Source: Methanothrix thermoacetophila PT
GTDB taxonomy: Archaea; Halobacteriota; Methanosarcinia; Methanotrichales; Methanotrichaceae
Direction of reading: 5' to 3'
DNA length: 64,000 nucleotides
NCBI RefSeq assembly: GCF_000014945.1
Contig: NC_008553.1
Location: 372,001 to 436,000, forward strand
The notes beneath the pieces were generated by a model. It was not told where the DNA came from. It saw only the letters and a program-made list of their open reading frames with translations, and searched no databases. Shown here one piece after another: positions 1 through 64,000 of this stretch (the stretch's first letter is position 1; each line of letters begins with the position of its first letter). A program made the position numbers and the translations under genes.

Positions 1-45
1 CCAGTCGGAGTGAAAGTCTACAGAGCTCGACTGTATGTCAGCCAT

Positions 46-588
46 CTATGTGAGGGCCATGAGCTCTAGCTTCATGCGCTCCCGATCGCTCATATCAGAC
101 CCACTGTTGGATGTGAGCGATTCGTCCAGCAGGTATGTCAGTGTCAGCTTCCTCCGCTTGCCGTGTGTGAGCCTGACATGTCTGGGATCGAGCTCTGCGG
201 CACGCTTCATAACCGAGATCACGGTCGTTTTATTGAGCCCAAGCATATCAACAAGCTCCGCAGTGGTGTATTCCCCGGGCCTCTCGCTCATGATCTCTAT
301 CAGCGCTCTGGCATGCCTGTCTATCGCACGCCCCTCACTGTGCTCAAGATCCTTTGCGGCTCTGGCATGTCTCGCTCTGAGCTGAGTCTTCAGATCTGCG
401 ACCTCTTTTGATAATCTGTCTACCTGATCGATCAGTCGACCGAGCAGCTCAACATCCCTTCCATACCCAGCACTCTCTGTCAACCTGTTTACGGCAGTTA
501 TGAGCTCAATCATGGCCTGCTCTTCCCTCAGCTTCCGTTCAGTTTCAGCGGCCCTGTTTTTATACACCTCTAAAAGCTCTTCGAACAT
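46..588 (-). CDS. Coiled-coil protein with C-terminal winged-helix domain
   Basis: The 180-residue product starts with about 75 heptad-like, charged residues that should form a coiled coil. After a basic linker comes a helix-turn-helix segment at about residues 105-150 (TTAELVDMLGLNKTTVISV). This suggests a DNA-binding protein that dimerises through its N-terminus, but I do not recognise a named family. The ATG is preceded by GGTG with good spacing. The gene has no close partner in the window, and its upstream side faces a 400-bp gap. Function as a transcription factor is inference. Confidence 0.75.
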   Translation of the reverse strand: MFEELLEVYKNRAAETERKLREEQAMIELITAVNRLTESAGYGRDVELLGRLIDQVDRLSKEVADLKTQLRARHARAAKDLEHSEGRAIDRHARALIEIMSERPGEYTTAELVDMLGLNKTTVISVMKRAAELDPRHVRLTHGKRRKLTLTYLLDESLTSNSGSDMSDRERMKLELMALT

Positions 589-902
589 CTGCTTACACCT
601 ATCAGTTATATGGTTTGTTTGGATTAAGCAAAATATTATTTGCTCTTAAACAGACGCTACTATATATAGATTTCGATGTACACTCTGCGGTTTCCACAGG
701 AGATTTATGGGTCACAGCGATCCATTATACCAGATCAGCCGTGTTTATGAGCTCGCTTTTATCCATGTAAATGCTTGCCAGAAGAGGCACCTGTCCTGCT
801 ATACATTCCTGGAGAATAAATGAGTACTTCCAGAGCCAGATTGCATGTCCTCCAAGTTATTGAGACACAAGAGCTTATGAGGCTTGTGCAGCGTTATGAG
901 CC
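589..902. other. Intergenic region, no gene seen
   Basis: This stretch between the HTH gene and the 35-bp repeat pair is AT-rich next to the leftward gene and probably carries its promoter. An 80-codon frame running from here through the repeats (820-1062) has no protein-like features and is taken as spurious. Confidence 0.5.
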
Positions 903-937
903 TGTCTCAGGTTTCTGTTCACAGGATATATGTCTTC
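903..937 (+). repeat. 35-bp direct repeat, copy 1
   Basis: This 35-bp sequence recurs at 975-1009 with one mismatch, 72 bp further on. It contains a CAGGATATATG core. Read leftward it would encode the same KTYIL-stop ending as the HAD gene, so it looks like a duplicated 3' end of that gene. Confidence 0.85.
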
Positions 938-974
938 GCAACACTGCTGACTGGATGCGCCACATGAACTACAT

Positions 975-1009
975 TGTCTCAAGTTTCTGTTCACAGGATA
1001 TATGTCTTC
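975..1009 (+). repeat. 35-bp direct repeat, copy 2 (overlaps HAD gene stop)
   Basis: This is the second copy of the 35-bp repeat. It spans the last codons and the stop of the leftward HAD gene. It is probably the original copy, with the one at 903-937 as the duplicate. Confidence 0.85.
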
Positions 1010-1794
1010 ACTGCAGCCGGAAGCTGGCGGATATCTCTTATCATGACATCCGCCACCTCTAGCAGCCTGGGGTGCGGGTCTGGATTCTGCTGGATTGTAA
1101 GCACCCCCAGATCTGCCTCCTCTAAGGCATAGATATCGTTGAGACCATCGCCGACCATCACCACGGCTCTGTGATTCTCCTTGAGCCTCTTAACGATCTC
1201 CCTCTTCCGCATCGGATCTGCAACAGAGTATATATTTTTAGGATCGATGCCGTAATCGACCATATGGATCAGACTTCTGGCGCTGTCTCCAGACGCTATG
1301 TAGATATCCGCTCCCATATCCCTGAGCTCATCCAGGACAGATCTGACACCGGGGAACGGCACGCCACCGGTGCTTACAATGTACGGTACAGTCATATCCA
1401 CGGCATCCACGATTAACCCTGTCGTGTGATATGTTTCAGGGCATCTCTGTCTGACTGCATTATGTGCTATCAGCAGATCCCTGACGGTCGCATCTGAGCA
1501 CCTTATTGCTTCAATCACATCCGAATGTGAGACGGGTGTGCTGTAGCAGCTTATCTCTATGCCCTCAGAGCTCATCTCTATCAGCTTGAGCAGATGTGTG
1601 TCCTCTGGGCACCTCTGGATATCCCCCGGATCCATCTGGGGCACAACAAGCGCCCGCCCCGGCCTCTCTATGATGAGCTGCGCTGTCACAATCCCCTCCA
1701 GGATCCTCCCGTGAATTAGATCATTGGCCACACGATACATCCGAAGCAGCGTGCCTGCCACATCAAGAACAACTGCCAGCTCGCCCATTACCAC
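991..1794 (-). CDS. HAD-superfamily phosphatase related to soluble P-type ATPase domains
   Basis: The N-terminus has HAD motif I (LDVAGTLL, nucleophile Asp), the middle has a Ser/Thr-Gly motif II region (IYIASGDS), and motif IV is MVGDGLNDIYALEEADLG. The GDGLND form is that of P-type ATPase P-domains, so this is a soluble HAD phosphatase of that branch. The substrate cannot be read from sequence. The first possible start is a GTG at 1794; an ATG at 1788 gives nearly the same protein. The last codons lie in a 35-bp repeat that is duplicated just downstream. The gene is divergent from the UPF0282 gene at 1976. Confidence 0.8.
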   Translation of the reverse strand: MVMGELAVVLDVAGTLLRMYRVANDLIHGRILEGIVTAQLIIERPGRALVVPQMDPGDIQRCPEDTHLLKLIEMSSEGIEISCYSTPVSHSDVIEAIRCSDATVRDLLIAHNAVRQRCPETYHTTGLIVDAVDMTVPYIVSTGGVPFPGVRSVLDELRDMGADIYIASGDSARSLIHMVDYGIDPKNIYSVADPMRKREIVKRLKENHRAVVMVGDGLNDIYALEEADLGVLTIQQNPDPHPRLLEVADVMIRDIRQLPAAVKTYIL

Positions 1795-1975
1795 TTGATA
1801 TTCGCGGATGGGTGATGAATATATCGATCAGGAGCAGAGGGTGAGATGCACCTGATGGGAGAAATCGGGGACGCTTTTCGAGGTATCGGAAGAGATAACT
1901 CCAATGAGCGCGCATCCGTTGATCGTCAGGTGCTCCGGTATGCAGCCCGGATCCTTCGAGCACCATGGAGGCGTT

Positions 1976-2860
1976 ATGAACCTGATCCCCATCGCCTTCG
2001 ATAGCCTTGGTGTGAGATCGATGGCCACATGCCTGGAGGCAAGAGGCCTCAGGGTCATGATAGATCCTGCTGTCTCTCTTGGCCCGAGAAGATACGGCCT
2101 ACCGCCGCATCCCATTGAATTGGACCGGCTGAATACAACATGGCAGGATGTCAGAGGTCTCGCGGAATCCAGCGACATACTTATTGTCACACATTATCAC
2201 TACGACCATCATAATCCCAATGATCCTGATCTCTACAGAGGAAAGATCGTTTATATCAAGGATCCAAAGAACAGGATCAACTTCAGCCAGAAGCGCCGCG
2301 CTCATTACTTTCTGAGCAGAATCGAGGACGCTGATATACAGATCGCGGATGGAGGGGAGTTCGGTCACGGCCCGCTTACTATAAGGTTCTCCCAGCCGGT
2401 ATACCACGGCACCGGAAACAGACTCGGTTATGTTATCGAGGCCTCAATATCATGTGGAGAAGATAAGGTAGTGTATACCAGCGACGTGGAGGGGCCGGCA
2501 ATGGATGATCAGGTCACTTTCATACTCGAGGAGAGCCCAAGGACTCTGATTCTTGATGGACCGATGACCTACATGCTCGGCTACCGTTACTCGGAGGAGG
2601 ATCTACGCAGATCTGTGAATAATATTATAAAAATAATATGTAATACATCCGTTAAGACAGTTGTTATCGATCATCATTTCATGAGGGACATAGGTTATGC
2701 GGAGAGAATACCTGAGGTCTACAGGAGTGCTGAAGATGCTGGCGTTAGGGTGCTGTGCGCGGCAGAGCTCATCGGCAGGGCACCGGATCTGCTGGAAGCC
2801 AGGAGAAAGGAGCTATACAGATCCTCTCCGGTTGGCGAGGAGAGCAGCAAGCAAGAATGA
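1976..2860 (+). CDS. Metallo-beta-lactamase-fold hydrolase, UPF0282 family
   Basis: The 294-residue product opens with [13 protein letters not shown], typical of the archaeal UPF0282 family. It carries the metal-binding motif [10 protein letters not shown] (HxHxDH) at about residue 73, a later Asp in YTSDVEG and His in VIDHH. This predicts a binuclear-zinc hydrolase, but no substrate is known for the family. The longer frame from 1904 is rejected: the ATG at 1976 has a clear GGAGG four bases upstream and fits the family start. The C-terminus is charged and Ser-rich. Confidence 0.85.
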
Positions 2861-3024
2861 CGTGCAGAATATCCAGAACCATGCGCAGGCAACCCTCCAC
2901 CATGCCCGGCCCTCTCGACCTAGAGCGGCACCACAAACCGGGGTATAAAGCCAGCCCTCAATGCTGAGTCAGTGCCTAAGTCGGTGCTGGGACCCAGATG
3001 AAATAAAATTACGCTGTACTGGCA

Positions 3025-3126
3025 CTACATCAGACCAAAGAGTGCCGACAGCAGATATACCGGGAACATGAATGCGATCAGGAAACCCAACACCATCACT
3101 GCTATTGCGAAACCGTTTCCTCCCAT
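3025..3126 (-). CDS. 33-residue single-span membrane protein
   Basis: This is a short frame coding for MGGNGFAIAVMVLGF followed by more hydrophobic residues, essentially one transmembrane helix. The ATG at 3126 has GGTGGTGG just upstream and a TATA-like box at 3160-3168, which would give a very short leader. A longer frame up to 3222 is misleading because its N-terminal part is translated from mobile element A (3187-3275). An ATG at 3141 is an alternative start (38 residues). No family is recognised. It could be an accessory subunit of a membrane complex, but no partner is adjacent. Confidence 0.5.
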   Translation of the reverse strand: MGGNGFAIAVMVLGFLIAFMFPVYLLSALFGLM

Positions 3127-3159
3127 ACGATCCACCACCATATGCCATTCTAAGGGGCG

Positions 3160-3168
3160 ATATATTAA
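3160..3168 (-). promoter_or_regulatory. TATA box for the 33-residue membrane protein
   Basis: Read leftward the sequence is TTAATATATC, about 35 bases before the ATG at 3126. It lies just outside element A at 3187-3275. Confidence 0.4.
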
Positions 3169-3186
3169 CCTTTGGGAGAGCGACGC

Positions 3187-3275
3187 GGACCTGTCCGAAT
3201 AAGGATTGGGTATCTCCTCCATTTAAAAGCAGAAAGCCACAGATCTCTGATTTCGGCTATTATTCGGACACGTCC
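3187..3275 (+). mobile_element. Family A MITE-like element, copy 1
   Basis: This 89-bp element starts GGACCTGTCCGAATAAGG and ends TTATTCGGACACGTCC, so the ends are inverted repeats of about 16 bp. It is flanked by AGCGACGC and AGCGATGC, a target-site duplication with one mismatch. It contains no coding frame. Confidence 0.85.
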
Positions 3276-3689
3276 AGCGATGCTGCTGTGCGGTTGGATC
3301 GCGTGATCTGCATCGCTGTGCTTGGGACATTGTATTGTACGCGTATCACTGAAATCAGAGACATACGACCTCGTGGTGTTCGTGTAGCATTATGCCGGTG
3401 CACGCTAATCCCTGAGAGCCTATTCAGCTATCCGAGTATACGGCAGCGTGTACTCAGATCATCGAACTCAGCAGTGGCATCGCGGGATTTGCGATCTGTT
3501 GTGACAGTGTATGCAATTCCCGAATTTCCATTCAGCGATCTGGTACATGACCTGAGCACAAATGTTTTAGGCATGCCAGCTCAGAGATCGGATGCTCGAG
3601 ATCGGTCGTCTCTGGCTGGCATGATACCTTGGCGAACGGTCGAATGCGCAGTGAAATGAAGAGCATTTACTGCTGGAGAATGTGAGATA
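3276..3689. other. Intergenic region upstream of ABC operon, no gene seen
   Basis: A rightward 195-codon frame (3072-3659) crosses this area, but it includes element A and has no protein-like composition. Nothing else was recognised. Confidence 0.5.
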
Positions 3690-4619
3690 ATGAAGGATGC
3701 GGTCTGTGCATCGGGGATATGCAAGGGATTCAACACGATATTTCGGGGAAAAAAAGAGGTTCTCAAGGACATCAATCTCCTGATAGACGGAGAGGAGATA
3801 TTCGGCATACTTGGTCCGAATGGCTCCGGGAAGACCACCTTGCTCTCGATATTCTCCACGCTCATCTACCCTGATAGTGGTGAGCTCACCATCCTGGGGA
3901 TCGATGCCCGGAGGAACACACATGAGGTTAGGAAGCTCATAAACATAAGCACTGGGAAGCCGAACTTTCCGTGGAGCCTTACCGTCAAAGAGAACCTGCG
4001 CCACTCAGGCATGCTCTACGGTCTCCATGGAAGAGAGCTCGATAGGGCCGTGGACTGGTCGATGGAGAGCTTCGAGCTGTACCAGTATCAGGACACTCGC
4101 TTCGAGAACCTCTCCACCGGGGTGAAGCAGAGACTGTCGCTTGCGAAGGCGATGCTGAACGGTCCGAAGCTTTTATTTTTGGATGAGCCGACGACCGGCC
4201 TGGATCCTCAGATGGCGCAGAGGACAAGGGCACTCGTGAAGAGAATTCACAGAGACATGGGAGTCTCTGTTGTCATGACCACGCACTACATGCCAGAGGC
4301 AGAGGAGCTTTGCGGGATGATAGCGTTCCTGAAGGAGGGGCGCATCATCGCCCAGGACACGCCTGCCAGGCTGAAGAGGAACCTGAAGATCGGAGAGAGG
4401 ATGCGGATAAGGTACAGTGGAAATATAGATTGTGACGCCCTGAGATCGATTCCGGGGCTGATTTCAGCTGAGATCTCAAAAGGAAGGGCGGATCTGGTCG
4501 TCGATAAAAACGAGGCGACATTCAGCAGGGTCATGCGCACCTTCCAGAGTGCTGAAATACTTGAGCTGGAGCTTGAAGAGCCGGATCTGGAGGATGTCTT
4601 CATTGAGCTTGCAGGGTGA
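3690..4619 (+). CDS. ABC-2 type transporter, ATP-binding subunit
   Basis: The product is 309 residues. Walker A is GPNGSGKTT at about residues 42-50, the Q-loop region follows, the signature is LSTGVKQR near 141, Walker B plus catalytic Glu is LLFLDEPTTGLD, and the switch His is in TTHYMPEAEE. The C-terminal 75 residues form the extra domain common in drug, antibiotic or polysaccharide exporters of the ABC-2 class. The 3' end overlaps the permease gene, so both are one operon. The exported substrate is unknown. Confidence 0.93.
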   Translation: MKDAVCASGICKGFNTIFRGKKEVLKDINLLIDGEEIFGILGPNGSGKTTLLSIFSTLIYPDSGELTILGIDARRNTHEVRKLINISTGKPNFPWSLTVKENLRHSGMLYGLHGRELDRAVDWSMESFELYQYQDTRFENLSTGVKQRLSLAKAMLNGPKLLFLDEPTTGLDPQMAQRTRALVKRIHRDMGVSVVMTTHYMPEAEELCGMIAFLKEGRIIAQDTPARLKRNLKIGERMRIRYSGNIDCDALRSIPGLISAEISKGRADLVVDKNEATFSRVMRTFQSAEILELELEEPDLEDVFIELAG

Positions 4620-5388
4620 GATCAACAAGTGCCTCTCAGCGGCATACAAGAACTGGATAATATCCAAGAGGAACGTGTTCACGGTCTTCGAGCTCGTATT
4701 CTGGCCTCTTATCAGCCTCCTCTCCATAGGTCTGATGACCAGATTTTTGGGGGTGGGAGGAGACACTGTCGCATTTCTCCTGGTAGGGGCGATCGGGCTT
4801 ACAATACTCCAGATATGCCAGATAGATGTTGCATACGTCCTGCTCTTCGATATGTGGTCTAAGAGCATAAAGAACACGTTCGTCTCTCCTGTGCGCGGAT
4901 ACCATCTCGTCCTTGGTGCCCTCCTCTTCGGAATGGTCCGGGGAACATTTGCATTCACGATACTTGTTGTCATCAGCAGGATCCTGTTCGGATTCGATTT
5001 TCTCGCAGGAGGATTTCACACAGTGTTGATATTTCTGGCAGGGGTATTCGCGGTCTCAGCTATCATCGGTATGATCGTCTGCATCTCGATACTTCTCTTC
5101 GGGCAGAAGGCAGACGTTGCAGCATGGAGCCTCAGCGGTGTGATAATGCTCATAAGCGGGATATACTATCCTGTCAGCGTCCTTCCGGAGCCGCTCCAGC
5201 TCATGGCCCGTGCCGTGCCGCTGACGTATTTTCTGGAGTATTACAGATCTGCGTACGGCTTTGGAGATCACAACATCGTGATAGGGGTGTTAATGGTGGC
5301 TGCATACATGATCGCGGGCCTGATCGTCCTCGAGATGACGATCGAGAGGGCGAGGAAAACAGGCATACTCCTGCGTCTATCAGAGTGA
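4594..5388 (+). CDS. ABC-2 type transporter, permease subunit
   Basis: The product has about 264 residues and six hydrophobic segments. It belongs to the ABC-2 permease class that pairs with the preceding ATPase; the segment SGIYYPVSVLPEPLQLMA is typical of that class. The start is uncertain: the ATG at 4594 overlaps the ATPase gene by 26 bases, and TTG codons at 4603 and 4609 are alternatives. An ATG at 4549 would give an unlikely N-terminus. Export from the cytoplasm is predicted, with substrate unknown. Confidence 0.88.
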   Translation: MSSLSLQGEINKCLSAAYKNWIISKRNVFTVFELVFWPLISLLSIGLMTRFLGVGGDTVAFLLVGAIGLTILQICQIDVAYVLLFDMWSKSIKNTFVSPVRGYHLVLGALLFGMVRGTFAFTILVVISRILFGFDFLAGGFHTVLIFLAGVFAVSAIIGMIVCISILLFGQKADVAAWSLSGVIMLISGIYYPVSVLPEPLQLMARAVPLTYFLEYYRSAYGFGDHNIVIGVLMVAAYMIAGLIVLEMTIERARKTGILLRLSE

Positions 5389-5616
5389 TCTGGGGGTGCG
5401 CAAGGAATTCTCCTGGGATGGAAGCTACTCAAAAGCCAGCTTGACATGTCTCCTTATTCCTGGAGAAGAGTGGAGAATAACTGCAGTCAGCTCCTGCGTG
5501 CTCAGCAACCCGGAGGAAATGCAATCCGGCTGCTGGAAGCACCACTCATTCTCCAAAAACGCATAGCAATACAGGTGCCTCTTTCCGGCAAGCCCATTGG
5601 AATAAGTGCGTTGCAA

Positions 5617-8274
5617 TCAATGGCTTGCACATGTTTTAGACGCCTTGAGCATCGACCTCTTCAGCACCTCTGCTACGACTATCACTATCGTCGAGACCAG
5701 CCAGACCTGGAGCCAGGAGTTCATTGTCAGCGGCAGCGTCTCGAATGCCCCCTGAAACACCGGAACGTATATGACCATCAGGACGGACGCGAGCGAGGTC
5801 ACGATCCCAGCAAGCAGCTTCCTGTTCCCCATGGGATTCATCTGAAGCACGGAATGATGGAATGATCTGCTGCTGTATGCATTATATATCGCGCATATGC
5901 CGAGAGACGCGAATGCCACAGTTCTAGCGTAGCCGAGCCCGCCATCGATGTTGAGGAGAAACAGCCCCAGCGTTCCGATGAGCATCGCAGCCGACGTGCC
6001 GATGGTGTATATGAGAAGATCCCTCGACAGAATCGGCTCCTTCGGGTTTCTCGGGCGCTCGTTCATGATGCCCGACCTTGCTGGCTCCACAGCAAGGCCT
6101 ATCGCGGGGAAGTCCTCTGCCACCACATTGATCCAGAGTATCTGGAGCGCCAGGAGCGGAGCGGGGAGGCCGACAAGCACCGCAATCAGAATGACAGCGA
6201 CCTCTGCGAACGTCACTGCTAACATATATGATGATGCCTTCCTGATGTTCTCATAGATCCTCCTGCCCTCCTCAACGGCTGCGACTATCGTGGCGAAGTT
6301 GTCGTCCGCCAGCACCATATCCGATGCCTCCTTGCTAACATCAGTTCCGGTCCGGCCCATCGCGATCCCGATGTCTGCCGACCTTAAAGCAGGTGCATCG
6401 TTCACCCCATCCCCTGTCATTGCAACGACATGGCCATGCTCCTTCAGCGCCTTTATTATCCTCATCTTGTGCTCTGCCGTGGCCCTTGAGAACACAGAGA
6501 TTCTTTCTATGCGATCACTGAGCTCCTGATCGCTCATGCTGTCGAGCTCAGAGCCATCCAGAACTTCCCCGTTGAGCATGCGCAGCTCACTCGCGATAGC
6601 CTCAGCTGTGCGCTTGTGGTCTCCTGTGATCATCACAGGTCTTATGCCTGCTTTCTTGCACACATCTATAGCTCCGCAGACTTCATCACGCGGCGGGTCC
6701 ATCATCCCGAAGAGACCTGTGAAGATGAGATCACTCTCCAGAACCTCCCTGTCCGGTTCTTCGGATTCGATCCGCTTGAACGCAGCTGCCAGGACCCTCA
6801 GAGCCCGTCCCGCCATCTCATCCGCGATCTCCAGAATCCTCCTCCTGTCCACATCTGTAAGAGGTTTAAGACCGGTGGAGTCCATCATGTAGGCGCATCT
6901 CTCCAGGACAACCTCGACCGCGCCCTTCATCGAGACTCTGAGACCACTGTCGCACTCGTGCACCGTGGTCATTCTTCTGGTATCAGATGCAAATGGGTAC
7001 TCGGTGACCTCCCTGCACATCTCGCGGACGTCAAGACCTGCTTTTCTGGCGAGCACGATCAGCGCACCCTCAGTCGGATCACCGACGACATGCCATCCAT
7101 CCTCAAATACGATCTCGGAGTTGTTGCAGAGAGCGCCTGTGATTATCGTCTCCCTCACAGCAGCATCAGATCCTAGATCGATCTCAGATCCATTGACCCT
7201 GAAGACGCCCTCGGGCACGTATCCCGAGCCGGTCACCTCGACCCTGCACCCGCACCAGACCTCTCTCACAGTCATCTCTCCTCTGGTCAGAGTGCCGGTC
7301 TTGTCGGTGCATATCACTGTCGTGGATCCGAGCGTCTCGACTGCGGGAAGCCTTCTCACAATGGCGTTCCTCCTGGCCATGCTCTGCGTTCCGTACGCCA
7401 GAGCGAGTGTCACAACGAACGGGAGAGCCTCAGGTATGCCGGCGACCGCAAGAGCCGCTGCGATCAGAAGCGTGTCAAGAACGGGATAGCCCCTGTAGAC
7501 CTGGATCGAGAAGACCACTAGGGCTGCGATGAATACCAGAACCGCGAGGCTTTTGGAGAGCTGCTGCAGACGGATCTTGAGCGGAGGCTCTGCAGGAGTC
7601 TCCTGGATCATCCCCGAGATCCTTCCGATCTCTGTATCGGAGCCCGTAGACGTCACAACAGCTTTGCCGTTGCCGTAGATGACCATTGTGCCCATGAACA
7701 CCATGCTGCTCCGATCCGCCAGAGGCGCGCCCTCCTCCACAGGATCCGGACTCTTCCTCACCGGAGTGGATTCCCCGGTCAGTGACGACTCCACGGTCTT
7801 CAGGGCGGCTGCATCAAGTATCCTCGCATCCGCGGGGATGATATCGCCGGCCTCCAGGTAGATGAGATCCCCAGGTACAAGATCTCTGGCAGGAAGTGTG
7901 ATCAGTTTGCCGCTTCTGAAGACCCTCGCCTCGGGGGCGACCATCTTCCTGAGCGCTTCCATCGCCCTCTCCGCCCTGTACTCCTGGACGAACCCCAGGA
8001 TGGCTATGAACAGCAGTATTCCAAGAACAACGATCGCATTCGATCTCTCCCCCGAGAGCCACGATATCACAGCGGCAGCCATAAGTACAATTACCATGTA
8101 GTTCTCGAACTGTCGCAGCAGAATCCTGACAGGACCGGGTCCGGAGATCCGGGCGAGGTCGTTCGGCCCGAACCTCTCAAGACGGGATGCGGCCTCCGCA
8201 TCTGTGAGCCCGTCGGGTCCGGAGTTCAGGAGCTTCAGAGCCTCTTCAGGCGGCAGAGCATGCCAGTTTGCCAT
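5617..8274 (-). CDS. P2-type cation-transporting ATPase
   Basis: This 885-residue P-type ATPase has an N-terminal cation-ATPase domain, an actuator motif SLTGES, phosphorylation motif DKTGTLT (Asp324), an ATP-binding region with KGAVE, hinge motif TGDGVNDAP and about ten membrane helices. Helix 4 is IPEALPFVVT and helix 5 carries FAEVA, both with acidic residues of Ca2+/Mn2+ pumps. Helix 6 reads WINVVAEDFPAIGL, where Ca2+ pumps have NLVTD, so the ion site differs and the ion is uncertain. An in-frame extension to 8415 is rejected because it is translated from a degraded element A (8335-8417). No regulator is adjacent. Confidence 0.93.
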   Translation of the reverse strand: MANWHALPPEEALKLLNSGPDGLTDAEAASRLERFGPNDLARISGPGPVRILLRQFENYMVIVLMAAAVISWLSGERSNAIVVLGILLFIAILGFVQEYRAERAMEALRKMVAPEARVFRSGKLITLPARDLVPGDLIYLEAGDIIPADARILDAAALKTVESSLTGESTPVRKSPDPVEEGAPLADRSSMVFMGTMVIYGNGKAVVTSTGSDTEIGRISGMIQETPAEPPLKIRLQQLSKSLAVLVFIAALVVFSIQVYRGYPVLDTLLIAAALAVAGIPEALPFVVTLALAYGTQSMARRNAIVRRLPAVETLGSTTVICTDKTGTLTRGEMTVREVWCGCRVEVTGSGYVPEGVFRVNGSEIDLGSDAAVRETIITGALCNNSEIVFEDGWHVVGDPTEGALIVLARKAGLDVREMCREVTEYPFASDTRRMTTVHECDSGLRVSMKGAVEVVLERCAYMMDSTGLKPLTDVDRRRILEIADEMAGRALRVLAAAFKRIESEEPDREVLESDLIFTGLFGMMDPPRDEVCGAIDVCKKAGIRPVMITGDHKRTAEAIASELRMLNGEVLDGSELDSMSDQELSDRIERISVFSRATAEHKMRIIKALKEHGHVVAMTGDGVNDAPALRSADIGIAMGRTGTDVSKEASDMVLADDNFATIVAAVEEGRRIYENIRKASSYMLAVTFAEVAVILIAVLVGLPAPLLALQILWINVVAEDFPAIGLAVEPARSGIMNERPRNPKEPILSRDLLIYTIGTSAAMLIGTLGLFLLNIDGGLGYARTVAFASLGICAIYNAYSSRSFHHSVLQMNPMGNRKLLAGIVTSLASVLMVIYVPVFQGAFETLPLTMNSWLQVWLVSTIVIVVAEVLKRSMLKASKTCASH

Positions 8275-8334
8275 AAGCTCGCAGTCTGTGGTCGGTGCTA
8301 TTAACCCTTGTGATGGCAACACATCATCTGGCAG

Positions 8335-8417
8335 AGACCCGTCCGGAGTATGAGATGGTGCCAGAAATTTGGGCCTTACAGCTTTTGCATGCTGGAGATA
8401 CTTAACCGGATACACCC
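8335..8417 (-). mobile_element. Family A element, degraded copy 2 (reverse orientation)
   Basis: It begins near ACCCGTCCGGAGTATGAGA, has the shared core GCCAGAAATTTGGGCC and TACAGCTTTTGC, and ends CTTAACCGGATACACCC. The ends match the family only loosely, and no clean target duplication is seen. It abuts copy 3. Confidence 0.55.
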
Positions 8418-8424
8418 TACTGCA

Positions 8425-8513
8425 GGAACCTGTCCGGATAAGGATCGAGCACCTTCTCCATCCAAAAGCAGCACGCTACAGATTTCTGAATTCAGCTCTT
8501 ATTTGGACGCATC
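8425..8513 (+). mobile_element. Family A MITE-like element, copy 3
   Basis: This 89-bp element starts GGAACCTGTCCGGATAAGG and ends CTTATTTGGACGCATC. It is flanked on both sides by a perfect 8-bp duplication, CTACTGCA (8417-8424 and 8514-8521). It lies in the divergent promoter region between the ATPase and aldolase genes. Confidence 0.88.
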
Positions 8514-8583
8514 CTACTGCAGTGCAGCAAAAGATTAAGGGGATGAAGGCTGAAACTATTGCAAGACTATCGGGGTTATGTGA

Positions 8584-9477
8584 ATGGATCTGAATGTGCC
8601 ACTTGATGTTCCGAGAAACGCCAGGGATGAGTACATCAGGAACTACATGGAGATCACGAGGGGTTCGGGCAGACTGATGCTGTTTGCAGGCGATCAGAAG
8701 GTTGAGCATCTGAACGACGACTTCTACGGTCCGGGGATATCAGAGGACGATGCGGATCCGGAGCATCTCTTCAGGATAGCCAGCAGGGGCAGGATCGGCG
8801 TTTTTGCGACGCAGCTAGGCCTGATCGCCAGATATGGCATGGATTATCCTGAGGTCCCCTATCTGGTCAAGCTGAACTCCAAGACGAATCTTGTAAAGAC
8901 ATCACAGGCAGATCCCCTGAGCAGGGCGTGGCTGGACGTCTCGCAGGTCATGGAGTTCAGGAGGGAGAGCGGGCTCAGGATACTGGGTGTCGGCTACACG
9001 GTCTACCCGGGGAGCGAGCACGAGGTTGTGATGCTGAGAGAGGCAGCTCAGGTGGTGCACGAAGCTCACAGGCACGGTCTTGTCGTGGTTCTGTGGATGT
9101 ATCCGAGGGGCAAGGCTGTGAAGGACGAGCGTGACCCGCATCTGATCGCCGGAGCATGTGGGGTTGCAGCCGCACTGGGAAGCGATTTCGTGAAGGTGAA
9201 CTACCCCAAGGCGGAGAATCCCGCTCTCGCATTCAGGGAGGCTGTGATGGCAGCAGGCAGAACAAAGGTGATATGCGCTGGCGGATCGAGCGAGGATCCT
9301 GAGTTATTCCTCCAGCGGCTCCACGAGCAGATACACATCTCAGGTGCATCCGGAAACGCCACGGGCAGGAACATACACCAGAAGCGCCTCGAAGATGCGA
9401 TCAGGATGTGCAACGCGATATACGCCATAACCGTCGAGAACAGATCTTTGGAGGAGGCGCTGCGCATGCTGCGCTGA
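8584..9477 (+). CDS. Class I fructose-bisphosphate aldolase-like protein (DhnA/FbaB family)
   Basis: The 297-residue (beta/alpha)8 protein has LMLFAGDQKVEHL near the N-terminus, the position of the family's FDHGVEHG motif, and a candidate Schiff-base lysine in SDFVKVNYPK (Lys204). A phosphate-binding region is KVICAGGSSEDPE and ends with GATGRNI-like residues (GNATGRNIHQ). The family includes archaeal fructose-1,6-bisphosphate aldolases and related enzymes of aromatic-precursor synthesis. Aldol cleavage or condensation in gluconeogenesis is the likely role. The start ATG has GGGGT about seven bases upstream. It is monocistronic. Confidence 0.85.
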   Translation: MDLNVPLDVPRNARDEYIRNYMEITRGSGRLMLFAGDQKVEHLNDDFYGPGISEDDADPEHLFRIASRGRIGVFATQLGLIARYGMDYPEVPYLVKLNSKTNLVKTSQADPLSRAWLDVSQVMEFRRESGLRILGVGYTVYPGSEHEVVMLREAAQVVHEAHRHGLVVVLWMYPRGKAVKDERDPHLIAGACGVAAALGSDFVKVNYPKAENPALAFREAVMAAGRTKVICAGGSSEDPELFLQRLHEQIHISGASGNATGRNIHQKRLEDAIRMCNAIYAITVENRSLEEALRMLR

Positions 9478-9742
9478 GCCCCGGGCTTCACGCAGATCCT
9501 TCGATACTCTCATAGGCAGCCGGTTCTGCTGCATCATCCATTCGAGACCGCGGCCCCGGTGCGCCCACACGCGGCGGCGCTCTTTTCCTGTAAATCCAAG
9601 TGAGTCACTCAATCGTATACTGTGCAACCGGTCCGCACTTCAGCAGCACAGGGCTCACAGAACGAAAAGCGCATCGCGTTACTGATATCCAATACCTCCA
9701 TACATCATGAAAGAGACACATACAGCATCTCTGTCAGAGATT
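9478..9742. other. Intergenic region, no gene seen
   Basis: Between the aldolase gene and element A copy 4 I see no coding frame, RNA or clear repeat. Confidence 0.45.
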
Positions 9743-9830
9743 GATCCGTCTGAATAAGAGGCATGTGCCAAAATTATGTGCCTTACAGCTCTTGTTTATC
9801 ACAATTATTTTTCGCTTATTCGGACAGGTC
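9743..9830 (-). mobile_element. Family A element, copy 4 (diverged)
   Basis: The left end is GATCCGTCTGAATAAGAGG and the right end is CTTATTCGGACAGGTC. The interior has the CCTTACAGCTCTTG segment shared with copy 2. It precedes the secreted protein gene at 9839, and the longer frame from 9776 starts inside it. Confidence 0.65.
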
Positions 9831-9838
9831 TATCAGAG

Positions 9839-10573
9839 ATGACGATAAAATTTAAATCAAGTAATGATGATATTTCATGTGAAGGGGGTATAAAGACGAG
9901 AATTCTCATCCTCATGGCTGTGCTCATTACTGTTAGCTCAGCTGTCGCAGACCCGAGCTACGGCTCCAAGGTCCTGCCATATGATGCTGATGAGTCAAGA
10001 GCACTCAGCGCGTTCTCATCCGCGCCTGTGTTCGCCTACTCCGATGCGAACATACGTGGAATCTTTGACATCTCAGATCCTGTTTACATCGATGTTGACC
10101 CATCAGATGATGCCGTCAACGAGAACGATGTGAGGCTGACGCCTTTCGGATCGTATCCTGCTGGAAGCCAGGTCAGGCTGGGTGATCAGGATTACGGTTA
10201 CAAGCTCACGCCATTCGGCGTCAGTGGCATGCCCGGCGCACAGCTTGTCTACTTCGATGTTGACGGAGATGAGGCGTACAGCATCGTGGATCCTGTTTAC
10301 CTCGACGTCGGTCCGGAGTACGGCAGGATCGACGCAGGGGATGTGCGCATAACAGGATACATGACGCTCCAGGCGGGAACCAGGGTCAGAGATTCGGATC
10401 CTGATAACGACAAGCCCGCGCCTGTGCTGCCAGCGATGCTGTGCTTCATGAACCTGAACGGAAACATAAACAGCGGTGGCTGGGCAATCTACGACCAGGG
10501 AGATCGCATATATGTGGATACACAGTATCCGTTCTATACGGTGACCGTGAATGACATAAGACTTTTTGTATAA
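9839..10573 (+). CDS. Secreted repeat protein with Asp-rich loop motifs (paralogue of 23397-24164)
   Basis: A hydrophobic signal segment (ILILMAVLITVSSAVA) is followed by about 215 mostly acidic residues. The mature part has at least three related units of the form DPVYIDV...NDVRLTPFG...AGSQVR and Asp-rich loops such as FDVDGDEAYSIVDPVYLDV that resemble dockerin or EF-hand calcium loops. The protein at 23397-24164 has the same plan, so these are paralogues. Calcium binding and a cell-surface location are inference. The start is unsettled: ATG 9839 and ATG 9914 are both possible, and a strong GGGGGT lies at 9884-9889 without a standard codon at the right distance. Confidence 0.7.
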   Translation: MTIKFKSSNDDISCEGGIKTRILILMAVLITVSSAVADPSYGSKVLPYDADESRALSAFSSAPVFAYSDANIRGIFDISDPVYIDVDPSDDAVNENDVRLTPFGSYPAGSQVRLGDQDYGYKLTPFGVSGMPGAQLVYFDVDGDEAYSIVDPVYLDVGPEYGRIDAGDVRITGYMTLQAGTRVRDSDPDNDKPAPVLPAMLCFMNLNGNINSGGWAIYDQGDRIYVDTQYPFYTVTVNDIRLFV

Positions 10574-10681
10574 GCATGCATTCCTCATAGCCGGAGCGCG
10601 AGGGACGGCATGATTGCCCTGTAGATCTACCGATGGCGCTCCGCCCAAGCCGAACCTCGCCATCCCGGTTATGCAATGGCA

Positions 10682-10693
10682 AATATTAATATT
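10682..10693 (+). promoter_or_regulatory. TATA box, probable leaderless promoter
   Basis: AATATTAATATT lies about 25 bases before the ATG at 10714. This spacing puts transcription start at or very near the start codon. Confidence 0.5.
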
Positions 10694-10713
10694 AGCAGAG
10701 ATACCTGCTATCT

Positions 10714-11349
10714 ATGCTCAGATGTAAGTGGTCTCATGCAGCCCTTCTGGTTGTGTTCGTGTTCTGCACATGCGGAGGGCTGGCTCAGAACGCGACCATC
10801 GATCAGCCAGCTCTCGAGGGCATATGGAGGCTCTCGCTCGGCCAGAAGGCCGTGACGATGGTCATCCATCAGTACGAGGACCAGCTCTTCGGATCCGCCA
10901 GCTCCTCTGAGGAGTCGTGGAACGGCGTTGCTATGGGTTCGACGAACAACAGCACAGCGGAGATTATAATTACATTCTTAAGAGATGGCGGCATCGCTGA
11001 GATAAGACTGATCGGCAGCTGCTTGGCCGAGGAGATGCGCGGAACCTTCTACAGATCTGACAGCATCGGAAACGCAGAGAGCGGAGAGTTCGATGCTATC
11101 CTTATAAATCCAGATACCTCTGGATACACCCCAGTAAAGGAGGCGCAGTCAGACATCGTTACCACACAGCCTGAATCCACAACCACATCCTCCAACACAA
11201 CATCCGTGGACTCATCTGAGACGCAGGGTACCGGCGCCCAGAGCAGGTACACAGATGTCCACTCCCTGGCGCACCTCGTGCCTCCTGCGGCAGGTGTGAT
11301 CCCGCCAGGCATCAACATGGGTGGAGCCGGTGGCATGGGGATGAGTTGA
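10714..11349 (+). CDS. Secreted protein with beta-rich domain and Ser/Thr-rich tail
   Basis: The 211-residue product has a signal peptide ending near GGLAQ (about residue 25). A compact domain follows, with LEGIWRLSLGQKAVTMVIHQ and repeated short strands, resembling small lipocalin-like or beta-barrel secreted domains. From about residue 145 the chain is rich in Thr and Ser (TTQPESTTTSSNTTSVDSS) and ends in a Gly/Met-rich tail (GGAGGMGMS). Several NxS/T sites suggest N-glycosylation outside the cell. No named family is recognised. The cyclase gene starts three bases after its stop, so the two are probably cotranscribed. Confidence 0.75.
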   Translation: MLRCKWSHAALLVVFVFCTCGGLAQNATIDQPALEGIWRLSLGQKAVTMVIHQYEDQLFGSASSSEESWNGVAMGSTNNSTAEIIITFLRDGGIAEIRLIGSCLAEEMRGTFYRSDSIGNAESGEFDAILINPDTSGYTPVKEAQSDIVTTQPESTTTSSNTTSVDSSETQGTGAQSRYTDVHSLAHLVPPAAGVIPPGINMGGAGGMGMS

Positions 11350-11352
11350 TAG

Positions 11353-11970
11353 ATGCGCTCTCATTTGATTTATGATGTAACGCATACGATGAGCAGCAGC
11401 CTGCCCGTATATCCAGGGGATCCAGGGTTCTCAAGAGATGTGCTGAAAAGCCTGGACAGAGGAGATCCGTACACGCTCTCAGCACTCCATCTCAGCGCCC
11501 ACGCTGGCACGCATATCGACGCGCCCTCTCATTTTATCAGCAGCGGCAGATCTGTTCATGAGATACCGATCGAGAGGTTGATCATGATGGTGGCTCTCAT
11601 CGACTCTGGAATGGTCGTCTCTCCTGAGAATCTATCGGGCCTGAACCCTCCTGCAGAGGGAGTCATGTTCAGAACAGGATCTCTCATGGGAGAGATCTCA
11701 GAGAGCGCTGCCAGGGCGTGTGTGGATCTCAAGTTAAAACTAGTGGGAACAGATGCGCTTTCTGTGGACAGTTTAGAAGGAGATGTTGTGCACAGGATTC
11801 TGCTATCGAATGACATTCTGATCCTGGAAGGGTTGTGTCTGGATGGCGTTCCAGCCGGCATTTACACGCTTATCTGCATGCCGCTCAAGATCGAGGGCGC
11901 TGAGGCGTCTCCGGTGAGGGCCATCCTGGCTCCGGCTGAGTGGCGTCTAACTACTGAGACTCCGTCCTGA
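11353..11970 (+). CDS. Cyclase-family metal-dependent hydrolase (kynurenine formamidase-like)
   Basis: The 205-residue product has the family motif HAGTHIDAPSHF at about residues 50-61, with its metal-binding His and Asp residues, and an N-terminal YDVTHTMSSSLPVYPGDP typical of the putative cyclase family (PF04199). Members hydrolyse amides or act as arylformamidases in tryptophan breakdown, but archaeal members often have unknown substrates. The gene follows a secreted protein gene by three bases and precedes the large kinase by 28 bases. Confidence 0.88.
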   Translation: MRSHLIYDVTHTMSSSLPVYPGDPGFSRDVLKSLDRGDPYTLSALHLSAHAGTHIDAPSHFISSGRSVHEIPIERLIMMVALIDSGMVVSPENLSGLNPPAEGVMFRTGSLMGEISESAARACVDLKLKLVGTDALSVDSLEGDVVHRILLSNDILILEGLCLDGVPAGIYTLICMPLKIEGAEASPVRAILAPAEWRLTTETPS

Positions 11971-11998
11971 AGGTAGGAGCATGTCATGAGGGAATTGT

Positions 11999-14900
11999 AT
12001 GGATGCAGATCAACCAGCAGTATACGTGTTCGATGAAAAGGGCCGCATCAGATACCTGAGCAGGACCGCTGAGATGTTATCCGGGGGAATCTCGAAATGC
12101 AGATCCATCCATGAGGTCCTGGGGGTATCGTGCAGCGAATCCCTTGCATCCGCAATTGCATCTGATGCTCCCTCGAGGATCAGGGCGCGGATAGGCTGCT
12201 CCGGCTCCGAGATCCCTCTATCGGTTATTCCACTCAGGGATGCCGACGGCTCCAGGGGGCTGATGATCATCTCAGACCCCTCAGGTTCTTTCAGGGAGGA
12301 GGGGAGAGAGGAGCGATGGTACAGAACAGCGCTCGACAGATGCAGGGAGGCTGTATTTTTCGTGGAGGCCGAAAGCAGAAGGATACTCGATGCAAACGCT
12401 GTCTTCCAGGAGCTGCTGGGGTACCCTCCTGAGGAGATCCACTCTCTCACGCTCTACGACATAATGGAGCAGGACAGGGAGGAGATCGATGAGATCATCA
12501 GGCACGCGATGAGCCGGGAGACCGAGAGCATCCAGGCGTACAGAACCATAGACGGCTCGAGCATCCAGATGAAGGGAAGGTTCAGCCCGACCGAGGGCGA
12601 TGGGACGCTGTGCGTGATACTCTCCCCACCTGAAAATCATGAGGATTACATCCAGAAGAGGGACGTCCTGCTCGCTGGCGTTGCCATGTCCGCAAACCAG
12701 CTCCTCACAGTGGATGGGTTCGAGAGGAGCCTGATGAATGCTCTCGAGTTCCTCGGATCCGCAGCAGATGTGGATCGTGTTTACGTCTATCAGAACACCG
12801 ACTCCGGGGACGAGGCTGTGCTCAGGTTCAGGTGGGAGAGGGGCAGCGTCCACGCAAGATTGGATGAAAGAATTCGGTATGATGTACTGCCGCGCTGGCG
12901 CGAGCGTTTCCTGAATGACAGGCCCGTCCATGGAATTGTGGAGGAGATGCCTCTGCAGGAGCGGGAGCTGCTGAAATGCCGCGGGGCCAGGTCTGTTCTG
13001 ATCTTCCCCATCACAATAGCGGACAGGTTCTGGGGGTTCATAGGGTTCGAGGACTGTGAACGCGAGCGATCCTGGAGCTGGAACGAGATATCAATACTAA
13101 TGCTCGGTGTGGCCAGCATAGGCGGTGCGATAGCGAGAAGTGTAGCTGAGGAGTGTCTCCGCAGGAGCGAGGAGAGGTACAGGGAGCTCGTCGAGAGCGC
13201 GAACAGCATAATCCTGAGGCTGGACAGAAGAGGAAATGTGAGGTTCATCAACGAGTTCGCCCAGCAGTTCTTCGGCTATTCTGAGAGCGAGATCCTGGGG
13301 AAGTGTGTGATGGGTACACTAGTCCCTGAGGTCGAGTCAACGGGACGGGATCTTAGAGGTATGATCGCAGAGATTCTCAAAGCGCCTGAGGACTACAGGA
13401 CGAATGTGAATGAGAACATGAAAAAGAGCGGGGAGCGCGTCTGGATCGCATGGACGAACAAGACAGTCAGCTCTGAGAGCGGAGAGATGGAGATCCTGTG
13501 TGTTGGAAATGATATAACAGAGCTCAGACGCGCGAAGGAGCGTCTGGAATCGATGAACCAGTGGCTTCTGGAGATAATAGAGTTTCTCCCGGATGCGACT
13601 CTTGTTGTGGATGCTGATGGCAGGGTGATGGCCTGGAACAGAGCTATGGAGGAGATGACTGGGATCCAGAAGAGCGAGATGCTCGGGAAGGGGGATTTTG
13701 CCTATGCTCTGCCCTTCCACGGATGCAGAAGGCCGATGCTCATAGATCTCGTCATGAGATACGATGAGCATATCGCATCCCTTTACGAGAATCTCGAGAG
13801 AAGGGGAGATACGCTCTACGCATATGTTTACGTGCCATCGCTCTACAGCGGCCGGGGGGCTTATCTTTGGGTCAAGGCCTCTCCGCTCAAGGACAGCGAT
13901 GGCAGGATTGTGGGCGCGATCGAGTCGATGAGGGATATCACCGAGAGCAGGATTGCTGAGATGGAACTGCTCAGAAGAGACCATCTTCTTGCCGGATCTG
14001 CCCTTGCGATAAGCAGTCTTCTGTCAGGAGAGGACTATGAGTCATCGATAAACGAGGCGATGCAGATTCTGGGGCTCATCTCAGATGTGGATCGCGTCTA
14101 TGTCTTCGAGAACCATGAGGAAGATGAGCTCTGCCTGAGGTTCGAGTGGTGCAGGGATGGAATCAGAAGCTGGATGGACGATCAGATCTTCATGGGTCTC
14201 TCGTACAGCAGGTTCTTCCCGGGATGGTATGAGGTTCTCAGCTCTGGCAAGGTCATAAAGGGGCTTGTGCGTGATCTTCCTCCTTCTGTAAAAGAGATCC
14301 TGGAGCCTTATGGTGTTCTCTCCATACTCATAGTCCCGATAACAGTGGGCGGGAGGTTCTGGGGTTTTGTCGGATTCGATGATACCACATATGAAAGAGA
14401 GTGGAGCGACGCCGAGATCTCGATCCTGGTCGCCTCCGCCAGCACTATAGGGGAGGCTGTGGCAAAGAAGGACTCCATAGAGCGGATGAGGCTCCTCGAG
14501 TCCGCGGTGGTCAACAGCAATGATGCAATCGTCATAGCCGCCCCAGACCCGTCTGACGGCATGCCCAAGATCATTTACGTGAACTCTGCATTCACCAGGA
14601 TGACAGGGTATGCAAGAGAGGAGGTGCTCGGAAGGTATCCGGATTTTCTCGAGGGCCCGGAGACCGACAGATCGAAGATTATGGAGATCCTGGAGGCAGT
14701 AAGGAATGCGCAGCCGGTGAACCAGGAGCTCGTTAACTACAGGAAGGACGGCTCCAGGTTCTGGGTCGAGCTGAACATCTTCCCTGTGAGGGATCACATG
14801 GGTGAGGTCACCCATTGGGTATCGATACAGAGAGACACGACCGAGAGGAGGGTTGCTGAGGATCGCCTCCGGTGGAGTGAGCTCCTGATGAGGTCCATGA

Positions 14901-17077
14901 CAGAGAGCATACCCTTTGGATTCTATGTGCTCAACAGGGCCACGGGGAAGAGCCTTTACCTCAACCACAGGTTCTGCGAGCTTCTGGGAGTTGAAGATCT
15001 CGAGGAGGATCTCAGATGCGGAAGGCTGGATGGCAGCGCTCTCTTCTCACGTATAGGCTCGATGCATCCGGATGCTGGAGATTCTCTTAGAGAGATATAC
15101 AACCGCACCGACGAGGCCGAGATCGAGATCAGAACAGCGGATGGCAGAGTGATAAAGGTTTTCGCTACAGACATCAGGGACAAATCCGGCAAGTACTTCG
15201 GGAGGCTGGGCATCTTCGAGGATGTGACCAAGGATATAAAGGCAGCTGAGGAGCTCAGAAAAGCGAAGGAGGCTGCTGAGGAGGCTGCGAGATCGAAGGC
15301 GGAGTTCCTTGCGAACATGAGCCATGAGATAAGAACTCCCCTGAACGCGATCATAGGCATGTCAGGGCTTCTTCTCAGAACAAACGTCACCCCTGAGCAG
15401 AGGTCTTACGTCAGCGCGATACAGAGCAGCGGAAATGCGCTTCTGGAGATGCTCGCTGACATACTCGATCTATCAAGGATCGAGGAGGGGAAGCTAGAGC
15501 TCGATTCGAGCACGTTCAGCATCTTGGAGTGTGTCGAGACATGCATAGACATCCTGTCTGTTAAAGCAAGCGAGAAGCAGATCGAGCTGGCCTATCTCAT
15601 CGACGAGGATGTGCCGGAGCTGGTTCTGGGTGATGCCACAAGGCTGAGACAGGTGCTGGTCAACCTTCTCGAGAACGCGATCAAGTTCACCGAGAGGGGC
15701 GAGGTGTTTCTGAGAGTGATCTGCCAGTACATGGATGAAGATCTCTCAGAGCTCCACTTCTTCGTCAGGGATACCGGTATAGGGATTCCCCCGGAGAAAA
15801 TGGACCGTCTATTCCACACATTCAGCCAGGTCGACTCCTCTATCACAAGGAGGTACGGCGGGACAGGTCTTGGTCTTGCCATCAGCAAACATCTCGTTGA
15901 GATGATGGGCGGCAGGATCTGGGCTGAGAGCATCCCTGGAGCAGGCTCGACATTTCACTTCACGATAAAAGCCAGGGTCTCAGAGAGATCTCAGGAGAGG
16001 AGCGATCTACTGAAGGGAAGGCGTGCCCTGCTGATCTACAGGAACGATACCGCCAGAAGTGCGCTCAAAATGCTGCTCCTCTCTCATAATATCGATGTCG
16101 TGGATGCACCCTTCCACGATGAGTCTCTTCTGACAGGCAACTTCGATTTCGTGATTGCAGAATTTGCTGATGACAGCGATATCATGAAGATAAAATCTGC
16201 TCTGCCGGACACACGAATTCTCCTGATTACGGATCTCCAGAGGCAGGGCATCTCGCATGATACGTCGTTGATCCCGAAGCCTGTGAAGCACTCGCAGATG
16301 ATCTCAGCGATGATCAGTGCCCTAATTGGAGAATCGATTGAGGTGGAGCCATCTCAAGAGGTCGGGAGAAGCGACCTGAGGATCCTCGTCGCTGAGGACA
16401 ATCCGGTGAACCTGAAGGTGGTGCTCATGATGCTCTCGCATCTCGGCTACAGAGCAGATAGCGCGCGTAACGGGCTGGAGGTTCTCAGCGCTCTCGAGCA
16501 TCGCGATTACGATCTGGTCTTCATGGACGTACAGATGCCTGATATGGATGGTCTGGAGGCGGCCCGCAGAATCCGGGATATGAAGGGATATGAAGGGCCG
16601 CGTATCGTGGCGATAACAGCCTATGCACTTGAGGGTGATCGGGATAGGTGTATCGCAGCGGGAATGGATGACTACATAAGCAAGCCTGTGACAATGGAGA
16701 AGCTGAAGGCAGCGATCGAGAATGTGGAGAGCGCTCTGGACCCCTCGGCCATCTCCAGGCTCAGGGAGCTCCAAGAGGCAGGCGAGCCGGATGTGGTCGC
16801 GGAGCTGGGGGAGATATTCCTCAGCAACGCACCCTTGAGGATAGCATCGATGTATGAGGCTCTTAAGAGGAATGATCCGTACGCACTTCACAGAGCTGCA
16901 CACAGCATGAAGTCGGCGAGTGCGAGCATAGGGGCGCTCCGCCTCTCCAGGATCTGCGCGGAGATCGAGGAGCTCGTGCGTGAAGCGAGGCTCGATGGTG
17001 TGGATGAGATGCTGAGTGCTCTGGACGAGGAGTTCGAGAGGGTCAGGAGGGAGCTGAATAGGATCGTTGAGCTGTGA
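11999..17077 (+). CDS. Large hybrid sensor histidine kinase with PAS, GAF, receiver and Hpt domains
   Basis: The product is 1692 residues with no membrane segment, so it is a cytoplasmic sensor. Order: PAS-like units (about 1-220), GAF (225-390), two PAS (395-655), GAF (665-825), two more PAS (830-1085), HisKA with phospho-acceptor His1109 (SHEIRTPLNAI), HATPase with NAIKFTERGE and GTGLGLAISK, a degenerate receiver-like stretch (about 1345-1440), a true receiver with Asp1510 (FMDVQMPDMDG) and an Hpt domain with His1635 (AHSMKSAS). A full phosphorelay on one chain is predicted. The two GAF domains are related (DVDRVYV...). No cognate output regulator is adjacent. The ATG has GAGGGA upstream. 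Confidence 0.95.
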   Translation: MDADQPAVYVFDEKGRIRYLSRTAEMLSGGISKCRSIHEVLGVSCSESLASAIASDAPSRIRARIGCSGSEIPLSVIPLRDADGSRGLMIISDPSGSFREEGREERWYRTALDRCREAVFFVEAESRRILDANAVFQELLGYPPEEIHSLTLYDIMEQDREEIDEIIRHAMSRETESIQAYRTIDGSSIQMKGRFSPTEGDGTLCVILSPPENHEDYIQKRDVLLAGVAMSANQLLTVDGFERSLMNALEFLGSAADVDRVYVYQNTDSGDEAVLRFRWERGSVHARLDERIRYDVLPRWRERFLNDRPVHGIVEEMPLQERELLKCRGARSVLIFPITIADRFWGFIGFEDCERERSWSWNEISILMLGVASIGGAIARSVAEECLRRSEERYRELVESANSIILRLDRRGNVRFINEFAQQFFGYSESEILGKCVMGTLVPEVESTGRDLRGMIAEILKAPEDYRTNVNENMKKSGERVWIAWTNKTVSSESGEMEILCVGNDITELRRAKERLESMNQWLLEIIEFLPDATLVVDADGRVMAWNRAMEEMTGIQKSEMLGKGDFAYALPFHGCRRPMLIDLVMRYDEHIASLYENLERRGDTLYAYVYVPSLYSGRGAYLWVKASPLKDSDGRIVGAIESMRDITESRIAEMELLRRDHLLAGSALAISSLLSGEDYESSINEAMQILGLISDVDRVYVFENHEEDELCLRFEWCRDGIRSWMDDQIFMGLSYSRFFPGWYEVLSSGKVIKGLVRDLPPSVKEILEPYGVLSILIVPITVGGRFWGFVGFDDTTYEREWSDAEISILVASASTIGEAVAKKDSIERMRLLESAVVNSNDAIVIAAPDPSDGMPKIIYVNSAFTRMTGYAREEVLGRYPDFLEGPETDRSKIMEILEAVRNAQPVNQELVNYRKDGSRFWVELNIFPVRDHMGEVTHWVSIQRDTTERRVAEDRLRWSELLMRSMTESIPFGFYVLNRATGKSLYLNHRFCELLGVEDLEEDLRCGRLDGSALFSRIGSMHPDAGDSLREIYNRTDEAEIEIRTADGRVIKVFATDIRDKSGKYFGRLGIFEDVTKDIKAAEELRKAKEAAEEAARSKAEFLANMSHEIRTPLNAIIGMSGLLLRTNVTPEQRSYVSAIQSSGNALLEMLADILDLSRIEEGKLELDSSTFSILECVETCIDILSVKASEKQIELAYLIDEDVPELVLGDATRLRQVLVNLLENAIKFTERGEVFLRVICQYMDEDLSELHFFVRDTGIGIPPEKMDRLFHTFSQVDSSITRRYGGTGLGLAISKHLVEMMGGRIWAESIPGAGSTFHFTIKARVSERSQERSDLLKGRRALLIYRNDTARSALKMLLLSHNIDVVDAPFHDESLLTGNFDFVIAEFADDSDIMKIKSALPDTRILLITDLQRQGISHDTSLIPKPVKHSQMISAMISALIGESIEVEPSQEVGRSDLRILVAEDNPVNLKVVLMMLSHLGYRADSARNGLEVLSALEHRDYDLVFMDVQMPDMDGLEAARRIRDMKGYEGPRIVAITAYALEGDRDRCIAAGMDDYISKPVTMEKLKAAIENVESALDPSAISRLRELQEAGEPDVVAELGEIFLSNAPLRIASMYEALKRNDPYALHRAAHSMKSASASIGALRLSRICAEIEELVREARLDGVDEMLSALDEEFERVRRELNRIVEL

Positions 17078-17193
17078 TCCTCACAGGCAGGCTGTCATAG
17101 TGAGGTTGAAATTGCGATCGTGTGACCTTTCCATGCTCTCGCCCAATGCCCACGGGTAAAGCAACAAATACAGCCACATCGAGGTTATGCTGG

Positions 17194-18666
17194 ATGACGA
17201 AGTACCTGATCATTCTTGGAACAACATCACACTCCGGGAAGAGCATACTGGTCACCGCTTTATGCAGAATGCTCAAAAACCGCGGGCTTCGCGTCGCTCC
17301 ATTCAAGTCGCAGAACATGAGCCTGAACTCGTGGGTGACAACCTCAGGAGGAGAGATTGGGATAGCCCAGGCGGTGCAGGCATGGGCTGCCGGCGTGGAG
17401 CCATCTGTTCTCATGAACCCCATACTGCTCAAGCCAAAGGGAGACCGCACATCCCAGGTCATAATAATGGGGAGACCAGTGGCAGACAAGTCGGCTGCTG
17501 ATTACTATAAGGATATAGACAGCCTGAAGGAGGTTGTCGATTCAGCGATCGAGGAGCTGAGCAGGGATTACGATTACATCATCGTTGAGGGCGCAGGCGG
17601 GGCGGCTGAGATAAACCTCTTCGACAGAGATATCGCGAACATATACGTCGCATCCAGGCTCAGAGCACCCATAATACTCGTGGGGGATATCGAGAGGGGT
17701 GGGGTCTTCGCGAGCCTCTACGGGACTGTGAAGCTCCTCCCGCCTGAGATAAGAGAGCTCGTGAAGGGGATGGTCATAAACAAGTTCCGCGGAGATCCCA
17801 CGATACTTCAGCCGGGCATAAAAATGCTGGAGGAGCTAACAGGGATCCCTGTGCTTGGGATTCTCCCTTACCTGGATCTCCAGATACCCTCTGAGGATTC
17901 TGTATCGCTCTTGGACAAGACGGGCCCACAAAAAGAACAAAAAGAGGACCTGCCGGAGATAGCCATCATAAAGTTACCCAGGATATCGAACTTCACAGAC
18001 TTCGAGCCACTGGAGCGATACGCAAGGGTCCGCTACGTAGATCTGAAGGACGATCTCGGAAACCCAGATGCTGTTATAATACCTGGCACAAAGAACACGG
18101 TCTCAGATCTTGCTGAGATGAGGAGGCACGGAATGGATCGCAAGATCCTCTCTTTAAAGAACGTCCCGATAATTGGAATCTGTGGAGGGTATCAGATTCT
18201 CGGAAGGGAGATCATTGACTGCGGAATAGAGGACATCTGCGGATCCATTCCCGGGCTGGGGCTCATCGATGCCGTGACGCGATTTGATGCGTATGAGAAG
18301 AGGACTGTTCAGGTGACAAAAGAGGTCACTGGCGATGGGCCGATACTTGGAAGGATAAAGGGAGAGTATGTAAAGGGATACGAGATACATATGGGGATCA
18401 CAGAGTCGAGGGAGAGAAGCGCATTCGGTGATGATGGCGCTGTTGCGGGGGATGGAATGGTGATAGGCACCTACCTTCACGGCCTCTTTGAGAACGAGAA
18501 CTTCAGGAACGCGTTTCTCGATTACCTCTACGATCAAAGGGGGCTCATGCGCCGGGAGCTCTCGCGCGATACCGGCTTCGATGCACTCTCAGAGGCTGTG
18601 GAGAGGCATCTCGACATGAAAAGCATACTGAAAATGCTGGAGCTGGATGTCTCAGCCAGTAAATGA
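17194..18666 (+). CDS. cbiP: Cobyric acid synthase
   Basis: This 490-residue enzyme of corrinoid synthesis amidates side chains of adenosyl-cobyrinate a,c-diamide using glutamine and ATP. The N-terminal P-loop-like ATPase domain has LGTTSHSGKSILV and FKSQNMSLNSW. The C-terminal class I amidotransferase has nucleophile Cys in GICGGYQILG and a His in TYLHGLFEN. The start at 17194 follows GAGG by nine bases; a longer frame from 17122 lacks this. Cobamides are essential for methyl transfer in methanogenesis, which fits the host. Confidence 0.95.
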   Translation: MTKYLIILGTTSHSGKSILVTALCRMLKNRGLRVAPFKSQNMSLNSWVTTSGGEIGIAQAVQAWAAGVEPSVLMNPILLKPKGDRTSQVIIMGRPVADKSAADYYKDIDSLKEVVDSAIEELSRDYDYIIVEGAGGAAEINLFDRDIANIYVASRLRAPIILVGDIERGGVFASLYGTVKLLPPEIRELVKGMVINKFRGDPTILQPGIKMLEELTGIPVLGILPYLDLQIPSEDSVSLLDKTGPQKEQKEDLPEIAIIKLPRISNFTDFEPLERYARVRYVDLKDDLGNPDAVIIPGTKNTVSDLAEMRRHGMDRKILSLKNVPIIGICGGYQILGREIIDCGIEDICGSIPGLGLIDAVTRFDAYEKRTVQVTKEVTGDGPILGRIKGEYVKGYEIHMGITESRERSAFGDDGAVAGDGMVIGTYLHGLFENENFRNAFLDYLYDQRGLMRRELSRDTGFDALSEAVERHLDMKSILKMLELDVSASK

Positions 18667-18725
18667 AGTCCGGCTGTATGGATATGCATCACAGGATAAA
18701 TATCATGCAATAAAATCGGTGAGAC

Positions 18726-19874
18726 ATGTTCAGGAGGCTATCATCTCTCAGTTACGCCCTTGAACGTCTCCTCGATCTGTGCAATCCTTTGGAGGAGAGG
18801 GAGAAGATCCAGATCAAGGATGCGTGCGGGAGGGTTCTCGCATCTGATGTTCTGTCGCCTGAGAATCTGCCATCTTTCAACAGGGCTGCCATGGATGGAT
18901 ATGCCGTCAGATCTCACGAGACGAGGGGTGCGTCTCAGAGCTCCCCCGTCCGGATCACGGAGTACGTGAGGGTTAGAACTGGCGCTGCTCTCCCTGAGGG
19001 TTTCGATGCGGTTGTGATGCTCGAGGATTCGTTTTTACGCGGTAACGTCCTGGAGATCACAGCCGAGCTCACGCCATACAGAAACGTCTCGAGGATCGGC
19101 GAGGATGTGAGGTCAGGGGATATCGTGCTTAGCTGCGAGCACAGGCTCAGGCCGCCAGACCTTGCGCTTCTCGGGGCGGTTGGCATCGATGAAGTGGAGG
19201 TTTTCAAAACTCCACGTGTTGCTGTTATCCCAACAGGAGATGAGCTCGTCCCCAGGAGCTGCGTGCCTGCACCTGGGGAAGCGAGGGAGATAAACAGCAT
19301 TATGATATGCAGCTACGTGAAACTCTGGGGCGGTGAGCCGCAGCTCTCTGGAGTGATACCGGATGAGAGAGATGCGATAAAAGAGGCCATAAAGAGATGC
19401 ACGGGCTCTGATCTGATACTGGTCTCAGGCGGGACATCAGTCGGTGATAGAGATTATGCGCCGGGCGTGCTGGATGAGATGGGTGAGCTGATGGTTCACG
19501 GGATCAGGCTGAGCCCTGGCAGGCCCACAGCCCTCGGAGCCATCAATGGCACCCCGATTGTGTGCCTTCCGGGATACCCCGTGGCTGCTCTGGCATCGCT
19601 CTACCTGCTCGTGAGGCCCGCGGTAAAGAGGCTTGCGCATCTAAGCGATGATACTCAGAGAAGAGAGGCGAGGCTCTCAAGAAAGATCCCGTCCAGGCCA
19701 GGTTACATCACATTCGCAAGGGTCTCGCTGAGGGATGGGATCGCCGAGCCGGTCATGGTCAGCGGAGCCGGTATACTGAGCTCTGTCGCGCGGGCTGATG
19801 GATTTGTTCTGGTGCCGGAGGATCTTGAGGGGCTGGATGAGGGGGAGAAGGTAGAGGTGCATATCTTCGAGTGA
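18726..19874 (+). CDS. moeA: Molybdopterin molybdenumtransferase MoeA
   Basis: The 382-residue protein has the MoeA order: N-terminal domain with NLPSFNRAAMDGYAV, a central region RTGAALPEGFDAVVM, a MogA-like domain with VSGGTSVGDRDY and LPGYPVAAL, and a C-terminal beta domain. It inserts molybdenum or tungsten into molybdopterin-AMP for enzymes such as formylmethanofuran dehydrogenase. It lacks the periplasmic-binding-like extension seen in some archaeal MoeA. It stands alone, 60 bases after cbiP. Confidence 0.93.
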   Translation: MFRRLSSLSYALERLLDLCNPLEEREKIQIKDACGRVLASDVLSPENLPSFNRAAMDGYAVRSHETRGASQSSPVRITEYVRVRTGAALPEGFDAVVMLEDSFLRGNVLEITAELTPYRNVSRIGEDVRSGDIVLSCEHRLRPPDLALLGAVGIDEVEVFKTPRVAVIPTGDELVPRSCVPAPGEAREINSIMICSYVKLWGGEPQLSGVIPDERDAIKEAIKRCTGSDLILVSGGTSVGDRDYAPGVLDEMGELMVHGIRLSPGRPTALGAINGTPIVCLPGYPVAALASLYLLVRPAVKRLAHLSDDTQRREARLSRKIPSRPGYITFARVSLRDGIAEPVMVSGAGILSSVARADGFVLVPEDLEGLDEGEKVEVHIFE

Positions 19875-20068
19875 GGTTTAAAGAGATCTCCAGCAAAAGA
19901 TCACAGATGATAGACTATCGGAAGGATATCATATTTTTGTGTGAGTATTCCTATAAACCCTTATTTTTACAATGGCGGATTCTCGCTGATATCGTATTTG
20001 GCTCACATTTGCCTCAAAACCAGCGGTTTTTAGGAATACTCGTGTGACTCTTGAGCTCATCCATGGTA
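19875..20068. other. Intergenic region after moeA
   Basis: This is AT-rich and noncoding. It contains a CTTATTTTTAC stretch at about 19960 that could terminate moeA transcription. Nothing else was recognised before element B copy 1. Confidence 0.4.
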
Positions 20069-20189
20069 TTTGCTCAATATCGTGAGCGTACTTGAGTCAT
20101 ATCAAGTGAAGTCATTATCATCGGGCATAGTTTGTTCTTCCAGAAATCTGCCAAGAGGGCAATTTACATCAACTCGTTGAGCATGCTCC
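20069..20189 (+). mobile_element. Family B MITE-like element, copy 1
   Basis: This element of about 120 bp begins TTGCTCAATATCGTGAGCG and ends CGTTGAGCATGCTCC, so its ends are short inverted repeats (TTGCTCAA and TTGAGCAT). The internal CCAGAAATCTGCCAAGAGGG is shared with the other copies. It is noncoding. Confidence 0.75.
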
Positions 20190-20282
20190 ATCAATATCAC
20201 CAAAAAGTGAGACACAGTTCCAGAATCTTATTCTGGAAGATCTGCAGCAGCCCCGCATTGGTCATATCAAGGCTGTATTATC

Positions 20283-20765
20283 TTACAGGCTTGTTGGCAC
20301 CGTATGGTATGGGGGTTTTGTCGAATATTGCTTTATATCGTATGTGTCTCTGGTCTTGACGAACTGCTGTATGTCGTATGTTGGTTTCTGCATGAAGTAC
20401 GCCTGTACATCGTAAAGTGGTTTCTGTCTGAAGTACATCTCAACGTCGTATGTGTCTCTGGTCTTGACGAACTGCTGTATGTCGTATGTTGGTTTCTGCA
20501 TGAAGTACGCCTGTACATCGTAAAGTGGTTTCTGTCTGAAGTACATCTCAACGTCGTATGTGTCTCTGGTCTTGACGAACTGCTGTATGTCGTATGTTGG
20601 TTTCTGCATGAAGTACGCCTGTACATCGTAAAGTGGTTTCTGTCTGAAGTACTGGTCTACATTATATCCCTGCGCCACCTGCAAATTCTCCTGAGACGTG
20701 GTGGTGAGAACCATTGCAGATAAAACCACTATCAGGAGCAATGCTCTGCATATCAAAATTCTCAT
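20283..20765 (-). CDS. Secreted protein built of 36-residue tandem repeats
   Basis: The 160-residue product has a signal peptide (MRILICRALLLIVVLSAMVL), a short linker, then three copies of a 36-residue unit. Each unit is three related 12-mers: YFRQKPLYDVQA, YFMQKPTYDIQQ and FVKTRDTYDVEM. That gives nine 12-mers with pattern aromatic-X-X-X-basic-X-X-Tyr-Asp-aliphatic-X-X. It ends in a short Tyr/Pro-rich tail. No family is recognised; a fibrous or adhesive surface role is inference. The ATG at 20765 has AAGGAGGG upstream, so the longer frame to 20804 is rejected. Confidence 0.8.
   Translation of the reverse strand: MRILICRALLLIVVLSAMVLTTTSQENLQVAQGYNVDQYFRQKPLYDVQAYFMQKPTYDIQQFVKTRDTYDVEMYFRQKPLYDVQAYFMQKPTYDIQQFVKTRDTYDVEMYFRQKPLYDVQAYFMQKPTYDIQQFVKTRDTYDIKQYSTKPPYHTVPTSL
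20338..20652 (-). repeat. 108-bp in-gene tandem repeat, 2.9 copies
   Basis: The same sequence starting TGGTCTTGACGAACTGCTGT occurs at 20351, 20459 and 20567, exactly 108 bp apart and nearly identical at DNA level. This implies recent expansion or gene conversion. It encodes the 36-residue protein repeats and has no spacers, so it is not a CRISPR. Confidence 0.95.
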
Positions 20766-20869
20766 ATTCGACCCTCCTTGCAGCAAACGTATGTAATCCC
20801 ACATAGCACTCTTGTGTATTTAACTGGCCTATCATGGGTTTTGTATATAACTTTAACTCGTGCTGCGAG

Positions 20870-20960
20870 GGACCTATCCGAATAAGGATTAGGTGTTTCC
20901 GACCTGCAGAGGGCGGTAAGATCCGGATTTCTGGCCTCAGCTCTTTATCAGAACATGTCC
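20870..20960 (+). mobile_element. Family A MITE-like element, copy 5
   Basis: This 91-bp element starts GGACCTATCCGAATAAGG and ends AGAACATGTCC. It is flanked by a perfect 8-bp duplication GCTGCGAG (20862-20869 and 20961-20968). The interior has ATCCGGATTTCTGGCCTCAG as in copies 7 and 11. Confidence 0.92.
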
Positions 20961-20968
20961 GCTGCGAG

Positions 20969-21270
20969 TGGGCCTGAATGTGAATCATTTCATACAACAT
21001 GCGTGGAATGAAAACAGGGTCCTGTGCTCGGTCTCACTGAAATGTTGCATGCGATAAAAGGCGTGCCAAAAGATGAAAGCATTTGAGATGCGGTCAGTCT
21101 CGTCTATAGCTGATTTGATAGTGGGTTAACCCTCCTGTCGCACTTATGGTATGAGCATCTGTCCACACAGCATTAACGAGCTGCTGCATGGGCCAGCATG
21201 TGGATCCGCTGGAGGATTCTTCGAGACGTAGATGCATACTTTCTATAAATATCTGCAAGTTTCAAAACAA
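20969..21270. other. Intergenic region upstream of regulator gene
   Basis: About 300 bp without a gene lie between element A and the regulator promoter. No repeat family or RNA was recognised. Confidence 0.4.
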
Positions 21271-21284
21271 ATTATTTATATGAT
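21271..21284 (+). promoter_or_regulatory. TATA box for the wHTH regulator gene
   Basis: ATTATTTATATGAT lies about 55 bases before the ATG at 21335, preceded by A/C-rich sequence that could be a BRE. GGTGGT at 21324-21329 is the ribosome-binding site. Confidence 0.5.
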
Positions 21285-21334
21285 TACGTTATTTCCATTA
21301 TATGTAAAAGTTCTTTGGATAATGGTGGTCGTGG

Positions 21335-21715
21335 ATGAAGGATTACACTGTAAAGGTGCTGGACGATCGGGATCTGGAGTTCATCGAGGCGCTGAGAAGT
21401 CTTGGTGTGCAGAGGAACGTCGCGGCTCTGGTCACATACCTATCAAACACAAAAGAGGTCTCATCAAGAGAGATCGAGATGGGCACAGGGCTCAGGCAGC
21501 CAGAGGTCAGCATAGGAATGAGATATCTCAGACAGAACGGCTGGATCGATGAGCGTGATGTCAAGGGTGAGGGCAAGGGCAGACCCATGAAGGTTTACAC
21601 CCTCAAGGTCTCGATAGACGATATCATAAAGCACTTTGAGGATCAGAAGCTAAAGGAGTCTGCCAAGGCGATGGAGTCGATAAGGAAGCTCAGGGAGCTG
21701 ACCTCCGCGACCTGA
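21335..21715 (+). CDS. Small winged-helix transcriptional regulator (TrmB/MarR-like), paralogue of 42487-42876
   Basis: The 126-residue protein has an N-terminal helix pair, a winged-helix core (SSREIEMGTGLRQPEVSIGM recognition region, about residues 45-64), a basic wing with GKGRPMKVYTL and a C-terminal coiled helix (DIIKHFEDQKLKESAKAME). The second copy at 42487-42876 shares LRSLGV, LRQPEVSI and the wing motif. Such TrmB-like proteins regulate metabolism in methanogens. The targets here are unknown. It is followed by herA after 73 bases. Confidence 0.82.
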   Translation: MKDYTVKVLDDRDLEFIEALRSLGVQRNVAALVTYLSNTKEVSSREIEMGTGLRQPEVSIGMRYLRQNGWIDERDVKGEGKGRPMKVYTLKVSIDDIIKHFEDQKLKESAKAMESIRKLRELTSAT

Positions 21716-21788
21716 TCTCTTTAGGGAAAATATAATTAAGGTGGAGTACAGACTGTCAGAGGGAGTAGCTTAGCAGCGGTGATGACTC

Positions 21789-23315
21789 TTGCGAGGTTCT
21801 GTTGGTGTTATAGTGGGTGAGACCAGTCCACTCCAGTTCAAATTCATGATACATGGCGCTGTGGGCAGGGGCGACTATGTGAAGGTCAGAGGAGATGGAA
21901 GAAGCTGGATACTTGCTCAGGTTGAGGAGATACGGAGATCGAACACTGCGTACAGCCTCGCTCACATGGAGAGGGGGTGCACACAGACATGCAGGGAGTG
22001 GGTCGTTGCAGATGCGCGTGTTATTGGAGTGCCCTCAGATGGTCGCATAAGATCGCCCGCGATGCCACCCAGGCCTGGCGAGGAGGTTTTTGCAGCAGAT
22101 GAGAAGATGATAGCTGCTGCACTTGGTCTCTCCAAGGGAGACATGTACATAGGCATTTTGAAAGGGCATGATCTGCGAGTCGAGCTGGATGCCAACACGC
22201 TTGTGCAGAAGCACTGTAGTGTTCTGGCCAAGACCGGCAGCGGCAAATCGTACACCGCTGCGGTCATCCTGGAGGAGCTCCTTGATAAGGGTGTGGCGCT
22301 TCTTGTGATAGACACGCACGGTGAGTATGGCTCGATGAGGTACCCGAACAGGGATGGTGACTTCAACAGGTTCAGGGTGAAGCCAAAGGGTTATAACATA
22401 ACGGTCTACACCCCAGCAAATCTCGCGATAAACCCGAGGGCGGACAGGCCCTTCAGATTCGACGGATTGAACCTCTCAGCCAGGGATATCGCCAGGATGC
22501 TCCCCGACGACCCGACCAATGGATCGGTGGCTCTTCTATACGAGGCAATAGCAGCTCTTAGATCGGAGAGGGAGAGCTACGATCTCGAGGATATCATAAA
22601 GCAGGTCGAGAAGGCCAACTCCAAGTCGAAGTGGACACTGATCGGGCAGCTTGAGCAGCTGCTCGAGATGGGACTCTTCTCGGGAGAACCAACTAGGCCT
22701 GAGGAGCTTCTCCAGCGGGGGCATGCGTCTGTGATCGATATGACCGGAGTCCCCCAGGAGATGCAGCCGATGATAGTTGCAAAGCTGCTCACAGACCTCT
22801 TTGAGGCCAGGAAGCTTGGCAGGGTCTGCCCCGGGATGGTTGTCATAGAAGAGGCACACAACTACATACCTGAGAGAGGGACGGGAAGGGCAGCATCGAC
22901 ATCGATAATAAGAACGATCGCGGCGGAGGGGCGCAAGTTTGGTATGGGTCTGATGATAATAAGCCAGCGGCCTGCAAGGGTCGACAAGAATGTCCTGTCA
23001 CAGTGCAACACCCAGATAATAATGCGTGTGACGAATCCAAATGATCTAAAAGCTCTATCGAAGGGGCTAGAGGGGATGAGCACCGAGCTGGAGGAGGAGA
23101 TCAAGAGGCTGCCTCCAGGGACTGCGATGATTGTGAGCAACGAGATCGAGAGGCCCATAGTGGTGAACATAAGGCCCAGGAGGTCGAAGCACGGCGGCGT
23201 GAGCACCCCGATAGTAATGACAGACCATCCTGTGAAGGGTCCTGTGCCCAGGAGAGAGCCGCAAAAGGGCCCAGGTCTATTTCTCAGAAAGGTTCTCGGC
23301 CCGAGAGGCGCTTGA
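21789..23315 (+). CDS. herA: HerA-type bidirectional DNA translocase/helicase
   Basis: The 508-residue ATPase has an N-terminal HAS-barrel (GVIVGETSPLQFKFMI), Walker A VLAKTGSGKSYTA at about residue 150, Walker B GMVVIEEAHNY and a sensor region ISQRPARVDKNVLSQC. HerA forms a hexameric ring that works with nuclease NurA, Mre11 and Rad50 in end resection of double-strand breaks. None of those genes is adjacent here. The start is a TTG at 21789 preceded by GGTGAT. The gene follows the regulator and may share its transcript. Confidence 0.9.
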   Translation: MRGSVGVIVGETSPLQFKFMIHGAVGRGDYVKVRGDGRSWILAQVEEIRRSNTAYSLAHMERGCTQTCREWVVADARVIGVPSDGRIRSPAMPPRPGEEVFAADEKMIAAALGLSKGDMYIGILKGHDLRVELDANTLVQKHCSVLAKTGSGKSYTAAVILEELLDKGVALLVIDTHGEYGSMRYPNRDGDFNRFRVKPKGYNITVYTPANLAINPRADRPFRFDGLNLSARDIARMLPDDPTNGSVALLYEAIAALRSERESYDLEDIIKQVEKANSKSKWTLIGQLEQLLEMGLFSGEPTRPEELLQRGHASVIDMTGVPQEMQPMIVAKLLTDLFEARKLGRVCPGMVVIEEAHNYIPERGTGRAASTSIIRTIAAEGRKFGMGLMIISQRPARVDKNVLSQCNTQIIMRVTNPNDLKALSKGLEGMSTELEEEIKRLPPGTAMIVSNEIERPIVVNIRPRRSKHGGVSTPIVMTDHPVKGPVPRREPQKGPGLFLRKVLGPRGA

Positions 23316-23396
23316 TAGCGACCTCATCCGGCGCGCTGGGATTGCCTCCTGCGTGCACCTCTCTCCATGAAACGGAGCAGCCGGAGCCCGGATGCT

Positions 23397-24164
23397 CTAT
23401 ACTGTCAGATGCACATCGTTGACAGAGACAACACCGGGCGATAGCGGCGAGAAGGGTACGTCTATGTACACTTCGTCATTGTAATCGTAGATCGGTACGC
23501 CATTCATCGTGTTGCCGTTTGCGTTGTAGAATCTGATCGTCGCTATGCTTTCCTGCCAGACGGGCGGATAGATCGGGAATCCAATTATCATCGGGATTAT
23601 GAGTCTGTTATGGTCCGCGTGAAAATCCAGAACCTTAGTACCTGCAGACAGAACAGTGCCATTGTAATGAACCGCATTGCTCAGTCGCACATCATTTGTC
23701 GCCGTGATCCCGGCTGGAAGCAGGGTCTTCAGGTATATCAGATCATTGACATCGTATCCAGGCGAAGAGCCGTACAGATCCATAAAGTATATGCCTGCTG
23801 TGAGTGGCGGTGCTGGCAAGGGCAGCAATGGCTTGCCGCAGTCGATATCACTTGCCCTCACCTTGCTGCCAGCGTTCAGTCCCAGGTCTGATCTGGTTGT
23901 CAGACGAATATCATTCGCATTGATCGTTGTGGGAACCGCGCTTCCGAAGTGGAGGTAGACCATATCATCCTCATCGAAGATTTGCGGATTCGGCCCGACA
24001 TCCCAGTATCCTATGTCTATTGGCACCTGGGATCCGCCAAAGTCGACCAGAGGATAACCCAGATCTGGTGAGGTGTTATCCACCTTCGAACCGAAATCGT
24101 ACGATGATGCGACCCCAATCAGTATCACAAAGCCCACCGTGAGATACAAAGTACTGCGGAACAT
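23397..24164 (-). CDS. Secreted repeat protein with NDVRL motifs (paralogue of 9839-10573)
   Basis: The 255-residue product has a signal peptide (LYLTVGFVILIGVASS) followed by acidic units containing DDMVYLHFG...NANDIRLTTRSDLGLNAGSKVRASD, then NDLIYLK...TNDVRLS...LSAGTKV and finally DEVYIDV...VNDVHLTV. The same units make up the protein at 9839-10573. I do not recognise a named family. A surface or extracellular role with metal-binding loops is inference. AAGGAGG precedes the ATG, and a clear TATA box lies at 24211-24220. Confidence 0.82.
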   Translation of the reverse strand: MFRSTLYLTVGFVILIGVASSYDFGSKVDNTSPDLGYPLVDFGGSQVPIDIGYWDVGPNPQIFDEDDMVYLHFGSAVPTTINANDIRLTTRSDLGLNAGSKVRASDIDCGKPLLPLPAPPLTAGIYFMDLYGSSPGYDVNDLIYLKTLLPAGITATNDVRLSNAVHYNGTVLSAGTKVLDFHADHNRLIIPMIIGFPIYPPVWQESIATIRFYNANGNTMNGVPIYDYNDEVYIDVPFSPLSPGVVSVNDVHLTV

Positions 24165-24210
24165 GGAAGCCTCCTTTTTGAAATAGGCTAAACTTAATTT
24201 TAAAGTTTTC

Positions 24211-24220
24211 TTATATATGG
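24211..24220 (-). promoter_or_regulatory. TATA box for secreted repeat protein
   Basis: Read leftward CCATATATAAG lies about 47-56 bases before the ATG at 24164, giving a leader of about 25 bases with AAGGAGG. Confidence 0.55.
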
Positions 24221-24302
24221 CTTTTGGTTATGCATCGGAACCTGAAGGGCGAGGACGTCCCCCGGCAATAGTTTTATCTATCGCCATGTAGATCATGATA
24301 TC

Positions 24303-24764
24303 ATGAGGTGTCTCACCTATCCTTATCCGATCGAGACGCTCAGGCACTGGTACGTCACGCCTGTTGGTGGGAGATCCCCGGAGCTGGAGCCGGGGGAGCT
24401 CGGGCTGAACCGGGAGGCGATAGTCGAGAACACCGATCTGATACCATTCGAGGACAGGGTTCTCCTCTCTCGACTGGAGGGTGGAAGCCCCAGGCCGCTC
24501 TTCGCCAGGAAGTACTTCAGGATCGTTCCTCTTGACAGATCCAAGCCGGACGCTCTCTCGAAGTCTCCTCTTGGCGAGGCCATACTCCCCGCCTCTGATA
24601 ATGAGACCGGCCCCATAAAAGTCGGGGAGATGGTGGTGATAAACAGCGTCCTGAGCAGGGTGCACACCCATGGTCTCCCATCGATCATTGACAGGATGAT
24701 ACGAAGCAGATCTGATGTGCAGATGCTGGACGTGATATACACAAAAGAGAGAAGGCAGAGCTGA
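24303..24764 (+). CDS. Conserved-looking protein of unknown function
   Basis: The 153-residue soluble product has no signal peptide or membrane helix. Notable segments are GRSPELEPGELGLNREAIVE, FARKYFRIVPLD and MVVINSVLSRVHTHGLPSI. No family is recognised. A TTTTATCTAT box about 28 bases upstream suggests a leaderless transcript. The frame is preferred over antisense frames in the same place because only this one has an upstream promoter and a balanced globular composition. It stands between divergent and convergent neighbours with no operon context. Confidence 0.6.
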   Translation: MRCLTYPYPIETLRHWYVTPVGGRSPELEPGELGLNREAIVENTDLIPFEDRVLLSRLEGGSPRPLFARKYFRIVPLDRSKPDALSKSPLGEAILPASDNETGPIKVGEMVVINSVLSRVHTHGLPSIIDRMIRSRSDVQMLDVIYTKERRQS

Positions 24765-24879
24765 TTTGTATTCTGCGGTGTAAATCCGGATCATCAGGGT
24801 ACGCTCCTTTCTCATGAAGTCAACATGTACTACCCTGCATCTGTCTGAGCCACCAGACCATGAATCCCACAGAACCTCG

Positions 24880-25350
24880 TCACAGAACCTTGCGCATTAT
24901 CAGAGCTGCTTCACCATCTGAGTAATAGGTTGGTATCACGTTATCGACCACAAAGCCCATGGATGCATAGAGCTTCTGCGCCCTTCTGTTTCCTATCCTG
25001 ACCTCGAGTGTTGCGCTCAGAGCACCGAGCCTGCTGAAGATGCGGAGGATCGCGGAGAGAAGGCTTCTGCCGATGCCGTGCCCCTGGTAGGCCTGCCTCA
25101 CCGCGAGCCAGAAGACCCTGCCCTCGAATGGGGTGGGCTTGAAACCGATCGCGACGCCCACAACCTTTCCGTCGATCTCGGCGACGAGCATCGTCTGTGG
25201 GTGGTACTCATGGAATGTCATGAAGAGTTCCGGGCTGTAACCACCCCCGACCTCCCTGTCTATCTCCATGAGCTCTGGCAGGTCCTTAATCTCGAACTGC
25301 CTGATCACCGGCCGGAATCTGCGATCCCCGCCGCATGAGCTCCTCTCCAT
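24880..25350 (-). CDS. GNAT-family N-acetyltransferase
   Basis: The product is about 156 residues. It has the GNAT core: strand VIRQFEIKDLPELMEID, acetyl-CoA binding motif A VRQAYQGHGIGRSLLSAI (Q/R-x-x-G-x-G/A) and a C-terminal region RAQKLYASMGFVV. The closest well-known pattern is that of RimI-like protein N-acetyltransferases, but the substrate is not certain. A frame extends to 25515 but overlaps the lamin-tail gene, so the ATG at 25350 (or a GTG at about 25308) is chosen. It follows the lamin-tail gene by 16 bases and may be cotranscribed. Confidence 0.82.
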   Translation of the reverse strand: MERSSCGGDRRFRPVIRQFEIKDLPELMEIDREVGGGYSPELFMTFHEYHPQTMLVAEIDGKVVGVAIGFKPTPFEGRVFWLAVRQAYQGHGIGRSLLSAILRIFSRLGALSATLEVRIGNRRAQKLYASMGFVVDNVIPTYYSDGEAALIMRKVL

Positions 25351-25366
25351 TGCCTGAAACGCCCTT

Positions 25367-25873
25367 TCAGTAGGGCAGGACGTTCGGCCTGCCCCGCGTC
25401 GATGGGATGTATGCCCAGTCTGAGGTTCGGTCTGTGTCAATGCCATCCGGATACCTGGACCAATCCGAGCCGTCATCCCTGTCATCCATAAGCATCGGGG
25501 TTCTGTCGACCTCATTGCCCACCTGGTCGTAGAGTATAACGGTCGCGTTGAACCCGTGATCCCATCTCTGGTCGCCGGTGAGAACCCTGTACTCGCCGGC
25601 CTTCAGGACCGTTCCAAGGGGCACGGTGATCTTTCCGGACCATGGAAACTGGGCTCCGGTCTCTCCGGGCACTGTGGAGATGATCACCGCTTGCCACCCT
25701 CCAATATCCACATCCTCCTCACCGGAGTTTAGAAGCTCGATCCACTCCACAGCATACGGCTGGTCGGATGGCGGATTCAGTTCAAACTCGTTAATGACCA
25801 CGCTCCCCTCTGCGAGGACCATGATGCAGATCATCGAAAGCAAACATACAGCATAGCATCTGTTACCCGACAT
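25367..25873 (-). CDS. Secreted lamin-tail-domain (LTD) protein
   Basis: The 168-residue product has a signal peptide (CYAVCLLSMICIMVLA) and one LTD domain starting VVINEFELNPPSDQP with the typical VEWIELLNSGEEDVDIGGW. The fold is immunoglobulin-like and is common on secreted nucleases and surface proteins; here it stands alone. It ends in a short Arg/Asp-rich segment. The frame extends to 26227, but that part overlaps the divergent radical SAM gene and has no signal character. The ATG at 25873 is therefore chosen. Confidence 0.85.
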   Translation of the reverse strand: MSGNRCYAVCLLSMICIMVLAEGSVVINEFELNPPSDQPYAVEWIELLNSGEEDVDIGGWQAVIISTVPGETGAQFPWSGKITVPLGTVLKAGEYRVLTGDQRWDHGFNATVILYDQVGNEVDRTPMLMDDRDDGSDWSRYPDGIDTDRTSDWAYIPSTRGRPNVLPY

Positions 25874-25940
25874 CGAGCATTGTTCATGGCGGCCAAGGGA
25901 TATATACTGCGCGGTATCCTCCGGTACATCCAGGCTCGGA

Positions 25941-25950
25941 TTTATATACA
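25941..25950 (+). promoter_or_regulatory. TATA box for radical SAM gene
   Basis: TTTATATACA lies about 25-30 bases before the ATG at 25973, with CCCGGAG in between as ribosome-binding site. Confidence 0.55.
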
Positions 25951-25972
25951 AAATTTGCCCGGAGTAATCTGG

Positions 25973-26941
25973 ATGGATACAGCCACCAAAGCGTACCTTA
26001 TATCTGTGGGGACCGTGGAGCTTCAGGGTTTGACGCCGCAGGGTCCTGCATCCACGGCCGGACCGAGCGCAGGTGAGGGCTCGGTTTTCTTCAAATCCGG
26101 AGATAGGATCGTCCGGCTCACGGTCGCCCCGAGTCGGCTCAGGCTTGTGTTTGAGGGTGAGGAGCATCTCATACTCGAAGGAGACAGAGTTGTGGCCCGC
26201 GGGCATCTCGTTGAGCCGCTGCTCCACTGCCCGGATCAGGCTTACATAACCGTATCTGAGAGATGCATTTACGACTGCAGGTTCTGCGCGGTCCCTAAGC
26301 TCATGGGCCCGACGAAGTCAAAGGAAAAGGTCATCGAGATGGTAAGGCGCGCGGCCATGACAGGCAGGCTAAAGGCGATCTCGCTTACGAGTGGTGTGGA
26401 GGTCTCTCCAGAGCATGAGGTCGAGAGGATCGCAGAGATCGCGCGCGCACTGAAAACCTTCAACGTTCCCATCGGCATCTCCGTCTGTCCGACGGAGCGA
26501 TCGAATGAGATTTTAAGGAGAGCAGGCGCTGTCGAGGTCAAGTACAACCTCGAGACGCTCGATCCTGATATATTCCAGACTGTATGCCCCGGGCTCTCAT
26601 TTGAAGACATAAAGAATGCTCTTGCAGATGCTGTAGGCGTCTTCGGCATAAACAGAGTCTTCACGAACGTGATAGTGGGCCTCGGCGAGTCTGACAGGGT
26701 TCTGCTGCAGGGAATAGATGAGCTCACAGAGATGGGAGTGATGCCCGTGCTTCGTGCTGTCTACCCGCATCCGCTCCGCATTGCAGATCTGGAGATGCGC
26801 AGGCCGTCCGCGGAAAGAATACTCAGACTTGCAGAGCATCTGAGGAGGGCTCTGGACAGAAACGGACTCAGAGGGGATTTGCCCCTGACAATGTGCTACC
26901 CGTGCACAGGATGCGATCTCATACCCCACCGGGATCTGTGA
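25973..26941 (+). CDS. Radical SAM protein with extra C-terminal cysteine cluster
   Basis: The 322-residue enzyme has the [4Fe-4S]-SAM motif CIYDCRFC at about residue 98 and a TIM-barrel region with SLTSGVEVSP and NVIVGLGESD. The C-terminal end has CYPCTGCDLIP, which may bind a second cluster. The N-terminal 80 residues form a separate beta-rich part. It resembles biotin-synthase-like archaeal radical SAM enzymes, but I cannot assign a reaction. It is monocistronic with its own promoter. Confidence 0.85.
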   Translation: MDTATKAYLISVGTVELQGLTPQGPASTAGPSAGEGSVFFKSGDRIVRLTVAPSRLRLVFEGEEHLILEGDRVVARGHLVEPLLHCPDQAYITVSERCIYDCRFCAVPKLMGPTKSKEKVIEMVRRAAMTGRLKAISLTSGVEVSPEHEVERIAEIARALKTFNVPIGISVCPTERSNEILRRAGAVEVKYNLETLDPDIFQTVCPGLSFEDIKNALADAVGVFGINRVFTNVIVGLGESDRVLLQGIDELTEMGVMPVLRAVYPHPLRIADLEMRRPSAERILRLAEHLRRALDRNGLRGDLPLTMCYPCTGCDLIPHRDL

Positions 26942-27236
26942 GATCTCCTCGAATGACCGATTCCCTGTGTGGGAAGAGCACTGTGCGGTATCTCAGACAG
27001 GCAGCATTTCCCGCTCTGATACATATCTTCACAGGAGGCGCTCAGGGCTCAAAATCCTCATCACTGTCTCAGGCAGGCCTTCTCATCATCGCGCCATGTG
27101 TTCACGCCGGACTGTGCGATATCTTGATACGAAGATCGTGATTGCTGGATCTGCTCATGGAGCATCGTGCTTCACAGATTTTTATAATGCACCACGTCGC
27201 AAAAGAGATTTACGCCTCAGCCACTGCCTGGAGCTG
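26942..27236. other. Intergenic region, no gene seen
   Basis: Short frames in this gap (for example 26967-27299) run into element A and look random. No RNA or repeat was recognised before 27237. Confidence 0.45.
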
Positions 27237-27328
27237 GGACCTTGGCCGGATAAGAGCCAAAACCCAGAGATTCGGGCTTTACTGCTTTTTGAGGTCTGAG
27301 ACGCCTTAATCCTTATTTGGACACGTCC
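27237..27328 (-). mobile_element. Family A element, copy 6 (reverse orientation)
   Basis: This 92-bp copy starts GGACCTTGGCCGGATAAGAG and ends CCTTATTTGGACACGTCC. The flanks TGGAGCTG and TAGACATG match at five of eight positions, so the target duplication is decayed. It lies just upstream of the aldehyde dehydrogenase promoter. Confidence 0.8.
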
Positions 27329-27341
27329 TAGACATGAGACC

Positions 27342-27357
27342 AAATATTTCTATATCG
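27342..27357 (+). promoter_or_regulatory. TATA box for aldehyde dehydrogenase gene
   Basis: AAATATTTCTATATCG lies about 20-30 bases before the ATG at 27376. No ribosome-binding site is seen, which fits a leaderless transcript. Confidence 0.45.
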
Positions 27358-27375
27358 TTCTCCTGATATCCTCTC

Positions 27376-28803
27376 ATGTACCGTTCGATGATGCTGATAA
27401 ACGGGGAGCGTGTTGAGGGCGCTTCTGGGAGATATGACCTCATACATAATCCAGCAAACCAGGAGGCTGTGGCGGAGGTTGCGATCGGAGATGTCATTGA
27501 TGCTGTCAAAGCGCTCGAGTCTGCACAGCGTGCATTTCCAGGATGGTCATCCATACCTGCAACAAAAAGATGTACCCTGCTGCATGATGCAGCTGAGATC
27601 GTGAGGGAGAGAGCAGATAACATCGCGAAACTTCTCACAATGGAGATGGGGAAGCCCATCAGGGACTCCAGGAGGGAGGTCCTCTCAGCCGCCGATTCTC
27701 TAGATTACTTCGCGGAGGAGGGGCTGAGAAACATTGGAGAGTGGATCAGCGCGGGCGATACGAGGAGCATAGTGGTAAGGCAACCAGTTGGTGTTGTCTC
27801 CCTCATAACACCCTGGAATTATCCTGTGGAGCTGCTCGCCTGGAAGGTCGGCCCGGCGCTCGCTGCGGGCTGCACCGCAGTGGCGAAGCCATCAAGTCTG
27901 GCGCCGGTTGCGGCCACGGAGTTCGTCATGGCGATCAACGACGCCGGACTTCCGCCGGGTGTTATGAACATCGTCCATGGATCAGGTGACACTATCGGCG
28001 CTGAGCTTGTGAAGAATCCGATACCGAGAAAGATCTCATTCACTGGCGAGACATCCACAGGTAGATGGATAATGGGAACCGCGGCAGAGTATCTGAAGAG
28101 GATCTCCCTTGAGCTCGGCGGGCACGCGCCCATGATCGTGTTCGATGATGCGGACATTGATACAGCCGCAGGCGCATGCGTGAGAAGGGCATTCGGCAAC
28201 ATGGGCCAGGTCTGCATTTCCGTGAACAGGGTGTATGTGGATGAATCGATTGCAGAGGATTTTACGGAGAAGGTGATCAGGAGAACGCTAGAGCTCAGGA
28301 TCGGCGACCCGCTAGATCCAGATGTGGATCTGGGCCCGATGGTGAGCGAGGCCCAGCGGAGAAAGACCAGGGAGCACATAGAGGATGCTGTTGATAGGGG
28401 TGCCAATATCCTCTGCGGCGGCCGCGAGCCCGAGGGATTCACCAGAGGTTATTACTTCATGCCCACCGTTCTAACAGATGTCGATCACACCATGCGTATC
28501 ATGAGGGAGGAGACGTTCGGGCCAGTCGCCCCGATCATGCGGTTCAGGGACGAGGAGGAAGCTGTCAGGCTCGCGAACGATACAGAGTACGGTCTTGCAG
28601 CTTACGTTTATACAAACAGCCTGAGTAGAGCGGTTCGCACAGCTGAGAGGCTCGAGGCGGGAAGCGTCGGTGTGAATGTCGGAAGCGTTATAGATCGCCA
28701 CGCTCCATTCGGCGGCTGGAAGCAGAGCGGCATCGGCAGGGAGCTGTCCCACAGAGGCATCGAGGAATATATGGAGATAAAGCACATAAGGCTGGGGCTC
28801 TGA
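27376..28803 (+). CDS. NAD(P)-dependent aldehyde dehydrogenase (succinate-semialdehyde type)
   Basis: The 475-residue enzyme has the family landmarks: TPWNYPVELLAWKVGPALAA, KPSSLAP, the catalytic Glu in LELGGHAP, the catalytic Cys in NMGQVCISVNRVYV and the C-terminal ETFGPVAPIM and PFGGWKQSG. It oxidises an aldehyde to the acid with NAD(P). The length and motifs are closest to succinate-semialdehyde or lactaldehyde dehydrogenases. The physiological substrate is not certain. The next gene, a K+ channel, starts 12 bases later, so they may share a transcript. Confidence 0.9.
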   Translation: MYRSMMLINGERVEGASGRYDLIHNPANQEAVAEVAIGDVIDAVKALESAQRAFPGWSSIPATKRCTLLHDAAEIVRERADNIAKLLTMEMGKPIRDSRREVLSAADSLDYFAEEGLRNIGEWISAGDTRSIVVRQPVGVVSLITPWNYPVELLAWKVGPALAAGCTAVAKPSSLAPVAATEFVMAINDAGLPPGVMNIVHGSGDTIGAELVKNPIPRKISFTGETSTGRWIMGTAAEYLKRISLELGGHAPMIVFDDADIDTAAGACVRRAFGNMGQVCISVNRVYVDESIAEDFTEKVIRRTLELRIGDPLDPDVDLGPMVSEAQRRKTREHIEDAVDRGANILCGGREPEGFTRGYYFMPTVLTDVDHTMRIMREETFGPVAPIMRFRDEEEAVRLANDTEYGLAAYVYTNSLSRAVRTAERLEAGSVGVNVGSVIDRHAPFGGWKQSGIGRELSHRGIEEYMEIKHIRLGL

Positions 28804-28815
28804 AAGCTCTCCTGA

Positions 28816-30189
28816 ATGGTCGAGAGCATAGATGCCAGGGGCGCTGCTAGGGCAGTGTTCTTCACGGTTGTAATAGTGGCAGTATACAGCGCCATCTACA
28901 TGATTCTCATGCGGTATGAGGGCAGGTCCGAGCTTGCCCATCCGATGAACGCTGTGTACTGGGTTGTGATGACCATTACGACCGTCGGCTACGGGGACAT
29001 AGTCTTCAGCAGCTCTCTGGGGCGCCTATTCAGCATCGTGGTGAGCCTGAGCGGTATAGCTCTGGTCTTCGCTTTTGTCTTGCCTGGCATCGTGACACCG
29101 TGGTTCGAGCATCTCGGAAGAGAACTTCCCGAAAGGGTGCCGGAGTGGATGAGCGGCCACATCCTGATCTGCGGCTATGGCCCGATGGTCGAGAGGCTGA
29201 CAGAAAGGCTCGATGAGATGGGAATTGAGTTTGCGATAGTCGAGAGCAGAGAATCTGTGGCAAGGAGCATCTTCAAAAGGTACATTACCGTCTGGGGAGA
29301 CCCATCGGATGTGCAGGTCTTGAGAAACGCAAACATATCGACGGCCAGGATGGTCATGGTGAACTATACAGATGAGGTAAACGCGGATGTGATTCTTACG
29401 ATCAGGGAGGTCTCCAGAGTCGAGATAATCGCGATGGTCGAGGACCTGAGACACTCCAGGTTTCTGAGCTATGCCGGAGCCTCCAGGGTTCTCTCGCCCA
29501 AGACGATGCTGGGAACGTTCGTCGCACAGATATCAAATCCATCCTGCGGGGAGTGCATTTTTCCAGGGGCGGTTCAGCTCTTTGGCACTTTGAGCCTGGT
29601 GGAGGTACCTGTGCTTCCTGGCAGTCCTCTCTCTGAAAGAGAAATCTCAGATCCTCTCCTGATCCAGACAGGGGCTGCTATCGCCGGTCTATGGAAGAGG
29701 GGGGAGTTCATGCCCAGACCGGCTGGGACCGAACGCATCTCCACCGGATCGGTCGTTCTTGCAGTGGGGGATTCGGAGCAGCTCATGCGCCTCAGGTCGC
29801 TGGGTGCTGGAGATGAGATGGAGAAGAGGTTTCTCGTCGTGGGATACGGCGACGTTGGGCAGAGGCTTGTCCGAGTCTTGTGCGAGCACGGGGTAGTGCC
29901 TGTAGTTGTGGACAGGCGGGATCTGGCCACGGATCGGTTCGAGCACGTCAGGGGCGACGGCTACTCAGAGGATGTCCTCGTCAGGGCTGGCGTGAAAGAG
30001 GCAACATGCATAATGATCATGCTGAACAACGATCATGACGCGATATACGCGACACTCGTCGCCAGGAACCTGAACCCGGACGCGTTCATAATAGCAAGAG
30101 CAAACCATCTCAAAACCACGGAGAAGCTCTACAGGGCTGGAGCAGACTATGTGGCATCTGTGCCTATGGTAGGAGCAAGATGCTCCTGA
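28816..30189 (+). CDS. K+ channel protein with two RCK (TrkA) domains, 5' part of split gene
   Basis: The 457-residue part has two membrane helices flanking the K+ filter TVGYGD, followed by a TrkA-N domain (ILICGYGPMVERL), a TrkA-C domain and a second TrkA-N domain (FLVVGYGDVGQRL). The frame then ends abruptly at VPMVGARCS. The missing TrkA-C domain is coded in another frame from 30180. One extra base at about 30179 would restore a 550-residue protein. This is either a true frameshift, two coupled genes, or a sequencing error. The protein would gate K+ flux in response to nucleotide binding. Confidence 0.88.
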   Translation: MVESIDARGAARAVFFTVVIVAVYSAIYMILMRYEGRSELAHPMNAVYWVVMTITTVGYGDIVFSSSLGRLFSIVVSLSGIALVFAFVLPGIVTPWFEHLGRELPERVPEWMSGHILICGYGPMVERLTERLDEMGIEFAIVESRESVARSIFKRYITVWGDPSDVQVLRNANISTARMVMVNYTDEVNADVILTIREVSRVEIIAMVEDLRHSRFLSYAGASRVLSPKTMLGTFVAQISNPSCGECIFPGAVQLFGTLSLVEVPVLPGSPLSEREISDPLLIQTGAAIAGLWKRGEFMPRPAGTERISTGSVVLAVGDSEQLMRLRSLGAGDEMEKRFLVVGYGDVGQRLVRVLCEHGVVPVVVDRRDLATDRFEHVRGDGYSEDVLVRAGVKEATCIMIMLNNDHDAIYATLVARNLNPDAFIIARANHLKTTEKLYRAGADYVASVPMVGARCS

Positions 30190-30470
30190 ACATGATCACC
30201 CCGGAGAGCGAGGATCTGACGATACTCTATGAGGGCCTGGAGCTCAGGAGGTATGAGGTCCGTAGAAGATCCCATATGGCACGCAGGACTTTGAGAGAGC
30301 TGGCACTCATAGAGCGTTTCGGATGCGCTGTTGTGGCGATCAATCGGGCCGGGGATGCCTTACTAAGCCTCTCAGGGGAGACGGAGGTACTGCCTGGAGA
30401 TGTGCTCATCCTCCTCGGGCCGCCGGGATCCATGGACAGGTTCAGCAGGGTCTTCGGAGATGGTGGATAG
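30180..30470 (+). CDS. TrkA-C (RCK_C) domain, 3' part of split K+ channel gene
   Basis: The 96-residue frame contains a complete TrkA-C domain (ARRTLRELALIERFGCAVVA through EVLPGDVLILLGP). Its ATG overlaps the stop of the upstream part (ATGCTCCTGA), so translation could be coupled. In the family this domain is the C-terminus of the same chain, and the junction sequence (GAR then MLLNMITP) reads through in homologues. The truD gene starts right after its stop. Confidence 0.75.
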   Translation: MLLNMITPESEDLTILYEGLELRRYEVRRRSHMARRTLRELALIERFGCAVVAINRAGDALLSLSGETEVLPGDVLILLGPPGSMDRFSRVFGDGG

Positions 30471-31772
30471 ATGGAGGGGCTTATTCCAGCGGCTGAGCGC
30501 GACAAAGCTTTGGGCATGGAGATCTACATCACCAGAACTCCTGGCATCGGTGGGGTTATACGCAAGAGCCCCGAGGATTTCGTCGTCGAGGAGATATTTG
30601 ATGAGGATCATTACGAGGGTGGGAGGTATCTCGTCGTCGAGGTCGAGAAGCGTGACTGGGACACGCACAAACTGGTAAGAGAGATCGCGAGGGCCCTCAG
30701 AATAAGCCAGAGGCGAATAAGCTTCGCAGGCACCAAGGACAGGAGGGCGGTCACAAGGCAGAGAATGGCGATCATGAACCTCGATGAGGATGAGCTGATA
30801 GATCTGAGAATCCCTGATCTCAAGATCTCTGTTCTCGGAAGAACAAACAGGCCTCTCGGTCTTGGAGATCTGAAAGGCAACCGCTTCAGGATTGTGATAA
30901 GAGATCTCGCAGTCGATGTAGATTCCGCCAGGGAGCGTATGGAGCGCATAACCTCTGAGATACTGGAGATCGGGGGAGTCCCGAACTACTTCGGCGTCCA
31001 GAGGTTCGGCGAGATCCGGCCTGTGACGCATCTTGTTGGCGAGGCGATCGTGAGAGGAGATCTGGAGCGTGCGGTATTCACCTATCTCTCCATGCCATTT
31101 GATGGTGAGCCTGAGGAGACGAGGGCTGCGCGTGAGGAGCTCTGGGAATCGGGGGATGTGAGAGCAGCGCTCAGGAGATACCCGAGGCATCTCACATACG
31201 AGCTGGCTATGCTGAACCATCTGGTCTCCAGTCCAGGAGATCATGCAGGCGCTTTGATGGTTCTCCCTGATAACCTGAGGAGGATGTTCGTTCATGCCTA
31301 CCAGTCATATCTCTTCAACAGAATGCTCAGCATGCGTCTCCGGAGATGCCTCACATTCGAGCCGGTGGAAGGGGATATCGTCTGCTTCTCCAAAGATGGA
31401 ATGCCGGATGTGAGCAGGATTGAGAGAGTGACAGCAGAGAACATCGAGGCCGTAAAGAGGTTGTTTGATCGAAAACGCGCATTCGTCACCCTCCCGCTGA
31501 TCGGATATGAGTCTGAGCTTGCTGATGGCGAGCAGGGCGAGATCGAACGTAGCATCTTGGAATCAGAGGGGATTTCCAGGGAGAGCTTCTCTGTGAAGAC
31601 CTGTCCGGATCTGAGCTCACCCGGCGCGAGAAGGCCAGCTCTTCTGCAGGTTGATCCGGTCTTCGAACTTGGTGCTGAAAGCGCATGCATTCGGTTCTCC
31701 CTTCCTCCTGGATCGTATGCAACGGTGGTGCTGAGGGAGTACATGAAGGATACCAGGGATGTATCCGAATGA
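30471..31772 (+). CDS. truD: tRNA pseudouridine synthase D, 3' end altered by element insertion
   Basis: The 433-residue enzyme makes pseudouridine at tRNA position 13. The catalytic motif is FAGTKDRRAVTRQ at about residue 85, and the TRUD insert domain with NYFGVQRFGEIRPVTH follows. The ATG follows the stop of the RCK gene directly, so it is in the same operon. The last four codons (DVSE) and the stop come from element A copy 7, which is inserted at 31757. Without the element and its target duplication the frame would continue for about 14 more codons to a TAA at 31898. Confidence 0.93.
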   Translation: MEGLIPAAERDKALGMEIYITRTPGIGGVIRKSPEDFVVEEIFDEDHYEGGRYLVVEVEKRDWDTHKLVREIARALRISQRRISFAGTKDRRAVTRQRMAIMNLDEDELIDLRIPDLKISVLGRTNRPLGLGDLKGNRFRIVIRDLAVDVDSARERMERITSEILEIGGVPNYFGVQRFGEIRPVTHLVGEAIVRGDLERAVFTYLSMPFDGEPEETRAAREELWESGDVRAALRRYPRHLTYELAMLNHLVSSPGDHAGALMVLPDNLRRMFVHAYQSYLFNRMLSMRLRRCLTFEPVEGDIVCFSKDGMPDVSRIERVTAENIEAVKRLFDRKRAFVTLPLIGYESELADGEQGEIERSILESEGISRESFSVKTCPDLSSPGARRPALLQVDPVFELGAESACIRFSLPPGSYATVVLREYMKDTRDVSE

Positions 31773-31846
31773 GGATTAGGTGTGTCCGACCTGTTTGAGG
31801 CAATAAGGTCCGGATTTCTGGCCTCGGCTCTTATTCGGACACGTCC
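31757..31846 (+). mobile_element. Family A MITE-like element, copy 7 (in truD 3' end)
   Basis: This 90-bp element starts GGATGTATCCGAATGAGG and ends CTTATTCGGACACGTCC. It is flanked by GATACCAG and GATAGCAG, seven of eight bases alike. Its left end overlaps the last codons and stop of truD. It is about 80 percent like copy 5 by eye. Confidence 0.9.
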
Positions 31847-31930
31847 GATAGCAGGAGAGCAAATGATAAATCACATGAGGTGCTCCTGGGGATATTCTAA
31901 CTATAGGGAGACGCCGCTACTGATTCGTAC

Positions 31931-33199
31931 ATGGCAGATCCGCAAAACCAGAGATCCGGCATGAACCTCACATATTCGGGAAGGACCAGACAGAAGTACC
32001 TCGGGAACAAGGGGCTCATTGTGCTCATATCGCTACTGAGCGCCTTTGTACCGCTATCGACAGATCTGTATCTTCCTGCGCTTCCTGGAATGGCAGATTA
32101 TTTTTGCGTCTCTTCAGACCTCGCAAACCTCACCTTAACAATGTTCTTCCTATCATTTGGCGCAGGCACCCTCCTTTGGGGCCCGCTCAGCGACAGGTAT
32201 GGCCGCAGGCCGATGCTTCTTATAGGTCTCTCCTTGTATTCAATTGCCAGCCTCGCATGTGCGTTCTCCACAGATATCCACCTGCTGATAGCATTTCGCG
32301 CTCTGGAGGGGATCGGCGGAAGCAGTGGGTTTGCCGTGGCCACTGCCATGATCAAGGATGTGTACGATGTCAGGAGCAGGGAGCCCATATTGGCAGTGGT
32401 ACAGACGATGGTCCTGATTTCCCCGGTGTCGGCGCCTGTTATCGGTGCCATCCTGCTAAAATTCACTACATGGCGCGGGCTCTTCGAGGCCCTGGCATTC
32501 ATAGGCTTACTGGCACTTGCAGGAAGCATCGCTCTCCAGGAGACGCTGGAGAGACGCTGCAGCGGCTCGCTGCTTCATTCACTGGGAAGGCTGTATGTGG
32601 TTGCAAGAAATCCAGCGTTCGCATCGCTTCTGCTTCTGTTCTCTCTTCCAAGCATTTGCGCGCTGGCCTTCATAGCATCATCCTCTTACATTTACATCAG
32701 GGGCTTCGGGCTGAGCGAGCTGGAGTACAGCTACTTCTTCGCGTTCAACGCCATCGGGATGATCTCCTCTCCGACAATCTACCTGAAGCTCTCAAGAAGG
32801 ATGTGCCGCAGGTCATTCGTAACGATGTGCTTCGGTGTGATGATCTTGAGCGGGACGCTGATTCTGATTCTGGGGACATGGAGCCCATGGATATTCGCAG
32901 TCGCGCTCCTGCCATCGACAATCGCCGCGGGGGCTGTTCGCACGCCAGGGACCAACCTGATGCTCGAGCAGCAGAGGGAGGATACGGGATCTGCAGCTGC
33001 TCTGATGAGCTGTTTTGGAATAATTGCAGGAAGCATCGGCATGACTTTGATATCCATGACCAGGGAAAACATGATTCCGGCTCTGGGGATGATGTACATG
33101 CTCATCGGCACCATCTGCGCAATACTGTGGCATTACATCTCGAAGAAACCATATGTTAGTCACGTTCCTGACAGATATGCCACAGCGACAGGTAGCTGA
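31931..33199 (+). CDS. MFS transporter, Bcr/CflA drug-efflux type
   Basis: The 422-residue protein has about twelve membrane helices. The first loop carries the MFS motif A (GPLSDRYGRRPM), and helix 1 has LSTDLYLPALP, typical of the Bcr/CflA drug:H+ antiporters with a Asp in helix 1. Substrates in that family include bicyclomycin and chloramphenicol-like drugs; here the substrate is unknown. An ATG at 31961 is an alternative start. It stands alone after truD and its inserted element. Confidence 0.9.
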   Translation: MADPQNQRSGMNLTYSGRTRQKYLGNKGLIVLISLLSAFVPLSTDLYLPALPGMADYFCVSSDLANLTLTMFFLSFGAGTLLWGPLSDRYGRRPMLLIGLSLYSIASLACAFSTDIHLLIAFRALEGIGGSSGFAVATAMIKDVYDVRSREPILAVVQTMVLISPVSAPVIGAILLKFTTWRGLFEALAFIGLLALAGSIALQETLERRCSGSLLHSLGRLYVVARNPAFASLLLLFSLPSICALAFIASSSYIYIRGFGLSELEYSYFFAFNAIGMISSPTIYLKLSRRMCRRSFVTMCFGVMILSGTLILILGTWSPWIFAVALLPSTIAAGAVRTPGTNLMLEQQREDTGSAAALMSCFGIIAGSIGMTLISMTRENMIPALGMMYMLIGTICAILWHYISKKPYVSHVPDRYATATGS

Positions 33200-33328
33200 G
33201 AAGATGAGGAGGGCGTGCTTATCACTATGTGCTGAATGTGCGTGCACGCCACAGGCGTATGATTACAGAATGCTCAGCTGCTATTAATAAAAATTCACAA
33301 AATTTTCTGTCAGTATGCAGCTCCTCGC

Positions 33329-33442
33329 CATGCTCAATAGGTCGATGTAACTTGCCCTCTCGGCAGATTTCTGGATCTATGACTGCGCCGATGATAGCGG
33401 CTTCTTGATCATAACATAAGTACGCCCACGATATTGAGCAAA
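33329..33442 (-). mobile_element. Family B MITE-like element, copy 2 (reverse orientation)
   Basis: It begins CATGCTCAATAGGTCGATG and ends CACGATATTGAGCAA. The interior CCCTCTCGGCAGATTTCTGG matches the other family B copies in reverse. It fills most of the 288-bp gap between the MFS and CobT-like genes. Confidence 0.75.
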
Positions 33443-33487
33443 TATCTTTCCTGAAAATCTATGCATCCGCATATCTTTCGGCGAAGC

Positions 33488-34543
33488 TCATGCTTTGGAT
33501 GCGCATCCTGGAAGCTCCACAGTCATCAGCACTCTGTCAGTCTCCTCAACCAGTCTCTCCTGCGTTACGCCGAGGATGCCTGCGAGGAGCGCAGCACCTC
33601 CCGCGCCGACCCCTTCCTTCACGAAGCCCCTGGTGAACGCCTGGATCACGGGAATCCTGGATCTCTCAAGGCCTGGATCGACAACGTAGTAATTCCATCC
33701 TGAATCCTCGACGATATCTCTGAAGCTTGCGCTGGGATCCTCGGCCACATATTTTGTTGTGGCTATCGAGAAATCGCCCTCGATCCCAAGCCGTTTTGCC
33801 AGAAGGAGCACTGCAGCGAGCTGGGTTCCGCCGGAGAGAACCACACGCGTGGTTGAGCCGATGCCTTTGAGAAGGCCCAGGGCACATGGGATCATCGGGT
33901 CTCCGAACTCCACGATCGCCCGCATTATGTCATCTCTGAATTCCCCTGGCTCTGAATCGCATCTCCTCAGAGCCTGCCTGACGATCTCCGACTTGAGCTC
34001 AATTGGGTTTGAATCGAAGCTGCTGCTGACGCTCCCATTGTATCCTATGGCGCGCAGGACTGCGAGAGCTGTGGTTGTGCCTCCGGCGATGGACTCTCCA
34101 ATGAATATGCAGTCTGAGAGTGCCGATACCTTTCTTCCGAGGAGCGCGGCCTTCTCCAGTATCTCAGGAGCCTCGGGCACGCCTGGGGTGTATCTGATAT
34201 CTCCGCCTGCCGCACCACCAAGTTCAACATATGGAACAGCGGGCTTCTTATCAAGACCGCTGGCGACGAAGAGCGCCGGAACCCCAGTCAGGCTCAGCGC
34301 GGCCCTTGTGATTATGCCGGGCGTTGGGCATCCGCCGGGCGTCTCCGGAAGCCCTGGCATTGTGACGATCCTGTTGAACTCGACCAGCTCCGCATCCGCG
34401 CCCGGTGTGTAGAACGTGAACTCGGGCGTGACGCCTGCGGCGCTCACTCCTGGGATCTTTCCGACGTGTGTGTTTGAGATTATGCACATGAAGAGAGGCC
34501 GCAAGGGCCTGAAATCGAAATCCGGGTGTATCCATCTGGGCAT
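33488..34543 (-). CDS. CobT-like protein, UPF0284 family
   Basis: The 351-residue protein belongs to the archaeal UPF0284 group related to nicotinate-nucleotide:dimethylbenzimidazole phosphoribosyltransferase. It has ISNTHVGKIPGVSAAGVTPE near the N-terminus, FIGESIAGGTTTALAVL in the middle and LSGGTQLAAVLLLA. In methanogens it would act in building the lower-ligand nucleotide of cobamides, but the base used is unknown. A TATA-like box at 34564-34575 lies about 25 bases before the ATG. It complements cbiP at 17194, though not adjacent. Confidence 0.87.
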   Translation of the reverse strand: MPRWIHPDFDFRPLRPLFMCIISNTHVGKIPGVSAAGVTPEFTFYTPGADAELVEFNRIVTMPGLPETPGGCPTPGIITRAALSLTGVPALFVASGLDKKPAVPYVELGGAAGGDIRYTPGVPEAPEILEKAALLGRKVSALSDCIFIGESIAGGTTTALAVLRAIGYNGSVSSSFDSNPIELKSEIVRQALRRCDSEPGEFRDDIMRAIVEFGDPMIPCALGLLKGIGSTTRVVLSGGTQLAAVLLLAKRLGIEGDFSIATTKYVAEDPSASFRDIVEDSGWNYYVVDPGLERSRIPVIQAFTRGFVKEGVGAGGAALLAGILGVTQERLVEETDRVLMTVELPGCASKA

Positions 34544-34563
34544 GATCTATACTCTGCAAAGGT

Positions 34564-34575
34564 CTATATTAAATC
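34564..34575 (-). promoter_or_regulatory. TATA box for CobT-like gene
   Basis: Read leftward ATTTAATATAGA lies about 25 bases before the ATG at 34543, so the transcript should have almost no leader. Confidence 0.5.
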
Positions 34576-34699
34576 AACGGTGGATTATTTAAATCAAATT
34601 TATTTGACTAATGCTCAAGAGCGGCTTAGCAGGCCGCGATTCGTCTGACACTTCCGCCCCACAGACCTATTCCAGATGGCTTATTCCAGATCGCCTTCA

Positions 34700-34901
34700 T
34701 GATACACATGTCACTCCTTGAGGGCTGGATTCGCTACGGCCCCTGGCCATCGATTTAACTCTGGGGGAGAGGGCGCAGTGTGAATGAAAACGAAGCCCTC
34801 CCTGCCTATGGCATTCTCAACGATAGATAGTTCTGTGATACAAGTGGTGGCTATGAAGTGGATAGCCCTGCCCTTCGGGGCAGGATAGTTCACTGCATGT
34901 A
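34700..34901 (+). mobile_element. Possible remnant of an IS200/IS605-type right end
   Basis: The sequence resembles the 3' flank of tnpB genes: a short coding-like tail (SVNENEALPAYGILND in one frame), then a stem-loop CCTGCCC-TTCG-GGGCAGG at 34867-34884, and then ATAGTTCAC. In IS605 elements such a hairpin marks the right end and the guide RNA region. No transposase body is present on either side. The assignment rests on remembered pattern only. Confidence 0.35.
34867..34884 (+). repeat. Perfect hairpin with TTCG tetraloop
   Basis: The seven-base stem CCTGCCC/GGGCAGG closes a TTCG loop, which would be very stable as RNA. It could be the right-end hairpin of an IS605 remnant or a terminator. 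Confidence 0.85.
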
Positions 34902-35096
34902 GGCGTCTCAAAATTGCCAGGAGCATTGATTTATGTGGATCGCATTGGGCGTGTCCGAATAAGAATGAATTTAGAGATCTGTGGCTTACTCCTTGTGGAT
35001 GGAGAAGACACTTAATCCTTATTCGGACAGGGTCATCGCATTTCCGCACAGGATCAACACAGATCTGCATCATTGCTCAAACAGTTTCGAGACGAC
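34902..35096 (+). mobile_element. Family C element, copy 1, interrupted by element A
   Basis: The ends are GCGTCTCAAAATT and GTTTCGAGACGAC, inverted repeats with core GTCTC. Removing element A (34947-35034) and one copy of its 8-bp duplication leaves 99 bp that align along their whole length with the reverse of 58631-58728 (98 bp). It is noncoding. Confidence 0.8.
34947..35034 (-). mobile_element. Family A MITE-like element, copy 8, nested in family C
   Basis: This 88-bp element starts GGGCGTGTCCGAATAAG and ends CCTTATTCGGACAGGGTC. It is flanked by a perfect 8-bp duplication ATCGCATT (34939-34946 and 35035-35042). The flanking DNA is one family C element, so A inserted after C. Confidence 0.93.
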
Positions 35097-35218
35097 TTCA
35101 CACATGAGTAGAGAATGCTGGAATAATTTCTGTAAAAACACCTATGACCCAAGGTCACCCATGTGAAAATGGACCTTTGCGAGAACCATTTTCATACCAA
35201 TGTTTATGTTTTGCATAT

Positions 35219-35335
35219 TTTGCTCGATATCGCGAGTGTACTTGAGTTATGATCAAGAAGCCACTATCATCGGGGCAGTCATAGATCCAGAAATCTGCCG
35301 AGAGGGCAATTCACCCCAACATATTGGGCATGTTC
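35219..35335 (+). mobile_element. Family B MITE-like element, copy 3
   Basis: It begins TTGCTCGATATCGCGAGTG and ends ACATATTGGGCATGTTC, with the shared interior CCAGAAATCTGCCGAGAGGG. Confidence 0.75.
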
Positions 35336-35364
35336 TATTTTGAGCCTGTCTCGCCATCCCGCTG

Positions 35365-35473
35365 TCATCGATAGATATGATTAGCAACTATAACCCAAAT
35401 AACATATCCCAGCACCGACTAATCTTAGTGGATGAGGTCATCGATGGATATGATCAGCACCTATAACCCAAAT
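35365..35473 (+). repeat. 36-bp direct repeat pair, 73 bp apart
   Basis: TCATCGATAGATATGATTAG and the following CAACTATAACCCAAAT (35365-35400) recur at 35438-35473 with three mismatches. There are only two copies, so this is not a CRISPR. Confidence 0.8.
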
Positions 35474-35526
35474 GCATGGCAAGACACCATGTCATAACTG
35501 ATGGGCAGCTGGTTTCAAGACGACTT

Positions 35527-35572
35527 CTTACTATTACCTCGCGAGGAGGTGTTAGTGTTATTCAGACAGCCC
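35527..35572 (+). repeat. Family D repeat, copy 1
   Basis: About 46 bp containing CTCGCGAGGAGGTGTTAGTG followed by TTATTCAGACAG recur at 59148-59196. The right part looks like an end of family A. Confidence 0.65.
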
Positions 35573-35573
35573 C

Positions 35574-35812
35574 ATCCATGCTCCCGCCAGAGCAGAGGGT
35601 TCGCAACCATAACATATTTATTGATTAATAACTATCTTAAATGTGATTTTTAACTTTTGAGATGCCTAGATAACCTCGCGAATCAATACATTTTGATTTC
35701 ATTTTAAATTTTAAAATTTTTTAATTATATGACGGAAAACGCATTCAGAGGGGCCATAACATAAAATAATGGTGATATACAGGTTGCGTAGAATGCTTTC
35801 TCTCTCCGAAAT
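35574..35812. other. AT-rich upstream region of the giant surface protein gene
   Basis: This stretch is markedly AT-rich (long A/T runs at 35690-35730) and has no coding frame. It may hold regulatory sites for the gene at 35855. Confidence 0.45.
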
Positions 35813-35823
35813 GTTTATACATA
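35813..35823 (+). promoter_or_regulatory. TATA box for the giant surface protein gene
   Basis: GTTTATACATA preceded by CCGAAAT (possible BRE) lies about 35 bases before the ATG at 35855. GGGGT precedes the start codon. Confidence 0.55.
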
Positions 35824-35854
35824 GAAACCATTAAAATATTTCATGGGGTAGCAG

Positions 35855-38800
35855 ATGAAGGGACTGGGCATTGTTTGTAGCCCGACTACGCGAAGCTGTA
35901 TCCGGTTTTCAGCTTGGCTTAGCCTCGGTCTCCTTTTCGTATCCCTCCTGCCATGTACGATACCCTCAGCATGCGCCTGGCCCTTCTGGCTGCCCCTCCC
36001 TACCTCCTCCAGCCCAGAACTGGAGATGACAGTCAGAACCGATTTTACGGATGTCGCCGCCGGCGATGTACTGGATTACACCTGCATCCTCAGAAACACC
36101 GGAGATCGCACACTCTCAAATATATCTGTTACAGATGGCACCAGAGAGATAGGGTTTCGCGACACCCTGCCACCAGGGGACGTCTTCAGCATAAGAGCGA
36201 AGACGCCACCTATCTTATCACCATCACGGTTCAAACTCACAGCAAGCTCAGATGGGAGAGAGTTGGCATCCCAAGAGTTCAGCATCGGGGTTGTGGAGAA
36301 GGAGGAGCGCAGTACACCATACCCTGCTCTCAGGGCAACTGTTGAGAGCAGCAGGATCGGAGGAGGTTCTGAGCACAGGATACGGATCGCGAATACTGGG
36401 AAGACCGAGCTGAGACGCGTTAAGATAGTCGACCGCAGGAACAGCGTCCTCGGCATAATACCTGCGCTTGCCCCAGGGGAGAGCCATACGCTTGTGATAG
36501 GCTCAGTGGATGTTACAGGTCTTAGAGTCCTGGCTTTAAACGAGGCCGGAGAGCATCTTGCCGGTGATGTCAGATACACTGGGTCACGCCCGGGATCCGC
36601 AATCGCTGCTGAATCCTCAGAGACCACCCTCCGGACTATGGAGTACAGGCCATCCAGCAGCCTGGATCTGATCCTAGAGACGAGCACTACCAGAGCACGA
36701 GCTGGGGAGAATATCAGCTACCGATGTACTGTCATAAACTCTTGCAGCGACGTTATCTACAACGTGGATCTGCTCTGCCATGAGAAGAGAATGACAACCC
36801 AGTTCATCCTTCCCAAAAGATCTGTATGCATAGAGGGTAACTTCACCATCAACTCCACGACAGAGATCAGAGCGAACGTATCCGGGAGCGACAGGAATGG
36901 TGCTCTAGTCACGAATGAGACATCTGTGCTGATATGGGTCGTCTCACCTGAGCTGAATATAAGTGCCAGCGCCGACCCCCCAAAGATAATATCGGGAGGG
37001 GTGACAAATATCACCGTCAAACTGGAGAATTCCGGATCTGATTTGCTCAGGGATATCGTTGTGGAGGACAGCTTCGGCCATATAGGGGAGATAAAAGAGC
37101 TGAAGCCAGGTGAGGTGAGCCATGTAAGCAGGAAGCGACAGATCACCTCATCGATAGATGATATTGTAATGGCGTCTGCCAGGGACTCAACTGGCAAGGA
37201 GATTTATGCGTTCTCACAGATAGCTGTGCATGTCTACCGAGCCGGTATGAACCTCTCGCTGGATCCATCAGAGCTTTTTCTCTATCCGGGAGAGGAGACA
37301 GAGGTCCTGTGCACAGTGGAGAACACCGGGGAGGTATCTCTCAGGAACGTGACGCTTGCTGGAATCAGGAGCGCCAGGATCGGGGAGATCCCGCCAGGAA
37401 CTGAGACGAGAATAGCTGCTTCCATCTCATCCGATATCTCAAAAGATGTAACGATCACCGCAACCGGATACGGGGATGGCGATCAGGTCGTCTCCGACAC
37501 TGCGGTTCTATCGATGAAGGTAATCAGGCCGAACATAACGCTGTCTGTGATGCCGACTCGCGTTGTGACCCCTGCTGGAGATGAATTCAACGTGAGCTGT
37601 CTCGTCTCCAACTCCGGCACGGATCTCCTGCATGATGTGCAGATCTCGGAATCCGAGATCGGGACTGTTGCATCCCTTGGAGACCTGGCGCCTGGCGAGT
37701 TCAGAACAGTCACTCCTTCAATTTCCGTTAACAAGAACCGCACGCTGAGATTCACGGCCGCCGGAAGAGACGCCCGCGGCAGGATCTGGAGCGCAGATGC
37801 ATCCTCTGAGGCGGTTGTGGTCGAGGCAGCTTTGAATCTCAAGATCAGCGTCTCGCCAGAGGCGGCACGCTTTGGGGATAAGGTGAGGATCTCATGCACC
37901 GTTGAGAACGTGGGCGGTGTGCCGCTGCAGGAGATATTCGTAACGAGCAGGGTCATAGGGCCCATGGGAAGCATAGATTTCCTGGCCCCGAAGCAGAGGA
38001 AAACTGTGACCATGACGATACCGCTCACAATGGACATCTCGGATACGGTTACAGCTGAGGGGCTGACCCCATCGAGAGGGCATGTTCTGGATAGGGAGCC
38101 CCTGAGCATAAGGCTTCTCAAGGGGCTCGAGCCGAGGCCATCGGGAAAATCGCAGAACAGCGCTCCGGCTGCATCAAAAGCAGGCGTGTATGTTAACGAT
38201 TCTTCAGTAAAAGAGATCGGCGCGAATGCATTAAACGAGAGCGAATCGATCGCATCGCTCGCCAAAACAGTCACATCAAACACTACCAGTTCCTTCACAG
38301 ATGGTGCAGCTGGGAATTCATCCTCCGGAAACGCGGTCGCATCTGAGAACGTGAGCAGAGCTGTAAAGGAGAGGGCATCTGATGTGCTCAGCTCAGATGG
38401 ACACCGCGAAAGCATTCCTACATCGAAAGATCAGTCTGCTCTCTCAATCCTCAGAGATGTGATCAGATACATCCAGGAGTTGATAACGAGAAAGCAGATC
38501 GATGTCTCGAGACAGAACGCCACTGGCAGAGATGTGTCATCTGAATCTGGCAACATTTCCCTGGAAGCATACGATCCATCCCTGAACACAACACTGGGGA
38601 TAGAGAGCGTGAGGGATATTCGGGTTCCGGTCCGCATTCTGGACGTCACTGCTATACCGCCAGAACCTGTTGCAGGTGCTCCTGTCAGGGTTGTCGCCCA
38701 CATCAGAGGCGACTCAGATGTTGATACTGTCGTCCTGGAGTACGGGGTGGCGGACCAGAGCATAGCCAGAGCCGATATGGTAAACATGAAGAGGACCTCC

Positions 38801-39496
38801 CAGATCAAGATGCTCCTTGAAAGCGGTAGCAAGAGTGACGGCTATTGGAGCTGCTTGATCCCCGGGCAGAGCGCGGGGACAATTCTGGGGATATCGGTCA
38901 GGGCCGAATGCGGCCAGAGCAGCGCAGAGGATGGGCCGTACATGCTGCAGTGGGTCTCCCAGGCTCCATCAAGAAGACCGAGCCCTCTGCCTGAGACGAA
39001 AACAAAGGGAGACGGAATGCTCTACATCGAGTCCACGACTGTTAGCGGAAGAGGGGAGGTCTCGATAAGAGACACGTTCATGGAGAACTCTATGTCATAT
39101 GAGGAAGACCTGAAGGGAAGCGGGAGCCTGGACATGGAGTCTGTCAGGTGCATGGAGAAGTCGAACCCCACGGTCAACTTCACCGAGATCAAGGATATCT
39201 CCTTCGATGGCGGCGTTCTGAAGGGCTTTAAGCGGTTCGACTCGCCTGTCTTCCACGGCGGGATGGGCGCAAGCATCACAGAGCGATTCAACATGAGCCA
39301 GCTCGATAAGAGCGAGCGAGGGATGATTCGATCTATAAATTACAGAAACAACACGGTGGCGTTCTCCACAGAGCAGGCGTTCGAGGGAATGTGGAATACC
39401 AGAACCGAGTACTCCAAGTTCAGCAAGAAGATGAAGGCTGATCAGAGACTCAATGGAAGCTTCCAGATACAGAAGAACATAAAGTTCCAGGACTAG
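35855..39496 (+). CDS. Giant secreted surface protein with tandem CARDB/DUF11-like domains
   Basis: The 1213-residue product has a signal peptide ending near CAW (about residue 42). Seven or so immunoglobulin-like units of 95-110 residues follow between about 55 and 765; each has an N-T/S-G-x-x-x-L-x-x-I/V core such as ILRNTGDRTLSNISVTD, LENSGSDLLRDIVVED and VENTGEVSLRNVTLAG. A Ser/Asn-rich linker spans about 765-905. A further beta domain (VRILDVTAIPPEPVAGAPVR) and a C-terminal domain with no membrane helix end the chain. Many NxS/T sites suggest glycosylation. A role in cell envelope or sheath is inference. Confidence 0.85.
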   Translation: MKGLGIVCSPTTRSCIRFSAWLSLGLLFVSLLPCTIPSACAWPFWLPLPTSSSPELEMTVRTDFTDVAAGDVLDYTCILRNTGDRTLSNISVTDGTREIGFRDTLPPGDVFSIRAKTPPILSPSRFKLTASSDGRELASQEFSIGVVEKEERSTPYPALRATVESSRIGGGSEHRIRIANTGKTELRRVKIVDRRNSVLGIIPALAPGESHTLVIGSVDVTGLRVLALNEAGEHLAGDVRYTGSRPGSAIAAESSETTLRTMEYRPSSSLDLILETSTTRARAGENISYRCTVINSCSDVIYNVDLLCHEKRMTTQFILPKRSVCIEGNFTINSTTEIRANVSGSDRNGALVTNETSVLIWVVSPELNISASADPPKIISGGVTNITVKLENSGSDLLRDIVVEDSFGHIGEIKELKPGEVSHVSRKRQITSSIDDIVMASARDSTGKEIYAFSQIAVHVYRAGMNLSLDPSELFLYPGEETEVLCTVENTGEVSLRNVTLAGIRSARIGEIPPGTETRIAASISSDISKDVTITATGYGDGDQVVSDTAVLSMKVIRPNITLSVMPTRVVTPAGDEFNVSCLVSNSGTDLLHDVQISESEIGTVASLGDLAPGEFRTVTPSISVNKNRTLRFTAAGRDARGRIWSADASSEAVVVEAALNLKISVSPEAARFGDKVRISCTVENVGGVPLQEIFVTSRVIGPMGSIDFLAPKQRKTVTMTIPLTMDISDTVTAEGLTPSRGHVLDREPLSIRLLKGLEPRPSGKSQNSAPAASKAGVYVNDSSVKEIGANALNESESIASLAKTVTSNTTSSFTDGAAGNSSSGNAVASENVSRAVKERASDVLSSDGHRESIPTSKDQSALSILRDVIRYIQELITRKQIDVSRQNATGRDVSSESGNISLEAYDPSLNTTLGIESVRDIRVPVRILDVTAIPPEPVAGAPVRVVAHIRGDSDVDTVVLEYGVADQSIARADMVNMKRTSQIKMLLESGSKSDGYWSCLIPGQSAGTILGISVRAECGQSSAEDGPYMLQWVSQAPSRRPSPLPETKTKGDGMLYIESTTVSGRGEVSIRDTFMENSMSYEEDLKGSGSLDMESVRCMEKSNPTVNFTEIKDISFDGGVLKGFKRFDSPVFHGGMGASITERFNMSQLDKSERGMIRSINYRNNTVAFSTEQAFEGMWNTRTEYSKFSKKMKADQRLNGSFQIQKNIKFQD

Positions 39497-39576
39497 CGAC
39501 CTCCTCTCACCGGCCGAGACGGAGTTTGCGCTTCGCTCTTATGTCTTTGGCAACTTGTCGGGCATGCAGACGGGCC

Positions 39577-39745
39577 GCTAAAAGCACTCTACTTTCTAGA
39601 AGCACTTTCTAGACCGTGTCCAGTAACGTCTAGCCTAGCGTAGGGAGGCTAAAAGCACTCTACTTTCTAGAAGCACTTTCTAGACCGTGTCCAGTAACGT
39701 CTGGCCTAGCGTAGGGAGGCTAAAAGCACTCTACTTTCTAGAAGC
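39577..39745 (+). repeat. 71-bp tandem repeat, 2.4 copies
   Basis: Units start GCTAAAAGCACTCTACTTTC at 39577, 39648 and 39719. Copies differ by a single base (TCTAGCC versus TCTGGCC). Each contains the palindrome TTCTAGAA and a second TCTAGA, so each could fold as a hairpin. It sits between the convergent surface protein and IorA-like genes. There are no unique spacers, so it is not a CRISPR. Confidence 0.93.
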
Positions 39746-39804
39746 GCAGCAAGACAATGCCTCTCAAGTCATTAGATGGATAAGAGCGTTGCACTTTGCA
39801 GCTA

Positions 39805-41262
39805 TCACGTGCTCCGATCGGTGCATCTGCCCCTGAAGAGTACAAGTGAAACTCCATGGGACCTGAGCTCATCTTTCAGTATCTGCTCGATCTCCTGCTC
39901 AGGCGCAGGCATATCCACGATCCTCATCTCAGGCATAAGAGCTTTTAGGACATGCTCGAGATCGAAAACCTCCTGGAATCCTGTCATTGCAGCGACGCGA
40001 TTCCAGATCACGCCCACAAGCACGTTCTTCCTGCTCCAGATGGCATTGATCAATCCCTGGATGCCGGTATGCGCAAGCGCGTAATCCCCCACGATCGCGA
40101 TCCCCTTCTCCCTGAAGCCAGATGCGACTCCGATCGATGAGCCGAGGCCGTAGACCATGTCCACAGCTCCCATCCTCAGGGAGAGTATCGTGCATCCGGC
40201 ATCGCCCGCGATCGGCACATCAATTCTGGAGAGGGCTTTGTAAAGGGGCAGAAACGGACATCCCTCGCATATCGATCTCCTCGCGGGACGGCTTGCAGCA
40301 GTCTCCATCTCGATGCTTCCTCTGAGATCGGAGATGTGGATCAGGCTGAGCGCAGTTCTGAGATCATTTGCTTTGACGCGTCCGTACGGGAGATGGCCTG
40401 TAAGCCTGCCGCGCACGTCTTTAAGATGAGACTCTATGAACGTCCCCGGTCCCTCTGCCACAAGGACGAGACGGTGCATCTCCAGAAACCGCTCGATGGT
40501 CTTCCATGGGAGCGGATAGGAGTATAGAGGGGCGAGCAGCGACGATCCGGTCTCCTCGCATACCCTCTCTGCCATCGGAATCACAGATCCAGCTGCTATC
40601 ACACCCCGATCTCCGCGGAGCTCCACCCGAACTGACGCCTCTGATACCTCGCTCAGAGCGGGAAGAACCTTCGCCAGATGCCTCTGGCGGCGACCCTTCG
40701 CCGTCAGATCCCAGATGGATCTGTCGAAGCGTCTTGGCGTCTGCTGGAGAGATGCCGGCACGCCCTCTCTGATGACAGCCTCAGTGCTTGCATCCTCGAG
40801 CACATCTGAGGTGACCCTCAGTATTACAGGTATAAAGTACTCCTCCGACACCCTGAAAGCCTCGGTGACAGCTCTGTACAGACCCGGAGCTGCGGGATCG
40901 AGAACTGGCAGCTCTGTCAGCGGGCCGTAGAATCTGCTGTCCATCTCGATCTGCGAGCCTCTCGGTCCGAGATCGTCTCCCACTAGTACCACGATACCAG
41001 CGCCTGTGGTGTGAGTCGCAGATATAACAAGGGGATCTGCGAGTATGTTCATGCCGAGCTGCTTCACAATTACCAGAGATCTGATGCCTGTGGCAGATGC
41101 ACCCAGTGCGCACTCGAATGCGACCTTCTCGTTCACAGCGATCTCAGCCCCGAGAGACTGAGCGAGATCTGTTATCGGGTAGCCTGGTACATATGCGACG
41201 TAGCCCACCCCCACATCCCTCAGGGCCTTATATATCTGCTCTAATGCTCCTCGCATAGCCAC
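39805..41262 (-). CDS. Thiamine-diphosphate enzyme related to indolepyruvate ferredoxin oxidoreductase alpha (IorA)
   Basis: The 485-residue protein follows IorA order: an N-terminal pyrimidine-type domain (VNEKVAFECALGASATGIRS, DLGPRGSQIEMDSR), a middle domain and a C-terminal ThDP-binding domain with GDAGCTILSLR and MVYGLGSSIGVASGF plus the Cys pair CEGCPFLP. True IorA has about 600 residues and ends in a two-cluster ferredoxin domain; that domain is missing here. No IorB gene is adjacent. It overlaps the MMP11 gene by 22 bases, so the two are coupled. The reaction on a 2-oxoacid is inferred. Confidence 0.8.
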   Translation of the reverse strand: MAMRGALEQIYKALRDVGVGYVAYVPGYPITDLAQSLGAEIAVNEKVAFECALGASATGIRSLVIVKQLGMNILADPLVISATHTTGAGIVVLVGDDLGPRGSQIEMDSRFYGPLTELPVLDPAAPGLYRAVTEAFRVSEEYFIPVILRVTSDVLEDASTEAVIREGVPASLQQTPRRFDRSIWDLTAKGRRQRHLAKVLPALSEVSEASVRVELRGDRGVIAAGSVIPMAERVCEETGSSLLAPLYSYPLPWKTIERFLEMHRLVLVAEGPGTFIESHLKDVRGRLTGHLPYGRVKANDLRTALSLIHISDLRGSIEMETAASRPARRSICEGCPFLPLYKALSRIDVPIAGDAGCTILSLRMGAVDMVYGLGSSIGVASGFREKGIAIVGDYALAHTGIQGLINAIWSRKNVLVGVIWNRVAAMTGFQEVFDLEHVLKALMPEMRIVDMPAPEQEIEQILKDELRSHGVSLVLFRGRCTDRST

Positions 41263-42161
41263 TCCGGCACAACAGATCGATCAGGGTCTCCAAAGTACGG
41301 CACTGCAGCAACCGCGCCAATGAGCCCCTGCCCATCCATCACAATCTCCAGCCCGGCGCTCTGCGCGGCGTTCAGTGCATCCTCATAGCTCACCCTATCC
41401 AGCCTACAACGCTTTGCATATTCGAACAGCATGGATGGGTCGAAGCTCCTGCATACCACCATACCAGTCTCATCTGAGACTGTGTATCTCTCAAGAAGAT
41501 TCCTGAAATCCTCTATCATGCCACGCTCTCTTCCGGGGATGCATGCGAACTCCACCGCGGTCGAGACGCAGTTCTGGGTCTTCGTGGGAACGGGGAATAG
41601 CTGAACGAGAGAGTGTGAGATGTACCTCGCCTCGTATCTGTCGACCTTCTCGGAGATGTTGTGCACGAGCGACCATGTCGCTCCTGTGGTCTTCGAGTCT
41701 GTGTTGTCGACCCCGATCACCAGCCGCTCCCTTCTCGGGACGACAATGGTTCCTGTCGCCACCCTCCCCCCACCTGCCTCTGTTGTTCTCGATCTCAGCA
41801 CATCTCCAGCTTTCGCCCTTGTGAACGTGGCACCGACACCACCTCCTCCGAGGCCTGTATAGGTAATCTCGACCTCATCGCCTTTCACAAATACAGATGA
41901 GATGCCAGCGGACCTTTTTGAGGATATGAGATCCAGATCCACCTCTCCTGTTCTGACGAAGTATCTGAACCACTCGCCCAGGTTTCTTGAGGACACAACC
42001 AGCGGGCCCTTGCTGTAGTGATACCTGGCCCAGGCAGAGCCGCCGTAGCAGCTGGACCTCTCGAGTATCTCCACCAGATCCCCGGACGGGCTGGAGATGG
42101 CATGTATCTGCTTGTATGCCACCACGTAGGGATCATCCAGATCGCAGACCACCAGACACAC
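41241..42161 (-). CDS. Methanogenesis marker protein 11 homologue
   Basis: The 306-residue product starts at GTG with GAGG upstream. It has DPYVVAYKQIHAI near the N-terminus, SSCYGGSAWARYHYSKGPL and the motif VIGVDNTDSKTTGATW, the last shared with tRNA-Ile2 agmatinyl-transferase TiaS-type domains. These fit methanogenesis marker protein 11, a protein found mostly in methanogens with no settled function. The Gly-rich stretch TGLGGGGVGATF is also seen. It overlaps the IorA-like gene downstream. Confidence 0.8.
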   Translation of the reverse strand: MCLVVCDLDDPYVVAYKQIHAISSPSGDLVEILERSSCYGGSAWARYHYSKGPLVVSSRNLGEWFRYFVRTGEVDLDLISSKRSAGISSVFVKGDEVEITYTGLGGGGVGATFTRAKAGDVLRSRTTEAGGGRVATGTIVVPRRERLVIGVDNTDSKTTGATWSLVHNISEKVDRYEARYISHSLVQLFPVPTKTQNCVSTAVEFACIPGRERGMIEDFRNLLERYTVSDETGMVVCRSFDPSMLFEYAKRCRLDRVSYEDALNAAQSAGLEIVMDGQGLIGAVAAVPYFGDPDRSVVPEWLCEEH

Positions 42162-42486
42162 CTCTTCTCAATACATCTCCATGCACCCTTCATGCCGACC
42201 CAGGGTCCCACGCGCACCGCAAAACCGACTGTGACCGGCATTGTCGAGATACACCCACAGCCTCGTGGTATGTGTGCCCCTGGATGGCGATTCCTGATAA
42301 AATACTCAGCGAATCGAACCAATGATCAAATACATCAATGGGAGTGATGGTTCACCCCCATAAAAAAGCTCCGCTGGATGAGAGCGTCTCCGGCAGCGCG
42401 CAACCAATGTGCAGATCGGAAAATCCCGTTGCCTTCGGCCAGTGAATTTCCTGCTACACACAGCTGATTGGAGATCACTTTTTAAT
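42162..42486. other. Intergenic region between two leftward genes
   Basis: No coding frame is credible here. An imperfect inverted repeat GGGAGTGATGGTTCACCCC lies near 42340 and might be a terminator for the upstream regulator gene. Nothing else was recognised. Confidence 0.4.
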
Positions 42487-42876
42487 TCAGGAGGACTCGC
42501 TCTGGCTGAGCAGAGCTCTGAGCTTCTGTATCCGCTCCATGGCTCTGTTCGCCTCCTTGAGCTTCTCCTCCTCGTAATATTTCAGTATCTCATCTATCGA
42601 TGCCTTGAGCCTGTATACCTTCACCGGCCTGCCGGTGCCATCGTTCCTCCGCACGCTCTCCTCTATCCAGTTGTGCTTCCTCAGGGTTCGCAGGGCTATA
42701 CTCACCTCTGGCTGCCTCAGATCTGATCCCCTCTCGATGTCTCGAGACGTGGCCTCCTCCACGTTTGCCAGGTAAGCAAGCATGTTCGAGACCTTTCTTG
42801 GAACCCCCAAGCTCCGAAGGATCTCGACCACCTGCATATCCCTAGAGTCGAACTTCATCACATATGACTCCTTCAT
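42487..42876 (-). CDS. Small winged-helix transcriptional regulator (TrmB/MarR-like), paralogue of 21335-21715
   Basis: The 129-residue protein has a winged helix (ATSRDIERGSDLRQPEVSIA, about residues 42-61), a wing with GTGRPVKVYRLKAS and a C-terminal helix (ILKYYEEEKLKEANRAMERI). It matches the regulator at 21335 along its length. GAGGGAG precedes the ATG, and a TATA box lies at 42925-42936. Its target is unknown; MMP11 and the IorA-like gene are next downstream but separated by 325 bases. Confidence 0.82.
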   Translation of the reverse strand: MKESYVMKFDSRDMQVVEILRSLGVPRKVSNMLAYLANVEEATSRDIERGSDLRQPEVSIALRTLRKHNWIEESVRRNDGTGRPVKVYRLKASIDEILKYYEEEKLKEANRAMERIQKLRALLSQSESS

Positions 42877-42924
42877 GCTACTCCCTCAAGATTGTTCCCT
42901 TCAGAATGTAAGGTGGAGTTTATA

Positions 42925-42936
42925 CTATAAATAGTT
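42925..42936 (-). promoter_or_regulatory. TATA box for regulator gene at 42487-42876
   Basis: Read leftward ACTATTTATAGT lies about 50-60 bases before the ATG. The perfect dyad in this box could also be an operator for autoregulation, which is speculation. Confidence 0.5.
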
Positions 42937-43048
42937 TATTTCTGTTAAATAATTCTAATCAATCTTTTTACTTTGGTACATGATATTAATAGTAAACAAC
43001 ATATGCGCAGCCTCTTGAGAATGAAGTTGAGGGCTCTCAGAGATCGCA

Positions 43049-43168
43049 TTTGCCCAATATCGTGAGCGTACCTGAGTTACTTGATCAAGTGAAGTTGCTA
43101 AAGTCGCTATCATCTGGCATACGCTCTTATCCAGCCGGTAATTTGCCGGAAGGAGCAGTGCTCATGCT
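43049..43168 (+). mobile_element. Family B MITE-like element, copy 4
   Basis: It begins TTGCCCAATATCGTGAGCG and shares the CTATCATC and CCAG...TTTGCC segments with other copies. The right end (GTGCTCATGCTATGC) is diverged. Confidence 0.65.
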
Positions 43169-43229
43169 ATGCGTTTGTGGCGAATGAATGAGTGATATTA
43201 CCAACCAGATCGCATGCCATACAAGTTGC

Positions 43230-43312
43230 TACGCATATATGAGCGCTGGCATATTCGTTCATCCAGAAATCTGCTAAGAGGGCAATTTACCTCAACTTAT
43301 TGAGCACGTTCC
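43230..43312 (+). mobile_element. Family B element, 5'-truncated copy 5
   Basis: The sequence TCATCCAGAAATCTGCTAAG through CAACTTATTGAGCACGTTCC matches the right half of family B. It lies 60 bp after copy 4, so it may be a partial second insertion. Confidence 0.65.
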
Positions 43313-43488
43313 AGAGATCCACAACATGCAAGCTGATCTCAGCATATCTGCAGAGCGTTCTGATATGAAGCAGATGCAAAGCTGAACAGCAACCAGCTGC
43401 GGTCATGAATGCAAATTATTAAGTTGATGCATCTGCCCGTCATCTCGCCACATGAACGGTGCCATTCGATCACACAGAACGTGGCAGT

Positions 43489-43496
43489 TATATATG
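43489..43496 (+). promoter_or_regulatory. TATA box for pstS-like gene
   Basis: TTATATAT lies about 25 bases before the ATG at 43517, consistent with a very short leader. Confidence 0.5.
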
Positions 43497-43516
43497 ATGC
43501 TAGGAGACTGTGATTG

Positions 43517-44362
43517 ATGGCAGTACCTAAAATAGTGGGCATCATTCCTATCCTGATACTGATCGTCGTGCTCATCCTGCTCGCTCTGCCATCAGACAGT
43601 GTGGATAGGATTCGCGTCTCCGGATCCACCACCGTCATGCCCCTTGCAGAGCTCTGCGCCGAGGAGTTCAATTTCATGTACAGGGAGTACATGGTGACGG
43701 TCACAGCCGGCGGATCCGGTGTGGGGATAATCGACGCTGCCGAGGGAAGAGCGGATATAGCCATGTCCTCGAGGGAAATAAAGCCCTCTGAAAGGGCGCT
43801 TTATGAGAGGCCTGATCGCAAATTCAAGGAGATACTGGTCGGCTACGATGCGATAATAGTAGTCGTGAGCCCGCAGATATACAACAGCAGTGTGAGGAGT
43901 CTCACAGCGACAGAAGTCAAAAAGATATATTCCGGAGAGATAAGAAACTGGAAATCCGTCGGAGGCCCTGATAGAGAGATCATGGTGGTGGGAAGAAAGG
44001 CGGGCTCCGGTACCAGGGACACATTCAATGAGATCATCATGGGATCCGCGGCCGCTGAGACCCCGGGTGTGAGCATCGAGGCCCTGGACAGCTCTGAGGT
44101 CAAGACCGCGATACTCGGGAGCGATAGGGCCATAGGCTACCTAGGATACAGCTATGTCAGGACTGGTGGAGTTGTTCCGCTCGCGCTGGATGGTGTCTAT
44201 CCAACTATGGATAACATCAGGGGCGGAAACTACACGCTCGCTAGGAAGCTGTACTTCTACACATTCGGCGAGCCGACCGCTGGAGCAAAGGCATTCATAG
44301 ACTTCGTTCTTGGACCGGAGGGTCGGAGAATAGCGGAGACGAACGGGTTCATCCCACCATGA
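43517..44362 (+). CDS. Phosphate-type ABC transporter substrate-binding protein (PstS-like)
   Basis: The 281-residue product has an N-terminal membrane anchor (IIPILILIVVLILLALP) and a periplasmic-binding-protein fold. SGSTTVMPLAE is the phosphate-binding loop of PstS, and AGGSGVGIIDAAEGRADIAM and GRKAGSGTRDTFNEI are the other two signature segments. It would bind phosphate or a similar anion outside the membrane. No pstC, pstA, pstB or phoU gene is adjacent. It could serve a distant transporter or act in sensing. Confidence 0.88.
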   Translation: MAVPKIVGIIPILILIVVLILLALPSDSVDRIRVSGSTTVMPLAELCAEEFNFMYREYMVTVTAGGSGVGIIDAAEGRADIAMSSREIKPSERALYERPDRKFKEILVGYDAIIVVVSPQIYNSSVRSLTATEVKKIYSGEIRNWKSVGGPDREIMVVGRKAGSGTRDTFNEIIMGSAAAETPGVSIEALDSSEVKTAILGSDRAIGYLGYSYVRTGGVVPLALDGVYPTMDNIRGGNYTLARKLYFYTFGEPTAGAKAFIDFVLGPEGRRIAETNGFIPP

Positions 44363-44517
44363 GCCGAATCCCTGTGTGCATCAGCCCGTCGAGATCAAGA
44401 TCGTATCCGAGAACTCCATGAGTGCAGCTGGGAATAGAGTATGAGAATCATATGCAAACAGGCGGGACGCCGCTTTTCTGTGACGATATGTCAGTTTGGT
44501 CTGAGGGTGTTATCTTG

Positions 44518-45363
44518 GTGAGATTTGGCGTGCATATATCGATAGCTGGTGGCATTCACCTCTCTGTGAGGAGGGCGATCGAGCTTGGATGTGATACATA
44601 TCAGATATTCACATCGAATCCGAGAGGCTGGCACACAAAGCAGCTCTCAGATGATGTCATAGAGGCCTTTAAAAGCCAGCTCAGCCGCTCGGGAATATGG
44701 CCGGTTGTGGGACACATGCCATATCTTCCTAATCTGGCCTCCCCCAGGGAGAGCGTTTATTCCAGATCGGTACAGGCACTGAAGGATGAGCTGATGAGAT
44801 GCAGCGCCCTGGGGATTCCGTATCTGGTAACGCACATGGGAAGCCACCTGGGTTCTGGCAGAGATTCAGGCATATCCCGCATAGTCGGCGCGATCGAGGC
44901 CGCACTCCCTGATTCAAATGGCACAAAGATCCTTCTGGAGACAACATCTGGATCAAAAAACAGCATCGGTGGCAGGTTCGAAGATCTTGCTGATGTCCTG
45001 GAGAGGGTTGGGTCGGATCTACTCGGCATCTGCCTTGATACTTGCCATGTATTCGCTGCCGGATACGATCTCAGGGACGAGAAAAGCCTGGATGCAACCC
45101 TGAGAGCATTCGACAGCACCGCTGGACTGAAAGACCTCATGCTGATCCATCTCAACGACTCGGTGGGCGATCTCGGATCTGGCCTGGACAGGCATGAGCA
45201 CATCGGCATGGGCAAAATCGGATTGAACGGATTCGCAGCGGTGATAAACGATTACCGCCTCAGAGAGCTGCCCATGATACTGGAGACGCCTGTCGATAAG
45301 AGGAGAGACGATCGTGGGAATCTCGAGGTCGTCCGTGGAATCAGCCGAATAGTGCCCTCATGA
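44518..45363 (+). CDS. nfo: Endonuclease IV (AP endonuclease)
   Basis: The 281-residue TIM-barrel enzyme cleaves DNA at abasic sites using three zinc ions. Zinc-ligand motifs are seen: FGVHISIAGG at the start, VTHMGSHLG, ETTSG, CLDTCHVFAAGYD, HLNDSVGDLGSGLDRHEHIG and MILETP. The start GTG at 44518 has GAGGGTG at a good distance; the frame extends to 44422 but that part is not in the family. The 3' end overlaps the convergent response-regulator gene by 23 bases. Confidence 0.93.
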   Translation: MRFGVHISIAGGIHLSVRRAIELGCDTYQIFTSNPRGWHTKQLSDDVIEAFKSQLSRSGIWPVVGHMPYLPNLASPRESVYSRSVQALKDELMRCSALGIPYLVTHMGSHLGSGRDSGISRIVGAIEAALPDSNGTKILLETTSGSKNSIGGRFEDLADVLERVGSDLLGICLDTCHVFAAGYDLRDEKSLDATLRAFDSTAGLKDLMLIHLNDSVGDLGSGLDRHEHIGMGKIGLNGFAAVINDYRLRELPMILETPVDKRRDDRGNLEVVRGISRIVPS

Positions 45364-45745
45364 CCAAGATCATCGCGTCCCTTGAGACCGGCTTAACGAG
45401 GTACGTGCTCGCTCCAAGATCGTAGCTCTTCTGTATGTCAGAATCCGCATTGGAGCATGTCAGCATCACCACGGGTATTCTGGAAAACCTGGCGTCGCCC
45501 TTAATGCTCTTCAGCACCGCCATGCCACCCATGTCCGGCAGATTTATATCGAGAAGAATGAGATCTGGCAGGTGCTCCCCTGCCCTGAGCATATCCTCGA
45601 GAATCCGCAGAGCCTCCGCACCGTCACCTGTGATCTGCATGTCTCCATCGAGACCGCTCTTTCTCAGAACCTTTCTTGTGAGAAAAACATCCTCCGGATT
45701 GTCCTCTACAAGGAGTATCCTGAGCTTTCTTGTATCTTCACCCAT
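45341..45745 (-). CDS. Single-domain response regulator (CheY/Rcp1-like)
   Basis: The 134-residue product is one receiver domain: acidic pocket LLVEDNPEDVFLTRKVL, phospho-acceptor Asp in LILLDINLPDMGG, Thr in VVMLTCSN and Lys in TYLVKPVS. The EDNPED start and length fit the Rcp1 group that partners with GAF/PAS-type kinases. A candidate partner is the kinase at 11999, but they are far apart. The ATG at 45745 is chosen over 45775 on family length. Confidence 0.9.
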   Translation of the reverse strand: MGEDTRKLRILLVEDNPEDVFLTRKVLRKSGLDGDMQITGDGAEALRILEDMLRAGEHLPDLILLDINLPDMGGMAVLKSIKGDARFSRIPVVMLTCSNADSDIQKSYDLGASTYLVKPVSRDAMILVMRALFG

Positions 45746-45818
45746 AATGCAAGCACTTCTTGAACTCATCTGCAACCAAGCTTTCTGAATCTTTTTAGCA
45801 GGCTCTTGGTCCTTTACC

Positions 45819-46718
45819 TCACAGTTTATCTAGTTTTCTCTGGACGTTTCCACGGGTGAGGAGAGCCACCCTGCTGAGGCTCACCTGGTCCTCCAGTGTG
45901 TATCCCATGGATTCGGCAAGCGCCGAGGCGAAGCTCACGACCTCCTCATGTGATGGCATCGCGTCTCTCGATAACCTGTATCTCGATCTGCCGAGGTGCA
46001 TGTAGGCCTTTACCTCCACGAAGTCCGGCTCTGCATCCAGAAGTCGGGCGTATGCATCGGGGTTGAACATGTTCACGCCCCTGATGAGCGTGATCCTGAC
46101 CACGGTCCTGCATCTCAGATCGCGCATCATGGCCAGGCTCTCCAGGATGCGATTCCAATCCCTCCCGCCGGAGACCCTTCTGTAGGTATCCTCGTCCGGA
46201 GCGTTTATGCTTATGTAGAGCTGCGTCGGATCCACATCTTTCAGAACATCAGGATTCGTGCCATTGGTGACCAGGAACGATGTCATCCCCCTCTCGTTTA
46301 TCGCCTTTATCAGACCTCTGAGATGCGGGTAGAAAGTTGGCTCCCCCATGAGCGATATCGCCACATGTTTTGGTGTAGAGGCATCCTGGAGCCTCGCGCG
46401 GTCGACGACATCGGAGCCCCAGTAACCGGACAGTATCCTCCTCTGCTCCCTGAGCACTAGATCCAGGAGATCCTCCGGCTCGGTCCATCTCTCAGGCAGT
46501 GGAAATGAATCATCCACAGGCCGCCAGCAGTGGAGGCAGAGATGGTTGCAGTGCAGCACCGGCGTCATCTGCACACAACGATGGCTCTCAATGCCGTAGA
46601 AGTGATGCTTGTAGCACTGCTCTCTCCCTCTCAGGCTCCTCTTAAGCCACAGGCATGGCTTCACCGCGCCTTCCCCAACGAGATGGTACCCCTGTCGCTC
46701 AAGTGCCGCAGGATCCAT
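45819..46718 (-). CDS. taw1: 4-demethylwyosine synthase (Taw1/TYW1)
   Basis: The 299-residue radical SAM enzyme condenses pyruvate with N1-methylguanosine-37 of tRNA-Phe, a step of wyosine synthesis. The cluster motif is QMTPVLHCNHLCLHCWRP, with additional conserved Cys residues upstream (REQCYKHHFYGIESHRC), and AISLMGEPTFYP and LYISINAPDEDTYRRV are family landmarks. The flavodoxin domain of eukaryotic TYW1 is absent, as normal for archaea. GGAGG precedes the ATG at 46718. Confidence 0.95.
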   Translation of the reverse strand: MDPAALERQGYHLVGEGAVKPCLWLKRSLRGREQCYKHHFYGIESHRCVQMTPVLHCNHLCLHCWRPVDDSFPLPERWTEPEDLLDLVLREQRRILSGYWGSDVVDRARLQDASTPKHVAISLMGEPTFYPHLRGLIKAINERGMTSFLVTNGTNPDVLKDVDPTQLYISINAPDEDTYRRVSGGRDWNRILESLAMMRDLRCRTVVRITLIRGVNMFNPDAYARLLDAEPDFVEVKAYMHLGRSRYRLSRDAMPSHEEVVSFASALAESMGYTLEDQVSLSRVALLTRGNVQRKLDKL

Positions 46719-46780
46719 ATCCGCCTCCATTCAGTTTACGTTATTTGCCAAGATCTCCTTGATGTTCTGGTTCTATTAAT

Positions 46781-48028
46781 TTATCCGATTTCATGGTCCT
46801 CTGGCAGCTCATCCCACTCCTTCGATAAAACCGCTACCGCATGTGCCCTCACCTCAGAGGGATCGACAGGCATGCGTGCCACGCCGCTTTCAATTGCAGC
46901 TGCAGCCACAGCCTCTGCCACCGCAGGAACAACCCTCCTGTCCAGCGGGGATGGAATTATGCAGTCCTCTCTGACCGGATCGACCAGAGACGCTATCGCG
47001 AAGGCGGCAGCTCTCTTCATCCTCTCATTTATATCGCTCGCCCTGACATCGAGCGCGCCCCGGAATATGCCCGGGAAGCCAAGAGCGTTGTTCACCTGGT
47101 TGGGATAGTCTGACCTTCCGGTGGCAACAACCCTCGCGCCCGCTTTCCTCGCCTCATCCGGCATTATCTCAGGCACTGGATTTGCCATCGCAAACACCAC
47201 CGGGTCCCTGCCCATTCCCTCGACCATATCCCTGCTGACGATTCCTCCAACAGAGAGCCCTATAAACACATCCGCACCTCTCATCGCATCTCTCAGGGTG
47301 CCGGTAATCCCCTCTGGGTTCGTGAGTTCAGCCAGCATCCGCTTGATGGGGCTGAGATCCTCCCGCCCCCGATGGATTATGCCCTTCCTATCGCATACCC
47401 TGATATCCCTCACGCCGAAGTCCAGCAGGAATTTTGTCACAGCGACCCCTGCGGCCCCTGCGCCGGATACAGCTATCGAGATGTCCTTGAAGCTCTTGCC
47501 GACCAGCTTCAGCGCGTTTATGAGAGCTGCAACCACGACAACCGCGGTTCCGTGCTGGTCGTCGTGAAATACAGGGATGTCAAGCCTCTTCTTGAGCTCC
47601 TCCTCAATCTCGAAGCACCTGGGCGCGCTGATATCTTCCAGGTTTATGCCGCCGAAGACCGGAGAGATCCTGACCACGGTCTCCACGATCTCAGCTGGAT
47701 CCTTTGTGCTCAGAGCTATCGGAAAGGCATCTATCCCCGCAAACTTCTTGAAGAGAAGCGCCTTGCCCTCCATGACGGGTATCGATGCCAGCGGCCCTAT
47801 ATCACCGAGGCCCAGAACCGCGGTGCCGTCTGTGACGACGGCCACCATGTTCCCCTTCGATGTGTAGAGATACACATCGTCCGGGTTCCTGCTTATCGCG
47901 AGGGAGGGCTCTGCCACACCGGGTGTGTATGCGAGGCTGAGATCTTCAGCATCCTTTAAAACGACTCTGCTGGAGATGGCTATCTTGCCCATTATGTGGT
48001 ACCTGAGAGCATCGTCTTGAAGCGACAT
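46781..48028 (-). CDS. NAD(P)-dependent malic enzyme
   Basis: The 415-residue enzyme decarboxylates malate to pyruvate. It has the malic-enzyme N-terminal domain (LSLAYTPGVAEPSLAI, TDGTAVLGLGDIGPLAS, GINLEDISAPRCFEIE, FHDDQHGTAVVVVA) and a Rossmann domain (VSGAGAAGVAVTKFLLD). The length is that of the short prokaryotic type without a phosphotransacetylase fusion. Cofactor preference is not visible. It stands alone, 63 bases upstream of nothing coding on its 3' side before taw1. Confidence 0.93.
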   Translation of the reverse strand: MSLQDDALRYHIMGKIAISSRVVLKDAEDLSLAYTPGVAEPSLAISRNPDDVYLYTSKGNMVAVVTDGTAVLGLGDIGPLASIPVMEGKALLFKKFAGIDAFPIALSTKDPAEIVETVVRISPVFGGINLEDISAPRCFEIEEELKKRLDIPVFHDDQHGTAVVVVAALINALKLVGKSFKDISIAVSGAGAAGVAVTKFLLDFGVRDIRVCDRKGIIHRGREDLSPIKRMLAELTNPEGITGTLRDAMRGADVFIGLSVGGIVSRDMVEGMGRDPVVFAMANPVPEIMPDEARKAGARVVATGRSDYPNQVNNALGFPGIFRGALDVRASDINERMKRAAAFAIASLVDPVREDCIIPSPLDRRVVPAVAEAVAAAAIESGVARMPVDPSEVRAHAVAVLSKEWDELPEDHEIG

Positions 48029-48076
48029 CGCTGGGCATCTGGATGCATTTGAGATAAATATTGCTGTGGATTCTAA

Positions 48077-48166
48077 GGACTTGTCCGGATAAGAGCTGTG
48101 GCCAGAAATCTGGATCTTCCCCTCTTTTGCACATCATAAACACCTAATCCTTATTCGGACGCGTCC
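48077..48166 (-). mobile_element. Family A MITE-like element, copy 9
   Basis: This 90-bp element starts GGACTTGTCCGGATAAGAG and ends CTTATTCGGACGCGTCC. It is flanked by GATTCTAA and GATTCTGA, seven of eight alike. It lies just upstream of the malic enzyme gene. Confidence 0.9.
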
Positions 48167-48385
48167 GATTCTGATCATGCCAGAGATTGGTAAATTCGCC
48201 GAACAGTCTCTGTAATCGGTATTCCATGGCATAACACTCCATGAAATTCTGCGAGCCCGCAATGCACTTGATCTCATGTGCCAGTAGACAACATAAACAA
48301 CCGGGATAGATCGCTCTGGTTCCCACATATCCAAAGGTGCTCGACCAGTAATTTGATCTACGATCGCTTTAAAACAGACTTGGGA
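48167..48385. other. Intergenic region, no gene seen
   Basis: Between element A and the membrane protein start I see no gene. An upstream extension of the next frame (48278-48385) lacks hydrophobic or family-like sequence. Confidence 0.4.
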
Positions 48386-49324
48386 ATGCTCGACCTACTG
48401 CTCAGAGCTCTGGAGACCACGATACCTGTGCTGGTGACGGTATTCCTCGGGCTGTTTCTAGCGGGCATGCTCATGGAGCTCGGTGTTCTCGATCGCCTCT
48501 CGGTCCTGTCAAAACCGCTCGTATCCATGGCGAACCTGCCATCGATATCTGCATCATCGTTCCTCGTCTCCCTCGGTTCAGCGGTTGCAGCAAACTCAAT
48601 GATAGCTGAGTTCAAGATGCGTGGCGCCATCGATGACCGCGAGACCGTGCTCTGTGCTATGATGAACAGCATACCTGTGTACATCAGAGAAATCTTCACG
48701 TACCAGATACCGGTGGTTGTTCCACTTCTGGGACCGGTGGTCGGCCTGTTCTATGCGGGCGTTTTCATAATCACAGCCATTGTAAAGGTTCTCATGGTGA
48801 TAATCCTCGGCAGGCTGATTCTCAGAGGAAGGAATGGTGCAGAGATCTCCTGGGAGGCACCCCGAAGAAACATAAACTCTCTTGATGCCACGCTTAAGAT
48901 CCTGCGCACACAGATAAGACCGTTCGCCAGAATATCCATCACATACATGGCGATGACACTGCTGGTCCTCTCGCTGAACGATCACGGCTTCTTCGACAAA
49001 CTGAGCGTTCTCCCGATCGCTCAGACATTCGGCATCTCCCCTGAGGCGTTAGTGCCCCTCACGACATACGTCGCGAGCCCGCTCATCGGGCTATCCATGC
49101 TCAGCCCGATGATCCAGAGCGGATCTTTAACGGAGATACAGGCAGCGACCGTGCTCATGCTGGGAAGCATGTTCATGCTCCCGATATTCGCCATGAAGAG
49201 CATGGTGCCGAACTACACCGCCATATTCGGCCCGCGGGTCGGTCTTATGATAGTCGCGATATCAACAGGCCTGAGCGTCATGGTGCGGGCCGTCTTCCTG
49301 CTGGCGCTTCTGTGGATTGGATGA
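48386..49324 (+). CDS. Nucleoside-recognition (Gate) domain membrane protein
   Basis: The 312-residue protein has about eight to nine hydrophobic segments and two Gate-like halves: TVFLGLFLAGMLMELGVLDR with SLGSAVAANSMIAEF, and later YVASPLIGLSMLSPM. This fits the archaeal nucleoside-recognition domain proteins (PF07670), which are suspected transporters. The substrate is unknown. The ATG at 48386 has GGGA upstream. Its 3' end overlaps the convergent CDF gene by 63 bases. Confidence 0.83.
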   Translation: MLDLLLRALETTIPVLVTVFLGLFLAGMLMELGVLDRLSVLSKPLVSMANLPSISASSFLVSLGSAVAANSMIAEFKMRGAIDDRETVLCAMMNSIPVYIREIFTYQIPVVVPLLGPVVGLFYAGVFIITAIVKVLMVIILGRLILRGRNGAEISWEAPRRNINSLDATLKILRTQIRPFARISITYMAMTLLVLSLNDHGFFDKLSVLPIAQTFGISPEALVPLTTYVASPLIGLSMLSPMIQSGSLTEIQAATVLMLGSMFMLPIFAMKSMVPNYTAIFGPRVGLMIVAISTGLSVMVRAVFLLALLWIG

Positions 49325-50335
49325 ATGATCTGTGCTGTGTTCGGTCACTTCGTGCTGATGGCTCTGGCCAGGAGATGCCTCAATTGCCCTCCGTTCCTCC
49401 TCGCTCAGGATGCATCCCTTAACACATCCCGGATCGCAGCAGAGCCTGCACGGCTCCACATGTATCGTGACAAACGAACACGGGTAATGCTCACGTATGG
49501 CCTTTTTAAGTATATCTGTGAGCTGATGCGATTCCTCAACGGTCATATCCGAGTCCACCAGGATGTGGAACTCGGCAAACCTATACGATCCGGACCGCCT
49601 GGTTCTGAATGCGTGGAACCCGCGGACATCCGGCTTCATTGAGATTATCTTCTCCATTATGAGGGTCTTCTCGTCATCCGGCAGGCTTGAGTCGAGGAGA
49701 TCGCGCGCAGAGTCGATTGTGAGATGGATCGCAGCCTTCAGGATCAGAATGGATACGAAGATCGCGGCAAGTGGATCCAGGATTCTCAGGTCCAGTGATA
49801 TCCTGTCGCCGATCCAGATCGCTGCAAGGCTCAGCATCACACCAAGTGATGTGTATACATCTGTCCGTAGATGCCATGCGTCTGCCTGGAGGGCAACAGA
49901 CTCTGTTTCACGCCCTACAGAGAAAAGCCTCCGGGAGACGAGCGTGTTCACAACCGCAGATATGAGCATGACCCCAGCGCCAAGCCACAGAGTCTCGATC
50001 TCCGCGGGATTCCAGATCTTTGACCATGCCTCAGAGAGAATCCAGTAGGCGGCGAGGAATATCAGCAGCGCCTCCACAGTTCCTGAGATGTTCTCGATCT
50101 TCCCGTGGCCGAATGGATGATCGTCATCCGCAGGCCTGCCGGCGATCCTGACGGAGAGAAACGCCATGGTTGCTGCTACGAGATCCACTGCGGAATGAGC
50201 AGCCTCTGAGATGATCGAGACAGAGCCGATCATCATCCCCACAGCTAGCTTTAGAACCACCAGACACGAGCAGGCGATCACGGAGAGCCTTGCCGCCCTC
50301 CCCTTTACCTCTGCCCTGCTCTTCATTTCAGCCAT
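49262..50335 (-). CDS. Cation diffusion facilitator (CDF) metal-efflux protein
   Basis: The 357-residue protein has six membrane helices. Metal-site motifs are EAAHSAVDL in helix 2 and a second pair TDVYTSLGV in helix 5 (HxxxD-like in other members, here AWHLRTD), plus DDDHPFGHGKIE in between. A cytoplasmic C-terminal domain has FHILVDSDMTVEESH. It ends in a Cys/His-rich tail (CRLCCDPGCVKGC), which could bind zinc. It follows prs by seven bases, so both are one operon. Zn2+, Fe2+ or Mn2+ efflux is likely. Confidence 0.9.
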   Translation of the reverse strand: MAEMKSRAEVKGRAARLSVIACSCLVVLKLAVGMMIGSVSIISEAAHSAVDLVAATMAFLSVRIAGRPADDDHPFGHGKIENISGTVEALLIFLAAYWILSEAWSKIWNPAEIETLWLGAGVMLISAVVNTLVSRRLFSVGRETESVALQADAWHLRTDVYTSLGVMLSLAAIWIGDRISLDLRILDPLAAIFVSILILKAAIHLTIDSARDLLDSSLPDDEKTLIMEKIISMKPDVRGFHAFRTRRSGSYRFAEFHILVDSDMTVEESHQLTDILKKAIREHYPCSFVTIHVEPCRLCCDPGCVKGCILSEEERRAIEASPGQSHQHEVTEHSTDHSSNPQKRQQEDGPHHDAQAC

Positions 50336-50342
50336 GTGCTCC

Positions 50343-51191
50343 TCATATCGATCCGGCGATAAGGGGCGCTACAGAGACCGTGCTCACCCCGCGGTCGAGG
50401 GTGTCTGTGGCTGTGACCCTATCAACGCCAGCATGATACAGCTTTAAGAGAGCGTTTCCCGTAAGCACCGGATGTACAGCTGCCAGATGAACGCTCCGGG
50501 CGCCCTGCCTCCGGAGCATCGATATCGCTGTGGCCATCGTGCCACCTGTCGCTATCATATCGTCCATGATCACGACATCCCTTCCCCTGACATCGATCTC
50601 CTTTGGTGCTATAGATACTTCTGTGCCACTATGCCTGGTCTTCTCCAGATGATCGAAGTCGCATCCAAGTATCTCAGATGCCCTGGATGCCATCGCCATC
50701 GCGCCCTTGTCCGGTGATATAACAACAGGATCCCGCAGATCGAGCCTGCGGATCTCCTCTGCGAGATGAGGAGTCGCATCCAGACTCTCTGCTCTGCACA
50801 TGAAGTGAGTGAGCACAGATGGAGCATGGATGTTCACCGTGAAGACCCTGGAGTTGTCATTCAGGAACGGGTTCAGGGCGCTGGCTATCGCCCTCGCGGT
50901 CAGCGGCTCCCCCGGTTTGAATATCTTGTCCTGCCTGGCGTATCCGAAGTAGGGGATGACCAGGGTGATGTTCCTTTCCCTGACTATATCGAGGAGCTGA
51001 AGAAGGTAAACGATATCCCTGTCTGACGGGGTGCTCTGTATCACGACAACATCATCATCGATCTCGGACTGGAGCTGTGTGTATGCCTCCCCGTCCGGGA
51101 ACGTTCTGTACTCGCAGAGCGCCACCCTTTCCCCGAGGATCGAGGCGACCCGCCCGGCGAGCAGCTGCGACGATGGACCTCCTATGATCAT
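50343..51191 (-). CDS. prs: Ribose-phosphate pyrophosphokinase
   Basis: The 282-residue enzyme makes PRPP from ribose-5-phosphate and ATP for nucleotide, histidine and cobamide synthesis. The PRPP-binding motif is VVIMDDMIATGGTMATAI, and the flexible-loop region has PYFGYARQDK. The ATG at 51191 has GAGGT upstream and fits the archaeal class; the frame extends to 51308 without family likeness. The CDF gene follows closely. Confidence 0.95.
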   Translation of the reverse strand: MIIGGPSSQLLAGRVASILGERVALCEYRTFPDGEAYTQLQSEIDDDVVVIQSTPSDRDIVYLLQLLDIVRERNITLVIPYFGYARQDKIFKPGEPLTARAIASALNPFLNDNSRVFTVNIHAPSVLTHFMCRAESLDATPHLAEEIRRLDLRDPVVISPDKGAMAMASRASEILGCDFDHLEKTRHSGTEVSIAPKEIDVRGRDVVIMDDMIATGGTMATAISMLRRQGARSVHLAAVHPVLTGNALLKLYHAGVDRVTATDTLDRGVSTVSVAPLIAGSI

Positions 51192-51330
51192 GATAACCTC
51201 CGCGGCGCAGGTGCAGCGTCTCCTGATGAAATCGAGGCGATCACCCACGTCTTGTATGTTGACATTATCGCGTGATTGCATGTATGCAGCATCTTCCGAT
51301 GGGATCATGGATCGCCATCTGCGACCCGCA

Positions 51331-52683
51331 TCAGCAAACCACTCTCATCCGCACCCTGACGCCTGGAGTCACGATCGGCCCGACGGCTCTCGCATCTCTC
51401 CCGACATCAATATGCTTCAGGAGGTCGAATATGTTCCCTGCGATCATGGCAGAACGCACGGGCTCTGCGATCTCACCGGCGCGGATGCGAAATGAATTTC
51501 TTGCCTCAACTGAGAAGTCTCCAGATATGGGGTTTGCGGTGTGCGCCCCTATCACGCTGTTGACCAGAACTCCCTCGCGCACGCCGTCCAGCATCTCAAC
51601 AGGCTCTTTTGAGGAGATGATAAGATTGCGTATGCCGATCCTGGGCATCTCCGAGTAGCCTGATCTGACCGAGTTCCCGGTGCTCGATCTCCCCTCCTTG
51701 CCAGCAGTATAGCTATCGTAGAGATAGCTCCTCAGCACGCCGTCCTCCAGGAGCACGTTCCTCTGTGAGGGGACGCCTTCACCATCGAACGCCGAGCTCC
51801 CCATGCCCGCTGGAAGCGCACCATCATCAACCACCTGAAGCCTCAAATCAGATACACTCTTGTTAAGCATGCCAGCGAGCGTGGATCTTCCTTTCTGGAC
51901 GTTCTCTGCAGAGAGCGATGGAATAAAAGTGCTCTCTAGAAGCTCTGCAAACGCGACCGGCGAGAGCACAACATCATAAGTATCAGTCTCTATGGATATT
52001 CCGTCTAGAGAGCGTCTTGCGAGATCCGCGGCCTTTTCTCCCACAGCTCTTGCGTTGACGCTGAAGCTCCGCGAGTTGTCAAACTCGCTTCCCGTCGCAA
52101 CCCCTGAGCTCCCTCTGGCGATCGTCTCAAGGGCGAGATGGATCGATGTACCCTCCTCTGAGAGGTCGAGACCGCTGGAGTTGATCAGGATCTCCAGGCT
52201 GTGCGTGCATGATACGCCGCCCGATACCGGCTCAACTCCACCAACAGCTCCACATCCGCCCAGGAGCTCCTCCGAGATCTCCAGGAGAGTGTCTGTTTGG
52301 ACATCCGCTATCCTGCGGTCGAACACGCCATCCACAGAAGGCATGCGAGATTTTCCTGGAAGTCCCCTCCAGAGTCGATCCGGCCCGAAGATGCGGGCTG
52401 CGCTCACGGCAGCCTCTGCGACATCATCGATCCTGCTCAGATCTGATGTGCTTGAAAAACCAACGCCGCCCTTGATGATAGCGCGGAGCCCAAGGCCCCT
52501 GAGAACGCTCGCGCTGATGCTCTCGACACGGTCCCTTCTGAGCTCAAGCGTCAGGTTCCTGCTCCAGACCCCGAATACCTCAGCCTCGTCCGCTCCCAGG
52601 CCTAGCGCCCTCTCAAGCAGCCTCTCCGCAGAGATCTTCAGATCATCCGATGTACCTGAGATCCTCCTCGCCCCCGCTCTCAT
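51331..52683 (-). CDS. TldD/PmbA-family metalloprotease-like protein
   Basis: The 450-residue protein fits the TldD/PmbA family. The N-terminal part has LGADEAEVFGVWSRN and GLGLRAIIKGGVGFSSTSDL, and the C-terminal part has SSAFDGEGVPSQRNVLLEDG and GDFSVEARNSFRIRAGEI. TldD/PmbA work as a pair in bacteria on small peptides; the metal site lies in TldD. Here the HExxxH motif of TldD is not seen, so it is PmbA-like. No TldD partner is adjacent. Its start overlaps the PAC2 gene by 41 bases. Confidence 0.85.
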   Translation of the reverse strand: MRAGARRISGTSDDLKISAERLLERALGLGADEAEVFGVWSRNLTLELRRDRVESISASVLRGLGLRAIIKGGVGFSSTSDLSRIDDVAEAAVSAARIFGPDRLWRGLPGKSRMPSVDGVFDRRIADVQTDTLLEISEELLGGCGAVGGVEPVSGGVSCTHSLEILINSSGLDLSEEGTSIHLALETIARGSSGVATGSEFDNSRSFSVNARAVGEKAADLARRSLDGISIETDTYDVVLSPVAFAELLESTFIPSLSAENVQKGRSTLAGMLNKSVSDLRLQVVDDGALPAGMGSSAFDGEGVPSQRNVLLEDGVLRSYLYDSYTAGKEGRSSTGNSVRSGYSEMPRIGIRNLIISSKEPVEMLDGVREGVLVNSVIGAHTANPISGDFSVEARNSFRIRAGEIAEPVRSAMIAGNIFDLLKHIDVGRDARAVGPIVTPGVRVRMRVVC

Positions 52684-53410
52684 AGGGCACCTGTGCCCTC
52701 TCCATCTCCTGAAGCTTGCTCACTATCCTCTCCATCTCGGCGGCCCTCTCCTCGAGAGCTTGCGTCCTGACCTCTATACCGATCGCTTTGCAGAGGACCT
52801 TGAGAACAGCATGTGCGGACTTTGGATCTACCAGATACCCGCTTGTCGTGCCCATGAGGCATACGGCATCGATGCCCCTCAGGCCGCCAAGCCCCACCAG
52901 GAGACCGCTGACCCCGATGATCCCCCCTCCAGGCTCATTCTCGTGGAAGACCACGCCTAGACTCTTCATCTCCTCAACGAGCTCAGACCTGTTCGTTGCG
53001 CCGATCACCTGAGGCTCCACAAACTGGCCTGTTCCGTAGCCTCCAAGGGTGTAAATCCTCCTGACACCGAACTCCTCTGCTATGTCAAGAAATATGCCAG
53101 TGAGCTCGTAATGCCCCTCATTCGTGGCGCTCTGGTAATCGCCCACCAGGATCAGGAGATCCGGCTCTCCATCAGCTCCCTTGTATGCGTAGATCTCGTT
53201 CCTGACCTGCCTGACGGTGCCATCAGACTGGACCAGGACCTGCGGAGGGAAGTGCGGTGAATATATCTCGATGATCTTCTCAGCTTTGAGCTCTTCAATG
53301 AGGTGCTCAGCGACGAGCTTTCCAACATGTCCAACCCCGGGCAGGCCCTCCACCAGAATGGGGCTCTCGAGGGACAGATCCTTGAGCCTCCTAACAAAAG
53401 TCTTCTTCAT
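52643..53410 (-). CDS. PAC2-family protein (proteasome assembly chaperone-like)
   Basis: The 255-residue protein has the PAC2 start ESPILVEGLPGVGHVGKLVA, TLGGYGTGQFVEPQVIGATN and GVSGLLVGLGGLRGIDAVCL. Archaeal PbaA/PbaB of this family bind proteasome alpha subunits. The tail ends LRYIG, which is not a clean hydrophobic-Tyr-X signal, so proteasome binding is uncertain. It overlaps nop10 by four bases and pmbA by 41. Confidence 0.88.
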   Translation of the reverse strand: MKKTFVRRLKDLSLESPILVEGLPGVGHVGKLVAEHLIEELKAEKIIEIYSPHFPPQVLVQSDGTVRQVRNEIYAYKGADGEPDLLILVGDYQSATNEGHYELTGIFLDIAEEFGVRRIYTLGGYGTGQFVEPQVIGATNRSELVEEMKSLGVVFHENEPGGGIIGVSGLLVGLGGLRGIDAVCLMGTTSGYLVDPKSAHAVLKVLCKAIGIEVRTQALEERAAEMERIVSKLQEMERAQVPYESGGEEDLRYIG

Positions 53411-53589
53411 GCTTTCTCCTCTTCCCGTCCGCTTTCAGAGAACAGAGCACGCCGGTACCTTCCATACCTGTCCTCTGGCGAGAACCTTGCCGGCTTCGTG
53501 CCGGTTGTGTGGGATCCACATCTCGGGCAGGTCTCCTTGAGAGTGTAGAGCCTGCACCGCTCGCATCTCAATATCTTGGATCTTACCAA
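53407..53589 (-). CDS. nop10: Nop10, H/ACA RNP subunit
   Basis: The 60-residue protein has a zinc ribbon (RCERCRLYTLKETCPRCG, four Cys) and the C-terminal KPARFSPEDRYGRYRR typical of Nop10. It joins Cbf5, Gar1 and L7Ae in RNA-guided pseudouridylation. It starts two bases after aIF2-alpha, an order kept in many archaea. Confidence 0.97.
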   Translation of the reverse strand: MVRSKILRCERCRLYTLKETCPRCGSHTTGTKPARFSPEDRYGRYRRALFSESGREEEKA

Positions 53590-53591
53590 TG

Positions 53592-54365
53592 CTAGGCCTC
53601 TCTCACGAATGCGCCCTCTCCACCATGCTGCTCCATGTACTTTATCGCAGCCTGTGCCGACTTTTTCAGGGCGGCCTCAGCATGTTTGTAATCGGGAGCG
53701 ATCACCTTTATCCTGTACCTCGGCGCGCCGACGTACTTTATCTCGAGTGTCGCATCCTTGTCGCGTATCCGCTTAGCCTGCTTCAACGCCTTTTTGATGA
53801 TCTCTATACCGTCTGGCGCGAATGATCTCAGATCCACATAGCCGGAGATCTCGACCATCGGTATCTTGACGTTCTCCTTCGCCAGGCGAGAGATTATCTT
53901 TATGTCCTCTTCTGTGAGCCCACTGTCTGAGAGGCTCTCCTCGCCGCTTATCGCGGTCTCCTCCAACGCCCCATACAGGCTGTTGTAGCTTTTCATCAGA
54001 GCATCCTTGACACGCTTCAGATCGTCCTCTCTCCCCTCATAGGCCATCTGAAGCCACTTCCACGCCTTCAGGTCGGCCTTCCACGCCTGGATCTTCTCCC
54101 TGCGCTGGTGCTCGTTGACGTCCTTCAGGGAGAGATCGATGTGATGCTTCGATTTATCGACATTCAGAACCTTGCAGACAATCTTCTGCCCCTCACGGAC
54201 ATGATCACGGATGTACTTGATCCAGCCGCTCGCCACCTCTGAGATGTGGATGAATCCCTTTTTGTCCACATACTCATCCAGTGTGACGAACGCACCAAAA
54301 TCCAAGACCTGATCGACCGTGCATACAACCAGATCCCCAGGCTCCGGCCAACCTTCGCGCTGCAT
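53592..54365 (-). CDS. Translation initiation factor aIF2 subunit alpha
   Basis: The 257-residue protein has an N-terminal S1 domain (PGDLVVCTVDQVLDFGAFVT, GFIHISEVASGWIKYI), a helical middle domain and a C-terminal alpha-beta domain. It helps bring initiator tRNA to the small subunit. The gene lies between rps27e and nop10 in a conserved archaeal order. Confidence 0.97.
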   Translation of the reverse strand: MQREGWPEPGDLVVCTVDQVLDFGAFVTLDEYVDKKGFIHISEVASGWIKYIRDHVREGQKIVCKVLNVDKSKHHIDLSLKDVNEHQRREKIQAWKADLKAWKWLQMAYEGREDDLKRVKDALMKSYNSLYGALEETAISGEESLSDSGLTEEDIKIISRLAKENVKIPMVEISGYVDLRSFAPDGIEIIKKALKQAKRIRDKDATLEIKYVGAPRYRIKVIAPDYKHAEAALKKSAQAAIKYMEQHGGEGAFVREA

Positions 54366-54370
54366 TCAGA

Positions 54371-54541
54371 TCACTCTAGGACCTCGAGAATCTCTGTCTT
54401 GATGTCGGCCTTGCCGCCTCTCGGTTCGGCAAGCGTCCTGCCGCAGACGAGACATTTCACAACAGTGGCTGCCCTGCTGAATATCACCTGCACGTTCTCG
54501 CAGTCGTTGCACTTGACTCTGAGAAACTTTGACAGACTCAT
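54371..54541 (-). CDS. rps27e: 30S ribosomal protein S27e
   Basis: The 56-residue protein starts [19 protein letters not shown] and has a four-Cys zinc finger (CNDC...CLVC) with the S27e ending [14 protein letters not shown]. Its ATG overlaps the L44e stop (ATGA), and GGAGGG precedes it. It is too short for many gene finders. Confidence 0.95.
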
Positions 54542-54819
54542 CCCTCCACAAGCTCGAATTTTCCGAGGCGTATTCCCTTTCTGTTATGAGCTTTCTTGCA
54601 CAGGCTGCACCTGTATCTGAGGTTGACCCTCTTAGTCGGCTTGTCTCCACCAGGCACCTTTGAGAACTTGCCCTGGTTGCCCGTACCATTCGCCCTGGCT
54701 TTCTGTCTTGCGATACGCGTCATGGAGCGCGCCTGTCCCCTTCTGACCCTCTCCACAGTATGAGTTGTGTGCTTCTTGCAGAAAGGACAGTGAGCCTCAA
54801 TCTCCTTTGGCATCTTCAT
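54538..54819 (-). CDS. rpl44e: 50S ribosomal protein L44e
   Basis: The 93-residue protein begins [20 protein letters not shown] and has zinc ligands in CPFC and [12 protein letters not shown]. It is the archaeal/eukaryal large-subunit protein L44e. The start overlaps the end of gins51, and its stop overlaps the S27e start. Confidence 0.97.
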
Positions 54820-55393
54820 GATTCATCCTCACTTCCACAGCTATCTTTTTGCTACACAGATTCCTCGCATGGATCTCCGGGAGCATGACAACATCATCTT
54901 TCCTCAGAGCATACCGCTTCCCGTCGACCCCTACAAACATCGGGACTGTCTCCAGCAACCTCACAGCGATGTATTCCTTGGCTATATCTTTTTTGGCCGT
55001 TAAAGGTCTTTCGGTGTTGGTATACGAAAGATGCGCGAGTATCTCCTCTCTGCATCTGGTCAGCGCCTCCAGTATGGTTTTGTAGAGAACGACCTCCTCC
55101 TCAGTCATGCCGTCCGGCGGCTTTCCAGGTGTCGAGGAGCTGGCCTGCATCATCGCCTTCTTGGCTATCTTTTTTATCCTCAGATCCATGAGCTTGCTGA
55201 TGCTCTTTCTGCTGGACTTCAGCTCGTCCTCTATTATCTGCGCCTCCACGCTGAAGTGGTCCTCGAGCTTTTCCAGATCCCTCTCGAGGGATGCTATATG
55301 CCTTCCAGCAAGCCTGTAGAAATCACCCTCGAGATGCTGGAGCTCTGCTGACTGCCGCTCTCCTCTCAGGACGTTTGCCAGGTCAAGCTCCAT
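54797..55393 (-). CDS. GINS complex subunit Gins51
   Basis: The 198-residue protein has an N-terminal helical A-domain ([20 protein letters not shown] ... [20 protein letters not shown]) and a small C-terminal B-domain ([20 protein letters not shown]). The order helical-then-beta is that of archaeal Gins51 (Gins15). GINS binds MCM and Cdc45/GAN in the replicative helicase. The position next to priS supports this. Confidence 0.87.
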
Positions 55394-55435
55394 GATAACC
55401 CGCAGTAGTTCTCTCCGGCGAGGACTTAACCTTTA

Positions 55436-56623
55436 TCAGCCCACCTCAGCGAAACCTCTTGCCAGGAGAAACACAGCCGCATACTCCGGAAGCTCTGTCT
55501 TTCCCTCAAGGAGATCGAAGCGCTCACCCATGAGCTCGAGGGTTGTGGGACGGATGATCTCCACATGAACAGGATCGTCGCCGAAGACGACCGCATCTTT
55601 CAGCGGATCAAAAGCATGCAGCGAATTGATGCTCAGACTTGTGACTCTGAGACCGGTGCCGCCATGGAGGCTCTCAGGGAATCTTATGAGGCGATGCACA
55701 TCCGCGGTCACAGGCTCATCAGTCTCGCCACCAAGAGCGCGAACAGTCTCCTCCATGATGTAAGGTATTATAAGATTCCATATACCAGAGGCGTGCTTGA
55801 AGAAGTCCAGATTCCCGGCGCGAATGCTCTTTATCGCATTCTCCTCCCTGATCTGCGATAGGAAGAGCCTGGCCTTCTGTTTGCCAATCCCCTTCACGTT
55901 TTTCAACAACCTCAGCGCCTCCTCATCATCGAGCTCTCTTAGGTGCATGACCATTGACTCGATCGCCTTGTTGATCCTCCCTCCCCAGCCAGGCGCGTCA
56001 GACGCAGGCCCCCTCAGCGATCTCGCCCTTTCAACACCAGCGTCCCCATCAACACCGATCTTATGTATGAACCTCTCCGGATCAAGCCCTCTTCCAGTAA
56101 GGTAATCCACGATCTCGCGCCTGGCATCGCTCCTCAGCTTCAAGACCGACTTATCGCGTACGTGTATGTGATATCCCCTTCCGCCAGAGAAGGCCACACT
56201 TATCATCCTCTCATCAAAACCGAAATCGCTCAGCAGAAACTCCAGAAGCTTCATGGTCTCTCCTTTTACGCGCTCGAGCATCTCCCTGAAATCCCTAATT
56301 CCAGAACCCCTGTACTCCGCGAGGTGATCAGCGTCCAGATCGAAGATCAGATCCGCTCCCTTCCATATTTTCTCCTTCATCGTGGGAGCATCTGGCTTCA
56401 GATAGTATGCAGCGGAGTGATAGACATGCGCAGGCACGGTGCTCCTGATGTAATCGACCAGCTCCTTCCTGCTCCTGAAAGACCTGTGCCGCCGCATGCC
56501 GGGCGTGTCGTAGAATATGAACCCCCACTCTCTCGCCTCCATTCCAGGCGGAGCATCCATTGATGCGGTGAGGTAGTACTCCCTGAACCTGGCACGCAGG
56601 TAGGTCGAGGTCTTGCTCTCCAC
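55436..56623 (-). CDS. priS: DNA primase small (catalytic) subunit PriS
   Basis: The 395-residue protein makes RNA or DNA primers. Catalytic acidic motif ADLIFDLDADHL is at about residue 91, SGGRGYHIHV is the nucleotide-binding motif and the HKIG-VDGDAG stretch follows. The length is normal for euryarchaeal PriS. PriL is not in the window. It sits 42 bases upstream of gins51 and 17 after the nitrilase gene. Confidence 0.95.
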   Translation of the reverse strand: MESKTSTYLRARFREYYLTASMDAPPGMEAREWGFIFYDTPGMRRHRSFRSRKELVDYIRSTVPAHVYHSAAYYLKPDAPTMKEKIWKGADLIFDLDADHLAEYRGSGIRDFREMLERVKGETMKLLEFLLSDFGFDERMISVAFSGGRGYHIHVRDKSVLKLRSDARREIVDYLTGRGLDPERFIHKIGVDGDAGVERARSLRGPASDAPGWGGRINKAIESMVMHLRELDDEEALRLLKNVKGIGKQKARLFLSQIREENAIKSIRAGNLDFFKHASGIWNLIIPYIMEETVRALGGETDEPVTADVHRLIRFPESLHGGTGLRVTSLSINSLHAFDPLKDAVVFGDDPVHVEIIRPTTLELMGERFDLLEGKTELPEYAAVFLLARGFAEVG

Positions 56624-56640
56624 ACAACCACCTCACCAGA

Positions 56641-57378
56641 TCAGTAAAGCTCTGGCCTTCTGTCCTCCCAGCATGTGATGGCTCTCCTCACGCGATCTCT
56701 CTCATCCAGGTCGAGGTCCGCAGTTATGACGCACTCCTCCACGCCTGCCTCTGCGAGCACCTCACCCGCAGGCCCAACAATCATGCTCGATCCGCCAGCT
56801 GATCCAGAGGCGTTACATGCAATATGATGTATCTGATTCTCTATCGCACGTGCCGTCACAAGAGCCCTCCAGTGGTGTATCCTCTCCGCGGGAAACTGTG
56901 CGATCGTGACGAGAAGATCCGCACCAGACGCGCAGAGCTTGCGGGCGACTTCGGGGAACCTGATGTCGTAGCAGATCTCGAGCCCGATCGATAGCCCGCC
57001 AACCTTCACAGGGGCGATGATCTCCCCCGGAATGAAGTGTTTCTTTTCATCACCAAATGGATGCGTCTTGCAGTAAAACCCTGTCTCGGCTCCGGCCATG
57101 CAGAATCCCATGTTGATCGGCCCTCGATCTGATGATGCCATGATGGAGCCCACGAGGATCGCGCCTGAATCGAGCGAGAGTGCTCTGAAGGACATCAACG
57201 ATGGATATGGGATGCTTTCCGGCTTTAGATCATAACAGAAACCTGTGAGGAACAGCTCGGGAAGGACTATGATATCCGCGCCAATGTCAGCCACATCAGA
57301 TGACAACTGGAGAGCTCGACGCTTATTATCACCTACATCACACTCTCTCACCGAGAGCTGTACACAGGCAGCACGCAT
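56641..57378 (-). CDS. Carbon-nitrogen hydrolase (nitrilase superfamily)
   Basis: The 245-residue enzyme has the Glu-Lys-Cys triad: LPELFLTGF (Glu), YCKTHPFGDE (Lys) and LEICYDIRFPE (Cys). It is nearest to the omega-amidase/Nit-type group by motif, with substrate not certain. It is the first gene of the long leftward operon. A TATA-like sequence at 57400-57410 would give a leaderless start. Confidence 0.9.
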   Translation of the reverse strand: MRAACVQLSVRECDVGDNKRRALQLSSDVADIGADIIVLPELFLTGFCYDLKPESIPYPSLMSFRALSLDSGAILVGSIMASSDRGPINMGFCMAGAETGFYCKTHPFGDEKKHFIPGEIIAPVKVGGLSIGLEICYDIRFPEVARKLCASGADLLVTIAQFPAERIHHWRALVTARAIENQIHHIACNASGSAGGSSMIVGPAGEVLAEAGVEECVITADLDLDERDRVRRAITCWEDRRPELY

Positions 57379-57399
57379 GAAATATAAATGCCAACTCCA

Positions 57400-57410
57400 T
57401 GTATATTAGG
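57400..57410 (-). promoter_or_regulatory. TATA box at head of the informational operon
   Basis: Read leftward CCTAATATACA lies about 25-30 bases before the ATG at 57378. Confidence 0.45.
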
Positions 57411-57549
57411 AGATGCTAGGCGCTTCCTCCAAATGTGGCGGGCAGGGTTCCAGCACCCCCCACCCATTCACGGCAGACATTGACGCACGTGCATGCAACA
57501 CAGATAGGCTTTTAGCTGAAGGATGTGAATGTAGTTAAGGTGAATCCAG

Positions 57550-58449
57550 ATGGAACAATACCCGACGGCCATCGTGGCTGACAGGGAGGTCCCCTTCGAT
57601 CCGGAACAGCTCAGGAGGATCCGGGAGCATCCTTGCTTCAGCGAAAAGGCATGCCACGCCTTTGGAAGGATGCATCTCCCTGTTGCTCCGAAGTGCAATA
57701 TACAGTGCAAGTACTGCATAAGAGATTTTGATTGTGTGAATGAGTCGAGGCCGGGAGTGACGAGCAGAGTTCTCACTCCACAGGAGGCGCTGGAGCGGGT
57801 CGATGAGGTTCTATCGAAATATCATTACATCAAGGTCGTGGCTGTCGCCGGACCCGGGGAGCCTCTGGCAAATGAGGAGACGTTCGAGACGCTCAGGCTC
57901 GTCGGGGAGAAGTATCCGCATCTGATACTATGCATAAGCACAAACGGCCTGCTTCTCCCGGACAGGATCGAGGATCTCGATCGTATTGGAGTGACCAACA
58001 TCACAGTTACACTCAACGCTGTCGATCCCACCATAGGTGAGCAGATATACGATTACGTTATCTATAAAGGAGAGAGATATGAGGGGCTGGAGGCCGCAAA
58101 AATCCTGCTCGATAACCAGCTCAAGGGTATCGAGGAGGCTGTGCGCCGGAAGAAGATAGTCAAGGTGAACACAGTCCTGATCCCGGGAATAAACGACAAG
58201 CACGTCTTTGATATCGCGAGGAAGATAAAGTCGATGGGTGTCTTCATTCACAACGTGATGCCGCTCATACCCCAGTACAAGTTCGCGCACATAAAACCAC
58301 CTACGCCGGAGGAGAAGAGAGCGATACAGGACGAGCTGAGCAAGATAATAAAGCAGATGCGCCACTGCAGACAGTGCAGATCTGATGCGATCGGCAGGCT
58401 GGGATGCGATATACAACAGGAGCTTGAGAAGGGCAAAAAGAAATCATGA
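57550..58449 (+). CDS. NifB-like radical SAM protein
   Basis: The 299-residue enzyme matches the core of NifB, which makes the NifB-co [8Fe-9S-C] precursor of nitrogenase cofactor. It has HPCFSEKACHAFGRMHLPVA, the SAM-cluster motif CNIQCKYC, IRDFDCVNESRPGV and the C-terminal CRQCRSDAIGRLGCD, all cysteine sites for the K clusters. It lacks the NifX-like tail of bacterial NifB. No nifHDK, nifE or nifN gene lies in the window, so its role here is either to serve a distant nif operon or another process. Confidence 0.9.
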   Translation: MEQYPTAIVADREVPFDPEQLRRIREHPCFSEKACHAFGRMHLPVAPKCNIQCKYCIRDFDCVNESRPGVTSRVLTPQEALERVDEVLSKYHYIKVVAVAGPGEPLANEETFETLRLVGEKYPHLILCISTNGLLLPDRIEDLDRIGVTNITVTLNAVDPTIGEQIYDYVIYKGERYEGLEAAKILLDNQLKGIEEAVRRKKIVKVNTVLIPGINDKHVFDIARKIKSMGVFIHNVMPLIPQYKFAHIKPPTPEEKRAIQDELSKIIKQMRHCRQCRSDAIGRLGCDIQQELEKGKKKS

Positions 58450-58498
58450 TATGCTCTCGTCCATCTGGCAACTGATGGGTTTGGGAGTGGGGGGATAT

Positions 58499-58526
58499 GT
58501 TTGAGAGGGGATAAGCCGTCTCAAAC
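58499..58526. repeat. 8-bp perfect inverted repeat downstream of NifB-like gene
   Basis: GTTTGAGA at 58499-58506 and TCTCAAAC at 58519-58526 flank a 12-base loop. It could be a terminator for the NifB-like gene or a decayed family C end, since GTCTCAAA is the family C terminus. Confidence 0.6.
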
Positions 58527-58630
58527 GCTCCCTGGATCTTGATGGGCCATATGCTTTTGATTTTGGCTCATGTGGTAGTGGTATCGGAGAGTCGATCTTC
58601 CCATAACACGTCGATCGCCTTTGCTTCGAA

Positions 58631-58728
58631 TTCGTCTCGAAACTATTTAAGCAACGATGCTGACTGCATCGATCCTGCGCGGAAATACAATCCACATAAA
58701 TCAATATGCTTGGGAATTTTGAGACGAC
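58631..58728 (-). mobile_element. Family C element, copy 2 (uninterrupted)
   Basis: This 98-bp element starts TTCGTCTCGAAAC and ends TTTTGAGACGAC. Reversed, it aligns along its whole length with 34902-35096 after removal of the nested element A. The shared interior includes ATTGATTTATGTGGAT. Confidence 0.8.
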
Positions 58729-58844
58729 TTCTTTAAGGTGCACCGATCCGCCGGATCACAGGAAGGAGCATCGATTTGCCATGAAAGCACGATATGAAAG
58801 ATGCATTCTACTGTATCGAGACGTTTTCAAAAGAAATCGAGCAT

Positions 58845-58930
58845 GGACCTGCCTGAGTAAGAGCTGAGGCCAGAGATCTGGGCCGCACTGCTTTTGGAGG
58901 TCTGATACGATTAATCCTTCTGGCTCATCC
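58845..58930 (-). mobile_element. Family A element, copy 10 (diverged)
   Basis: It starts GGACCTGCCTGAGTAAGAGC and has the shared GCTGAGGCCAGAGATCTGGG and TTAATCCTTCTGG segments. The right end is decayed, and no target duplication is seen. Confidence 0.65.
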
Positions 58931-59061
58931 CTGTGATTCGATCAGTAACCTCGCAGAATGAGAGAGGCGAAGTCGAATGCTGCTGGTTGTGCTCGTAAAA
59001 ATCGCTACTCCGACGGTTCGACTATATGAGCCAACTCCTTATTGGGCAGGTACCTTTCAAC

Positions 59062-59149
59062 GAACATGTCCGGATAAGGATTAGGTTTCTGATATGCAGA
59101 AGGCGGAGAGATCCGGATTTCCGGCCTCATCTCTTATTCGGACAGGTTC
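59062..59149 (+). mobile_element. Family A MITE-like element, copy 11
   Basis: This 88-bp copy starts GAACATGTCCGGATAAGG and ends CTTATTCGGACAGGTTC. Similar sequences TTATTGGGCAGGTACC and TTATTCGGACAGGTCCC lie on each side, so several insertions may have stacked here. A clean target duplication is not seen. Confidence 0.8.
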
Positions 59150-59196
59150 TACCATAACTTCGCGAGGACGTGTTAGTGTTATTCGGACAGGTCCCA
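59148..59196 (+). repeat. Family D repeat, copy 2
   Basis: ACTTCGCGAGGACGTGTTAG followed by TGTTATTCGGACAGGTCCC matches 35527-35572. The right part resembles a family A end. Confidence 0.65.
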
Positions 59197-59213
59197 TTCA
59201 ACATTCAAAAGGC

Positions 59214-59222
59214 TTTAATATC
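59214..59222 (+). promoter_or_regulatory. TATA box for the FtsZ-like operon
   Basis: TTTAATATC lies about 110 bases before the TTG start at 59332, so the operon mRNA would have a leader of about 85 bases. It sits just downstream of stacked repeat elements. Confidence 0.4.
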
Positions 59223-59331
59223 ATACTTGTAGTATCTGTCGTGAGGAGCAGCCCGTCAGAAAGGGGCACAATCTTTGTATGCAAATCATAGCGATGGTGA
59301 ACATGTGCCTGCCAACATGGGGGTTAACTGA

Positions 59332-60945
59332 TTGAGAAGATTGTTGTGTCTCACGGCACTCGTGTTTGCCATCACATCTTCCTGCGGAATAGATGTGTCG
59401 ATCTACTTCTCCCAGGAGGGGACGCCCCGAGAGCCTCTGGACGTCGGCAAGAGTCTAGTCTACATCGTGGAGCTCTCGGGCGCAAAGAACTCGATGATGT
59501 ACACTGTGGAGCTCACGGCTGGTCCGGATTCATCCGATACCTCGATCTCGAAGAGCTTCACGGAAAAACTGAACCTCAACCCGGGCTCCACTGGCATTCT
59601 CAGATTCGAGGTCAACTTCCAGTCCCCGGATCTCAGAAAGGGCGATTTCGGGAGATGGTTATCCGATAAGAATGACACGAGCATATGGGACAGGACCTGG
59701 TACAAGGCAACTGTCACATCTCTGGATCCATTCGAGAAGCCGGTAGTCAGGGAGGACTATACCGGCCATCCAACACTGGTGAAGGTCTTCGAGGAGTTCA
59801 GGGATGCCTCTGTGACCCCGAGAAAAGGAACCAGGGAGGATCTATACACGTACGAGGTGAGCGTCTTCTCCACAGCACCTGACAACATAACGCTTGAGGT
59901 CGCTCCATCAAAGAACGGTCCCTGGACGCCTGTGGGAACACAGGATTACACAGTTCCAGGAAGCTGGAAGGTGCTGAGATGGCAGAACGTCTCCCTTGAC
60001 TTTGACTTCACATCTGCCTACTACAGATTTGTGGGCAGAAAGGAGAAGACCTTCGACGGGCCATTCTGGCCTGTCTCGGTCGAGTTCAGAAATGAAAGTC
60101 TCTCTCCCGAGAGGGGTCTTCCCGACACTCCTTTCCGGTACGCTCTGGAGGTCAACGCATCCAAGGAGATAGAAGTCTCGCTGAATGTATGGGATGTCGG
60201 ATCGAAGAGCTTTGTTATGGTGGGAAGGCGCACTTACAGAAACGTCTCCAGCTGGGAGAGGCTCGAGTGGGATGATGTTCGTGTGACTGCGACACCTGAG
60301 GCGTATGGATCATCCCAGTACTACTACGGGTTTCACTACGTGGATGCGGAGTCACCCTTCGCCACAACAAAGGATATGATAGGGAGGTATTACGCTGGTC
60401 CTGACGTGGTGGTTGTGTGGGTGAAGAACACAACAGTCTCGCCTGAGAGGGGCAGCGCATACACCTCATACACGTACACTGCTGAGATCGAGACCACGAA
60501 GCCGAGGTGCGATCTGGAGCTGCAGATAAGGCCGCCGGAATCTGATATATGGGTCTCAAGGGGAATGGTAACGTACACCGGCTCCAACAGCACCCTCGTC
60601 TGGAGGAACGTGACCTTCGATGAGGTTAACGAGGATCAGCTTGGGATGGCGGCATACAGGTTTGTTCTCGACGATAATGTGCTCGGCGAGTTCCCCGGAC
60701 CGGAGTTCGATGCGAGCTTCAGGAATGTGACATACAACAGGATAGGCAACACAGACAGATTCAACTACAAGGTCTCAGTCAGAGCCCTGAGGCCGATTGA
60801 TGTCGAGCTCCTTTACACAGACGATGGAATAAACTGGATCAACTCGGGTCTCATCCAGAACTACAGCGCTCCGGGTAACTGGACCGATCTCTCCTGGAAT
60901 AACCAGCCGTGGCATCAGACGGTGAAGTTCGACGTGAAGAGGTAA
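59332..60945 (+). CDS. Secreted multi-domain beta-rich protein, first gene of FtsZ-like operon
   Basis: The 537-residue product has a signal peptide (LLCLTALVFAITSSCG) and no further membrane helix. It holds about four units of 95-115 residues that share the pattern V(S/T)P-R/E-x-G...Y-x-Y-x-V/A followed by paired Trp segments such as SWKVLRWQNVSLD, SWERLEWDDVRV, STLVWRNVTFDE and NWTDLSWNNQPW. This suggests a string of Ig-like domains. Many NxS/T sites fit an exported protein. The start is a TTG with GGGGGTT upstream. The next gene starts five bases after its stop. No named family is recognised. Confidence 0.8.
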   Translation: MRRLLCLTALVFAITSSCGIDVSIYFSQEGTPREPLDVGKSLVYIVELSGAKNSMMYTVELTAGPDSSDTSISKSFTEKLNLNPGSTGILRFEVNFQSPDLRKGDFGRWLSDKNDTSIWDRTWYKATVTSLDPFEKPVVREDYTGHPTLVKVFEEFRDASVTPRKGTREDLYTYEVSVFSTAPDNITLEVAPSKNGPWTPVGTQDYTVPGSWKVLRWQNVSLDFDFTSAYYRFVGRKEKTFDGPFWPVSVEFRNESLSPERGLPDTPFRYALEVNASKEIEVSLNVWDVGSKSFVMVGRRTYRNVSSWERLEWDDVRVTATPEAYGSSQYYYGFHYVDAESPFATTKDMIGRYYAGPDVVVVWVKNTTVSPERGSAYTSYTYTAEIETTKPRCDLELQIRPPESDIWVSRGMVTYTGSNSTLVWRNVTFDEVNEDQLGMAAYRFVLDDNVLGEFPGPEFDASFRNVTYNRIGNTDRFNYKVSVRALRPIDVELLYTDDGINWINSGLIQNYSAPGNWTDLSWNNQPWHQTVKFDVKR

Positions 60946-60950
60946 TTAAG

Positions 60951-62393
60951 ATGCGATACAGGCTTCTCGCTCTCCTGCTGCTCATGCTTGTGATCTCAGC
61001 ATATGCTGAGGGCCCGACCGTGAGCCCTCCACCCCCAACACCCTCCGAGGGCGGCGGAGGTGGGAGCAGCCACAGACAGACCGACATGGAGAAAATAATA
61101 AAGGCGCTCGAGCAGGGGAAGAAGCAGAACCCGAAGAGATTTGAGTATCTGCAGACGCTCCTGTGGAAGGAGTACACGCCTCCTGGGGAGTACAAGCTGC
61201 CTGCTGTGCTCATCTACTACAAAGGAAACAAAACGGTTTGCAGGAGCGATCCGCTGGAGATACAGGCGTATGTGACAAACGAGAACGCGCTTGAGATAAG
61301 GCGGCCGCTTTACATCTACCTTGAGATGGCAGAGCCAGGAGAGGATTTCAGGCAGGTCAACAGTCAGACCCAGATCGTGCAGGTAAATGAGTACTACACA
61401 AGTGACGGTATCAATTACACATACAGAAAATTCCCGGAGATAACCGACCTGCGGGACCTGAAGAAAACAGGAAATGTCAGTTTCAGGATCAGGTACACCG
61501 ACAGCCTGTACGATATGTACTCATCGAACTGGTCGATATCATCACCGCAGCTATTCCCGGTGCTGGTGCTGGATGTGATCAACAATCCACCCTTGGTGAA
61601 CTACACGAATGTCACATACAAACCGAGATACAGCGATCCGATAGAGTATGTGGCGGAGATAAGCGATCCAGATGGCGATACTCTGAATGTAACGCTTCAC
61701 ATCCTGGAGGCGGATAACAGGACTGAGCGGATGAACGTCACCCAGGAGCTCGTGGGTGGCGGGACAGTGAGGTTCAAGAACAGCGAGTACGGTTTCTTCG
61801 GAAAAGACGATGCGGGGAAGGCCTTCCGCTACTACTACACTGTGGGTGATGGAATTAATGTGACCTCGACGAATATCACATGGGGCCCAGAGATAAGGCC
61901 CACGCCGAAGCTGCTCGTCGAGAGCCCGAGGATGGTTGCGGAGGATGAGAATTATTACTGGTGGAGCGGATACAACTTCAGCATAGACGTGAAGAGCCAG
62001 GACGAGAACTCTTTCCCGCTGACTGTGTACCTGTACACCAGCACGCCATCAAATCCCTGGAAGCCCCGCGGCTCAAAGACCATCACAGTGACGCCTGAGA
62101 GGCAGACTGTATCGTTCGAGACCAGCTTTGACGTATCAGACTGCAATCAGACGTTCGCATACAGGTTCTCCTACTCAGAGCCGGATCAGAACGGCAGGAC
62201 TAGCATCGATCTCAGAGTGGATAAACCGATAAATCCGAGGATCGTGAGGTACACCATATTGTCGCCTGTGGGCATCGCAAATGTAATTCTGACTCTGGTG
62301 ATATGCATTTTCGCTGGCGTGATTGTAGAACGCGTGAGCAATAACGGGGGAAGGAAAAAGGAGATCAAGGGCAGACAGGAGGAAGACAGATGA
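60951..62393 (+). CDS. Exported protein with C-terminal membrane anchor, second gene of FtsZ-like operon
   Basis: The 480-residue product has a signal peptide (LLALLLLMLVISAYA), a Pro/Gly-rich linker (PPPPTPSEGGGGG), a helical segment with EKIIKALEQGKK, and a large beta-rich ectodomain with ISDPDGDTLNVTL and many NxS/T sites. A single C-terminal helix (VGIANVILTLVICIFAGVIV) and a short basic cytoplasmic tail (NGGRKKEIKGRQEEDR) end it. So the ectodomain is outside and the tail could contact a cytoplasmic partner. The ATG at 60951 has GAGGT upstream; its stop overlaps the next start (ATGA). Confidence 0.82.
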   Translation: MRYRLLALLLLMLVISAYAEGPTVSPPPPTPSEGGGGGSSHRQTDMEKIIKALEQGKKQNPKRFEYLQTLLWKEYTPPGEYKLPAVLIYYKGNKTVCRSDPLEIQAYVTNENALEIRRPLYIYLEMAEPGEDFRQVNSQTQIVQVNEYYTSDGINYTYRKFPEITDLRDLKKTGNVSFRIRYTDSLYDMYSSNWSISSPQLFPVLVLDVINNPPLVNYTNVTYKPRYSDPIEYVAEISDPDGDTLNVTLHILEADNRTERMNVTQELVGGGTVRFKNSEYGFFGKDDAGKAFRYYYTVGDGINVTSTNITWGPEIRPTPKLLVESPRMVAEDENYYWWSGYNFSIDVKSQDENSFPLTVYLYTSTPSNPWKPRGSKTITVTPERQTVSFETSFDVSDCNQTFAYRFSYSEPDQNGRTSIDLRVDKPINPRIVRYTILSPVGIANVILTLVICIFAGVIVERVSNNGGRKKEIKGRQEEDR

Positions 62394-62971
62394 TTTTGAC
62401 TGCGATGCCGCTCGTGCTGCTGCTCATAGGGCTTGTGCTTCACAAGATGAACTTCGAGCGCATATACCGGAGACTCTCTGAGCTGTCAGATAGCGTCTCC
62501 AAGGATAAGCTGTATGAGGTGCTATACATAGATCACGGAGCCAACTTCTCTGCCATGGTCTTTTCATCCTGGGTCGCGTTTTTCATCGCGTTTATGTATT
62601 ACCTTATACCGTCAACGACCCCCTGGCTGCTCAGATCAGGGTTTCCGATTGCCACTGACTATGGGCTGGCATTTTTCGCTATACTAGTTGCAGTGCTGGC
62701 ATCGATCCTGCTATGGGCCATCAGACGCCTTCCCGTATGGCTGCGGCTCTCTGAGATCCACAGCATATACCCTATATCGAGAAATGAGAAGAATCTGTGT
62801 GCAGCCACAGTGCTGGTGCTTGCGTTCTCAGCGATATTCTCGATCTACAATTTCGTCAATTATCCCTTTGTGAACAAGACGCTTGAAGCTGCATCCTGGG
62901 TGCTGATTATAGTAGCCGTGATTTTGCTTTTCATACCTGTGGTTAAAGAGTTCGTGGAGGCAGGTAGATGA
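62390..62971 (+). CDS. Multi-pass membrane protein, third gene of FtsZ-like operon
   Basis: The 193-residue product has about five hydrophobic segments (near 1-18, 52-73, 88-110, 134-153 and 163-184). A charged loop follows the first (ERIYRRLSELSDSVSKDKLYE). Another loop RRLPVWLRLSEIHSIYP is basic. No family is recognised. Both ends overlap the neighbours by ATGA, so it is translationally coupled to the anchored protein and to the FtsZ-like gene. It may link the two. Confidence 0.8.
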   Translation: MILTAMPLVLLLIGLVLHKMNFERIYRRLSELSDSVSKDKLYEVLYIDHGANFSAMVFSSWVAFFIAFMYYLIPSTTPWLLRSGFPIATDYGLAFFAILVAVLASILLWAIRRLPVWLRLSEIHSIYPISRNEKNLCAATVLVLAFSAIFSIYNFVNYPFVNKTLEAASWVLIIVAVILLFIPVVKEFVEAGR

Positions 62972-64000
62972 GATCGTGCTGTGTTGGCATAGGCGGATGT
63001 GGAGGTAAAATGCTTGAGGTGTTTCTCAAACCACTGGATATTTATTTACCCTTTCGCGATCCTGAACCGGTGGCATTTGGCAAAATTAAGGGCGTATACA
63101 TAGAAGCATATACGCCAGATGCCCAAAAAAACAAATTCTTTAAGCCAGCAAACGTGGGATATCCAGGATATGTCATACCTCATGCATCAATACCCGATGA
63201 TTCCAAAATATTGAGTTACGTATCTCATAAGTATGGATTCTATCTTAAGAAGGAGGGGTTTCACCGAAAGGCAGAGTATCTCAAAGCCATATTTGAGATA
63301 TTTGAGATCGATGAAACACTGAAAGGAATCGCTAAAATGGAGAATCCAATACTTGATGCAACATGGGATGCTATAAAAAGATATACAACGTTAGCTGAAA
63401 GCGGAGAGTGTGACAATATTCTATTCATTGTGTCACTTGGTGGCGGTACAGGTACGGGCTTCATAAACCCTATAGTCAACTATATACGATCAGGGGGAAG
63501 AAGGGAGTTTCCTGTTTTTGTTCTTGGAATACTAACGGAGGAAGGGGAGGACTCCAGAACTGGTGTATCCGAGGAGCAAAGAGGACTGGCAGCAGCAATA
63601 TCAATATACGACCTTCTCACGAAGAACAAAGATGAAGGCGTGGACGCTCTTATTCCCATAGATAATCAGATTCTTATTGATAAGTTTGGGTCGAACTATA
63701 CAAGTATAAATGATTATATATCTCGTGTTATGAGACCGTTTCTTGCAGATCGTCCTTTTCCACAAGAGGAAATGGATGGTCAAGGCCTTAGAGAGGAGTT
63801 CTTGAAAAACCTATCTAAACCGCCTGTCATGATTCCCTGCTATGCATCATTGGACAGCAAGAAGTCCAGCAACCCTGAGACGGAACTGGTCTCAAAAGCC
63901 CTCACAGGAAGCGTGCAAAATGATGAATGCGGCCCGCTGTTCCCATGCAACCCGGAAATGGCGGAGAGGGCGTTTGTCTTCTCGAGAGGGTATATATCAA
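62968..64000 (+). CDS. Divergent FtsZ/tubulin-like GTPase (3' end outside window)
   Basis: The frame stays open for 344 codons to the window edge. Glycine-rich loop VGIGGCGGKMLE at the start and tubulin-signature motif SLGGGTGTGF at about residue 155 match the FtsZ T1 and T4 loops. EGVDALIPIDNQILIDKFG at about 226 matches the FtsZ region leading to helix 7. The T7 catalytic acidic loop is not yet evident. The gene starts in the ATGA overlap with GGAGG seven bases upstream. It is visibly richer in A/T than its three partners. It could be one of the noncanonical FtsZ-like (FtsZl) families thought to act in membrane remodelling. Confidence 0.8.
   Translation, partial: MRSCCVGIGGCGGKMLEVFLKPLDIYLPFRDPEPVAFGKIKGVYIEAYTPDAQKNKFFKPANVGYPGYVIPHASIPDDSKILSYVSHKYGFYLKKEGFHRKAEYLKAIFEIFEIDETLKGIAKMENPILDATWDAIKRYTTLAESGECDNILFIVSLGGGTGTGFINPIVNYIRSGGRREFPVFVLGILTEEGEDSRTGVSEEQRGLAAAISIYDLLTKNKDEGVDALIPIDNQILIDKFGSNYTSINDYISRVMRPFLADRPFPQEEMDGQGLREEFLKNLSKPPVMIPCYASLDSKKSSNPETELVSKALTGSVQNDECGPLFPCNPEMAERAFVFSRGYIS

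Follow-up and report, generated by a model that had tools for sequence, protein, structure and literature searches.

The window analyzed here (a stretch of 64,000 nucleotides from Methanothrix thermoacetophila PT) contains one gene for a small repeat protein, whose repeats evolve under strong purifying selection and whose array is kept uniform by concerted evolution. The protein belongs to a Methanotrichaceae family marked by a short conserved motif, and at about even odds (probability roughly 0.5) we read it as a small exported, largely unstructured and flexible chain that would serve the cell envelope as a strap or glue with many binding sites. A preliminary description of this DNA was right in its observation of the repeats; its amyloid or solenoid reading has been weakened, and its idea of a link to the sheath is possible. 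What the analysis adds is the motif shared across the family, the family restriction, the selection and homogenization of the repeats, and an ancestral locus beside a gene for a probable surface protein. Independently of any sheath question, the array provides a clean archaeal example of a short repeat in concerted evolution under strong purifying selection.

The repeat gene and its concerted evolution

The features of the locus are the following, in window coordinates:

18726..19874 (+), left neighbor ORF, unrelated to the repeat protein
20283..20765 (-), gene of the putatively secreted repeat protein, 160 aa, stop codon within the coordinates, defined by the ORF and a Shine-Dalgarno GGAGG
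20286..20342 (-), C-terminal cap, a degenerate 12-mer plus tail, YDIKQYSTKPPYHTVPTSL, kept in 6/6 congeners
20343..20666 (-), nine 12-residue units, 3 x 36 residues as (A-B-C)x3, from Tandem Repeats Finder, the unit list and the register
20667..20765 (-), signal-peptide-like N-terminus plus short linker, MRILICRALLLIVVLSAMVLTTTSQENLQVAQG, residues 1-33, from the sequence pattern
20840..20859 (-), putative archaeal BRE/TATA promoter, GAGTTAAAGTTATATACAAA, conserved amid diverged upstream DNA
21335..23315 (+), right neighbor ORFs, divergent from the repeat gene and not part of the system

The reading frame extends from an ATG at 20765, preceded by the GGAGG ribosome site, to 20283; a second in-frame ATG occurs upstream at 20804, and its frame is not retained in one congener. 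The N-terminus consists of a basic n-region, a hydrophobic stretch and a small polar c-region, a pattern seen in all full-length relatives, and from this signal-like start the protein is probably exported, in line with the secretion proposed in the preliminary description. Upstream, the four congeners compared share the BRE/TATA-like element GGTTAAAGTTATATACAAA without any difference, and the version in the window is nearly identical to it. A structured RNA leader was rejected since the fold was no better than those of shuffled sequences (z = +1.29), and an opposite-strand ORF (20304-20723) and another minus-strand frame (20333-20626) were discarded as shadows of the repeats.

Tandem Repeats Finder reported a period of 108 bp with 2.9 copies and 100% matches between 20338 and 20652 (score 630), and a direct-repeat search gave in-register copies at 20338, 20446, and 20554 (100%, 100%, and 95%). 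Within the 108-bp repeat there is a sub-period of 36 bp, equal to 12 residues. The near-identity of the DNA repeats and the Tyr-Asp and basic-Pro pattern every 12 residues, both noted beforehand, were confirmed, and chance was ruled out by the exact 108-bp periodicity together with congener repeats that differ mostly at synonymous sites. Unit A follows Y[ND]V[DE][QM]YFRQKPL (usual form YDVEMYFRQKPL), B is YDVQAYFMQKPT and C is YDIQQFVKTRDT, and a degenerate 12-mer, YDIKQYSTKPPY, caps the array as its tenth unit. In the first of the A units, YNVDQYFRQKPL, YNVDQYF stands in place of YDVEMYF; of the perfect 36-residue repeats originally described, the layout of three 12-mers holds, while the perfection does not extend to all three.

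One orthologue was found in each of 6/6 species of the genus, with nine full 12-mers in the species of the window, eight in two congeners and five in two others; in one further genome the gene is split over two contigs. Between congeners, the repeat region showed dS values of 0.31-1.45 and dN values of 0.010-0.054 (dN/dS 0.02-0.08), and dN of the signal region exceeded that of the repeat region in all pairs but one. The repeats are thus under strong purifying selection. For units B and C, identity among the copies of one genome is 98 and 96%, respectively, with few synonymous differences; copies from different genomes are 84 and 89% identical and have many such differences. Unit A is less informative in this comparison, as each array begins with an A unit of a distinct type. 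These results indicate concerted evolution of the array under purifying selection, and bear out the earlier suggestion that it is kept uniform.

The gene occupies a single locus in its own genome (1,879,471 bases): a protein search returned only the protein itself (E <= 10), and K-P-x-Y-[DN]-[VIM]-x-x-Y, sought as a pattern at the DNA level, had no match in that genome beyond the gene. The left neighbor, recognized by sequence, we take to be a MoeA-like molybdopterin biosynthesis gene, and the right neighbors are presumably a TrmB-like HTH regulator and a HerA-like ATPase, identified in the same way. The latter two are partly retained next to the repeat gene in congeners; no functional link between the window neighbors and the repeat gene is evident. 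Elsewhere in the window, at 39577-39745, there is a 71-bp direct repeat of 2.4 copies, 98% identical, with internal palindromic pieces (TTTCTAGAAG / CTTTCTAGA).

Family distribution and the ancestral locus

A single-sequence search retrieved relatives from 39/50 Methanotrichaceae genomes. Using three profiles (A1, A2, and A3), firm matches were obtained in 47/50, and the remaining three genomes, all incomplete, gave weak N-terminal matches alone. Outgroups were sampled by an even draw of 393 genomes of the phylum, 14 of them Methanotrichaceae; the 379 from other families, which may include other sheathed archaea, contained no relative at the thresholds used. A lone match in the rest of the class (genome G228) was rejected because two stops interrupt its frame, and a viral origin was dismissed, the viral contigs having no relative. 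Profile-profile comparison connected the three architectures with probabilities of 98.9 and 99.9%, the latter figure being inflated by two sequences of genus g11 used in both A1 and A3. Genus g11 is nevertheless a genuine bridge, with both ends like those of g8 and 12-mers like those of g1. Since low-complexity repeats and signal peptides boost profile scores, the homology of A2 (genus g9), the group farthest from the others, also rests on its conserved locus. Searches of Pfam and NCBIfam gave no match above curated cut-offs, and those of the PDB no sequence match to the repeat protein; sub-threshold Pfam/NCBIfam hits (KH_BICC1, 20.6 bits versus a cut-off of 27) were rejected as chance. One genome (G007) carries in addition a second, paralogous motif-repeat protein, in a 151-residue open frame (L112:1715-2149), and another (G016) has, about 4 kb from the homologue, an open frame that consists of MWNGNG hexapeptides in perfect tandem (L100:13987-14226).

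In eight other genera (g2-g7, g9, and g11) the repeat gene adjoins a co-directional gene that we call c3, which it follows mostly at 2-132 nt; in two genera the gap is 783 and 1081 nt, with another small exported protein in between. The c3 product, of about 350 aa, begins in a signal-like manner and carries a hydrophobic anchor with a basic end at its C-terminus; it occurs in 198/238 Methanosarcinia genomes with no confident Pfam match. Judged by these sequence features, c3 (for instance L123:9637-10626, which is 1299637-1300626 in the genome of the window, and L096:7449-8492) is a surface protein of the whole class that has no family name. In 16 of the fetched loci, genes for thioredoxin and DUF1638 also lie close to the repeat gene, generally in convergent orientation. 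In the genus of the window and in g8, c3 is present and unlinked to the repeat gene. Near c3 in one genome (G005), Cas2- and Cas1-like ORFs and an apparent CRISPR array, visible as translated SVPFSSGFALQ repeats, were also observed (L125:12348-15543).

Because c3 is found throughout the class, the ancestral setting of the repeat gene suggests the cell surface in general, without singling out the sheath. The repeat protein could then belong to the envelope with no relation to the sheath, and work with c3 at the membrane or S-layer. The adjacent, co-directional arrangement in eight genera and the signal, anchor and class-wide occurrence of c3 speak for such a partnership; the genes are however unlinked in two genera, one of them that of the window, and the rest of the class has c3 without the repeat protein. 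We consider this explanation unlikely, yet it is the one that fares best among those differing from the envelope strap or glue proposed above.

The motif and its possible role in the envelope

The motif K-P-[TL]-Y-[DN]-[VI]-x-x-Y-[FS]-x-x-K was present in 29/29 family proteins, in 1-10 copies, as determined with a 14-position matrix trained on g3, g5, g7, g8, and g11 (g1, g2, g6, and g9 being outside the training set). Best scores were 15.7-42 bits, against 5.9 bits for the 99th percentile of shuffled maxima. Motifs are spaced by 12 residues in g1, g3, g7, and g11, apart from isolated gaps of 22 or 24, by 12 and 22 in g5, and by 43 in g8; in g9 the spacing is 12, 24, or 45, or the motif occurs as a single copy. 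By this comparison of sequences, the conserved feature is the motif, not the period. The family thus shows one feature of secreted multivalent motif-repeat proteins, a short repeated motif that varies in both copy number and spacing. The mature sequences have 0 Cys and no further hydrophobic segment (29/29). Most g9-type relatives (L015-L031) have an Asn/Thr-rich spacer carrying 4-14 N-x-S/T sequons; the genus of the window lacks it, and in those relatives glycosylated spacers may replace repeat units.

Structure prediction, suggested in the preliminary description as a check, was carried out with AlphaFold2 on two architectures. The window protein gave a model with a pLDDT of 46.6, short helices and no strands (10-row alignment), and a g8 relative one with a pLDDT of 40.5 and no fold; stacked strands are absent from both models, each of low confidence, and with such shallow alignments AlphaFold neither proves disorder nor rules out order on assembly. 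Variable or single motif spacing together with these fold-less models make a solenoid of fixed coils unlikely. A flexible chain with a repeated, putative binding motif would be the simplest reading, which the sequence comparison and the models support without proving it.

Under the strap or glue proposal, each copy of the motif would dock on one site of a repetitive surface lattice, be it the sheath rings, the S-layer or a surface protein, and the chain would cross-link the surface layer as a multivalent strap or glue. Avidity or reach would then be tuned by copy number, and this would account for the gain, loss, and homogenization of copies alongside the retention of the motif.

A narrower version makes the protein a sheath accessory factor, a disordered chain whose KPxYDVxxYF motifs would dock on successive SH amyloid rings as an inter-ring strap or plug glue, the repeat number setting how many SH rings are bridged. 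Methanothrix is a major methane producer, and the comparative genomics that found SH sheath proteins in all Methanotrichales named no assembly, accessory, or plug proteins (PMC11576556); recombinant MspA alone forms no sheaths (PMC6242892). The motif-repeat protein, confined to one lineage, strongly conserved, apparently exported and outside any described family, is a concrete sheath candidate. Against the sheath link, the family restriction coincides with the possession of a sheath in only one lineage, a single phylogenetic event, and the sampled outgroups, possibly with other sheathed archaea among them, have no relative. The envelope link that had been called conceivable still is so, and a sheath link is plausible but unproven; the specific ring-bridging version is tentative and rather improbable.

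In a different explanation, close to the one suggested in the preliminary description, the repeat protein is itself an amyloid or beta-solenoid fiber: each 12-mer would provide a strand (YDVxxYF) and a turn (xQKPT), and the units would stack into cross-beta filaments, either in the sheath or as a separate fiber. The strict 12-residue period in the genus of the window, the alternation Y-D-V-Q-A-Y-F, a mature chain with 20% aromatics, and near-identical units that would stack well are all in accordance with it. Nevertheless, the same motif recurs at 22-24 or 43 residues, or only once, in other genera, nearly every unit contains a proline and a charge, Gly is 0.7%, unlike in curli-type repeats, and AlphaFold returned short helices and no strands at low confidence. 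The fiber is thus doubtful, and the regular solenoid in particular found no support.

The aromatic residues (F/W/Y, 20% of the mature protein) could alternatively serve electron uptake at the surface in direct interspecies electron transfer (DIET). Counted with the signal region they make up 16.8%, the highest value of the 53 non-overlapping window ORFs of >= 100 aa, and M. thermoacetophila is described as performing DIET without surface multihaem cytochromes (PMC10470525). However, the g2, g8, and g9 relatives have only 5-10% aromatics, so that aromatic content is not a conserved property, and no such gene is among the candidate surface proteins in the passages of PMC10470525 consulted; this role is very improbable. 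Least probable of all is a precursor cleaved into repeated short signal or modified peptides, as the secreted leader and the near-identity of units in which a basic stretch recurs might suggest, given that dibasic sites are not conserved, many relatives have only 1-3 divergent units, and no modification or protease genes were recognized adjacent to the gene in the window or as a conserved partner in the fetched loci.

Comparison with known systems

MspA (Mthe_1069, ABK14853.1) resembles the repeat protein in being an exported protein of the same organism with aromatic residues and a surface context. It is nevertheless the product of a separate gene and has 60.9 kDa (PMC6242892), in contrast to 160 aa and about 19 kDa for the repeat protein; identity of the two was rejected, since Mthe_1069 is a different gene and the repeat protein matches only itself in the genome. 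The SH sheath proteins (Methanospirillum Mhun_2271 type; Mthe_0667/0668) are also exported proteins of sheathed archaea. They have two six-stranded beta-sheets in the core and are encoded by clustered, multi-copy genes, whereas no fold was predicted for the repeat protein, at low confidence, and its gene is single in its genome. By the tests made, it does not resemble the SH proteins. In function, a parallel may be the phenol-soluble polypeptides that stiffen Methanospirillum sheaths as accessory factors (Southam and Beveridge 1992, as cited in PMC6242892); these are from another archaeal family, and are likened here by analogy, not by sequence.

Curli and Fap amyloid repeats are of about 19-48 residues, with a strand-loop-strand arrangement and conserved Gly/Asn/Gln, as compared to a 12-residue unit with 0.7% Gly in the repeat protein, so that the likeness is limited to its Asn/Gln content of 15.6%. 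Beta-solenoids have a fixed coil length, whereas motif spacing in the family is 12, 22-24, or 43 residues, or the motif is single. Adhesives of the mussel foot protein 1 type are flexible proteins with short, Tyr/Lys/Pro-rich tandem repeats in variable copy number. The repeat protein differs from them in being archaeal and in a motif with Asp and Val, and DOPA chemistry is not expected in an anaerobe. The likeness, a lead taken from description and not homology, is in the repetitive Tyr/Lys/Pro-rich short units that both have.
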